Shown: one piece after another, positions 1 through 36,477 of the stretch
Layout: every line of letters begins with the position of its first letter
How positions within the stretch are numbered: position 1 is the first letter of the stretch
Source: a virus
Direction: 5' to 3' (one strand)
IMG/VR virus record: IMGVR_UViG_3300005264_000021
Span: 1 to 36,477 of that record
Length of the DNA stretch: 36,477 bases
Position numbers and translations under genes: made by a program
The notes under the pieces: generated by a model
Told to the model about the DNA's origin: nothing
Database searches by the model: none
The model's input: the letters and a program-made list of their open reading frames with translations, nothing else

Positions 1-104
1 TTGATGATTTTGGTGAATTTCCTGAAATAGCAAATATTACAAGATTTTCACCAAGTAGTGCATATCAATATTTAAATGGTAATAAGCAAAGTGAATTATT
101 TTTA
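1..104. repeat. Left copy of the 104-base terminal direct repeat
   Basis: Bases 1-104 are identical to 36374-36477. A coding frame runs uninterrupted through the join, so the overlap most simply shows that the molecule assembled as a circle. It could be a circular genome or a circularly permuted, headful-packaged one. It does not look like a physical fixed end, because it lies inside a gene. Confidence 0.9.
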
Positions 105-173
105 CGTAGATTAGCTGAACATGCTGATTTAACATTTGCTGAATTTTTAAAAACATATGCAGATTTAATTTAA
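1..173 (+). CDS. Small HTH-like protein, C-terminal part (gene crosses the circle junction)
   Basis: This is the 3' end of the gene that begins at 36328. Joined across the 104-base terminal overlap, the frame gives 72 residues with no stop until TAA at 171-173. The sequence is a lysine-rich N-terminus followed by short predicted helices around FSPSSAYQYLNG and FLRRLAEHADLTFAEFL. That pattern looks like a small helix-turn-helix DNA-binding protein, with SPSSAYQYLNG as a possible recognition segment. The family is not recognised and the HTH reading is inference. It is the last gene before the replication set and could be a regulator of the early block. Confidence 0.6.
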   Translation, partial: DDFGEFPEIANITRFSPSSAYQYLNGNKQSELFLRRLAEHADLTFAEFLKTYADLI

Positions 174-230
174 AAAAAAATAACATGTCTTATTTAAAGT
201 ACGATAAAAATGAAGTGGAGGTGATACAAC

Positions 231-1487
231 ATGTCTAAATTTAAGTTATACGAACATCAAATTAAATCTTTAGAATTAACAAAAGATAAAAATAAAGTAG
301 CATATTATTTAGATATGGGTTTAGGAAAAACATTTGTTGGAGCTGAAAAACTAAACCAATTAAATGAAAAACTAAACATAGTTATATGTCAAAAAAGTAA
401 AATTGATGATTGGATTAATCATTTTAATTTATACTATCCTGAATATATTGTTTTTAATGGAAGAGAAAGCATGTATGAAACAGATATAAAAACAATAGTA
501 GTTATAAATTATGATTTAATATGGAGAAGAGATATTTATTTAGCGTTTAGTGATTTTACATTAATGTTAGATGAATCAAGTTTAATTAGTAATAAATCAT
601 CTGAAAGAACTAAATTCATCATGAAACTTAAATCAAAAAATGTAATTTTATTAAGTGGAACACCTTCAGGTGGTAAGTATGAAAATTTAATAACACAAAT
701 TAATTTATTAGGTTGGAGTATTTCACAAAAAGTATTTTATAATCATTATGTTGATTTTTCATGGGAAGGTGTTGAAGGAGCTACGTATTTACAAATTAAT
801 GGTTATAAAAGAATTGATAGATTAAATAAAAAGTTAAAAGAAAATGGATGTGTGTTTATGGAAACATCAGAAGTATTTGATTTACCGGACATGAATGATT
901 ATGTGATTCCTTGTAAAAAACCAACATTATATAATAAATTTCTAAAAGATAAGATAGTATATGTTGATGATGAACCATTAGTTGGAGATAGTACATTTAA
1001 AAAATTATTATACCAAAGACAATTGGCATCAATTCATTCAAAAGATAAATTTATAAAAATAACAAATGCTTTAGAGTCTACGGAAAATAGAGTTATTATT
1101 TTTTATAATTGGAAAGTAGAATTTGAAAAATTAAAGGGATTATGTTTTAGATTAGAAAAACCTGTGAGTTTTATAAATGGAAATGGTAAAGATTTAAAAA
1201 ATTATAATCAATATGAAAATACTGTAACATTGTGTCAATACCAAGCTGGATCAATGGGACATGATTTACAATTAGCACATCAAGTTTTTTATATTAGTCC
1301 ACCTTTAGGTAGTGTAATGTATCAACAGTCTAAAAAAAGGATCCATAGAATAGGACAAACTAAAAAATGTTTCTATTATCACTTCATTAGTAAATTTACT
1401 ATTGAAGAAGATATTTATGAAAGTATAAAAAATCATAGAGACTATGATTTAAAATTATTTGAGAAAACGGAGGATAATGATGGGTAG
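231..1487 (+). CDS. SNF2-family DNA helicase/translocase
   Basis: This is a superfamily 2 ATPase of the SNF2 type, common in the replication modules of Gram-positive phages. Visible motifs in order are Walker A MGLGKT (K33), motif II DESS (D113-E114), motif III SGTP (141-144), and near the C-terminus motif VI RIHRIGQ (arginines 370 and 373), the SNF2 signature. At 418 aa it is the compact phage form without accessory domains. It should translocate on duplex DNA using ATP and probably remodels replication or recombination intermediates. The start has a strong GGAGGTG site at 222-228. It heads a tightly packed replication operon, and its stop TAG overlaps the next gene by 8 bases. Confidence 0.9.
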   Translation: MSKFKLYEHQIKSLELTKDKNKVAYYLDMGLGKTFVGAEKLNQLNEKLNIVICQKSKIDDWINHFNLYYPEYIVFNGRESMYETDIKTIVVINYDLIWRRDIYLAFSDFTLMLDESSLISNKSSERTKFIMKLKSKNVILLSGTPSGGKYENLITQINLLGWSISQKVFYNHYVDFSWEGVEGATYLQINGYKRIDRLNKKLKENGCVFMETSEVFDLPDMNDYVIPCKKPTLYNKFLKDKIVYVDDEPLVGDSTFKKLLYQRQLASIHSKDKFIKITNALESTENRVIIFYNWKVEFEKLKGLCFRLEKPVSFINGNGKDLKNYNQYENTVTLCQYQAGSMGHDLQLAHQVFYISPPLGSVMYQQSKKRIHRIGQTKKCFYYHFISKFTIEEDIYESIKNHRDYDLKLFEKTEDNDG

Positions 1488-1701
1488 TGTAACAAAAAGA
1501 ATCAGAAGAAATATTTTAGAAAATGAAACAGGACGTAGATGTCACGGAGGATCTGGATACACAACAGGTAAATATAATGGAAGAGGAAATAATCCTCTAT
1601 TTAAATCAAAAAATAGAATAAAACCAATTAGTTTATTAGATGGGTTAAGAAAAAAACTCACTCATAAAAAAGTGATAAATAAAGAGAAGGGAGAAAATTA
1701 A
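1480..1701 (+). CDS. Small basic protein, unknown function
   Basis: This is a 73-residue, highly basic protein, rich in Arg, Lys, Gly and Asn, with an RRNILEN...GRRCHGGSG region. Longer in-frame starts exist at 1459 and 1477. ATG 1480 is preferred because it sits 6 bases after the GGAGG at 1469-1473. It overlaps the end of the helicase gene and is followed directly by the next gene. The charge suggests nucleic-acid binding, but no family is recognised. Confidence 0.6.
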   Translation: MGSVTKRIRRNILENETGRRCHGGSGYTTGKYNGRGNNPLFKSKNRIKPISLLDGLRKKLTHKKVINKEKGEN

Positions 1702-1959
1702 ATGATATTTTATAATTGTGTTTATAAAATTACACCAAACAGTGAGCGTTTACCAGGAGGTAAAAAATATTGTTTCAAATCAGAGTTTGAATTTGAACCA
1801 GGTGAAATTGTGGCAATTCCTAGTAAAAGATTAGGTTTAACAATGGTTACTATAATTGAAGAAGTCGAAAAACCTGATGAGTTTACAGAAGATGAATTAT
1901 CTGAGATTTTATATGAGGTGGAGCTTATAGAATTAGATGAAGATGAATTACCGTTCTGA
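1702..1959 (+). CDS. Small acidic protein, unknown function
   Basis: This 85-residue protein has a beta-rich first half (residues about 1-55) and a very acidic tail full of Glu and Asp. It starts directly after the previous stop, with a GAAGGGAG site upstream. Its TGA stop shares a base with the next ATG (TGATG), so translation is probably coupled to the nuclease that follows. The acidic tail resembles tails that mimic DNA or contact an SSB, but that is only a guess and the family is not recognised. Confidence 0.6.
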   Translation: MIFYNCVYKITPNSERLPGGKKYCFKSEFEFEPGEIVAIPSKRLGLTMVTIIEEVEKPDEFTEDELSEILYEVELIELDEDELPF

Positions 1960-2273
1960 TGAGTAATTTTAAATATCAGGATGTAAAAGAAAAGAATTTA
2001 CAAACTAGAGTAATTAAATGGTTACAATCAAAAGGTGTATATGTAATCAACATCTGGGGTAATTCTTTTCAACGATCAGGAATACCTGATTTAATATGTT
2101 GTGTAAATGGTAAATTTGTAGCCATAGAGTTAAAACGTGAAGGTTCAAGAGCCACGCCATTACAAGAATATAATATTGAACAAATAATTAAATCAGGTGG
2201 AATTGCAAAATTAATCAGACCATCAAGTTTTGATGAATTAAAAAAAATAATAGGAGGGTTATTAAATGAATGA
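1959..2273 (+). CDS. VRR-NUC domain nuclease
   Basis: This 104-residue single-domain nuclease belongs to the VRR-NUC branch of the PD-(D/E)XK superfamily, proposed to act on branched DNA such as Holliday junctions. Visible core residues are E11 in the first helix, D44 in RSGIPDL, E57-x-K59 in AIELK, and Q69 in the following helix. The length is typical of stand-alone phage VRR-NUC proteins, which usually lie beside an SNF2 helicase as here. Its start overlaps the upstream stop by one base and its end overlaps the next gene by 8 bases. The likely role is resolving recombination or replication intermediates before packaging. Confidence 0.9.
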   Translation: MSNFKYQDVKEKNLQTRVIKWLQSKGVYVINIWGNSFQRSGIPDLICCVNGKFVAIELKREGSRATPLQEYNIEQIIKSGGIAKLIRPSSFDELKKIIGGLLNE

Positions 2274-3114
2274 AGTAAAAATCATAAAACAAGTTTTACC
2301 AGTAATAGAATTTAACTATGAAGAAATAAAAGTAGAGTTAGAAAAAAACCTTGAGCAATATAAAAATGTTATAGTTACAAGTGAAACTTTAAAAGACTGC
2401 AGTGTAATAAAAAAAGGTTTAACCAAATTAAAAAAACAATTAAGTGATAGAAGAATTTCCATTAAAAAAGAAGTTTCTATACCTATAACAATTTTTGAAA
2501 CACAAATAAAAGAATTATCAAAAATGATAGAAGATGTAGAATTACCTATCAAAAAAGGACTTGATTTTTTTGAAGTTGAAAGAAAAGAAAAAAGAAAAGC
2601 GGAAGTGGAAAAATTAATTGATGATTTAGTATCGTCTAATGAATTTGGCATACTTATAAGTGATGTTGAAATTAAAGAAACATATCTTAATAAATCAATT
2701 ACTATGAAAAAAGTAAAAGTGTTGATACAAGAAGATATAAATAGATTAAATGATTTAGAAAAATTAAGAGAAGCAAACATATCTACAATCACTACAATGT
2801 TAAAAGTTTTAAATCAACAATTACCTGAAGAACATCACCTATCATTAAAATTATATATTAATATGTTAGACAATCATGATATTTCTTATATAATTGAAAG
2901 TGCAAATGAAGAACTTCTAAAAGCGAAAGAAAGAATTAAAAGAGCTGAAGAAACAGAAAAAATAACCGTTGACCGTCTCCATGCAGAGCGTGAAGAGGTA
3001 ATAAAGGTTGAATCTGAACAAAAAGTGACTCTTGAAATCACAGCCACAGTTACCCAATTTAAAGAATTAATTGTATATATGAATAATAATGGTATAGGTT
3101 ATGAAAAACTTTAA
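2266..3114 (+). CDS. DUF1351-type phage coiled-coil protein
   Basis: This 282-residue Lys/Glu-rich protein is long and helical, with heptad-like stretches through about residues 20-240. The pattern of an N-terminal VxPxIEFNYEEIK-like segment followed by SDRRISIKKE...P...E matches DUF1351, found next to recombination genes in Gram-positive phages. The biochemical role is unknown, although its position suggests recombination or replication support. A GGAGGG site precedes ATG 2266. The 3' end overlaps the downstream nuclease-ATPase gene by 14 bases, which suggests translational coupling. Confidence 0.7.
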   Translation: MNEVKIIKQVLPVIEFNYEEIKVELEKNLEQYKNVIVTSETLKDCSVIKKGLTKLKKQLSDRRISIKKEVSIPITIFETQIKELSKMIEDVELPIKKGLDFFEVERKEKRKAEVEKLIDDLVSSNEFGILISDVEIKETYLNKSITMKKVKVLIQEDINRLNDLEKLREANISTITTMLKVLNQQLPEEHHLSLKLYINMLDNHDISYIIESANEELLKAKERIKRAEETEKITVDRLHAEREEVIKVESEQKVTLEITATVTQFKELIVYMNNNGIGYEKL

Positions 3115-5200
3115 AGCAAGACAAAGTACAATTGCATTATTTGATCAATGTCCTAAAAGATTTAAATTTAGATTTATTGATAATATCAGAAGTCTTTTAG
3201 GACCTGAAGCTAATAACGCTTTAATAGTCGGCTCAACTTTACATTATGGTGCTGAACATGATAAAGATAAAATGATTGATTTTTATGAGAAACAATTTAG
3301 ATCCTTTAGCACTGATAATGAAGTTGAAATAATAAAATTAGAATATGCGTACGATTCGATGATACAAGTTTTAAAAACATTAGATATTTATAAAAAAGAA
3401 TTTACGTTATCGACTAATGATTTTACAGGAACAATTGATGTAATCACAAAAACTAAAAATGGTTATGGTTTATATGATATTAAATATTCAACCAATTATG
3501 ATTACTATATCAATTCGCCACAACTTCATATTTATAAATATTATATGGAAAAAATTTATAATATGAAAATTACAGAAATGGGATATATTTTTGTAACAAA
3601 AATAAAAGAACCTAAATATTTTAAAAATTTAGATGAAGGGAGAAAAATATTAGAAGGTAATACAATTTTTAAAAATGTATTAACAGAAATAAAGAACGTC
3701 AAATACAATGAAAGTTTTGTAGATAAATTTCATTATACTTATAATCATATAAAAAATGTAATAATGTTATATGAGTTAAATAAAGATGAGGGTTTATTTG
3801 AAAAAAACGAAACTTTCTTTTGTAACTGGTGTCCTTATAAAAAATTATGTCTCGGAGGAGGGGATGAATTAATGTATGAATTACCAAAAAACATTAAAAA
3901 GAAAGTAGAAGTGTTAGAAAAACCAAATCTAATGATTTATGGTGCTAGTTACTGTGGTAAATCAGTTTTTGCCGATAGTTATCCTGATGTATTATTCTTT
4001 AATACAGATGGAAACACGCAGCATTTAACAAGCCCAGTGGTCAATATACAAGACACTGTTGAAAAAGAGGGAAGATTAATAAAAAGAGAATTTGCTTGGA
4101 ATCATTTCAAAGAATATGTAACTACATTGTGTGAAGAAAAAAGTACATATGAAGTAATGGTTTTTGACTTAGTGGAAGATTTATATAGACATTGTAGAAA
4201 TTTTATGTTTGATAAATTAAAAATTGAACATGAATCAGATGATAAATTTTCAGCATGGGATAAAGTTACTTTTGAATTTATTAGAGAAATGAAAAAATTA
4301 AAATCATCAGGATATAGATTATTCTTTATTTTAAGAGAAAAAGAAACCAATGTGTATTTAAGAGGTGGAACTATTACTAAATATGAACCTGATGTTAGAT
4401 CTATAATAGCAAGAGCTTTATCAGGAATGGTAGATGCTACTATTAGATTTGTAGCTGATGGAAGTGATAGATATATTTTTGTTGGAAATGATCCTTATGT
4501 ATTTTCAGGTGGAAGAATGACATTTGATGTAGATAGAGTAGAAATGGATAGAGAATCTTTTGAATCAGCTGTATCTAGGGCTAGTGTTGGAAGTCTTTTC
4601 ACAGATAACTCACCTACTGAAAGAAAAAGTAAAAGTACAAGTAAAGTTAAAAAAGCTGTTAAAGATGAAGTAACAGCGCTTAAAGACGCTACTATTGAAG
4701 CAATTGAAAAACTTGAAGAGAATGCTCAAAAATTAGCTGAACCAATTAAGAAAACACGTAAATCAAGAACAAAAAGAGCAGTTGATGTATTTAAAGAAGA
4801 TAAATATTATTATTTTCAACAAACTAAAAGTTATATTTGTATTAAAAAAGGAAGTTTAATACCAACATCTGAAGAATATAAATTATATGATGAAATAACA
4901 AAAGAAGAATATTTAGAAAATACAAAATTAAAAGCTAAAAAAAATACTTATTATCATCATAAAAAAGATAATGAATTTTTAATGCTTGAAAAAGGTGCTT
5001 ACATTCCTGATAGCAAAGAATTTAAAGAATGTATAGAAATTACAGAAGAAGAATATAATCATGGTTTAAATTCAGAAAAAATATCACCAACAGAAGAAGT
5101 TAAAACAACCACAAGAAAAAGAAGAAAAAGAAGAGTAGTAGAAGAAGTACCAATTGCTGAAGATGAAGCTTTAGCTATCGATAATATGTTTAGAAAATAA
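3101..5200 (+). CDS. Fused PD-(D/E)XK nuclease and RecA-like (Sak4-type) ATPase
   Basis: This 699-residue protein has three parts. Residues 1-255 form a Cas4/RecB-like nuclease: D113 in GTID, D126-x-K128, and four cysteines (C17, C241, C244, C250) spaced like the iron-sulphur cluster of Cas4/AddB enzymes. Residues about 258-500 form a RecA-fold ATPase of the phage AAA_24/Sak4 kind, with Walker A GASYCGKS (281-288) and a Walker B-like VMVFDL. Residues about 500-699 are a basic, flexible tail with two related ~45-residue units (about 565-609 and 612-657). In many related phages nuclease and ATPase are separate genes. Here an in-frame ATG (3872, residue 258) has an ideal GGAGGAGGGG site at 3854-3863, so the ATPase may also be made alone. 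The likely job is end processing and strand annealing or exchange with the DUF669 protein. Confidence 0.85.
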   Translation: MKNFKARQSTIALFDQCPKRFKFRFIDNIRSLLGPEANNALIVGSTLHYGAEHDKDKMIDFYEKQFRSFSTDNEVEIIKLEYAYDSMIQVLKTLDIYKKEFTLSTNDFTGTIDVITKTKNGYGLYDIKYSTNYDYYINSPQLHIYKYYMEKIYNMKITEMGYIFVTKIKEPKYFKNLDEGRKILEGNTIFKNVLTEIKNVKYNESFVDKFHYTYNHIKNVIMLYELNKDEGLFEKNETFFCNWCPYKKLCLGGGDELMYELPKNIKKKVEVLEKPNLMIYGASYCGKSVFADSYPDVLFFNTDGNTQHLTSPVVNIQDTVEKEGRLIKREFAWNHFKEYVTTLCEEKSTYEVMVFDLVEDLYRHCRNFMFDKLKIEHESDDKFSAWDKVTFEFIREMKKLKSSGYRLFFILREKETNVYLRGGTITKYEPDVRSIIARALSGMVDATIRFVADGSDRYIFVGNDPYVFSGGRMTFDVDRVEMDRESFESAVSRASVGSLFTDNSPTERKSKSTSKVKKAVKDEVTALKDATIEAIEKLEENAQKLAEPIKKTRKSRTKRAVDVFKEDKYYYFQQTKSYICIKKGSLIPTSEEYKLYDEITKEEYLENTKLKAKKNTYYHHKKDNEFLMLEKGAYIPDSKEFKECIEITEEEYNHGLNSEKISPTEEVKTTTRKRRKRRVVEEVPIAEDEALAIDNMFRK
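3854..3874 (+). promoter_or_regulatory. Internal ribosome binding site and start codon for the ATPase half
   Basis: GGAGGAGGGG at 3854-3863 is followed 8 bases later by in-frame ATG 3872, exactly at the nuclease/ATPase boundary. The purine run also encodes the Gly-Gly-Gly after the last nuclease cysteine. It is either a relic of two separate genes or a live internal start giving a 442-residue ATPase. Its strength and spacing match true gene starts elsewhere in the window. Confidence 0.6.
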
Positions 5201-5214
5201 TAGGAGGTTTTTAA

Positions 5215-5667
5215 ATGAGTGTTTTTGATAAATTCAAAAGAACAGTAGACATACCAGGTCTAAAAGAAGATTTGAAAAAATCTAAAAGTGGAAAAAATGA
5301 TTTTCCTACAGTTCCAGAGGGAAATTATGAGGTTGAAATTGAAAAACTACAACCTGCAGAAACTAAATCAGGTAATCCAGCATTATCCGTTTGGTTTAAA
5401 ATTATAAATGGAAATTATAAAAATTCAAAGTTATTTATGACACAGCCAATAAATTTTGGTTTTGGATTACATAAAGCCAATGAATTTTTAAGAAGTTTAG
5501 GAACAAGTAAAGAGATAGTGTTTGATGATTTCACACAATATGAAAATTTATTGTTAGATATTGCAGAAGAAATCGTTGAACAACAAGATTACGAACTATC
5601 ATATACTATAAATTCAAAAGGGTATAGTGAGTTTGGAATCGAAGATATTTTTGAAATGGAGAAGTAA
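5215..5667 (+). CDS. DUF669-family protein, probable single-strand DNA-binding protein
   Basis: This 150-residue protein contains FPTVPEGNYEVEIEKL and an AETKSGNPALSVWFKI-like stretch, the signature of DUF669. That family regularly sits between a RecA-like ATPase and a polymerase in phages of low-GC Gram-positives and is thought to be an OB-fold SSB-like protein. The core is beta-rich (about residues 30-110) with an acidic C-terminus (IFEMEK) of the sort that recruits partners. It has a clear GGAGG site 14 bases after the previous stop. It probably coats single-stranded DNA for the neighbouring ATPase and polymerase. Confidence 0.8.
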   Translation: MSVFDKFKRTVDIPGLKEDLKKSKSGKNDFPTVPEGNYEVEIEKLQPAETKSGNPALSVWFKIINGNYKNSKLFMTQPINFGFGLHKANEFLRSLGTSKEIVFDDFTQYENLLLDIAEEIVEQQDYELSYTINSKGYSEFGIEDIFEMEK

Positions 5668-7353
5668 ATGTTATTTTATGACTTTGAGGTATTTAAAAAA
5701 GATTGGCTTATTGTAGTTTATGATATGTTAAATGAAAAAAAATATTACATCATTAACGATAAAGAAAAATTACAAGAATTTTATGAAGAACATGTTAATG
5801 ATATTTGGTTAGGATATAACTCTAAACATTATGATCAATATATTCTCAAAGGCATATTATTAGATTTTAATCCATATGAGATTTCCCAGTTCATTATAGA
5901 ACAAAAAAAATATGGCTGGGAGTTCTCTAATTCATTTAATAAAATTAATTTATATAATTATGATATAAAAATTGGATTCAGAAGTTTAAAAGAATTAGAG
6001 GGTTTTATGGGTAGTGATATTAAAGAATCAAACGTTCCTTTTAATATACAACGAAAACTCACCAAAGAGGAATTAAAGGAAGTTTTACACTATTGCATAC
6101 ATGATGTTGAACAAACAATAGAAGTGTTTTTAGAGAGCAAAGAAGAGTTCGATTCACACATGTCATTATTAAAAGCATTTGATTTATCATTAAAATATAT
6201 AAATAAAACTAAAGCTCAACTCTCAGCTATAATTTTAAAATCTCATAAAACCAATTTTAAAGATGAATTTGATATATCATTCCCGACAACTTTAGATATT
6301 AAAAAATATAAACACATAAAATCATGGTATGAAAATCCAAGTAATCATAATTATGAAAAAGAATTAAATTGTTTAATTGCTGAAACACCTCATAAATTCG
6401 CATGGGGAGGTTTACATGGTGCTAAATTAAATTATATTAAAAAAGGATTATTTATAAATGTTGATGTAGTCAGTTATTATCCTGCATTAATGATTGAATA
6501 TGGTTTTTTATCAAGAGGAGTTACGGATCCTAAGAAATATGAAGAAATCAGAGATAGAAGATTAGTGTTAAAAGCTGATAAAGATCCTAAACAATATCCT
6601 TATAAAATTGTATTAAATACAACATATGGAGCTATGAAAAATAAATGGAATAAATTATATGATCCTAAACAAGCTAATAATGTATGTGTAACAGGTCAAT
6701 TATTATTACTAGATCTAATTGAACATTTAGAGCCATTTTCAGAAATCGTTCAATCAAATACAGATGGTGTATTAGTAAGAGTGGATAGTGTAGCTCTAGC
6801 AGCACAAGTTAAATTAGCATGTGAAGAATGGGAAAAACGTGTTTACATGAAATTAGAATATGAAACATATGAAAAAGTATATCAAAAAGATGTTAATAAT
6901 TATATTATAATAAATAGACTAGGAGAATATAAATCAAAAGGTGCATATGTAAAAAAATTATCAAAACTAGATAATGATTTACCAATAGTAAATAAAGCAT
7001 TAATCAATTATTTTATAAAAGGTATTTCTCCAAATGATACAATTAATAGATGTGATAATTTATTAGAGTTTCAAAAAATATGTAAGGTGACTCAAAAATA
7101 TGAGTATGCCACTCATGGGAATAAAAGACTTAAAGAAAAAATAATGAGAGTGTATGCATCTAATAAAAGCAATGATTCTGGTATTTTTAAAATTAAAAAT
7201 AAAAATGGTGAATTAAGAAAAGAAAAAATAGCAAACACACCTGATAATTGTTTTATAGAAAATAAAGGTATAACAAAAATAAATGAAAAATTAGATAGAA
7301 AATGGTATATTGAATTGGCTAAAAAAAGAATAAAAAGTTTTGTGGGAGAATAA
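5668..7353 (+). CDS. Family B DNA polymerase with 3'-5' exonuclease
   Basis: The 561-residue replicative polymerase has Exo I YDFEVF (D5, E7), Exo II GYNSKHYD, and Exo III YCIHDVEQ. Polymerase motif A is DVVSYYP (D266-P272), motif B is KIVLNTTYG (K313-G321), and motif C is QSNTDG (D366). Motif C reads NTD where most family B enzymes read DTD; the second, catalytic Asp is kept. At 561 aa it is short. Only about 40 residues separate motifs A and B, so the large insertion of protein-primed phi29-type polymerases is absent. A primase lies next door, which also argues for RNA/DNA priming. Its ATG directly follows the DUF669 stop, with GGAGAAG as the binding site. Confidence 0.9.
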   Translation: MLFYDFEVFKKDWLIVVYDMLNEKKYYIINDKEKLQEFYEEHVNDIWLGYNSKHYDQYILKGILLDFNPYEISQFIIEQKKYGWEFSNSFNKINLYNYDIKIGFRSLKELEGFMGSDIKESNVPFNIQRKLTKEELKEVLHYCIHDVEQTIEVFLESKEEFDSHMSLLKAFDLSLKYINKTKAQLSAIILKSHKTNFKDEFDISFPTTLDIKKYKHIKSWYENPSNHNYEKELNCLIAETPHKFAWGGLHGAKLNYIKKGLFINVDVVSYYPALMIEYGFLSRGVTDPKKYEEIRDRRLVLKADKDPKQYPYKIVLNTTYGAMKNKWNKLYDPKQANNVCVTGQLLLLDLIEHLEPFSEIVQSNTDGVLVRVDSVALAAQVKLACEEWEKRVYMKLEYETYEKVYQKDVNNYIIINRLGEYKSKGAYVKKLSKLDNDLPIVNKALINYFIKGISPNDTINRCDNLLEFQKICKVTQKYEYATHGNKRLKEKIMRVYASNKSNDSGIFKIKNKNGELRKEKIANTPDNCFIENKGITKINEKLDRKWYIELAKKRIKSFVGE

Positions 7354-7359
7354 AAAATA

Positions 7360-9222
7360 ATGAAATACATTAAAATTAATGAAAAAAAACAACCATTGCA
7401 TAAATTAAAAGATTTTAAATCTTCATCTGAAATTAAAGATTCTGAAAATATAGCCGTTTTAATTGAAAAACCATATGTGGTGATTGATATTGATTCAGAA
7501 GAAGATTTTAAAAAGATTTATAATATAATAACATCTTTAAACATTAAGAGTAATATTATGAAAACTGATAGAGGTGGCCACTTTTGGTTTACATGTAAAA
7601 AAGAAGTATCAAATAAAATAAATAAAAGATGTGGTTTAACTGTTCCAGTAGATTTAAAATCAGGTTATAGAAACAGTATGGTTACTGTTAAATTTAAAAA
7701 CAAATGGCGAAAGTGGATAATCACACATAAATTAATAGATGAAATACCTGAATGGCTTTTACCTTTAGGTTTAAAAGATGATGTTAGAAATTTAAAAGAA
7801 GGTGAAGGTAGAAATGATGCATTATTTAATCTGATAATACCTCTATTAAAAAAAGGATTTTCAAAAACATCAATTTATAATACTTTTATAATTATAAATG
7901 ATTATATTTTAAAAGAATCATTACCAATTGCAGAAATAAACGCTATGTTTGATAAAAATACAATTTTTGAAACTGTAAGTAAAGCTTTTTTAGAAAAAGG
8001 TAAATTTAAACATGATGAATTTGCTAAATGGATTTGTAAAATTCATAATATAAAATATTATGACCGATTATACATTTACAAAAATAATATATATTATCCT
8101 GATTTAAGATTTATTGAACAAAAATTAATAGAAGAGATTCCAGTTTTAACAAAACATAGGAGAAAAGAAACGTTATCATATATGGAATTAATAGATTCAA
8201 ATATCAATTTTCCTAAAAAAGAAAAAATAGTTGTTAAAAATGGAACATTAAATGTAATGGTTGAAAAGTTAGAAAAATTTAATCCTGATGTTTTTTATAC
8301 AACAATGATTAATTGCAAATACGATGAAAACGCATATGATGAAAATGTTGATAAAATGTTAAATCAATTAATTTCTAATGATAAAAAAACTAGAGAATTA
8401 TTAGAGGAAGTATTAGGATATTTATTAGTGGACCATGTAGAATATCAAAAAGCATTTATAATTGTTGGTGAAGGTTCTAATGGTAAATCAACATTTTTAA
8501 AAATGATTAGAGAATGGTTAGGCGTTGAAAATTGTTCATCTTTAGCAATAGAAGAATTAAACCATAGATTTAGAGCTTCGGCTTTATTTAATAAAAAAAT
8601 AAATTTAGGAGATGATATTTCCTCTAAAAATTTAGCTGACTCAGCAATGTTTAAATCTTTAGTTACTGGAGATAAAATAGTATTAGAAAGAAAAGGTTTA
8701 GATGCATTTGAATATTGTTATACTGGTAAATTAATGTTTACATCAAATAGTATTCCAATGTTTAAAGATAAATCAATAGGTTTATCCAGGAGATTAGTTT
8801 TAATTCCATTTATAAATACCTATTCTTCAAAAGATAAAAACTATGATCCAGAAATACTTGATAAAATAACTACTGAAAATGCTAAATCATATTTATTAAA
8901 CTTAGCAATAAAAGGTATTCAAAGATTACATGAAAATAAAAAATTTACTGAAAGCAGTATTGTTTTAGAATTATATTCACAATTTAGAAAAGAAAATAAT
9001 TCAGTTATAGAATGGCTTTCACACATTAAAATAGATAAAATAATTAATGAAGATACTCATAACACTTATGTGAAATATAAAAGTTTCTGTTTATCAAATG
9101 GTTTAATGCCACAAGGTATAAGAAGAGTAAATAAAACTATAAGATTAGAAATGAAAGTAACTACATATGTTACAAGTATAAATGGTAAATCATTACAAAT
9201 ATGGAGGTTAAAAAATGAATAA
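7360..9222 (+). CDS. Bifunctional primase-polymerase and D5-type helicase
   Basis: This 620-residue replication initiator/primase-helicase has two parts. Residues 1-130 form an archaeo-eukaryotic primase (prim-pol) domain, with catalytic DID at D43/D45 and GGHFWF carrying H74. Residues about 230-590 form a D5_N linker and superfamily 3 helicase: Walker A GEGSNGKST (370-378), Walker B-like LGDD, and a TSNSIP sensor motif. A winged-helix-like C-terminus follows. Proteins of this design prime and unwind DNA in P4-like elements and many phages. With the polymerase, SSB and SNF2 gene it makes a largely self-sufficient replisome. The start lies 6 bases after the polymerase stop with only a modest GGGAG site. 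Confidence 0.9.
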   Translation: MKYIKINEKKQPLHKLKDFKSSSEIKDSENIAVLIEKPYVVIDIDSEEDFKKIYNIITSLNIKSNIMKTDRGGHFWFTCKKEVSNKINKRCGLTVPVDLKSGYRNSMVTVKFKNKWRKWIITHKLIDEIPEWLLPLGLKDDVRNLKEGEGRNDALFNLIIPLLKKGFSKTSIYNTFIIINDYILKESLPIAEINAMFDKNTIFETVSKAFLEKGKFKHDEFAKWICKIHNIKYYDRLYIYKNNIYYPDLRFIEQKLIEEIPVLTKHRRKETLSYMELIDSNINFPKKEKIVVKNGTLNVMVEKLEKFNPDVFYTTMINCKYDENAYDENVDKMLNQLISNDKKTRELLEEVLGYLLVDHVEYQKAFIIVGEGSNGKSTFLKMIREWLGVENCSSLAIEELNHRFRASALFNKKINLGDDISSKNLADSAMFKSLVTGDKIVLERKGLDAFEYCYTGKLMFTSNSIPMFKDKSIGLSRRLVLIPFINTYSSKDKNYDPEILDKITTENAKSYLLNLAIKGIQRLHENKKFTESSIVLELYSQFRKENNSVIEWLSHIKIDKIINEDTHNTYVKYKSFCLSNGLMPQGIRRVNKTIRLEMKVTTYVTSINGKSLQIWRLKNE

Positions 9223-9352
9223 GAATAGCTGTAACCACAAATGGGAATATACACATACAATTGTAACAATAGAATACAAAGAAAATTATAGTTGCCCTAG
9301 ATGTAGATGTGGTGAAACTCTAAGAAAAACAGTAAGAACTGATGTTTTTTGA
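9215..9352 (+). CDS. Small cysteine-rich (zinc-ribbon-like) protein
   Basis: This 45-residue protein overlaps the primase stop by 8 bases, with GGAGGTTAAAAAATG as start signal. Cysteines at C6, C27, C30 and C32, plus H8, could form one zinc site (SCPRCRCGE). It ends in TGA. The function is unknown; it is one of several tiny zinc-ribbon proteins in the early block. Confidence 0.65.
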   Translation: MNKNSCNHKWEYTHTIVTIEYKENYSCPRCRCGETLRKTVRTDVF

Positions 9353-9403
9353 TTTAAATGATATAAGTATTATTAAACGGAAAGTTAAAAAGAGGTTAAA
9401 AAA

Positions 9404-9577
9404 ATGATTGATTTTATAATAGGATTAGTATTTGGAGCTACATTAACATTTATCCTATTAATTGATGAAGTAGATAAATTAGAAAAGAAAATAAAAACTA
9501 GGAATAGGTTTATAAAGCATCAAGAAGGAATCATAAACATGTTAAGAAATGACGTAAAATATAAAGGAGAAGAGTAA
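9404..9577 (+). CDS. Small single-pass membrane protein
   Basis: This 57-residue protein has a hydrophobic N-terminal segment (residues 3-20, IIGLVFGATLTFILLI-like) followed by a charged helical tail. The start signal is GAGGTTAAAAAAATG and the stop TAA shares its last base with the next ATG. The topology suggests a membrane anchor with a cytoplasmic coil. The function is unknown. Confidence 0.65.
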   Translation: MIDFIIGLVFGATLTFILLIDEVDKLEKKIKTRNRFIKHQEGIINMLRNDVKYKGEE

Positions 9578-9897
9578 TGAAACAACATATAACAGAAGAA
9601 CAAGTAAATGAGTTAGTAGCACTAATAAGTTATTATGGAGTTTACGAATTAGTAGGTATGGATCAAGGCCAACTACCTTTGTCATCTAGCGACTGAAATG
9701 TATATGCATCAAAACATTTCACCATAGGAAAGATGATGGAGATGTTAGAAGATAGAATTGATACTATACTTTGTTTTAATAAAAAATGGTTTGTAAGTAT
9801 ACCAATAATAGGATTACCAACAAAAGAATTTAAAGAATTAGAATTATGTGACGCATTATTTAAAGCGTTAAAATATATTTTAAAGGAGGAGAAATGA
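9577..9897 (+). pseudogene. Small gene split by an in-frame TGA
   Basis: One frame runs from ATG 9577 to TGA 9895-9897 and would give about 106 codons, but codon 40 (9694-9696) is TGA. The first half is MKQHITEEQVNELV... ending SSSD. The second half continues in the same frame as NVYASKHFTIGKMMEMLEDRID... and reads like ordinary coding sequence up to the next gene. One base change (TGG to TGA) would split an otherwise intact gene. A restart at ATG 9733 (or 9736) after AGGAAAG could make the last 54-55 residues separately. The alternatives are a sequencing error, a young nonsense mutation or read-through. No function is recognised. Confidence 0.55.
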
Positions 9898-9898
9898 A

Positions 9899-10243
9899 AT
9901 GAATAAAAGACAAGGAAAAATATTAATAATTATAGTGCTAATTTTTACATTTAGTTTAGGAAGTTTCTTTGGATATTCTTATAAAGGTTATGAAAAAAAT
10001 AAATTAATAACAGATAATGCTGGTACTATATTAAGTTTAGAAACTCAAATAACAGAATTAACGGAAGTTTTATATAATAGAATTACAATAGATGTGAAGC
10101 TTGATACAATATTAAATCAAATAGAAAATAATAATACTAAAATTGATAATGCTCTTGTGGATAGGTTTTCAGAACTACAGAACAGATTAGATACAATAGC
10201 TAAAACTCAATTTAGTATAGTGGATTTGATGGAGGTTAAATAA
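9899..10243 (+). CDS. Membrane-anchored coiled-coil protein, unknown function
   Basis: This 114-residue protein has a basic start (MNKRQGK), one membrane segment (about 8-27, hydrophobic and ending in GSFFGYSY), then a predicted coiled coil (about 45-110, LETQITELTEVL... and later heptads). It has a good AAAGGAGGAG site at 9881-9890. It could be a membrane-bound early protein such as a spanin-like, exclusion or replication-anchoring factor, but nothing decides among these. Confidence 0.65.
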   Translation: MNKRQGKILIIIVLIFTFSLGSFFGYSYKGYEKNKLITDNAGTILSLETQITELTEVLYNRITIDVKLDTILNQIENNNTKIDNALVDRFSELQNRLDTIAKTQFSIVDLMEVK

Positions 10244-10247
10244 AAAA

Positions 10248-10379
10248 ATGCAAAGTTACGATGAAATGATACGAGCGAAAAGTAGGTACACAGTAAAATG
10301 TGAAAAATGTGGGAACATGAATGAACCAAACACAATTAAATGTTGGGCATGTGAGACAAAATTAGAAGACAAAGTATAA
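10248..10379 (+). CDS. Small zinc-ribbon protein
   Basis: This 43-residue protein has two CxxC knuckles, C18-x2-C21 and C32-x2-C35 (CEKCG and CWAC), the classic zinc-ribbon spacing. The start signal is GGAGGTTAAATAAAAAAATG, part of which lies inside the end of the previous gene. The function is unknown. Zinc ribbons of this size often bind nucleic acid or a host protein. Confidence 0.65.
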   Translation: MQSYDEMIRAKSRYTVKCEKCGNMNEPNTIKCWACETKLEDKV

Positions 10380-10436
10380 TAAAACATGCAACGTGAGTGT
10401 AGCACGATGTAAATATAACTATTAGTACCACAAAAG

Positions 10437-10464
10437 CACAAGAGGGTCTACACACCTGCTTGTG
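10437..10464 (+). other. Imperfect hairpin upstream of 10485 gene
   Basis: CACAAG (10437-10442) pairs with CTTGTG (10459-10464), extended after one mismatch by GGG against CCT. It lies in a ~105-base untranslated gap, one of few gaps in the early block. There is no U-run, so it is not a terminator. It could be an mRNA processing or stability element; the evidence is weak. Confidence 0.3.
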
Positions 10465-10484
10465 TAACTATAAAAGGAGGGAAT

Positions 10485-10721
10485 ATGAAAAATTCACTAG
10501 GAGATTTAAATAATCATTTATTTGCACAAATGGAAAGATTGAGTGATGAAGAATTAAAAGGAAATAAATTAACAGAAGAATTATGTAGAGCTAAAGCCAT
10601 AGCTGATATATCAAAACAAATTATTGATAATGGTTCACTGGTTTTAAAAGCAAAACAAATAGTAGCTGAAAGTTTCAACGCAAATGCTACTTTACCTAAA
10701 ATGCTAAAAGGTGGGGAGTAA
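10485..10721 (+). CDS. Conserved small phage protein, unknown function
   Basis: This 78-residue helical protein begins MKNSLGDLNNHLFAQMERL and has a central RAKAIADISKQIIDNG. It resembles a widespread unnamed family of Gram-positive phages that usually precedes an HNH gene, as here. GGAGG precedes the ATG. Its TAA overlaps the HNH start by one base. No activity is known; the two coiled helices suggest a small oligomer. Confidence 0.7.
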   Translation: MKNSLGDLNNHLFAQMERLSDEELKGNKLTEELCRAKAIADISKQIIDNGSLVLKAKQIVAESFNANATLPKMLKGGE

Positions 10722-11317
10722 TGCACACATATACACTTGATCAAAAAGAATTTATAAAAGCAAACATTAAGGGAATTAGTGTTTTTAAATTAGTAGATAA
10801 AATTAATAAGAGATTTGACACTGATTTAAACTACAATCAAATCAGAGCATATGTTAAAAATCACAAATTAACCAGTGGACATGATACTCAATATAAAAAG
10901 GGGCATAATCCTACCGGTGGATGTATTAAAAAAGGACAAAGAAGAGGTGTCAAAACAGAATATAAAAAAGGAGTTCATCCTCATAACTGGGTACCAGTAG
11001 GAGCAGAACGAATAACCACTGATGGATATATAGACATTAAAGTCCAAGATGGCCATCAGCAGCATAACTGGAAAGCAAAACATAAAATCATATGGGAAAA
11101 AGCAAATGGACCAATACCCAAAGGAAATGTAGTGATATTTGCAAACGGTGATAATAGAGACTTTGATATAGATAATTTACTATGCATAACAAAACATCAA
11201 CTATTAGTATTAAATAGAAAACACTTAATCAAAAATAACAGCAATATAACAAAGACAAGTGTAGAGTTAGCAAAATTATATATTAAGATAGCGGAGGTTA
11301 AAAAAAAAAATGAATAA
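10721..11317 (+). CDS. HNH endonuclease
   Basis: This 198-residue protein is of the phage HNH_3 type. An N-terminal helical region (1-50) looks like a helix-turn-helix. It is followed by KKGHNP/KKGQRRG/KKGVHP repeats (about 59-88) typical of DNA-contacting linkers, then the beta-beta-alpha core with H121 in KHKIIWE and ANGDNRDFDIDNL (141-153). The core keeps the VVIF...NGD form seen in this subfamily rather than the usual HHxN. It probably nicks or cuts DNA at specific sites and may be a free-standing homing endonuclease. It sits in an operon with the preceding small gene (TAATG overlap). Confidence 0.85.
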   Translation: MHTYTLDQKEFIKANIKGISVFKLVDKINKRFDTDLNYNQIRAYVKNHKLTSGHDTQYKKGHNPTGGCIKKGQRRGVKTEYKKGVHPHNWVPVGAERITTDGYIDIKVQDGHQQHNWKAKHKIIWEKANGPIPKGNVVIFANGDNRDFDIDNLLCITKHQLLVLNRKHLIKNNSNITKTSVELAKLYIKIAEVKKKNE

Positions 11318-11447
11318 ATTAGAATTATATGATTTAACAGTTAAAGCTAAAGAAAATTATAAATTAACTAAGCGTAAATATTTTTATAGAGAATATAAAA
11401 AGTTATATAAAAAATATAAAAAAGCGGGAGGAAAATTAAAAATATGA
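11310..11447 (+). CDS. Tiny basic protein, unknown function
   Basis: This 45-residue protein is dominated by Lys and Tyr (YKKLYKKYKKAGG near the end). It overlaps the HNH gene by 8 bases and the next gene by ATGA. The start signal is GGAGGTTAAAAAAAAAATG. The strong charge suggests nucleic-acid or membrane-surface binding. No family is recognised. Confidence 0.55.
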   Translation: MNKLELYDLTVKAKENYKLTKRKYFYREYKKLYKKYKKAGGKLKI

Positions 11448-11779
11448 ATAAAAACACTAATGTACATAATCAAGAAAAATATATTGAAGCAGTATTTCTT
11501 TTAAAAAAATTAGTACTCATTCAAGATCAGGAAAAGTTCCCGTGTCCTAGATGTGGAAAAGATAAATTAAAAGGTCCAGGAATTGATAAATTCAGTAGAA
11601 GAATAGCTATGGTTAGAATTTGTAAAGATTGTACAATTACTGAAAATAAAGAAGATTTAAATTTTATAGCTTTAGAAGGTGAAAGTATGAAGGGTTATTA
11701 TCATAGATGGAAAAATTCAAATGAAATATTAAAAATATATGAATGGGAATTTATTAAAAAGATGGGAGGTGAAAAATAA
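11444..11779 (+). CDS. Zinc-ribbon protein, unknown function
   Basis: This 111-residue protein has an N-terminal helix, then a zinc-ribbon core with C34-x2-C37 (CPRCG) and C60-x2-C63 (CKDC), then a helical C-terminus. Small proteins of this layout are frequent in the rightmost early operon of Gram-positive phages, and some act as late transcription regulators; whether that holds here is inference. Its start overlaps the previous stop (ATGA), with GGGAGG upstream at 11428-11433. Confidence 0.65.
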   Translation: MNKNTNVHNQEKYIEAVFLLKKLVLIQDQEKFPCPRCGKDKLKGPGIDKFSRRIAMVRICKDCTITENKEDLNFIALEGESMKGYYHRWKNSNEILKIYEWEFIKKMGGEK

Positions 11780-11780
11780 T

Positions 11781-11963
11781 ATGAATGATAAATTTTTAAT
11801 ACAATTGAAAAGTAAATTAAACAATGTGAATAATAACATTAAAAGAGAATATGCAAAAGTAACTGAATCAAATATAAAAATATCAGTATATGGTGAAATA
11901 CGAGATGAATATGAAGGTTTAATTTATGATTATGAAATCAAAGAAGGTGAAAATGAAAATTAA
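11781..11963 (+). CDS. Small protein, unknown function
   Basis: This 60-residue protein is helical in the first part (FLIQLKSKLNNVNNNIK) and acidic in the last. An in-frame ATG at 11739 exists, but ATG 11781 is preferred because it follows GGGAGGTG at 11764-11771 and sits just after the previous stop. It overlaps the next small gene by 11 bases. No family is recognised. Confidence 0.55.
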   Translation: MNDKFLIQLKSKLNNVNNNIKREYAKVTESNIKISVYGEIRDEYEGLIYDYEIKEGENEN

Positions 11964-12105
11964 AATTAAACAATTAAAAACTAGATATGATGAAATGTTT
12001 AAATGTATTTGTGGTTGTTCAGATTTCATTGAAACTTATAAAGATAAAAGCTATCTGTATCATTGTTGTAAGTGTGGTATGTTTTGTTCACACAAAAGAA
12101 AATAA
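11953..12105 (+). CDS. Small cysteine-rich zinc-binding protein
   Basis: This 50-residue protein has a CICGC cluster (C18, C20, C22) and a CCKCGMFC cluster (C38, C39, C41, C45), which together could hold one or two zinc ions. It is the last gene of the early block, directly before the plus-strand terminator. The function is unknown. Confidence 0.65.
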   Translation: MKIKIKQLKTRYDEMFKCICGCSDFIETYKDKSYLYHCCKCGMFCSHKRK

Positions 12106-12111
12106 ACTTAA

Positions 12112-12140
12112 ACCCACTCATACAGTGGGTTTTTTTTTTT
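12112..12140 (+). terminator. Intrinsic terminator of the plus-strand block
   Basis: ACCCACT (12112-12118) and AGTGGGT (12124-12130) form a perfect 7-bp stem with a 5-base loop, followed by T through 12140. It lies 7 bases after the last plus-strand gene. Confidence 0.92.
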
Positions 12141-12144
12141 ACGT

Positions 12145-12169
12145 GAAAAAGACACCCCGAAGGATGTCT
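12145..12169 (-). terminator. Intrinsic terminator of the minus-strand block
   Basis: Read on the minus strand, AGACATCC and GGGTGTCT pair (one G-U) around a UUCG tetraloop and are followed by UUUUU (12149-12145). It ends the late transcript after the 12202-12681 gene and faces the plus-strand terminator head-on. Confidence 0.88.
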
Positions 12170-12201
12170 TAATCAAATATAAGAAGGTGCCAATGAAAGG
12201 G

Positions 12202-12681
12202 TTATTTAAAATTACAATGAATATGTCTACTGCTTTTTAGGTATGCTTTCCAGTATGTGCCGGTTATTCCGAATTCTTCGCCTACTTTTAGACATACTTT
12301 GTTTACTAAAACTGGATCTATTGTTTCCCCTCGGTACCTAGCTGTGATGTCATACGCTTCTGATTTCAAATGCTTTGATGTCTCCGATGGTTTGTTCGGT
12401 ATCTTCAGCTTGTTCTTTACACAATAATTATAATAATCCACTAGCTCCTGGTTGTGCTCCATGCACCTCCAACATTTGATAGTTACTGTTACTTGGTGTT
12501 TTGTTGGATCATAATTTGGGATTATTAAACTATAAATGTAATTAAGCTCGTCTCTTACTGCTTGTGGGAATAGCATTATATTTGCTTTTACCGTGGTTCT
12601 GTTCTCTTTGTACTTTCTTATGCAATGTGAGCAGCAGTACTCGTTGTACCAAAAATTTTCTGAAACTTGATAATTATGCAT
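12202..12681 (-). CDS. Peptidase M15-type endolysin
   Basis: This 159-residue protein has the fold signature of Peptidase_M15_3 (zinc D,D- or L,D-peptidase of cell-wall peptides). CWRCMEHN (70-77) is followed by SKHLKSEAYDI giving H104 and D111, and HIH (H153 or H155) close to the C-terminus. These are the expected zinc ligands and the acidic partner. There is no wall-binding domain, and the N-terminus has a cysteine cluster (C16, C17, C20). It should cleave peptidoglycan stem peptides or cross-bridges at lysis. As the last late gene, downstream of a holin gene, it is the best endolysin candidate. Confidence 0.82.
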   Translation of the reverse strand: MHNYQVSENFWYNEYCCSHCIRKYKENRTTVKANIMLFPQAVRDELNYIYSLIIPNYDPTKHQVTVTIKCWRCMEHNQELVDYYNYCVKNKLKIPNKPSETSKHLKSEAYDITARYRGETIDPVLVNKVCLKVGEEFGITGTYWKAYLKSSRHIHCNFK

Positions 12682-12692
12682 GTTGATCTCCT

Positions 12693-13004
12693 TTATCCGA
12701 TGTAATTAGGTATAGTCGATTTCAATATCTCCATCGTGATTTTTTGTATAACTCCGATGTCGTTATCGTCAGTGTCTTTTATCTTAGACTCTGTATCGTA
12801 TCTTCCTATCATTTCTTTTGTTGTTGCAGGTGCTAACTCCACTTCAAATATCCCGGCTGTGATCGTGGCTACAACTTCTATTGTTACACTATTTTGTGTA
12901 TAAGCAAAAACACCGACAGCGTTTATGTCCGTTTGTGTCTCTCCTGCTTCATTGATAATTGTTAATTTAATTTTTAGCGTTTCTCCCTGATATGCTTCAA
13001 TCAT
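12693..13004 (-). CDS. Small beta-rich protein, probable tail/appendage accessory
   Basis: This 103-residue protein begins MIEAYQGETLKIKLTI. A longer in-frame ATG at 13037 exists, but 13004 is preferred since AAGGAG lies 10 bases upstream. The sequence looks like one immunoglobulin-like or baseplate-type beta domain, with an EVELAP...GRYDTESKI segment similar in style to small upper-baseplate proteins of Gram-positive phages. It overlaps the preceding appendage gene by 8 bases. The role is inferred from position. Confidence 0.6.
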   Translation of the reverse strand: MIEAYQGETLKIKLTIINEAGETQTDINAVGVFAYTQNSVTIEVVATITAGIFEVELAPATTKEMIGRYDTESKIKDTDDNDIGVIQKITMEILKSTIPNYIG

Positions 13005-14922
13005 AAATAATCCACTCCTTTTCATATGTAATATCAAATATTACTTTTTCTTCATTCTTAAATATATTATAAATTACATCAGCTGTATAACCAACTGATT
13101 GTTTTACTTTTTCTTTGTAATCTTCCAACAGTACTGTTTCTTCATATGTTACTTTAAATATTACGGTTTCTTGGTAGAGTCTACCTAGATAGGATGATAT
13201 TCCCGCAAAACCACTAGCACTATTTCTAATTGTTATAGTTTGAGTTGTGAGTCCTAGTCCTTCTTTTTCTGCGTCGTTCGTTAGGTTGTGCTTGACGCTT
13301 ATTAAAGAGGTCCCCTCTGCGTTTCTCTTTCCTTGGCTACTTAATGTTATTGTTTCTGTGGTGCTTATGCTGTCTTGTCCACTTTTGTACCCTTCTTTGC
13401 TGGTTTGTATTTTTATTGAAGTTTCTACAGGTGGTGATCTACCTTCTTTTATCCCGGTTGCTGCTGTTCCTAATGCTAGCGATATACTAGATGCTCCGTC
13501 ATGGTGTTCTGACTTGGATCCTTCTGCGCTTGTTTGTATAGTTAGCGTAATCTCCGATGTGTTGTATCCGGTTTTTGTTCCTGTTGTACTTAAGTGCATA
13601 CTTTCTATTATATAAGATGCTCCTGTTGCGCCTCTGGTCCCTGTTGAACTCATTTGCATGTTTGTTGTATTACTTGATGCTCCTGTTGTTTCTTTTATTC
13701 CTGTGTTTGATTGTTGGATAACTGTTGAGATATCCCCTGTCCCTGTTCCTGTTTTGTCGCCTGATGAGGAAAGTTGCATTGTCTCTGTTATAGATGAAGT
13801 TCCGTCATGATGTTCTGATGATGATGATGATTTCGGGAATTCTACTATTGCTATGGACATATATTGTGTCTGTCCATTGTCTGATTGTCTGGATCGTACT
13901 ACGGTTGTGCTATTTAAGTATTGATTTATAAACCCTCTAGGGAATGCTGTTCCTGTACCTGTACAATCATTGGTTGCGGACATTATACCTGTGTTATCTA
14001 ATGATCCCACTGCTGTTATAGTAGTGTCTTGTATTTCTTCTTCTGTGCTTCCATCCATTAATAAATTATCTAACCATTGTACTTTCATCATAGTGTCTGT
14101 TGTTGTGTCCGAATTACTTATTACAAATACTCTATTAATCTTGTTTGTTAAATTGGTGCTTGTAGCTACATCGGATGTTAGTGTTGTTGTTGATATTCTA
14201 ATTTGACAACTTGCATCATCTAATCCGCAGGCATTATCCGTTGTTGTATATTGCGCGTGATAGAACGTCCTTGATAAAGTTACCGAAGGTGATAGTGTCG
14301 CTGTTCCTGTATCGCATGAAAACTCATGTTTTTGTACGCTCCAATTAGAACCGGTAAATTCTATTATTGCGTATGATACATACCCTTCGCTAGTTCCTTC
14401 TCCTCTGGTTGCTGTTAATGTGGTCCCTGATATAGATAATTTAAACAAATGCCCCTGTGAGTCATTTCTACTGACATCATCTCCGCTTTGTGCTGTTATC
14501 CAGGGCACACAATCTGCTACGTTTGATATTCCGGATATGGTGTCTGTGTTTGTTACACTTCCGCTTGTTACTGTTATAAGCCCTTTTTGCCTTACTATTA
14601 TTTCATTAGCTCCACTCGCTGATCCTACATATTGTATAATCTGCCAGTCTATTCTGTTATCGTTGGCTGTTCCTTCTCTTGTGAAAACAATATTGTCTCC
14701 AGAATAGGTCATTCGCACTGTGTAATCATCGGTGTTTTGATTCCCCCCACCTACTGTCCTGCCCATTCCAGAAAAGTGTGAATTTGAAATCATACAAAAC
14801 CAGGCGGTAGAAGCTATACCACTTTCTAGGTCAAAATCTGTACCTTCGGTCAAAGTAAGTGTAGCGTTTCCAGCCGCCATTATAGAGCTACCTCTTATTA
14901 TTTTAAAATCATTAGTAGCCAT
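12997..14922 (-). CDS. Repeat-containing virion appendage protein
   Basis: This 641-residue protein has two regions. Residues 1-365 are beta-rich with three related segments (DWQIIQYVG, SYAIIEFTG, SIAIVEFP), similar in style to virion structural proteins of environmental phages. Residues 370-571 form about ten tandem ~20-residue repeats of the form [GxS]xIxxxIxLSxxGxK, two of which begin EHHDG. The C-terminus ends in two related strands, VIFKVTYEE and VIFDITYEK. The repeats suggest an extended beta-structured stalk or surface-binding fibre. Base composition is much richer in G+C than the rest of the genome, so it may be a recent acquisition. It has a clear TAGGAGAC site. Confidence 0.7.
   Translation of the reverse strand: MATNDFKIIRGSSIMAAGNATLTLTEGTDFDLESGIASTAWFCMISNSHFSGMGRTVGGGNQNTDDYTVRMTYSGDNIVFTREGTANDNRIDWQIIQYVGSASGANEIIVRQKGLITVTSGSVTNTDTISGISNVADCVPWITAQSGDDVSRNDSQGHLFKLSISGTTLTATRGEGTSEGYVSYAIIEFTGSNWSVQKHEFSCDTGTATLSPSVTLSRTFYHAQYTTTDNACGLDDASCQIRISTTTLTSDVATSTNLTNKINRVFVISNSDTTTDTMMKVQWLDNLLMDGSTEEEIQDTTITAVGSLDNTGIMSATNDCTGTGTAFPRGFINQYLNSTTVVRSRQSDNGQTQYMSIAIVEFPKSSSSSEHHDGTSSITETMQLSSSGDKTGTGTGDISTVIQQSNTGIKETTGASSNTTNMQMSSTGTRGATGASYIIESMHLSTTGTKTGYNTSEITLTIQTSAEGSKSEHHDGASSISLALGTAATGIKEGRSPPVETSIKIQTSKEGYKSGQDSISTTETITLSSQGKRNAEGTSLISVKHNLTNDAEKEGLGLTTQTITIRNSASGFAGISSYLGRLYQETVIFKVTYEETVLLEDYKEKVKQSVGYTADVIYNIFKNEEKVIFDITYEKEWIIYD
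13203..13815 (-). repeat. About ten tandem ~60-bp coding repeats
   Basis: These encode residues 370-571 of the appendage protein. The units average 20 residues, sharing a serine/threonine-rich strand ending in an xxGxK turn. Copies 1 and 6 share EHHDG(T/A)SSI. They have diverged at DNA level, so the array is old or under diversifying selection. Confidence 0.75.
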
Positions 14923-14931
14923 TTATGTCTC

Positions 14932-15282
14932 CTAGCCATTTAAGTCTATATCTGCGTCAGTTAATGTATACGTTCCTTGTCCTGCATATACTTCGTTTGT
15001 TATTGCATCTGAACCATAAAAAGTGCCACCTGATGCCGCTGACCAATAGCCTATGTACTTAACTGTTGTACCTGCTGGAATATCAAACGAAGGCGCATTT
15101 GAACTATCCAAAGCTCCGCCTGATGCCGCATTCCATGTTATGCTTTTTCTTGCATACGCTGGTGATCCTCCGGTTATTTCGTTTAATCCGGTTGTTCCAG
15201 GATCATCATCGTGCATCGATACATATACCGCTGCTGCTGCTAATGCTTGAAGCATTAGATTCTTAGCTGTTGCATTTAACAT
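14932..15282 (-). CDS. Small tail-fibre-type protein
   Basis: This 116-residue protein matches a recurrent phage family. An N-terminal helix precedes VYVSMHDDDPGTTGLNEI, then GGSPAYARKSITW, then a beta domain ending in a Gly/Asp-rich turn. It is usually annotated as a minor tail or fibre protein. It lies between the holin and the long appendage gene, with AGGAGG upstream. G+C content is also raised here. Confidence 0.7.
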   Translation of the reverse strand: MLNATAKNLMLQALAAAAVYVSMHDDDPGTTGLNEITGGSPAYARKSITWNAASGGALDSSNAPSFDIPAGTTVKYIGYWSAASGGTFYGSDAITNEVYAGQGTYTLTDADIDLNG

Positions 15283-15316
15283 TTATTTTTCCTCCTCTTC
15301 TTTTTGTGTAGTTTCT

Positions 15317-15595
15317 TTAGTGTCCTTTAACCACTTCAAATGATTTCATAGCTGCAAACCATACTATTACTATGTTCACCAATCCAGTTGCCACACTTTC
15401 AATTGCTAACTTTACAGTTGTAAAATCACCAGCAAATAACATTAACAATGTACCTAAAATAGCTGACATCACTAACACTACCCACTTTGTCCTTACTGTG
15501 ATGAATAACCCCTTTATAAATTGCGTTAATAATACCACTGTAATTATCATCCCTGCAAAGCTCATCATATAACTAAATGTTATAAATTTATCCAT
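15317..15595 (-). CDS. Holin
   Basis: This 92-residue protein has three hydrophobic segments (about 6-28, 37-56 and 66-85), short charged loops and a short polar tail (FEVVKGH), the layout of a class I phage holin. Holins form membrane lesions that release or activate the endolysin. The endolysin-like peptidase lies two appendage genes downstream in the same transcript rather than adjacent. A GGAAG site precedes the ATG. The precise holin family is not certain. Confidence 0.78.
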   Translation of the reverse strand: MDKFITFSYMMSFAGMIITVVLLTQFIKGLFITVRTKWVVLVMSAILGTLLMLFAGDFTTVKLAIESVATGLVNIVIVWFAAMKSFEVVKGH

Positions 15596-15613
15596 TTTTT
15601 CACTTCCTTTCCT

Positions 15614-16375
15614 TTATACTTCATCAGTATAATGTCCTTCTGCCATGATTTTAAAATCAATTAAATCAGATATATCGTCCTGAATAACTGCTTCTAAACT
15701 TTCATGTTGTTCTAATCTAATAACAACACCATGTTTATCCATACCGGCAAAACTCATTCTACCAGCTACACCATAAACACCATGTTTAGCAGCTTCATAA
15801 ATGGTTAAATCATAAGTTGATAATGCAATTTCACTATTATTTCTCCAAACTGAAATTGTATGATATGTTCCATCTATCATTTTTTTTCTCAATACTAATC
15901 CATTTGTCAATGTGTCTAAATCTCCAAATTTACCTAAATCAGGAGCTGTTGTTGTTATCATTTTTAAAATAATTCTTGTAATATCAATAGGAATGTTACC
16001 ACCATTGTATAAACTGAAAATCTGACTTGTGGAGCTTCCGTCCACTCCCATATTAACAGTTACTTTTAAAACAACTGCAGAAGTGGTAAATATTACATCT
16101 ATTGGAGCATTTACTGTCAATGTATTTGTTGCTATTGATTTTATCAAGAAAAATTGACTTTTTGATATCGTGCCATTTTCAGCAATTAAAATAATATCAC
16201 CTATTGATAAATCAGTAGCATCTGTTACTACTATTGTATGATCATTTATTACTGTTGCTATTGACAATTCATATAATCCTTGTTGTTGTGATAATCTGGT
16301 TTGAACCAATTGTGTTGTTTGATCTTGTATATTAACGTCCACTGAATTAAAAACTTTATCTATATTTATGGCCAC
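15614..16375 (-). CDS. Virion structural protein, probable tail appendage
   Basis: This is a 253-residue beta-rich protein. The start is taken as GTG 16375 (AINIDKVF...), 6 bases after GAGGTGA. An alternative GTG at 16384 would overlap the binding site itself. It carries TVNMGVDGSSTSQ and an extended AKHGVYGVAGRMSFAG region. It resembles structural proteins that in environmental phages occur beside the family encoded at 16399-17166. It is probably part of the distal tail or a surface-binding appendage. The role is inferred from position and pairing. Confidence 0.6.
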   Translation of the reverse strand: MAINIDKVFNSVDVNIQDQTTQLVQTRLSQQQGLYELSIATVINDHTIVVTDATDLSIGDIILIAENGTISKSQFFLIKSIATNTLTVNAPIDVIFTTSAVVLKVTVNMGVDGSSTSQIFSLYNGGNIPIDITRIILKMITTTAPDLGKFGDLDTLTNGLVLRKKMIDGTYHTISVWRNNSEIALSTYDLTIYEAAKHGVYGVAGRMSFAGMDKHGVVIRLEQHESLEAVIQDDISDLIDFKIMAEGHYTDEV

Positions 16376-16398
16376 CTTAATCACCTCACTTTCATAAA

Positions 16399-17166
16399 TT
16401 ATTCATTATCAACTAAAATAATTTCAAACCCTGCACTAATTGCAGTATTAATAGCAGTTACACTTGTACACTGTATTTTTATATCTGTCTTTTCTAATAG
16501 CTTACTTGGTATCTTTGGTTTTCTCGATACATATGACGTTCCATTACTATTTAATGCTGAAGTGTTTTTAGTTTGAAAGACTGAACCAAATGGTCTAACT
16601 CTTAATCTCATTAATGCAGCTTCTGAACTTCTAATGTGAGAAATCACAGAATAAGCATCTACTAAATATCCTGTTTTTCCTGCCGGAATTGTATATATAG
16701 CCATTAACGTTTGGTTGTGTCCATCACTTATTATAGCTCTTACATCTCCAGGTGTATCAGGTGCTCCATCTGTTATATCACCATCTACATAACAATATAC
16801 TATTCCCGCTATATCTGTTGTGCCAATATTAACCATTCTAAATACACGAATTAAAGAAGTGGTTAATGTTACTTTAGTTCTACCTGTTAAAGTTACTGTT
16901 TGCACACATGTTTCCCAATTTTCATCAAGTCCATAAATTGTTACTTCTTGGGTATCTCCTGCATTTGATGAACTTATAGTATCAATATCTGCCGTTGTGC
17001 TGAAAGTATAAACTCCACCGAAATCCCATATATCTTCAGGAACACTTCCTGTATCAATATCTGGATTCATACCGAATTTATGCATTACTGAAGCTTCTTT
17101 AATATCACCCATTACTATACTCATAGGTGAATCAAATTTACTTATATTTAATATTTTTGTACCCAT
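16399..17166 (-). CDS. Virion structural protein of the 'NPDIDTGSVPEDIWDFGG' family
   Basis: This 255-residue protein has the landmark HKFGMNPDIDTGS followed by EDIWDFGGVYTF, then VTIYGLDENWE...TVTLTGRTKV. That combination is widespread in unnamed structural proteins of marine and other environmental phages. The sequence is beta-rich throughout with no membrane segment. It probably forms a trimeric appendage on tail or capsid. It has a good GAGGTAAATA start site. The family identification is from memory of these motifs; the exact virion location is unknown. Confidence 0.65.
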   Translation of the reverse strand: MGTKILNISKFDSPMSIVMGDIKEASVMHKFGMNPDIDTGSVPEDIWDFGGVYTFSTTADIDTISSSNAGDTQEVTIYGLDENWETCVQTVTLTGRTKVTLTTSLIRVFRMVNIGTTDIAGIVYCYVDGDITDGAPDTPGDVRAIISDGHNQTLMAIYTIPAGKTGYLVDAYSVISHIRSSEAALMRLRVRPFGSVFQTKNTSALNSNGTSYVSRKPKIPSKLLEKTDIKIQCTSVTAINTAISAGFEIILVDNE

Positions 17167-17184
17167 TATTTACCTCACTTTCTT

Positions 17185-17481
17185 TTATAATAAACGGTCT
17201 TTCGCAAACGTTTCTCTTTCATAAGCGTCTTGAATATTTTTGTTAAAGTCATCTCTAAATGATTGTAAATTATTCTCTATACGAAGATGCGATTCTTTAT
17301 CTTCTTTGATATCTTCTTTGATATTAACAATCTCTGTTTCAGCTGTAGTCATTTTTGTAATGAGTCCATTATGAATATCTTGCTTTGTCTCCAATGCTTT
17401 TATCTTTGTTAAAACTGTACCTATTGTAATACCTGCTGTAAGTCCATAAACTACCATCGTAATCCAAAATTCTATTGTCAT
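17185..17481 (-). CDS. Membrane-anchored coiled-coil protein, XhlA-like
   Basis: This 98-residue protein has an N-terminal membrane segment (about 5-26, containing VVYGLTAGITIGTVL) and then a long charged coiled coil. The layout is like lysis-accessory proteins of the XhlA/hemolysin type that assist holins, though the membrane segment is N-terminal here instead of C-terminal. It lies a few genes upstream of the holin in the same transcript. A role in lysis or in anchoring is inference. Confidence 0.55.
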   Translation of the reverse strand: MTIEFWITMVVYGLTAGITIGTVLTKIKALETKQDIHNGLITKMTTAETEIVNIKEDIKEDKESHLRIENNLQSFRDDFNKNIQDAYERETFAKDRLL

Positions 17482-17499
17482 TAATTTACTCCCTTGTTG

Positions 17500-17961
17500 T
17501 TAATATAAGAAAAACATAAAATAGTGATTTTGTAAATTTTTCACCATGTAATATTTCTCTGTGTTCATTGTATCATTCCACGTTACATCAATAAAGAAAA
17601 ATCCATTCAACATAACTGTATTCCATGAATGACTTATTCCATCTGCATGTCCCAAAACCACATTACTGGTAATATCTAAATGTTGCAACATTTCATATAA
17701 TGCTAAACTATATCCCTGACACACTGCTTTCCCTGTTATTAATGCCCCATATGATGTGTATGATGTTTTATTATAATCATAATCATATTCTACATTATCA
17801 ATCAAATAATCATAACATGCTTTCACCTGCTGTTCCTTTGGCATGTCTTGATATGATTGAGTTACTGTGTTTATTACAATATCAATCAATGCTTCATCTG
17901 ATGCTTTAACTGGAAATGCAATAATTAAAAGTATTAAAAGTATTAATGTTATTTTTTTCAT
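17500..17961 (-). CDS. Secreted transglutaminase-like cysteine protein
   Basis: This 153-residue protein has a clear signal peptide (hydrophobic 5-16, cleavage near VKA|SD at 20/21). A transglutaminase-core (papain-fold) domain follows, with Cys81 in GKAVCQGYS, His111 in GISHSWN and Asp125 in FFIDVTW, the complete catalytic triad. Family members cleave or cross-link amide bonds, including cell-wall peptides. It overlaps the fibre gene stop by ATGA, so it is made with the tail genes yet exported. The domain is common in bacterial cell-surface proteins but unusual in a phage tail operon. It may modify the wall at lysis or block reinfection; this is inference. Confidence 0.8.
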   Translation of the reverse strand: MKKITLILLILLIIAFPVKASDEALIDIVINTVTQSYQDMPKEQQVKACYDYLIDNVEYDYDYNKTSYTSYGALITGKAVCQGYSLALYEMLQHLDITSNVVLGHADGISHSWNTVMLNGFFFIDVTWNDTMNTEKYYMVKNLQNHYFMFFLY

Positions 17962-20273
17962 GATACTTCACCATAAATTTTGAACATAACATCTCTTGAA
18001 GATTGTGCATTCCAACTTGTGCTATAATAAATAGCATTACCATTAGATTTTAAAATAGTTGTACTGTATAATATTGTACCTGAACCTGAACCATCTAATC
18101 TTTCAACTACAATTGCATAATCTGTATCTTTTTGTAATTCAAATCTGTTTTCTTTTTCAAAGTAAAATTGCAAATCTTGTCTTGGGCTATATGGTAAATC
18201 TTCAATATAAATTATTTCACTTGATGCTAAAATAACATCAGTTGATGGTTTTGCATCTGTTCCAACTGTGCCCGTAACATCATATAATCTTGCAATAAAC
18301 CTTCCCCTTCCTGTTGTTCTTTGAACTTTAAACTCGGCTCTTTTAATTTTAATAGTTTCTTCACAAGTGAAACTTTCACCTATTCTTGAAGTAGTCCCAT
18401 CAATATTGTATGAACCTGTTTCATCAGTTATATGTTTATCAGTTAATTTCAACCCACCTGTCACTGGAATTATACTTGCTTTTGCTGTTGCTTCATTCTG
18501 TGCTGAATTGTTTGTTGAATAATCAATGCTGATGGACTTTCCTGCAATGGTATCTGGTGTTACAAATATGCTTCCATCTTCATATGTCAATAACTGGTCT
18601 ATTTCTTCTAGTTCGGTTGTTACTGGTGTTGCAAGTTGATAATATATATCGCCATTTCCACTTGCTGTATCACCGTCTGCTATATCTCCACTTTGAGTAC
18701 CACCACCGTCTAATGCTATTATATATACACCAGTTGCACTTGCATCTGAATATGTTGATGTGCTAATTGTAGTTCCACTCGAAATCGCTGTTAAATCAGA
18801 TATATTTTTTTCATGCATCCACTCATTGTTTCCATCCTGATATATTTTATCGCATACTTCGTTGGGTAGATTTGCACCTATTTCAGGAAGTACAATAGTT
18901 GATGATTTGTGTTCTTCGTAATCGGTTACTGATGTGCCTATTTCTAGTTGTAGTGTGTCATATTCTGATTTGTTAGCTGAAAATCTCACATAACCTGTGC
19001 TGCCATTTAGTGTTACACTAGACTCTGTACTGGTTACTTGTGTTCTAAGTATAAATGTATCTTCATCTTCTCGCGAGTATTCACCTATCGACATTGTATT
19101 GGCTGTATCACACGATAAAGTAATACTAGATACACCTGAAACGTCATAAAATCTTGATATAAATTGACTTGATGACGGGTTAGTCCCGCCACCACTCGAA
19201 ATGTTATATCCAGCAAATGCGACATCTCTACCCTTATCAAATAAGTTTTTCCCAACAGAATATATTTCTTGCTGTTCTGCTGTTTTAAAACCTTCAAAAT
19301 AATCACCTATCCAAGATTTAACCTCATCTGCTGTTGGTTCATTTCCCGCACCAAATGCTTGGGTCAGGTTAATAGCGAACACTCCTGCGTTTCCGTCTAT
19401 TTCCATTACTGCACCATTTGCATCTGTTGTGTTGGTGTAAATGTTTCTAATTAAAATTCGTAAAAACCCTGTGAAATCTGCTGGTATTGTAAAAATCCCA
19501 TTAAAGACATACCACGCGTTTATAGTAGGCGAGGATTGCGTAATATCCAACGCTGTTCCTGCTGTAGAACCATCAATACTTACTTTTAGTTCAGTCGCAA
19601 GTGAATTAGTCACTCTTGCTCTAACTTTAACATATATTTTATCCCCATCAGAATATGATATAGGAGTATCTTGTTGTATTCTAGGTGAACCTCCAGAACC
19701 ATCTCCTGTAAGTGTTCCAATATTACCAGAAGTAGCGAGAACCCCATAAACATCAGTCCAATCACTCGTACTTGCAAAATCACCATTAGTTATTGCTTGA
19801 TATAATAAATTCCCATTGAATATACCCTTGATTGTTGGTGCTATTTTATTTAATGTTGGAACTGTTATTGGATATTCGCTATCTTCTTGTGTTTCAAATA
19901 ATGCAATTCCGCTTTCCCCACCTGATACCAATTCATAATATGTAGTACTAAAAGCTATTAAATAAATTCCAGGTTGTAAATTTTCAATATCATTTCCATT
20001 AGAATCTTTTAAATTTAAAGCACCACCACTATTCACATTTATAGTAACTGCACCACCTGAAATAGCATCAGCAATTTCAATTGAAATAATATCATCACTG
20101 ACTTGATCATAATTAGTATCTACAACACTTATAGCTTGAGAAATAACTGATGTTCCAAAAACATTACCTGAAATAACACTATTATTATAAATAGCATCTT
20201 CATTTAAATTTAAATTAGTAGCATTTATAGCTGGTGATACACCATTCGCCCACGTTTTTTTAACAAATCCCAT
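17958..20273 (-). CDS. Main tail fibre / receptor-binding protein
   Basis: This is a 771-residue protein. The N-terminus (about 1-150) is beta/coil and probably docks to the baseplate. Residues about 155-300 look like a carbohydrate-binding jelly-roll (NGDFASTSDW). About residues 300-320 hold LTQAFGAGNEPTADEV...YFEG, a motif common in phage fibre and receptor-binding proteins of Gram-positive phages. A second sugar-binding-like domain lies near the C-terminus. The middle (residues about 190-580) is richer in G+C than both ends, as expected for a swapped host-range module. It has a strong AGGAGG start signal and an ATGA overlap with the secreted protein gene. Confidence 0.75.
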   Translation of the reverse strand: MGFVKKTWANGVSPAINATNLNLNEDAIYNNSVISGNVFGTSVISQAISVVDTNYDQVSDDIISIEIADAISGGAVTINVNSGGALNLKDSNGNDIENLQPGIYLIAFSTTYYELVSGGESGIALFETQEDSEYPITVPTLNKIAPTIKGIFNGNLLYQAITNGDFASTSDWTDVYGVLATSGNIGTLTGDGSGGSPRIQQDTPISYSDGDKIYVKVRARVTNSLATELKVSIDGSTAGTALDITQSSPTINAWYVFNGIFTIPADFTGFLRILIRNIYTNTTDANGAVMEIDGNAGVFAINLTQAFGAGNEPTADEVKSWIGDYFEGFKTAEQQEIYSVGKNLFDKGRDVAFAGYNISSGGGTNPSSSQFISRFYDVSGVSSITLSCDTANTMSIGEYSREDEDTFILRTQVTSTESSVTLNGSTGYVRFSANKSEYDTLQLEIGTSVTDYEEHKSSTIVLPEIGANLPNEVCDKIYQDGNNEWMHEKNISDLTAISSGTTISTSTYSDASATGVYIIALDGGGTQSGDIADGDTASGNGDIYYQLATPVTTELEEIDQLLTYEDGSIFVTPDTIAGKSISIDYSTNNSAQNEATAKASIIPVTGGLKLTDKHITDETGSYNIDGTTSRIGESFTCEETIKIKRAEFKVQRTTGRGRFIARLYDVTGTVGTDAKPSTDVILASSEIIYIEDLPYSPRQDLQFYFEKENRFELQKDTDYAIVVERLDGSGSGTILYSTTILKSNGNAIYYSTSWNAQSSRDVMFKIYGEVS

Positions 20274-20276
20274 AAT

Positions 20277-20741
20277 TTAATTCCTCCTAAATTTATCAAT
20301 TCTTGAAATATCTATCTCTTCTAAAGATGTTTTATCTTTATAAAATAAAATTCTACTAATTAAAACACCTGAATCAACACTTATACTAGCTGATGCCCCA
20401 CCAAAAAACCCTATTTCTTGCCACTCGAAAACAGCTTCTAACTCTAAAACAGTAAAAGTAGTTGTAAATTCACCGATATTAGTTAAATTAGAAGTATCTA
20501 AAGGAAATCTCACTATTTCATTTCCTAAAGTAGTAGGATTATCTGTTAATGCCGATGCGTCATCACCTATTGCAAAATATTTTAATTCATAATCAGGTGA
20601 AATACCATCTAAAATATTAGCTATTGCATCTAAAAAATCATCAGTAACACGATTATAAAGAATTTCTTTTTTAATTGAACCATCTTTATTTTTAGATATA
20701 ATTATTATTTCACCACTATGTTTTGTAATTTCTTTAATCAT
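20277..20741 (-). CDS. Tail/baseplate accessory protein
   Basis: This 154-residue protein starts with a short strand-rich region and contains LKYFAIGDDASALTD, then LGNEIVRFPL, then EWQEIGFFGG. This resembles small tail proteins encoded between hub and fibre in clostridial and related phages. It overlaps the hub gene by 8 bases. It is probably a fibre-attachment or baseplate component; position and style are the main evidence. Confidence 0.6.
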   Translation of the reverse strand: MIKEITKHSGEIIIISKNKDGSIKKEILYNRVTDDFLDAIANILDGISPDYELKYFAIGDDASALTDNPTTLGNEIVRFPLDTSNLTNIGEFTTTFTVLELEAVFEWQEIGFFGGASASISVDSGVLISRILFYKDKTSLEEIDISRIDKFRRN

Positions 20742-22194
20742 ATACTATGTCCTCACTTGTTTTTGCTAAATTTGGATATAATGTTTCACTTGGATATAAT
20801 GTTTCACTCGGATGCAATGCATTAAAACTTTTAATAGTAACCGTTCCTTCATGACTTTCAGTTTCATTAAATGTTGATAATGTTACCAATACTTCATTTT
20901 CATTAATTAAAACGGATTGCCCTTCTTTTAATGACCTAAAAAATTCTATCCATCCTCCAACATCTTCACCACTAGCAGCTGTTATCTCATATCTAATTTC
21001 ATTATTTCCTAAATCGTAAGTTCTAACATTTGTAATTAGAAAATCTTCATTAATATTTAAAAAATTAGATTGTACAGGAATAACATATCCTGATTGTCTA
21101 AAACTATCTGTTATTATTGTAACATATTTAGGTATTTCTGAATATCTTATTAATAATCCATTTGCATATTCTTTAGCTGAATTAATATCATCTAATTCAA
21201 CATTAGATTTCATATCTTCATAAATTCCACTTCCACCTTCAATGCCTTGTCTTGTATTTTGTTCGGCTACATTATCTAATTTAATTAAAATATCTTTTAA
21301 ACCTTGATACGAAACTTTAATAATTGTTCCTGATGCTAAAACAGTTTCAACAAAATCTTGAGTAATTTGTTTACTATCTTTTTGCCAATAGTATTTTTTA
21401 CCACTGTCTAATCCTAAAATACCTATGTCCGAAGCGGGAACTAATATATCTCCTGCTCCTGAATTAAGATATATAGTTGGTTTTTTTGCTATTGGTAATC
21501 TTACAAAGAATGACCTAGAAACTCCATCAGCTTCAGGTGTACACTCTTCTTTTGTGAATATTTCAGTGGTACTATCTCCTGCTTTAAAATATAAACTATT
21601 AAAATAAGGATCTCTTTCTTCTTCCAATGTCATTTCAAAAACATTTGAATCGTCAAATCCACTTGCTATTTTATCTTCACGTTTAAAAAATGTAAGCTCT
21701 TTATCAAAATCAATATTCCAATTACTAACATCTAAATCTCTTAAATAATTAAATGTATCAGATACCGTTTTATATCTAAACACTGCTTTTTCAATAACTT
21801 TAGCTGAATTATAAATAGATCCAACTGTTATTCCTTCTATTGTTAAATAAGAACTTACAATATCAGCTATTATAAATCCTTTAGTTTTATTTCCATAAGT
21901 TTTAGCTACTTTTTTTCTATCAGTAACTTGATTATAATCAACACATTTTAAATTATATTCTTTTCTAGCACCTGTACTAGATCCCCTTAAATATCTTAAA
22001 GTATATCTATCTATTGTTCCAGCAAATATTTTAGTTGAATTATCTAAAATTATAATTTCTTGACCTGCTGAAATCGCATTAGTAGAAATTACATTAAAAT
22101 TAGCAGTTGATCTAGCTGAATTAACATCATTAATATCTAATGTTTCAGATAAAATTGTTTCAGTATTTCCGTTAATTGTTAAATCTATACTCAT
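20734..22194 (-). CDS. Tail hub / tail-associated protein (Tal-like)
   Basis: This 486-residue protein follows the tape measure (ATGA overlap) and has the organisation of gp27-like or late-control-D hub proteins. It has an N-terminal domain with repeated short strands (about 1-90), a central region with the KTYGNKTKGFIIADIVSSYL-like helix typical of hub domains, and a C-terminal beta region. No peptidase or lysozyme domain is visible. No separate Dit gene is evident, so this protein may combine roles. The extreme C-terminus contains the duplicated hexapeptide LYPSET, from an exact 18-bp tandem repeat. Confidence 0.72.
   Translation of the reverse strand: MSIDLTINGNTETILSETLDINDVNSARSTANFNVISTNAISAGQEIIILDNSTKIFAGTIDRYTLRYLRGSSTGARKEYNLKCVDYNQVTDRKKVAKTYGNKTKGFIIADIVSSYLTIEGITVGSIYNSAKVIEKAVFRYKTVSDTFNYLRDLDVSNWNIDFDKELTFFKREDKIASGFDDSNVFEMTLEEERDPYFNSLYFKAGDSTTEIFTKEECTPEADGVSRSFFVRLPIAKKPTIYLNSGAGDILVPASDIGILGLDSGKKYYWQKDSKQITQDFVETVLASGTIIKVSYQGLKDILIKLDNVAEQNTRQGIEGGSGIYEDMKSNVELDDINSAKEYANGLLIRYSEIPKYVTIITDSFRQSGYVIPVQSNFLNINEDFLITNVRTYDLGNNEIRYEITAASGEDVGGWIEFFRSLKEGQSVLINENEVLVTLSTFNETESHEGTVTIKSFNALHPSETLYPSETLYPNLAKTSEDIVYD
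20772..20819 (-). repeat. 18-bp tandem repeat (2.7 copies) near the hub gene 3' end
   Basis: Units 20772-20789 and 20790-20807 are identical and 20808-20819 is a diverged partial copy. They encode repeats of [H/Y]PSETL on the minus strand. This looks like replication slippage tolerated in a flexible tail. Confidence 0.85.
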
Positions 22195-24053
22195 CTTTTA
22201 ATTCCTTGTCTTGCTAATTCTCTAACAATTTCTCTAGCTACTGCATCAGGTCTTCCCGCTCCATTAACATTAATTGTTATATTAGAACCACTTGATTTTC
22301 CAATGGTACCATTTGTTCCAGGAGTAAAAGTTTCAGGACCATTCTCACCCACCATATAACTTCTTCCAGCACTTACAGGACCACCATTTGCTCTTTGTCC
22401 TGAAATGACTCCAGTTCCCCAAGAACCACCTCCGCTGTGACCAATTAAACTTGAACTATCTCCACTTATAATATCTCTTAAATCTGCTATTTTTTCTAAT
22501 AACCAAGCTACAGCTTGTAAAGGTCTAGTTAATACCCACAATTGAGCTTCTAACAATTTTAAGGACAAATTCAATAATTTAATCCACTCATCAACATCTG
22601 TTAAATTGATTCCCATTTCTTTTAAAATTGGCAACAGTAACCTATCTATAGAGTCCCAGATTCTTAATAAAGAATCAGACATTGTTTGAAATGTGTCATT
22701 ATACATTTTTTTAATAGTTGGTAAATTATCATCCATCCATTGTTTAAAAGCTTTAAAAACTGGCATTAATCTTTCATCAGCAAAAACACTAAATCTTTCT
22801 CCATATTCTTGAAGTTTTAAGAAAAACTTAGTAACTGTTTCAGTGATACCAGGACCATATGTTTCCCAAAAATCCTGTATCTCCTTAAATGCAGCCATTA
22901 AAGAAGCATTTATGAATTCGACCACTGGTCTCATAACTTTACCTATTGTTGCAAAAGTTGTACTTGTGCTTTCTTGAATCTTAGGTAAACTTTTCTCAAA
23001 CCATAATAAAAAATTATTTAATACTGGTAAAAGTTTTTCTCCTAAATTAACTTTCATAACTTCAAACATTTGTTTAATTCTATCTTTTGTAGCAGTTATA
23101 TTAGCTTGTTGTTTGGAGAATGCTTCAGCAGTAGCACCAACAGCATTCGTCATTTCTTCGGTTTTTTCAGTAAATGTTTCAGCTTGTGAGCCTGTTAAAG
23201 CTAAGGCTGCTGTCATTGCTTCAACTCTTCCGAATAATTCAGCAAATGCCACCTCATCACTATTTACAGATTCTTTTAAACCATCTAAAACACCTTGAAA
23301 ACCTAATGATTCAATAGCTGCTTTACCTGATTCAAATCCCATTTGTTTTAATGCTTCTGTCATAGATTGAGCTGGTTTAATTAATGATGTTAAAATTCCT
23401 CTATATTGAGTAGCTACTTCAGCTGTGTTTCCTGTTACACCGGTTAAAGTGGCCATGACTCCAAAGAGTTCTTCTTGAGATATTTTTAATTCATTTGATA
23501 AAGGAACAACTTTACCAATACTTGCTGCTAATTCAGGGAATGTTGTTTGACCTAATTTTACAGCTTTAAAAGCTAAATCAGATGTTACCCTTGCACTTTT
23601 AGCTGAAACATTATTGTAACCTTTCATCACAGAACTCAATAAATTAATACCATCTGTAACACTAGAATTACCCGCAACAGCCGCTTTAGTTGCTATTTGT
23701 AAAATATCCATGCTCTCGGCTGTGTCTCCAAAAGCTGAAATAGTTTGATATAAACCATCTTGTAACTCTTCAAAAGATTTACCAGTTATCTTTTGAAGAT
23801 TTTTTATATCATCTCCCAGTTCAATTATTCGTTTTGAAACATCACCATCTAATAGTGTAGATATATTAGACATTCCTTTTTCAAAACCAGCAGCCGCTTT
23901 AGTTGCAACTGTAAAAGATGCTATGGCTGCTACTCCCAACGCTGCAAAAGCCAAACCTGAAGCTCCTATTAATTTAGTAACACCAGTCATTTTACTGTTA
24001 AATTGAGTGGTGTTAGCATTTACGTTTAATAATAATGTTCCTAGACTTGTCAT
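22191..24053 (-). CDS. Tail tape measure protein
   Basis: This 620-residue protein has the TP901-type tape-measure core. An N-terminal helix-rich region includes a hydrophobic stretch (about 28-55). It is followed by repeated helices with ISTLLDGDVS, SAFGDTAESMD and the VMATLTGVTGNTAE motif. Another amphipathic part follows, and the end is GRSYMVGENGPETFTPG, common to these proteins. Using about 1.5 angstrom per residue, the helix would set a tail of roughly 90 nm, a short-to-medium siphovirus tail. Its ATG overlaps the TGA of the frameshifted chaperone product. Confidence 0.9.
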   Translation of the reverse strand: MTSLGTLLLNVNANTTQFNSKMTGVTKLIGASGLAFAALGVAAIASFTVATKAAAGFEKGMSNISTLLDGDVSKRIIELGDDIKNLQKITGKSFEELQDGLYQTISAFGDTAESMDILQIATKAAVAGNSSVTDGINLLSSVMKGYNNVSAKSARVTSDLAFKAVKLGQTTFPELAASIGKVVPLSNELKISQEELFGVMATLTGVTGNTAEVATQYRGILTSLIKPAQSMTEALKQMGFESGKAAIESLGFQGVLDGLKESVNSDEVAFAELFGRVEAMTAALALTGSQAETFTEKTEEMTNAVGATAEAFSKQQANITATKDRIKQMFEVMKVNLGEKLLPVLNNFLLWFEKSLPKIQESTSTTFATIGKVMRPVVEFINASLMAAFKEIQDFWETYGPGITETVTKFFLKLQEYGERFSVFADERLMPVFKAFKQWMDDNLPTIKKMYNDTFQTMSDSLLRIWDSIDRLLLPILKEMGINLTDVDEWIKLLNLSLKLLEAQLWVLTRPLQAVAWLLEKIADLRDIISGDSSSLIGHSGGGSWGTGVISGQRANGGPVSAGRSYMVGENGPETFTPGTNGTIGKSSGSNITINVNGAGRPDAVAREIVRELARQGIKR

Positions 24054-24196
24054 TTTTTATTTTCCTCGCTCAAAATTTTAAAATACACCATCCATTCGGA
24101 AATTTCACTAGCTGGTAATTGTTTTATTTCACTTACGCTTTTCCCTAATTTAAAAGCCAATGAAAACAGAAATCTCCTATATGGATTGTTGATTAG
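24050..24196 (-). CDS. gpT-like frameshift domain of the tail assembly chaperone
   Basis: This frame has no start of its own. It opens at the AAAAAAAC slippery site and codes 48 residues (LINNPYRRFLFSLAFKLG... SEISEWMVYFKIL) to TGA 24052-24050, overlapping the tape-measure ATG. The sequence looks exactly like the T domain of lambda gpGT-type chaperones. Joined to the upstream 109-residue protein by -1 frameshifting it gives a product of about 157 residues that binds the tape measure and tail-tube subunits during tail assembly. Confidence 0.88.
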   Translation of the reverse strand, partial: LINNPYRRFLFSLAFKLGKSVSEIKQLPASEISEWMVYFKILSEENKK

Positions 24197-24522
24197 TTTT
24201 TTTCAGCATTATCCTTATCTAATTTATTAATTTCAGATGCAACTTTAAAAATTTTATTTATTACACTATAAGGCATTTTATTAATTAACCCTATGTCTTT
24301 TTTTTCAAACAATTGTTTTTCATTTTGATGTAGAGTTAATTGTATTAATTTAACTTTAGCATCTTTCATATTATAAATAGGTTTACCATTTGTCATGGTT
24401 ATCATGCTTGATTCATAATCCGAAGCTTCTTCACCATTCATTTCTTTTATTGTATATTCTTCATTATTAATTTTAATATTTTTCGATTCAAATATTGAGT
24501 TTAATAAATTATCTTTTCCCAT
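24193..24522 (-). CDS. Tail assembly chaperone, gpG-like
   Basis: This 109-residue acidic/lysine-rich helical protein lies between the tail-tube gene and the tape measure gene, the fixed position of gpG in siphoviruses. It ends NAEKN-stop. Its last codons contain the slippery run used to make the longer GT form. It coats the tape measure and keeps it soluble during assembly. GGAGG lies upstream of the ATG. Confidence 0.85.
   Translation of the reverse strand: MGKDNLLNSIFESKNIKINNEEYTIKEMNGEEASDYESSMITMTNGKPIYNMKDAKVKLIQLTLHQNEKQLFEKKDIGLINKMPYSVINKIFKVASEINKLDKDNAEKN
24196..24202 (-). promoter_or_regulatory. -1 programmed ribosomal frameshift site (A AAA AAC)
   Basis: On the minus strand a 7-A run (24203-24197) followed by C gives A AAA AAC in the right phase, one codon before the gpG stop TAA (24195-24193). 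Slipping back one base opens the gpT-like frame. It is the standard site type for gpG/GT frameshifting. Confidence 0.88.
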
Positions 24523-24523
24523 T

Positions 24524-25126
24524 TTATGCCTCCATAATCATCTCATCAGTTGCCTGAAGAGATATCCCTTCTTCTATTAATCCTTCTACTGTTGAACTTA
24601 CTCCATCACTGGCCACTGTTGCATATACTCTCATTACAAACGTACCTGAATCATCTGGTTTAATTTCTACAACAAATACTTCTTTGCTTTTTAATAAATC
24701 TAAGAAATAATTATCCACTGAATAAAATTTACCAAGTGTGATAGTTGCACTACTTAATAATGGTTTAAATTCTCTGTACTGTTTTTGAAAAACTGTAGTA
24801 TCTCCCATATCAGTAACTCCATTAAAGTTATAAGATTTAGCTTGTGCAACTTGTGTTAAAACCACATATGCACCATCTACAGTAATTACTCTTCCTGCAT
24901 CAACTGATTCAAAAGTAATTAAACCATCTAATCTATTAATAGTATAATTTTCAGCTGTCGGAGAACCTCCATCATCAATTACTACAGCTGTTGCGAAATC
25001 TAAGATTCTTTTATTAGAATCTGTAATTTGATAAACTTGATTGTCAGAAGTACTAGTAGCTTCTGCCACAAGTGCAACAGCACTTGATTGAGATTTTACT
25101 ATTGCTTTATAACCTGCTAATGCCAT
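24524..25126 (-). CDS. Tail tube-like protein (longer paralogue)
   Basis: This 200-residue beta-rich protein shares landmarks with the 130-residue neighbour: AGYxxxVK at the start and SSTVEGxxxxxxISLQ at the end. Between them it carries an extra domain (about 25-105, ILDFATAVVIDDGG...). It lies directly before the chaperone genes, the usual major-tail-protein position. It is probably a tail-tube subunit. Which of the two paralogues is the major one cannot be told from sequence. Start signal is TAGGAGGTGAG. Confidence 0.72.
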   Translation of the reverse strand: MALAGYKAIVKSQSSAVALVAEATSTSDNQVYQITDSNKRILDFATAVVIDDGGSPTAENYTINRLDGLITFESVDAGRVITVDGAYVVLTQVAQAKSYNFNGVTDMGDTTVFQKQYREFKPLLSSATITLGKFYSVDNYFLDLLKSKEVFVVEIKPDDSGTFVMRVYATVASDGVSSTVEGLIEEGISLQATDEMIMEA

Positions 25127-25138
25127 TTATCTCACCTC

Positions 25139-25531
25139 CTAAGTTATAGTAACTTCTCCTGTTAATTGTAAACTAACAGAAATAATTGCTTTACCTTCAA
25201 CTGTTGAACTAAGTGCTATGTTAGATACATATGCATCAGCTGAAAATCCATGAGTTCCATCAACTAAAAATTCAGGAGCTGTAGCACTTGTCAATAATGT
25301 TTTAGCTTTCCATGCTGCGATTAAAGCTACTTGTCCATTTGTATCTCCTGGTATATGATCACCTGAAATGGTCATGTTAGCTTGAGATAGTCCTGGTATA
25401 AATGTTCTATGTCCAATATTAAATTTAGAAGTATCTAATTGATCTAATGTTCCATCAAATGCACAGTTGTTAATTCCATCAATTAAATTTGTACCTAATT
25501 TTACGGTAGTATTATAACCTGCTTCACTCAT
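25139..25531 (-). CDS. Tail tube protein (shorter paralogue)
   Basis: This 130-residue protein has the compact tail-tube fold pattern: MSEAGYNTTVKLG, an FIPGLSQANMTISGD stretch, and a C-terminal SSTVEGKAIISVSLQLTGE. These are typical of major tail proteins of Gram-positive siphoviruses. It forms stacked hexameric rings around the tape measure. It is encoded directly before its longer relative. Start signal is AAAGGAGAG. Confidence 0.78.
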   Translation of the reverse strand: MSEAGYNTTVKLGTNLIDGINNCAFDGTLDQLDTSKFNIGHRTFIPGLSQANMTISGDHIPGDTNGQVALIAAWKAKTLLTSATAPEFLVDGTHGFSADAYVSNIALSSTVEGKAIISVSLQLTGEVTIT

Positions 25532-25682
25532 TGTTTTTCTCTCCTTTTCTTTGTCCGAAATAAGAAGGCTTTTTATCTTCTTTTTCTTTCAATTTATTAT
25601 TTAAAACTGTAATAGTTTGATTTAACATTCTATTTTCAGATTCAAGTTCTATTATTTTTTCCATTAATTTTATTTTACGCAT
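25524..25682 (-). CDS. Small coiled-coil protein
   Basis: This 52-residue protein is almost entirely a charged coiled coil (LMEKIIELESENRMLNQ). An in-frame ATG at 25718 exists, but 25682 is preferred because GGAGAAG lies 5 bases upstream. It overlaps both neighbours by 8 bases. No family is recognised; it may assist tail-tube or connector assembly. Confidence 0.55.
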   Translation of the reverse strand: MRKIKLMEKIIELESENRMLNQTITVLNNKLKEKEDKKPSYFGQRKGEKNNE

Positions 25683-26064
25683 TAATTCTTCTCCATCGTG
25701 TAATTGTTTGAATTGCATTTATAGTTTGTAATTCTACGCTCTCAAACTCTCCACCACCTGATATTTCCATATAATTAATAGATTCCATTTCTGATTCGAT
25801 ATTATCAATAATTGTATCTAATGTACTAGCTTGTCCAGGAATAGAGTATACATCAATTTGAAAAATAACATCTGATGATTGAGCTTTTATATTTCCATTA
25901 TTAAATGAATAATCTCTTGATGCATCTAATATTGAATAAACTACTCTAGGAAATTCAGCATCTATATCAGGTTGAGATAACCAATCAGCATCAGGAATAT
26001 TAACATTACTATTTAATGCATTATATACTTCTGTTCTTAATTGTGTTCTAGTTAATATGCTCAT
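25675..26064 (-). CDS. Tail terminator / tail completion protein
   Basis: This 129-residue protein occupies the tail-terminator position between the HK97-gp10-like gene and the tail-tube genes. It has an N-terminal helix (RTQLRTEVYNALN), a strand-rich middle with PRVVYSIL and FQIDVYS, and a helix (TIIDNIESEMESINY) before the last strand. That is the alpha/beta order of gp17/lambda-gpU-like tail terminators. It caps the tail tube. The start overlaps the previous gene by 4 bases. Confidence 0.72.
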   Translation of the reverse strand: MSILTRTQLRTEVYNALNSNVNIPDADWLSQPDIDAEFPRVVYSILDASRDYSFNNGNIKAQSSDVIFQIDVYSIPGQASTLDTIIDNIESEMESINYMEISGGGEFESVELQTINAIQTITRWRRINA

Positions 26065-26480
26065 GCTTTTGTCTTTCTTAATATTGTTGCTAAAATCTTT
26101 TCAGCTATTGGTCTTAATTGCTGGTAGGACCTTAACATAAATCCTTTACTTCCTGTATTGGACGTGTATTCTACAGATGGACCATAAACTACATTTGTAC
26201 CAATGTACACTTCTTTATCTTTTGTACTGTGTTGTAATCCATAAATACTTTCATTAATATCAGCCGCTTCACCACCTGAATCATTTAAACCACCTCTTTT
26301 ATTTTTAGTGGTAAATGTCATGGAATTACGCATTCTACCTTTTAAAACAGGTGTGTTGGCTTTTACAATTCCAACACCTCTTAATCCTATTTCTTCCATT
26401 CCTTCATCAACATTTTTAGAAAATGTTATTAAATATTTAGATAAATTTAATTGTATTTGTTTTACATTACTTGTAATCAT
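26061..26480 (-). CDS. HK97 gp10-like head-tail/tail completion protein
   Basis: This 139-residue protein contains the family features GIVKANTPVLKGRMRNS (helix then Gly-Arg) and EVYIGTNVVYGPSVEY followed by MLRSYQQLRPIAEKI. HK97-gp10-like proteins join the head connector to the tail. It overlaps both adjacent genes by 4 bases, a tight late operon. Confidence 0.82.
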   Translation of the reverse strand: MITSNVKQIQLNLSKYLITFSKNVDEGMEEIGLRGVGIVKANTPVLKGRMRNSMTFTTKNKRGGLNDSGGEAADINESIYGLQHSTKDKEVYIGTNVVYGPSVEYTSNTGSKGFMLRSYQQLRPIAEKILATILRKTKA

Positions 26481-26794
26481 ATTACCCTACTTAAAATCAT
26501 AAAATCATGATTTACATTATTACTCATTTTGTCATGTGGATTAATTAATCTAACCAGGTACTGAATACTATTTAATTTAACCTGTAATCCTTTTGTAAAT
26601 CCACTATTAGGTGGAGCAAACACTTGATAAAAATCATCACCTTGTGTAAATCCCCACTTTTTAAAGGCTAATTCTTTATTTATAGGTTGAGCATCACATA
26701 ATACAGATGTTCCTTGAACCCATGTTCTAGTTCTATCACCTAATGTATTTACCTCAGTATAAGTTTGTTTATAAATTAAATCATTATTCCACAT
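26477..26794 (-). CDS. Head closure protein (SPP1 gp16-like)
   Basis: This 105-residue beta-rich protein sits in the head-closure position. It has KQTYTEVNTLGDRTRTW at the start and a KLNSIQYLVRLINPHD region, typical of the phage head-tail joining family that stops DNA leakage under the connector. Start signal is AAAGGTGTAAG. Confidence 0.72.
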   Translation of the reverse strand: MWNNDLIYKQTYTEVNTLGDRTRTWVQGTSVLCDAQPINKELAFKKWGFTQGDDFYQVFAPPNSGFTKGLQVKLNSIQYLVRLINPHDKMSNNVNHDFMILSRVI

Positions 26795-26797
26795 AAC

Positions 26798-27277
26798 TTA
26801 CACCTTTGTATTAATGTTATAATCATAATAGGATAATTTATCACTATACATTGCTTTATATTTTTTAAGCCTGGAACTAAAAGCATCTTCCCATCCACTA
26901 CCTTTAGCGTATGTAACACTTCTTAGTCCTTGTGATTCTGATTTAATCCCTGTTTTAGCTGTTACAACATATGTATCTATTTCAGATATTAAAGTTAAAA
27001 CAGATTTAGGAATCATTAATCCCCACACATAAACAGTATTATCATTATCTTCGGCAATAAAAGTATCCGCTGCAAAAGTAAGTTTAGTTGAAGTCTTAGA
27101 AACTATTTTATATACGCCATCATTTAATTTAGATCCATCAATTGAAACATATTGTCCAACTTCATAATCTTCACTAAAAGAACCTACTATACCATCTATT
27201 TCAAACGAATATCCTGCAGATGATTCAACTGTATCAACCCAATATTTATTTAAATATTCTAAAACTTCAGCTATCAT
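26798..27277 (-). CDS. Head-tail connector (SPP1 gp15-like) with an extra beta domain
   Basis: This 159-residue protein ends with a helical gp6/gp15-like connector segment (about 85-135, LTLISEIDTYV...GLRSVTYAKGSGWEDAFSSRL). It carries a beta-rich insert near the N-terminus (about 20-80, with VGSFSEDYEVGQYVSIDG). Position next to the capsid gene fits the first connector ring under the portal. The insert makes it longer than the usual ~100-residue forms. Confidence 0.68.
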   Translation of the reverse strand: MIAEVLEYLNKYWVDTVESSAGYSFEIDGIVGSFSEDYEVGQYVSIDGSKLNDGVYKIVSKTSTKLTFAADTFIAEDNDNTVYVWGLMIPKSVLTLISEIDTYVVTAKTGIKSESQGLRSVTYAKGSGWEDAFSSRLKKYKAMYSDKLSYYDYNINTKV

Positions 27278-27287
27278 AATTTACCTC

Positions 27288-27437
27288 TTACTTTTTTTCT
27301 TCTGATCCAGGTTCTTTTGCTGGTGTATCTTTTGGTGCTCTAGGTTTTCTTGGTTTAGGTTTTTTAGCACACATAGTGATATGAACTGCTAATACCTTAT
27401 CTGAATATTCTTTTTTGCAATATTTACATATAGCCAT
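27288..27437 (-). CDS. Small C2HC zinc-finger protein with Pro/Lys tail
   Basis: This 49-residue protein has C4-x2-C7-x11-H19-x3-C23, a C2HC finger, followed by a disordered tail of Pro, Lys and Arg (KKPKPRKPRAPK). It has a strong AAGGAGG site placed right after the capsid-gene terminator. Tiny zinc-finger proteins beside capsid genes occur in other Gram-positive phages. The function is unknown; a DNA- or capsid-binding role is possible. Confidence 0.65.
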   Translation of the reverse strand: MAICKYCKKEYSDKVLAVHITMCAKKPKPRKPRAPKDTPAKEPGSEEKK

Positions 27438-27452
27438 TTTTATTTCCTCCTT

Positions 27453-27492
27453 AAAAAAAATAATAGAGATAGGGTTTAACCCTATCTCTATT
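27453..27492 (-). terminator. Intrinsic terminator after the major capsid gene
   Basis: On the minus strand AATAGAGATAGGG (27492-27480) and its exact complement (27474-27462) form a 13-bp stem with a 5-base loop, followed after one A by eight U (27460-27453). It lies 10 bases after the capsid stop and must at least partly end transcripts there. Confidence 0.93.
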
Positions 27493-27502
27493 TTGTTTTA
27501 AT

Positions 27503-28618
27503 TTACCCCAATACTCTACAAGCTAATTCTTTATAAGCTGTAACATATTCATATAAAGTGTCAATACTCATTGTTGTTTCTTTAGTTGTTTGATTATAAG
27601 ATTTAACAACTCTTAAAGTAGTTCCTTCAAATGTTGTTACATATGCTTCTACTCCTGGTGGTACATCCAACGGTCTAGTTACAAATATAAACGCATCTTT
27701 TTGATAAGCTAAATTAGCTACGTGAGCGCCTGCTGTTTTATCAGGGAATACTACTGCTGTGTTATCAGCTATAATACTAGGTACTGCTGGATAACATGGA
27801 ACTGTTATATCTCCACTTGATGCTGTAGCATCAGCTGTTGCTGTGTATTGAACTGTTCCAATAGTGAATAAATCACCTTTAAGAATAGTTTCTGCTCCTG
27901 AACCACCATCCATTAATATTTGAGTTGCTGCTGCTGCTGTTGATCCAGCTGTTAATGGTGTAGCTACTGCTGTAAATGTTCCTGCGGTATGTGTTTTAAC
28001 TGCTTGAGAAACATAATTTGTAAAACCTGAGATATCTCCAATAGATCCTTTTCTTAATGCATCTGTTGTACCTGATTTTTCAGCATTTACAATAGCATCT
28101 AATATTTGGAATTTAGCTTTTGCAGCTGTGTCCCATGCTGCAAATCTGTCAGGATATGGTGCTTTATTATCTGATAAAACTTTATCTGCTTCTGCAAAAT
28201 CTGATAAAGCATCAGGTGTAGTTCCTGAAACACCAGTGTAATAAGGAATATCAATATATAATCCTAATCCATCTTGATTAATTTTTTCAGCTATTGCTAC
28301 CGCTGCTGACATTAAATATTTAGTTGCAAATTGTGTAATTGTTAAAGCTAACTGTTTAGATGTAACTTTAAATGATACATCAGCTAAAGTGTCCATTTTT
28401 ACAGAAACACTTCGTTCTGTAATATCTTGAACTGTAATAGTTGAACTGAATTCATTGGCTGTGAATAATGCAGGTTTTTCAACTTGGATCGTATCACCTT
28501 TTCCAATAAAATCTTCTGAATAGTCTTTGTTTACTGTTTCGGGCATTACCAAAAGTTCTCTCAACAGTGGTAATATTTTTCTTGCAATATTTTGCATTGT
28601 TAATGGTGCATTTGCCAT
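27503..28618 (-). CDS. Major capsid protein, P22 coat-like
   Basis: This 371-residue protein has landmarks ILPLLRELLVMPETVNKDY, TLADVSFKVTSKQLALT, PYYTGVSGTTPDALSDF and GDISGFTNYVSQAV. These place it in the P22 coat protein-like branch of the HK97 fold, as found in several siphoviruses of Gram-positive hosts. A Gly/Ala/Thr-rich region (about 215-290) looks like an inserted surface domain. It assembles the icosahedral shell with the scaffold encoded just upstream. It is bracketed by its own upstream promoter and a strong terminator. Confidence 0.88.
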   Translation of the reverse strand: MANAPLTMQNIARKILPLLRELLVMPETVNKDYSEDFIGKGDTIQVEKPALFTANEFSSTITVQDITERSVSVKMDTLADVSFKVTSKQLALTITQFATKYLMSAAVAIAEKINQDGLGLYIDIPYYTGVSGTTPDALSDFAEADKVLSDNKAPYPDRFAAWDTAAKAKFQILDAIVNAEKSGTTDALRKGSIGDISGFTNYVSQAVKTHTAGTFTAVATPLTAGSTAAAATQILMDGGSGAETILKGDLFTIGTVQYTATADATASSGDITVPCYPAVPSIIADNTAVVFPDKTAGAHVANLAYQKDAFIFVTRPLDVPPGVEAYVTTFEGTTLRVVKSYNQTTKETTMSIDTLYEYVTAYKELACRVLG

Positions 28619-28624
28619 GATAAT

Positions 28625-29203
28625 TTACTCCTTTTTATTTTCTTTGCCCAACTGTGTATAATATTCAACATCTGACATTTTTGAAAAATCATCTTCAGGT
28701 GGAACATTGTTCTTATCTTTTGGAGGTGTTCCGTTAATTTTACTGTCTAATTTTAAAGTCGGTCTTGATTCTAATATTTTATCAATTTTAGAATCTATAT
28801 CAACGATTTCTCCAGCTTCATTTACATTTAGTTCATCAAGATTAAAACTTGGAATAATTAAATCCACTGCATCAGGTGTTATTTTTTTTGCTAAAGCATC
28901 TTTTAACTTTCCTGATTTAATAAAATTCTTTTCTCTTTTATCAGTCTCATTCTTAAAAGTTTCTAAATCAAGTGTTGCTTTTTCTAATTGAGCTTTTAAC
29001 TCTTCGTTTCCTGTTGCCGATTTAGATAACGTTTCAATCTTAGCTTGAGTTTCTGTTAATTGTTTTTTAAGATTAGTAATTTCATCACCTCGTGCATTAA
29101 AATCTGTTTTTAATGCCATATGTTTAGGTGCTTCTTTTTTAACCTTTTCCATCATATCATCGGTAAACGCTTCACCAACGATTTTTTTAATCCATTCAAA
29201 CAT
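28625..29203 (-). CDS. Scaffold protein (phage GP20-like)
   Basis: This 192-residue protein lies directly upstream of the capsid gene. It has an N-terminal helix, a long coiled coil (about 30-100, GDEITNLKKQLTETQAKIE), then a conserved LKDALAKKITPDAVDLII helix and a C-terminal DFSKMSDVEYYTQLG, the standard arrangement of minor structural GP20/DUF4355-type scaffolds. It guides capsid assembly and is then removed. It has a strong AAAAAGGAG site. Confidence 0.85.
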   Translation of the reverse strand: MFEWIKKIVGEAFTDDMMEKVKKEAPKHMALKTDFNARGDEITNLKKQLTETQAKIETLSKSATGNEELKAQLEKATLDLETFKNETDKREKNFIKSGKLKDALAKKITPDAVDLIIPSFNLDELNVNEAGEIVDIDSKIDKILESRPTLKLDSKINGTPPKDKNNVPPEDDFSKMSDVEYYTQLGKENKKE

Positions 29204-29256
29204 TTCAATTCTCCTTTTTATTCTGCGTGGTAGCAGTACGAATTTGTGAGTTTATT

Positions 29257-29269
29257 CTCTTCACAAGAG
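29257..29269 (-). other. 5' hairpin in the scaffold/capsid mRNA leader
   Basis: CTCTT-GTG-AAGAG (minus strand) forms a 5-bp stem within two bases of the predicted transcript start. Hairpins at the very 5' end protect mRNA from decay. It is placed where such protection would favour capsid mRNA. Confidence 0.5.
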
Positions 29270-29277
29270 TTATTTTT

Positions 29278-29306
29278 ATTATATCACTATAATATTTTAA
29301 AATCAA
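29278..29306 (-). promoter_or_regulatory. Sigma-A promoter for scaffold and capsid genes
   Basis: On the minus strand the -35 is TTGATT (29306-29301), the spacer is 17 bases, and the -10 is TATAAT (29283-29278) preceded by TG (extended -10, TGATATAAT). Start is predicted near 29271. It overlaps the end of the minor head protein gene. Confidence 0.8.
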
Positions 29307-30325
29307 AGATTAATTTTATCCCAATTATCTCTAGTTATGCTTTTATCGACATATATATTTTTAAAATCTTTAGATGTCATTTTACCAGGTACTGTGAAAT
29401 GTTGGCCATATTCATCTCTAGCAATTCTAGTTGTCATTTCTTCATATGTTTTATCAAAGTAAGCTCTTGTAGTTGATCTACAATTTACATGCATTGGTGG
29501 ATAATTTAATCCAGTCACACCATCAGGTATTTTAAAAACTTCCATATCTAAAGAAGAACAAACATTAGATGTTCTTTCATCTAATGTTGCAAGGTATTGA
29601 TATTTTTTAACCACTTTACTATTTTCATAACCTGTTAATGTTCCTTGATTTAAAGTGTTTGAGGTTTCAGTATCAATTAATCTTTTAGCATTTTTAAAAC
29701 CACTGTTCATTTTTTTATCTACTCTTTTAGCCATTTCATGATTAGATAAACCTTGAATAATTCCATTTTTAATCTCTTGATTTACTCTTGATGCTAATAA
29801 ATCTCTATTATTCCAAACCCTAGAACTGAAATTTAAACCGTTGATTGGATTTTTAATTATTTGAGCAATTGCTTCATTGTTTAATAACTTAAAACTAGTA
29901 CCAACTTTTAATCCATTATAAACTTCATATATTGTATTGTAATATGTTTGAGTTCCTATTTTAGTTAAACTGGTGATCATTAAATCATTTTGAACATGTG
30001 CTAGATTAAAAATAACTTCATTTGTTTGATTTAATAAAACAGTTAATCTTCTTTTACCTCTAGTTATTTTTTTAGCATCAGCAGGAGTTACTATTAATTT
30101 TTTAGACATACCTGTCATTAATTTAGTTCCATCAGGTAAAGTTTTAAAAACAGGTGAAGAATCTATTATGCCATATTTAGTATAAAAGCTTTGAATCTTA
30201 GAACCAATTTCATCAGAAGCAATTTTAAACATTTGTTTTAATTCAACAACACTTTTATCATTAATTAAAAATGCATCTGTAACTTGTTGTTCAAATCGTT
30301 TAATCCAATATTCATCAGTTGGCAT
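29303..30325 (-). CDS. Minor head protein (SPP1 gp7 / Mu gpF-like)
   Basis: This 340-residue protein has the Phage_Mu_F signature near the C-terminus: LIDTETSNTLNQG (216-228), LDERTSNVCSSLD (248-260) and NYPPMHVNCRSTT (274-286). The Cys and His residues there are conserved in the family. SPP1 gp7 binds the portal and enters the procapsid, affecting DNA ejection. The position after the portal gene is typical. Start signal is GGGAGGATTAA. Confidence 0.87.
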   Translation of the reverse strand: MPTDEYWIKRFEQQVTDAFLINDKSVVELKQMFKIASDEIGSKIQSFYTKYGIIDSSPVFKTLPDGTKLMTGMSKKLIVTPADAKKITRGKRRLTVLLNQTNEVIFNLAHVQNDLMITSLTKIGTQTYYNTIYEVYNGLKVGTSFKLLNNEAIAQIIKNPINGLNFSSRVWNNRDLLASRVNQEIKNGIIQGLSNHEMAKRVDKKMNSGFKNAKRLIDTETSNTLNQGTLTGYENSKVVKKYQYLATLDERTSNVCSSLDMEVFKIPDGVTGLNYPPMHVNCRSTTRAYFDKTYEEMTTRIARDEYGQHFTVPGKMTSKDFKNIYVDKSITRDNWDKINL

Positions 30326-30628
30326 TTAATCCTCCCATTCAGAAAGTTCGAGTGTTTTTCCTGCGTATTCGTGTGTACAATCTGATAAGTATTTTATTTT
30401 ACCATCAGTAACAAAACTATGGCAAGTGCTTTTAATTCTTTTGTAACTACCTCTTACTCTTATTGAAGGTGTAAATGTTGGTTTGTCAAAACTTTCGTTC
30501 CATCCCCATAATGGTCCCATATGTCCATTATAATTTTCTATTACTGGAGCATGATTTGTTTTACACGCAGAACAATAGAATAAAACCATTTTCACTAGTT
30601 TAGTTTTTAGTATTTTTACTTTGGCCAT
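30326..30628 (-). CDS. DUF6527-type metal-binding protein
   Basis: This 100-residue protein carries FYCSACKTNH (C19, C22, H26), then KPTFTPSIRVRG, STCHSFVTDG (C69, H70) and LSDCTHEYAG (C84, H86). That arrangement matches DUF6527, a small phage and prophage family often placed among head genes. The cysteines and histidines probably hold zinc. The function is unknown. It sits between portal and minor head genes. Its ribosome-binding region is a 20-base copy of that of the capsid gene. Confidence 0.78.
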   Translation of the reverse strand: MAKVKILKTKLVKMVLFYCSACKTNHAPVIENYNGHMGPLWGWNESFDKPTFTPSIRVRGSYKRIKSTCHSFVTDGKIKYLSDCTHEYAGKTLELSEWED

Positions 30629-30634
30629 GATAAT

Positions 30635-31990
30635 TTACTCCTTATCAAGTTTAAAACTATCTATATTTTTTTGTTCTTCTTCAGCCATTAATTTTAATTC
30701 TTCATCCACATCTTCAACATCAGGATGTTCTTCGTATAATTTTCTTAACGGTCTAAATCCTATTTGCTTTAACAATCTTTCAATTATTTCTGTTTTATTT
30801 AAAATGATTGCTCTATTGTATGATACTTCAATTTTTTCTATTTTTTCACCTTTTTTTAATTCAGAATATTTATTAACAAAATAAAGCATGTCCAGTATAA
30901 AAGCATCAAGCTCATCTTCAAAATCATTTGCTTTTAAATCTAAATTAGAGAATAAAGCTTTAATTGTCAGATTTGTGCTATCTCCTGAAATGGTGTTAGG
31001 ATCAACTGCCATTGCAAACTCATATATATCTTTTCTTAGACTCTTCATATAACTTATCCTGGCTTCATACGGAACTTCTTGCGTTTCTTGTTTAGCATCT
31101 CCATCTTCACCAACTTTTAATATCCTGGACTTTTTAAACTCTTCCATAAAAGCAGCAGCATCTTGTCCTTGATAGTTTTTTAGAATCCAATACATTTCTT
31201 GGTAATCTTCAAAATTATTACCAAAATCCGAATTAATAATATCATACATGTCTATTGATGATTTTATTTCACTTAAATCGGTTTGCCTGATATCGTTATT
31301 ATATAATACACTTATCGGTACTCTACCCCATGATGCAGTAGTTTCATCGACTACATTACCGTTAGCTTCTTTTGTTTTTAATAAATGTGCTTGTGGGTTA
31401 TTATCTATGCTTGTATCTTTAACCCATGTTCCATCTTTATCAATCATAAACAATGTATTGTCTTTATTAATTATTTGAGCTTTAATTGTTTCATTTTCTT
31501 TATAATATCTAATTACAACTTCTAATATTTCATTATCATCATCATTATAAATTAAAATACATTGCTCGGATGGTAATAATTTATACTTTAATTCTTCATT
31601 ATCAAAATACCATTGAATCAATCCATAAATTTTATTAGATGCATTTTTACCTATTTTCTTCAACTTCTTTTTAAACTCATCAATATCTATAACCTTATTT
31701 AAAGGATCTAATTTATTTTCTTTATCATATAAATTAGATTGTATAGTTAATCCTTTATTAATTGAGTAGTTTATTTTTTGTTTAACAATAGGTTTATAGA
31801 ATGTACTGGGTAAAAGATTATTAGCTTTGGTCCAATCTCGTTCAGTTTTACGAAGAGCTAAATTATAAAATTCTTTAATTCTTTCTAATATGCGAATATT
31901 TTTTGATTTATAATAAGCTTCACCAGCCATCATTTTAGGTTTAACTTCTTTTTCAAAAGTTTCTATTAATTTTTTTAAATCATAAGTCAT
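30635..31990 (-). CDS. Portal protein (SPP1 gp6-like)
   Basis: This 451-residue protein of the SPP1_gp6 portal family has an N-terminal helix pair with GEAYYKSKNI and PSTFYKPIVKQKINY, then LIQWYFDNEEL, a central beta wing, DIINSDFGNNFEDY, and helices ending in an acidic tail. It forms the dodecameric ring through which DNA is packaged and ejected. It follows the large terminase with only a few bases between and precedes the DUF6527 gene. Confidence 0.87.
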   Translation of the reverse strand: MTYDLKKLIETFEKEVKPKMMAGEAYYKSKNIRILERIKEFYNLALRKTERDWTKANNLLPSTFYKPIVKQKINYSINKGLTIQSNLYDKENKLDPLNKVIDIDEFKKKLKKIGKNASNKIYGLIQWYFDNEELKYKLLPSEQCILIYNDDDNEILEVVIRYYKENETIKAQIINKDNTLFMIDKDGTWVKDTSIDNNPQAHLLKTKEANGNVVDETTASWGRVPISVLYNNDIRQTDLSEIKSSIDMYDIINSDFGNNFEDYQEMYWILKNYQGQDAAAFMEEFKKSRILKVGEDGDAKQETQEVPYEARISYMKSLRKDIYEFAMAVDPNTISGDSTNLTIKALFSNLDLKANDFEDELDAFILDMLYFVNKYSELKKGEKIEKIEVSYNRAIILNKTEIIERLLKQIGFRPLRKLYEEHPDVEDVDEELKLMAEEEQKNIDSFKLDKE

Positions 31991-31994
31991 AATT

Positions 31995-33254
31995 TTACCA
32001 TCCCCACTTTGTAGTTTTCATATCGTTTTCAAAACAATATCTAGTTGCATCTATAGTGTGATTATCTTTATCTTCTAATTTTGATTTTATATTTCCATCT
32101 TTATCAACCATGTAATCTATTGATTCAAATTCTCTAGCTATGTTAGGAGTTCTTTGTGGATCAATAATTATTTCTTCTAAATCATCAAGCCATTTTTCAC
32201 CAAACTCTACTGAACCTTGTCCTTTTTTAGCTCCTATAAATCTACTACCATAACTATTCATTTCTGAAATACTTTTAGGTTCAGCACTATCAGCTACTGT
32301 CATGGTATTATTATAACTGTTTAATTTTAATTTGTCATTAAATTCTCTATTTGATATTTTAATACCATATATCTCATTCATTCCATATATTATTCTCCTG
32401 GTTTTATCATAGTGCCATCTAACAAATGCTAATGGATCTACAGCATATCCCCAGTCACTCCCTTGTCGAATGTTATCAAAACTGTTAAATTCTGCATCCG
32501 TAATAGTTCTAAATGTTAAATTATCAAATGGAACCACGCCTGATCCTATCGGTTCTCCTAAATATTCCCAGTTATATCTTCTCTTATTTGATGATTTAAT
32601 ATGTTCAGCTTCATCAATCCATTGTTGTGGTAAAAAAGGATTATCAAGAAAGGTTGAGTGATGGATATAAGTATTAGGTGGAATAATTACTGATTCACAC
32701 GTTTTATTTATCCAGTTATGTTTTCTTTTAGGAGGATTATAACTATGAAAAAAAGTATATTTATATCCATCACTTAAAATTTCTCTCATTATAGATAATT
32801 TAATACTGCTAAGTTCTTCTTCTGTTTTAAATTCAGTGATCTCTTCAAACCATATATCAACAGTTGGCATCTTTGGAGTTTTCCATCCTTTGATTTTTTC
32901 CCCATCAGCTCCTTCAAAAAATATTTTAGTACCTGTTGGTTTATATGTGATCGTCATATCACCTGATTCAGTATCGGACCAATACCATGATGATTGAACC
33001 TCTAAATGATATATAGACCATATTATTTGATTCCTTACACTTTTACGTAATGTGTTTTTAAACTTCCTACAACATAACCCATGAGTTAAGGTGGTCATTC
33101 TATTCATAACCATCTTACATGAAATAGTTGTGGACTTGGAAGATCCTCTGCCACCTTTTTCAAACACATTAGTAATTTTTAAATCATCGTATATTCTCCA
33201 GGCATCATAAAAGCTTGGTACAATTTTTTTACTTATTCTAACTTCTTTTTGCAT
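31995..33254 (-). CDS. terL: Terminase large subunit (Terminase_3 type)
   Basis: This 419-residue packaging motor ATPase and nuclease has Walker A GGRGSSKS (34-41), Walker B TVDIWFEE (D133-E138), and a C-terminal RNase H-like nuclease with acidic residues D267 (GSDWGY), D322 (VADSAEP) and D402 (HTIDATRY). The sequence resembles the PBSX/SPP1-like Terminase_3 group, which is associated with headful packaging. That agrees with the circularly permuted assembly. It overlaps the small subunit gene by 17 bases. Confidence 0.93.
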   Translation of the reverse strand: MQKEVRISKKIVPSFYDAWRIYDDLKITNVFEKGGRGSSKSTTISCKMVMNRMTTLTHGLCCRKFKNTLRKSVRNQIIWSIYHLEVQSSWYWSDTESGDMTITYKPTGTKIFFEGADGEKIKGWKTPKMPTVDIWFEEITEFKTEEELSSIKLSIMREILSDGYKYTFFHSYNPPKRKHNWINKTCESVIIPPNTYIHHSTFLDNPFLPQQWIDEAEHIKSSNKRRYNWEYLGEPIGSGVVPFDNLTFRTITDAEFNSFDNIRQGSDWGYAVDPLAFVRWHYDKTRRIIYGMNEIYGIKISNREFNDKLKLNSYNNTMTVADSAEPKSISEMNSYGSRFIGAKKGQGSVEFGEKWLDDLEEIIIDPQRTPNIAREFESIDYMVDKDGNIKSKLEDKDNHTIDATRYCFENDMKTTKWGW

Positions 33255-33750
33255 TTTTCAAATCATCCACTATTATTACAGTAGTCACATTATTATCACC
33301 TTGATAAATATTTTGATGTTTACCAATTGCTTCTGAAGCTTTTAATCTATCTCTAGGTGAAATTTGTTTTTTATGAGAAAAACCTAAACCATCAATTGTT
33401 TCTTCTTTAATTTCTCCTCTTAAACATTTAGTCCAAAATTCAAGAACTTCTTGAGCATCAGCAATTCTTTCAGATTGTAAAATATTAATGTAAATTTCAA
33501 TATATCTTTTAATATTTGGTTTACATAGGTTTTCTGAAGCAATACCTGCTGGACTTTTAGATTTATAACCTGCACGTTTTACAGCTTCAGTTCCATTATT
33601 CAAAATAATATAAAATTGACAAAATAAAACCATCCTCCTGGTCATGCTCTTTTCAAGTTCTTTTAATTCTTTAATAAACTCCAGAGGTTTATCAGATTCT
33701 TTTTTAAAAAATTTATTCTGTATTTCTTGTTCATATTTATTAAATTTCAT
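33238..33750 (-). CDS. terS: Terminase small subunit (Terminase_2 type)
   Basis: This 170-residue protein has a helix-turn-helix region (about 36-80, FCQFYIILNNGTEAVKRAGY... GIASENLCKPNIKRYI), the DNA-recognition part of Terminase_2 proteins, then an oligomerising helix and a C-terminal segment ending in a basic tail. It binds the packaging start site and hands the DNA to the large subunit. It is the first late gene, with AGGAGG 6 bases before the ATG. Confidence 0.9.
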   Translation of the reverse strand: MKFNKYEQEIQNKFFKKESDKPLEFIKELKELEKSMTRRMVLFCQFYIILNNGTEAVKRAGYKSKSPAGIASENLCKPNIKRYIEIYINILQSERIADAQEVLEFWTKCLRGEIKEETIDGLGFSHKKQISPRDRLKASEAIGKHQNIYQGDNNVTTVIIVDDLKNAKRS

Positions 33751-33768
33751 AACATTCCTCCTGGTTAA

Positions 33769-33774
33769 ATTATA
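33769..33774 (-). promoter_or_regulatory. Possible extended -10 for the late block
   Basis: TGCTATAAT on the minus strand ends 18 bases before the terS start codon. There is no good -35, and the start point would fall in the ribosome binding site, leaving a very short leader. It is the nearest promoter-like sequence to the late block, but may be fortuitous in such AT-rich DNA. Confidence 0.35.
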
Positions 33775-33903
33775 GCATTTTTTAAGAAATTTTAAAAATA
33801 ATTTTTCAAACTAACTAACTAACTAAGATTCCCATACTCCACACTATTACAGTATATACTATATTATAACTATATTTATTTATTACTAATTTAATAGATT
33901 ATT

Positions 33904-34108
33904 CATTAGTTTATTAGTTATTAAGTAAAATAACCCTATATAAAGGGCTAAACTCCAACTAATGAAAAACTAATGAACAACTAATAGAATTCTTTCGTTA
34001 GTTTTATTTACAGTTTTTGTAATAAATAAAAAATTAAGTTTTTACAATATATGGTAATAAAACTAATGAAGCGTTTTTCGTTAGTTTTCATTAGTTCTTT
34101 TATTAGTT
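33904..34108. repeat. Iteron array, consensus AACTAATGAA in both orientations
   Basis: Direct copies start at 33957, 33968 and 33979 (exactly 11 bases apart) and at 34061. Inverted copies (TTCATTAGTT form) end at 33911, 33919, 34003, 34086, 34096 and 34108. The inner part reads three direct plus one inverted, a 57-base AT-rich gap, then one direct plus three inverted, close to a large mirror arrangement. They are probable binding sites for an initiator or regulator. Confidence 0.75.
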
Positions 34109-34174
34109 ATATTTTGTTAATTTTTGTAAATAAAAATGACTATTAGACAATGTTAAAAAACATGTAAAATATAC

Positions 34175-34203
34175 TTGCATAATATAAAATCATAATATAT
34201 AAT
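34175..34203 (+). promoter_or_regulatory. Promoter of the early block
   Basis: TTGCAT (34175-34180), a 17-base spacer and a perfect TATAAT (34198-34203) predict a start near 34207-34211. It directly precedes the structured leader and the first early gene. Confidence 0.7.
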
Positions 34204-34206
34204 TGT

Positions 34207-34345
34207 ATCTGTTGAGAGGGTATCTCAATCGCCAACACTTCCTGATCAGTATTGACTTTTGTGACAGAAAAGAAGCAAGTGTATCGGCATTAAGTAATGT
34301 AGCATTATTCAGTTGTAAGCCTGATTGAGAAATACAGAACACTTA
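34207..34345 (+). ncRNA. Structured 5' leader RNA of the early block
   Basis: From the predicted start to the ribosome binding site lie ~150 untranslated bases with G+C clearly above the flanks (23/60 in 34201-34260 against 9/60 in 34141-34200). TCTCAATC (34223-34230) pairs perfectly with GATTGAGA (34323-34330), enclosing ACACTT/AAGTGT (34235-34240 with 34277-34282), CTTTT/AAAAG (34256-34260 with 34268-34272) and CATT/AATG (34288-34299). TTGAGA (34212-34217) can instead pair with TCTCAA (34223-34228), a competing fold. No U-run follows, so control would act on translation or RNA stability, or the RNA may act in trans. No known riboswitch class is recognised. Confidence 0.5.
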
Positions 34346-34368
34346 AATGAATTAAAAAGGAGAAGTAT

Positions 34369-34593
34369 ATGTTTAAAAATATAGCAGGTTATGAAATTAT
34401 AAATAATTATAAAAAAAATGAATTAAATGGTGGTACGTTTATTTTAACAGGTTGTAAATATAGTATATATGGTCCTAATAAATATGCCAATTGGGAATAC
34501 AGAGAAGATTTGAAGAGTGCATACTGGGGACATTATGGTTTTAGTACTTATACAGAATGTATAATTGATGCTGAGAAAAGGAGATATAAATGA
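34369..34593 (+). CDS. Small early protein, unknown function
   Basis: This 74-residue protein begins with IAGYEIINNY and has many aromatic residues (NWEYREDLKSAYWGHYGF). Its layout (I-x-GY-x-II near the start, a short beta hairpin, then WxxxDxLxxA) recurs in the 46-residue product of 34910-35050, so the two may be distant paralogues. It is the first gene after the RNA leader, with an AAAAAGGAGAAG site, so it is likely to be made earliest and could act on the host. No family is recognised. Confidence 0.6.
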   Translation: MFKNIAGYEIINNYKKNELNGGTFILTGCKYSIYGPNKYANWEYREDLKSAYWGHYGFSTYTECIIDAEKRRYK

Positions 34594-34913
34594 AAAAATT
34601 TATCAGTAAAAAATCAATAAAAGAATATAAAAAAATGGTTAGACATTTATCCAGGAACTCTAAAACAATAGATGAATTAAAAAACATCACAATGGGAGAT
34701 AGATATTGGTGTAATGATGAAAGTTTAAATATGTATAAAGATATTAAATTATATGTTAAAAGAAATATTAAAATAAGAAAACTAGATCAATCATTAGATA
34801 TAATTACTTTAATATATGTTACATATGGTAATAGAATTGATGAGTTAATTAATGAATATTGTATTAGAAGAATTAAAATATTAACTGATTATCATGGGAG
34901 GTTTAAGTTATGA
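34590..34913 (+). CDS. Early protein, unknown function
   Basis: This 107-residue basic helical protein starts within an ATGA overlap of the previous gene and ends in another ATGA overlap. It is rich in Lys, Arg and Ile, with ITMGDRYWCNDESL near residue 50. No domain is recognised. Confidence 0.6.
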   Translation: MKKFISKKSIKEYKKMVRHLSRNSKTIDELKNITMGDRYWCNDESLNMYKDIKLYVKRNIKIRKLDQSLDIITLIYVTYGNRIDELINEYCIRRIKILTDYHGRFKL

Positions 34914-35050
34914 AAAAAATAAAAGGTTATAATATTATTAAATTAAAAAATAATATAGATGGTTATAAATATTTAATAACAAATACTGATGGTGATGAAG
35001 AATGGTATACTGATAGTTTAGAAAAAGCTATTGAGTGGTGTAACTCATGA
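34910..35050 (+). CDS. Tiny early protein, unknown function
   Basis: This 46-residue protein has the pattern IKGYNIIKL...GYKYLITNTDGDEEWYTDSLEKA, like a mini-version of the 34369-34593 product. GGGAGG lies 10 bases upstream. It overlaps both neighbours by ATGA. Confidence 0.55.
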   Translation: MKKIKGYNIIKLKNNIDGYKYLITNTDGDEEWYTDSLEKAIEWCNS

Positions 35051-35151
35051 GTATTAATTTATTAAGAGCAGTATGGATAGTATTTATATGTTTATCAGTA
35101 TTAGTAATATTAAATGGTACTGATATTATTTTAAAGGAGGATGGTGAATAA
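35047..35151 (+). CDS. Tiny single-pass membrane protein
   Basis: This 34-residue protein has one hydrophobic segment (about 5-23, RAVWIVFICLSVLVIL). It has an ATGA overlap with the upstream gene and a TAATG overlap with the next. The ribosome site would lie in the upstream gene. The conserved spacing supports translation, although so short a product could be decay or a leader. Confidence 0.45.
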   Translation: MSINLLRAVWIVFICLSVLVILNGTDIILKEDGE

Positions 35152-35387
35152 TGAGACCTAAAAGACAAACCATAGTAGCTTGTGATATATGTGGTGCATT
35201 AATACAATCTGAAGAATATCTTAATAATTTTAATAGATGTAATAAATGTCTGGAAAAGCACATGGAAAAAAGATATAAAGTATATTTAATTGGAGAATTA
35301 TGTAAACCGATAGATTATCAAATACATCACGGTAGTTACACATATAAAGAATTTGTAAAAAAATATAAACAAGGAGAAATAAAATGA
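35151..35387 (+). CDS. Zinc-ribbon protein
   Basis: This 78-residue protein has an N-terminal zinc ribbon with C11-x2-C14 (CDICG) and C30-x2-C33 (CNKC), then a mixed domain with KRYKVYLIGELC. AAAGGAGG lies 9 bases upstream. The function is unknown. Confidence 0.65.
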   Translation: MRPKRQTIVACDICGALIQSEEYLNNFNRCNKCLEKHMEKRYKVYLIGELCKPIDYQIHHGSYTYKEFVKKYKQGEIK

Positions 35388-35521
35388 AAGTTAAATATTG
35401 TCCTTATTGTAAAGGAGAGTTAAAACGTTATGCTGTTGGTTTTACAGGAAATTATTACTCCTGTAAAAAGTGTCATAAATTATTAATTATAGGTGAAGTG
35501 GAAGAGGAGGATCAAGTATAA
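35384..35521 (+). CDS. Small zinc-ribbon protein
   Basis: This 45-residue protein has CPYC (C6, C9) and CKKC (C27, C30) around a beta hairpin, then an acidic tail (GEVEEEDQV). ATGA overlap upstream and TAATG overlap downstream show coupled translation. The function is unknown. Confidence 0.65.
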   Translation: MKVKYCPYCKGELKRYAVGFTGNYYSCKKCHKLLIIGEVEEEDQV

Positions 35522-36108
35522 TGAATAATAATTACTTATTAAATTTATTAGAACATAATGATTTAAATTTAATCAAACAGGAACTTTTAAAAGACATGAG
35601 AATTCAGGAACTTAAACGTGATGGAAAATATAACATTCACCAAAGTATTAAAAAATTCATTAAAACTGTTCCTGATGCATATGAAAATTTAAGAGGTATA
35701 TATTATAAAAATGATAAAACCTGCATGTGTAATGGTTTTATAGGTATAGTTTTAAATGATAAAATAGAACCATGTGATGATTATAAACTAATTGAAGGTT
35801 TTGATCTTACTAATATGATGATTAAAAATTTTACTTCTTATTCTACAATTAAAAGAATTGATGTGAGTATGAAACTTAAAGAAATTATGTCAGCTGTGAA
35901 AGTTAATAAAATTAAATATTATGCTCCAACTCCTGATGTAATTTTTCATTATGAAATTGAAGGTATTTTTGTAAATATTAAAAGTTTAAATCTTATAATG
36001 GAAATGTTGGGAGATTGTGAAATTGAATTTGATAAAGATAATCCTATATCTACTATTAAATTTAAAAGTGAAATCGGTAAAGCTATTTTATTACCGATTA
36101 GAAAGTGA
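35521..36108 (+). CDS. Early protein, possible clamp-like C-terminus
   Basis: This is a 195-residue protein, the largest of the first early genes. The N-terminal third is helical and charged. The C-terminal third (about 150-195) reads VNIKSLNLIMEMLGDCEIEF, then STIKFKSEIGKAILLPIRK, the same order as the end of DNA sliding clamps and related phage proteins (helix, strand, then xIKFxSxxGxAxLLPIR). A clamp or clamp-like fold is therefore possible, which would suit the family B polymerase, but the rest does not obviously match. GAGGAGG lies directly upstream. Confidence 0.55.
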   Translation: MNNNYLLNLLEHNDLNLIKQELLKDMRIQELKRDGKYNIHQSIKKFIKTVPDAYENLRGIYYKNDKTCMCNGFIGIVLNDKIEPCDDYKLIEGFDLTNMMIKNFTSYSTIKRIDVSMKLKEIMSAVKVNKIKYYAPTPDVIFHYEIEGIFVNIKSLNLIMEMLGDCEIEFDKDNPISTIKFKSEIGKAILLPIRK

Positions 36109-36117
36109 GACTAATAC

Positions 36118-36327
36118 ATGATTAGAACTATATTAGATAATGGTAAAGAAAGTGATCGTATAAATCAAATTAAAAAAAGTTATGCAAGACAAGTAGAAAT
36201 CGGTGGAGTTATGAAATGGTGTGTTTCAGATAATAAAACTTTAGAAACATCTAATCACATGAGTTTTCATGTAAATTTTGAAACAGCTGCAAAATTATAT
36301 CTTAAAAGTTGGGAGGAGGATGAATAA
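36118..36327 (+). CDS. Small early protein, unknown function
   Basis: This 69-residue protein of mixed charge contains GGVMKWCVSDNK and HVNFETAAKLYLKSW. It lies 9 bases after the previous stop with only weak ribosome-site signals, and is followed directly by the junction gene. No family is recognised. Confidence 0.5.
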   Translation: MIRTILDNGKESDRINQIKKSYARQVEIGGVMKWCVSDNKTLETSNHMSFHVNFETAAKLYLKSWEEDE

Positions 36328-36477
36328 ATGCCTGAAATGTTAAATAAATATAAATTAAAAAGAAAAAAAATTATTGATGATTTTGGTGAATTTCCTGAAA
36401 TAGCAAATATTACAAGATTTTCACCAAGTAGTGCATATCAATATTTAAATGGTAATAAGCAAAGTGAATTATTTTTA
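36328..36477 (+). CDS. Small HTH-like protein, N-terminal part (continues at 1)
   Basis: ATG 36328 follows GGGAGGAGGATG at 36311-36322. The 50 residues present here continue without a break into 105-173 once the 104-base overlap is merged, for 72 residues in all. The start is basic (NKYKLKRKKI), followed by the possible helix-turn-helix region. See the entry at 1-173. Confidence 0.6.
   Translation, partial: MPEMLNKYKLKRKKIIDDFGEFPEIANITRFSPSSAYQYLNGNKQSELFL
36374..36477. repeat. Right copy of the 104-base terminal direct repeat
   Basis: Identical to 1-104. See the left copy for the interpretation as a circular assembly. Confidence 0.9.

Follow-up and report, generated by a model that had tools for sequence, protein, structure and literature searches.

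The divergent intergenic region and its iterons

The window, that is, the whole stretch of 36,477 nucleotides analysed here, represents a circular or circularly permuted phage genome of 36,373 bp with a GC content of 29%, the exact 104-base repeat at its ends (1-104 = 36374-36477) being an assembly overlap. The late genes run leftward from terS (33750), and the early genes run rightward from 34369, encoding an SNF2-type helicase, a VRR nuclease, an exonuclease/Sak4-like protein, an SSB, a DNA polymerase and a D5-type primase-helicase (Table 1). Judged by its polymerase, this phage is closest, among named relatives, to Paenibacillus phage Wanderer and Staphylococcus phage PI-Sepi-HH2 (57-59%). 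Single-protein scans (TerS, TerL and primase against viral contigs, and primase against genome contigs) recovered no relatives, nor was a close relative of the window found in which to test conservation of the intergenic array described below. Rfam and tRNA scans of the window were likewise empty, and the predicted folding of the early leader RNA (34205-34368) does not surpass that of its shuffled versions (z -0.06).

As the earlier note had stated, the gap between the divergent late and early genes is occupied by a repeat array, which lies 152 bp upstream of terS. It comprises ten AACTAA[T/C] sites with the consensus AACTAA[T/C]GAA. The claim of at least ten copies of AACTAAT/ATTAGTT in about 200 bases is therefore right as to the number of sites but slightly overstated as to their identity, since the exact AACTAAT is present at eight of them and AACTAAC at the other two (33994 and 34077, both on the minus strand). 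The three copies said to lie exactly 11 bases apart do so (33957, 33968 and 33979). The orientation of the sites can be written as << [47] >>> < [67, 88% AT] > <<<, so that the almost symmetrical inverted arrangement around an AT-rich centre is real, although the mirror is imperfect. A GC-skew minimum coincides with the array and is fully confounded with gene orientation. Two further elements were observed in this region: a terminator-like hairpin followed by T-rich DNA on the minus strand (TAGCCCTTTATATAGGGTTA TTTT; 33931-33950), within the 37-bp spacer of the array, and a four-base tandem repeat similar to the iteron core, AACTAACTAACTAACTAAG (33809-33827), beyond the array on the terS side.

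Table 1. Coordinates of the array, its component sites and the associated genes and predicted elements in the window
Feature	Position	Strand	Basis or remark
Single-strand DNA-binding protein (phrog_7778)	5215-5667	+	
Phage DNA polymerase (phrog_1252)	5668-7353	+	expected replicase
D5-type primase-helicase (phrog_864, DUF5906)	7360-9222	+	proposed initiator; relative of SaPI5 primase-helicase
Predicted C-terminal winged-helix region, residues 548-620	9001-9219	+	proposed iteron-binding domain; AlphaFold model
Terminase small subunit (terS)	33238-33750	-	first late gene left of array
Likely late promoter, TTTAAA-16-TATAAT	33769-33796	-	extended -10 at 33774-33769; outside array
Iteron array, ten sites	33902-34108	.	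proposed replication origin; site search and weight matrix
Iteron 1, AACTAATGAA	33902-33911	-	
Iteron 2, AACTAATAAA	33910-33919	-	
37-bp spacer holding AACCCTATATAAAGGG	33920-33956	.	distance clear; resemblance to AACCCTTGATATnACTGG weak, suggestive only
Iteron 3, AACTAATGAA	33957-33966	+	
Iteron 4, AACTAATGAA	33968-33977	+	
Iteron 5, AACTAATAGA	33979-33988	+	
Iteron 6, AACTAACGAA	33994-34003	-	inner, inverted
AT-rich centre, 88% AT	34004-34060	.	proposed melting site
Iteron 7, AACTAATGAA	34061-34070	+	inner, inverted
Iteron 8, AACTAACGAA	34077-34086	-	
Iteron 9, AACTAATGAA	34087-34096	-	
Iteron 10, AACTAATAAA	34099-34108	-	
Likely early promoter, TTGCAT-17-TATAAT	34175-34203	+	TATAAT at 34198-34203; outside array; sequence reading only

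The array is real. A functionless cluster of short repeats, arising by chance or mutation in AT-rich intergenic DNA, might be entertained given the AT-richness of the region and the fact that the 7-mer by itself is not rare: the genome-wide count of the core that the earlier note had called for gives 16 copies of the bare AACTAAT against 18.9 expected, i.e., no enrichment, the density being local. Against this, the 618-bp intergenic stretch holds eight copies, where 2000 dinucleotide shuffles averaged 0.58 copies and never exceeded 4. Moreover, all five genomic copies of the exact AACTAATGAA lie in the array, accounting for five of its ten sites, and when the ten sites were turned into a weight matrix and the whole genome was scanned with it, the nine top matches all fell inside the array. 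When the 241-bp array itself was shuffled, one favoured 7-mer reached at least eight copies in 27 of 2000 shuffles, because such shuffles keep its biased composition. No second array was found in the window. Tandem AACTAATGA was detected in 39 viral contigs, none of which has a dense array, and was taken as chance; apart from a weak tape-measure match in one of them (L103), these contigs showed no homology to those window proteins that were searched.

Arrays beside homologous primase genes

Eighty viral loci were recovered by primase homology alone and searched for any clustered 8-mer, the repeats of the window being left unused. Removal of near duplicates left 55 distinct (<90% identical) loci, 44 with a cluster and 11 in which this search revealed no array. 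The cluster follows the primase stop codon at a distance of no more than 1 kb in 31 of the 44, against 2.8 expected if positions were uniform, and elsewhere in the remaining 13. The commonest layout, '< ~46 > ~9 > [~85 bp AT-rich] < ~9 <', recurs in most arrays within the ranges '<' 41-50 bp '>' 7-12 '>' 77-99 bp AT-rich '<' 8-10 '<', and a subset has a centre of 141-147 bp with the right-hand set reversed. The iterons differ widely between loci (GTTACAGA, CTGTAACC, CTAGGACA, GCCTTAGA, ACTAAGAT, AAGTCAAG and others). The 3' end of the primase gene of Staphylococcus phage PI-Sepi-HH2 (L007), for example, carries copies of CATAAGACA in mirror arrangement on the two sides of an AT-rich centre, and in the streptococcal satellite phage Javan98 (L128) a full array, with a AACCCTTGATA element, directly follows the homologous primase.

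The array in the window has two extra, inner inverted sites; without them it reads '< 47 > 11 > 11 > (98, AT-rich centre) < 10 < 12 <', the distance of 47 between iteron starts across the 37-bp spacer being that of the primase-associated family. This fits the family limits '< 41-50 > 7-12 > 77-106 AT-rich < 7-12 <', as do 322 of 20,000 orientation-shuffled and 15 of 20,000 fully random arrays, counts that serve as a guide only, the limits having been set after both the family and the window were seen. Since a geometry found in few random arrays thus accompanies the local density of the sites, we consider a chance cluster extremely improbable. A spacer element between the iteron sets, AACCCTTGATATnACTGG, scores at least 14 matches over its 17 positions in 28 of 56 arrays as against 1 of 260 controls, the motif having been picked by eye from some of the same arrays. 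In the window it is absent by score when sought ungapped (best 10 of 17 positions), and a gapped resemblance in the spacer, AACCCT--ATATAAA, is equalled in 1 of 200 shuffles but also in 26 of 300 random 37-mers of the window.

The location of the array relative to the primase gene is not fixed. In one locus (L064) it lies 6.3 kb upstream of the primase, adjoining the SNF2 gene, and in three others (L050, L065 and L068) it lies 2.6-3.5 kb downstream of the primase and no more than 0.8 kb from a terS homologous to that of the window; the family geometry is kept in all four. The arrangement in the window would correspond to that of the latter three loci with the early block inverted, the array and terS having been left together.

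Several side observations were made in the course of this survey. The AACCCTTGATATnACTGG element occurs in the array regions of L022-L068 (e.g., L031:12005 and L038:8451), and after position 7166 in Javan98. L064 carries two arrays of one iteron (AAGTCAAGAT; 3507-3709 and 19244-19437) about 15.7 kb apart, which are possibly two origins. In Paenibacillus phage Wanderer (L006; 36237-36645 and 38544-38781), three different inverted-repeat clusters surround a single primase gene, of the CCTTCA and GGCGGTTTTACC types upstream and the GTAACAGA type downstream. Mycoplasmopsis phage PMF329 (L008; 196-253) has seven head-to-tail 8-bp repeats of CAATTAAA, direct rather than mirror-arranged, in the gap between early and late genes that diverge as in the window. 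In L080 a stop codon interrupts the primase frame (10001-11014), with homology continuing to 11869, and the CTGTTACA array is intact.

A candidate initiator and the function of the array

The sole sequence match of the primase-helicase of the window in the PDB is the SaPI5 primase-helicase (7ola; E 3.9e-31, or 2.9e-71 with a family profile), and in a fold search the eight best matches are all to 7ola or 7om0 (E 4e-26). Its AlphaFold model (mean pLDDT 89.8) ends in a helix-helix-strand-strand succession (H566-579, H587-598, E600-607 and E610-617; pLDDT 84-91), a winged-helix pattern. SaPI5 Rep is a primase-helicase fusion; SaPI Rep recognises the origin through its C-terminal domain, and the C-terminus of Cch2, which is related to SaPI5 Rep, binds direct repeats at a putative origin (PMC7581432). 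By analogy, the C-terminus of the primase would be the part that binds the iterons. Covariation between iterons and primase C-termini across the loci was not significant (partial rank correlation 0.06, reached by 115 of 500 permutations). In the window the primase gene ends at 9222; the array is located about 9.6 kb upstream of this gene on the circle, and there is no array within 3 kb downstream of it.

The neighbourhood of the array brings two other functions into consideration. Lying where early and late units diverge, with inverted repeats spaced by about one helical turn, as would suit a dimeric regulator, the array has what one might expect of a multi-site operator at which a phage HTH protein, e.g., the product of the 72-residue ORF at 36328 that runs over the genome join, switches divergent transcription. 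However, the array overlaps neither of the likely promoters, contrary to repressor operator arrays, and its geometry in the relatives tracks the primase rather than divergent promoters. For these reasons we regard an operator as unlikely, and the 'master operator' of the earlier note finds no support in the predicted promoters; the 72-residue protein, there termed HTH-like, has no significant match among the PHROG families. The array may nevertheless have an additional regulatory effect.

Its adjacency to terS, mirrored by the short distance from terS in L050, L065 and L068, could befit a packaging site (pac or cos) to which the terminase small subunit binds. Yet in most relatives the array adjoins the primase and is separated from terL by 1.4-8.6 kb; in L064 its neighbour is the SNF2 gene, and no terminase was found in the vicinity; and in the satellite Javan98 it comes directly after the primase. 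Because the array is away from the terminase genes in most relatives, we hold a packaging role to be very improbable.

We therefore favour, with high confidence, the reading of the array as the replication origin of the phage, of the PICI/SaPI type, bound by its own primase-helicase and relocated to the side of terS. The suggestion of an origin in the earlier note is strongly supported by the arrays of the same general geometry that accompany homologous primase-helicases in about 30 distinct loci, and by the published PICI/SaPI origins, which share this organisation. We propose that the winged-helix C-terminus of the primase-helicase probably binds the AACTAA[T/C]GAA iterons, with each of the inward-facing sets (>>> and <<<) loading a hexamer across the AT-rich centre, where the DNA would melt. 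The helicase would then load itself, prime, and hand the fork over to the phage polymerase and SSB, resulting in bidirectional replication from the point of early/late divergence. Such an origin would operate like the PICI/SaPI pri-rep-ori replicon, albeit next to terS and some 10 kb away from the gene of its initiator. With the origin uncoupled from that gene and sited where early and late transcription diverge, initiator binding could conceivably also time the early-to-late switch, a suggestion that we make only tentatively.

This reading gives a previously unnamed repeat array a precise and testable role as an origin, together with a named initiator. More generally, these observations suggest that a single rigid origin blueprint, in which the letters of the iterons are free to change, is used by many phages and their satellites. 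As the origin can move away from the initiator gene, searches for origins should look at geometry as well as at adjacency.

Relationship to known origins

The alpha protein of the phage/plasmid P4 is a single primase-helicase initiator that recognises iterons, and its ori need not adjoin the gene. By description, the likeness to the window lies in this single primase-helicase initiator, the difference being the separate crr element of P4.

The closest parallel is the pri-rep-ori replicon of the PICIs and SaPIs (PMC6092414; PDB 7ola), whose fused primase-helicase is of the same fold and sequence family as that of the window. Their origins directly follow the 3' end of the initiator gene and consist of an AT-rich region with a set of iterons on either side (PMC6092414). 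The earlier note knew of no named site resembling the array, a view superseded by this correspondence. The PICI/SaPI initiator is a self-loading helicase of the SaPI-Rep/D5 type, sometimes fused to a primase, to which the protein of the window appears to correspond by its homology to 7ola/7om0. In SCCmec, the D5-type helicase Cch2, related to SaPI5 Rep, similarly binds direct repeats downstream of its gene through the C-terminal domain, but there are only three 5-nt iterons and, unlike in the window, the primase is a separate protein (PMC7581432). The primase-associated arrays of other phages (e.g., L010, L015, L044, L061 and L007) have the primase family, orientation, spacing pattern and AT-rich centre in common with the window, and differ from it in iteron sequence, location and tandem spacing (9, against 11 in the window, where the range is 10-12).

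The function is therefore of a known kind, whereas neither the detached location nor the widespread, rigid blueprint in full phages is described in the accounts of the PICI/SaPI and SCCmec systems (PMC6092414; PMC7581432). The array combines the PICI/SaPI origin organisation with a matching initiator; yet, where those origins lie immediately 3' of the initiator gene, it lies beside terS at the early/late divergence. Since this adjacency is lacking, we regard it as a variant rather than a standard member of the PICI/SaPI type, distinguished further by its AACTAA[T/C]GAA iterons, its two additional inner inverted sites and its residence in a full phage rather than a satellite.
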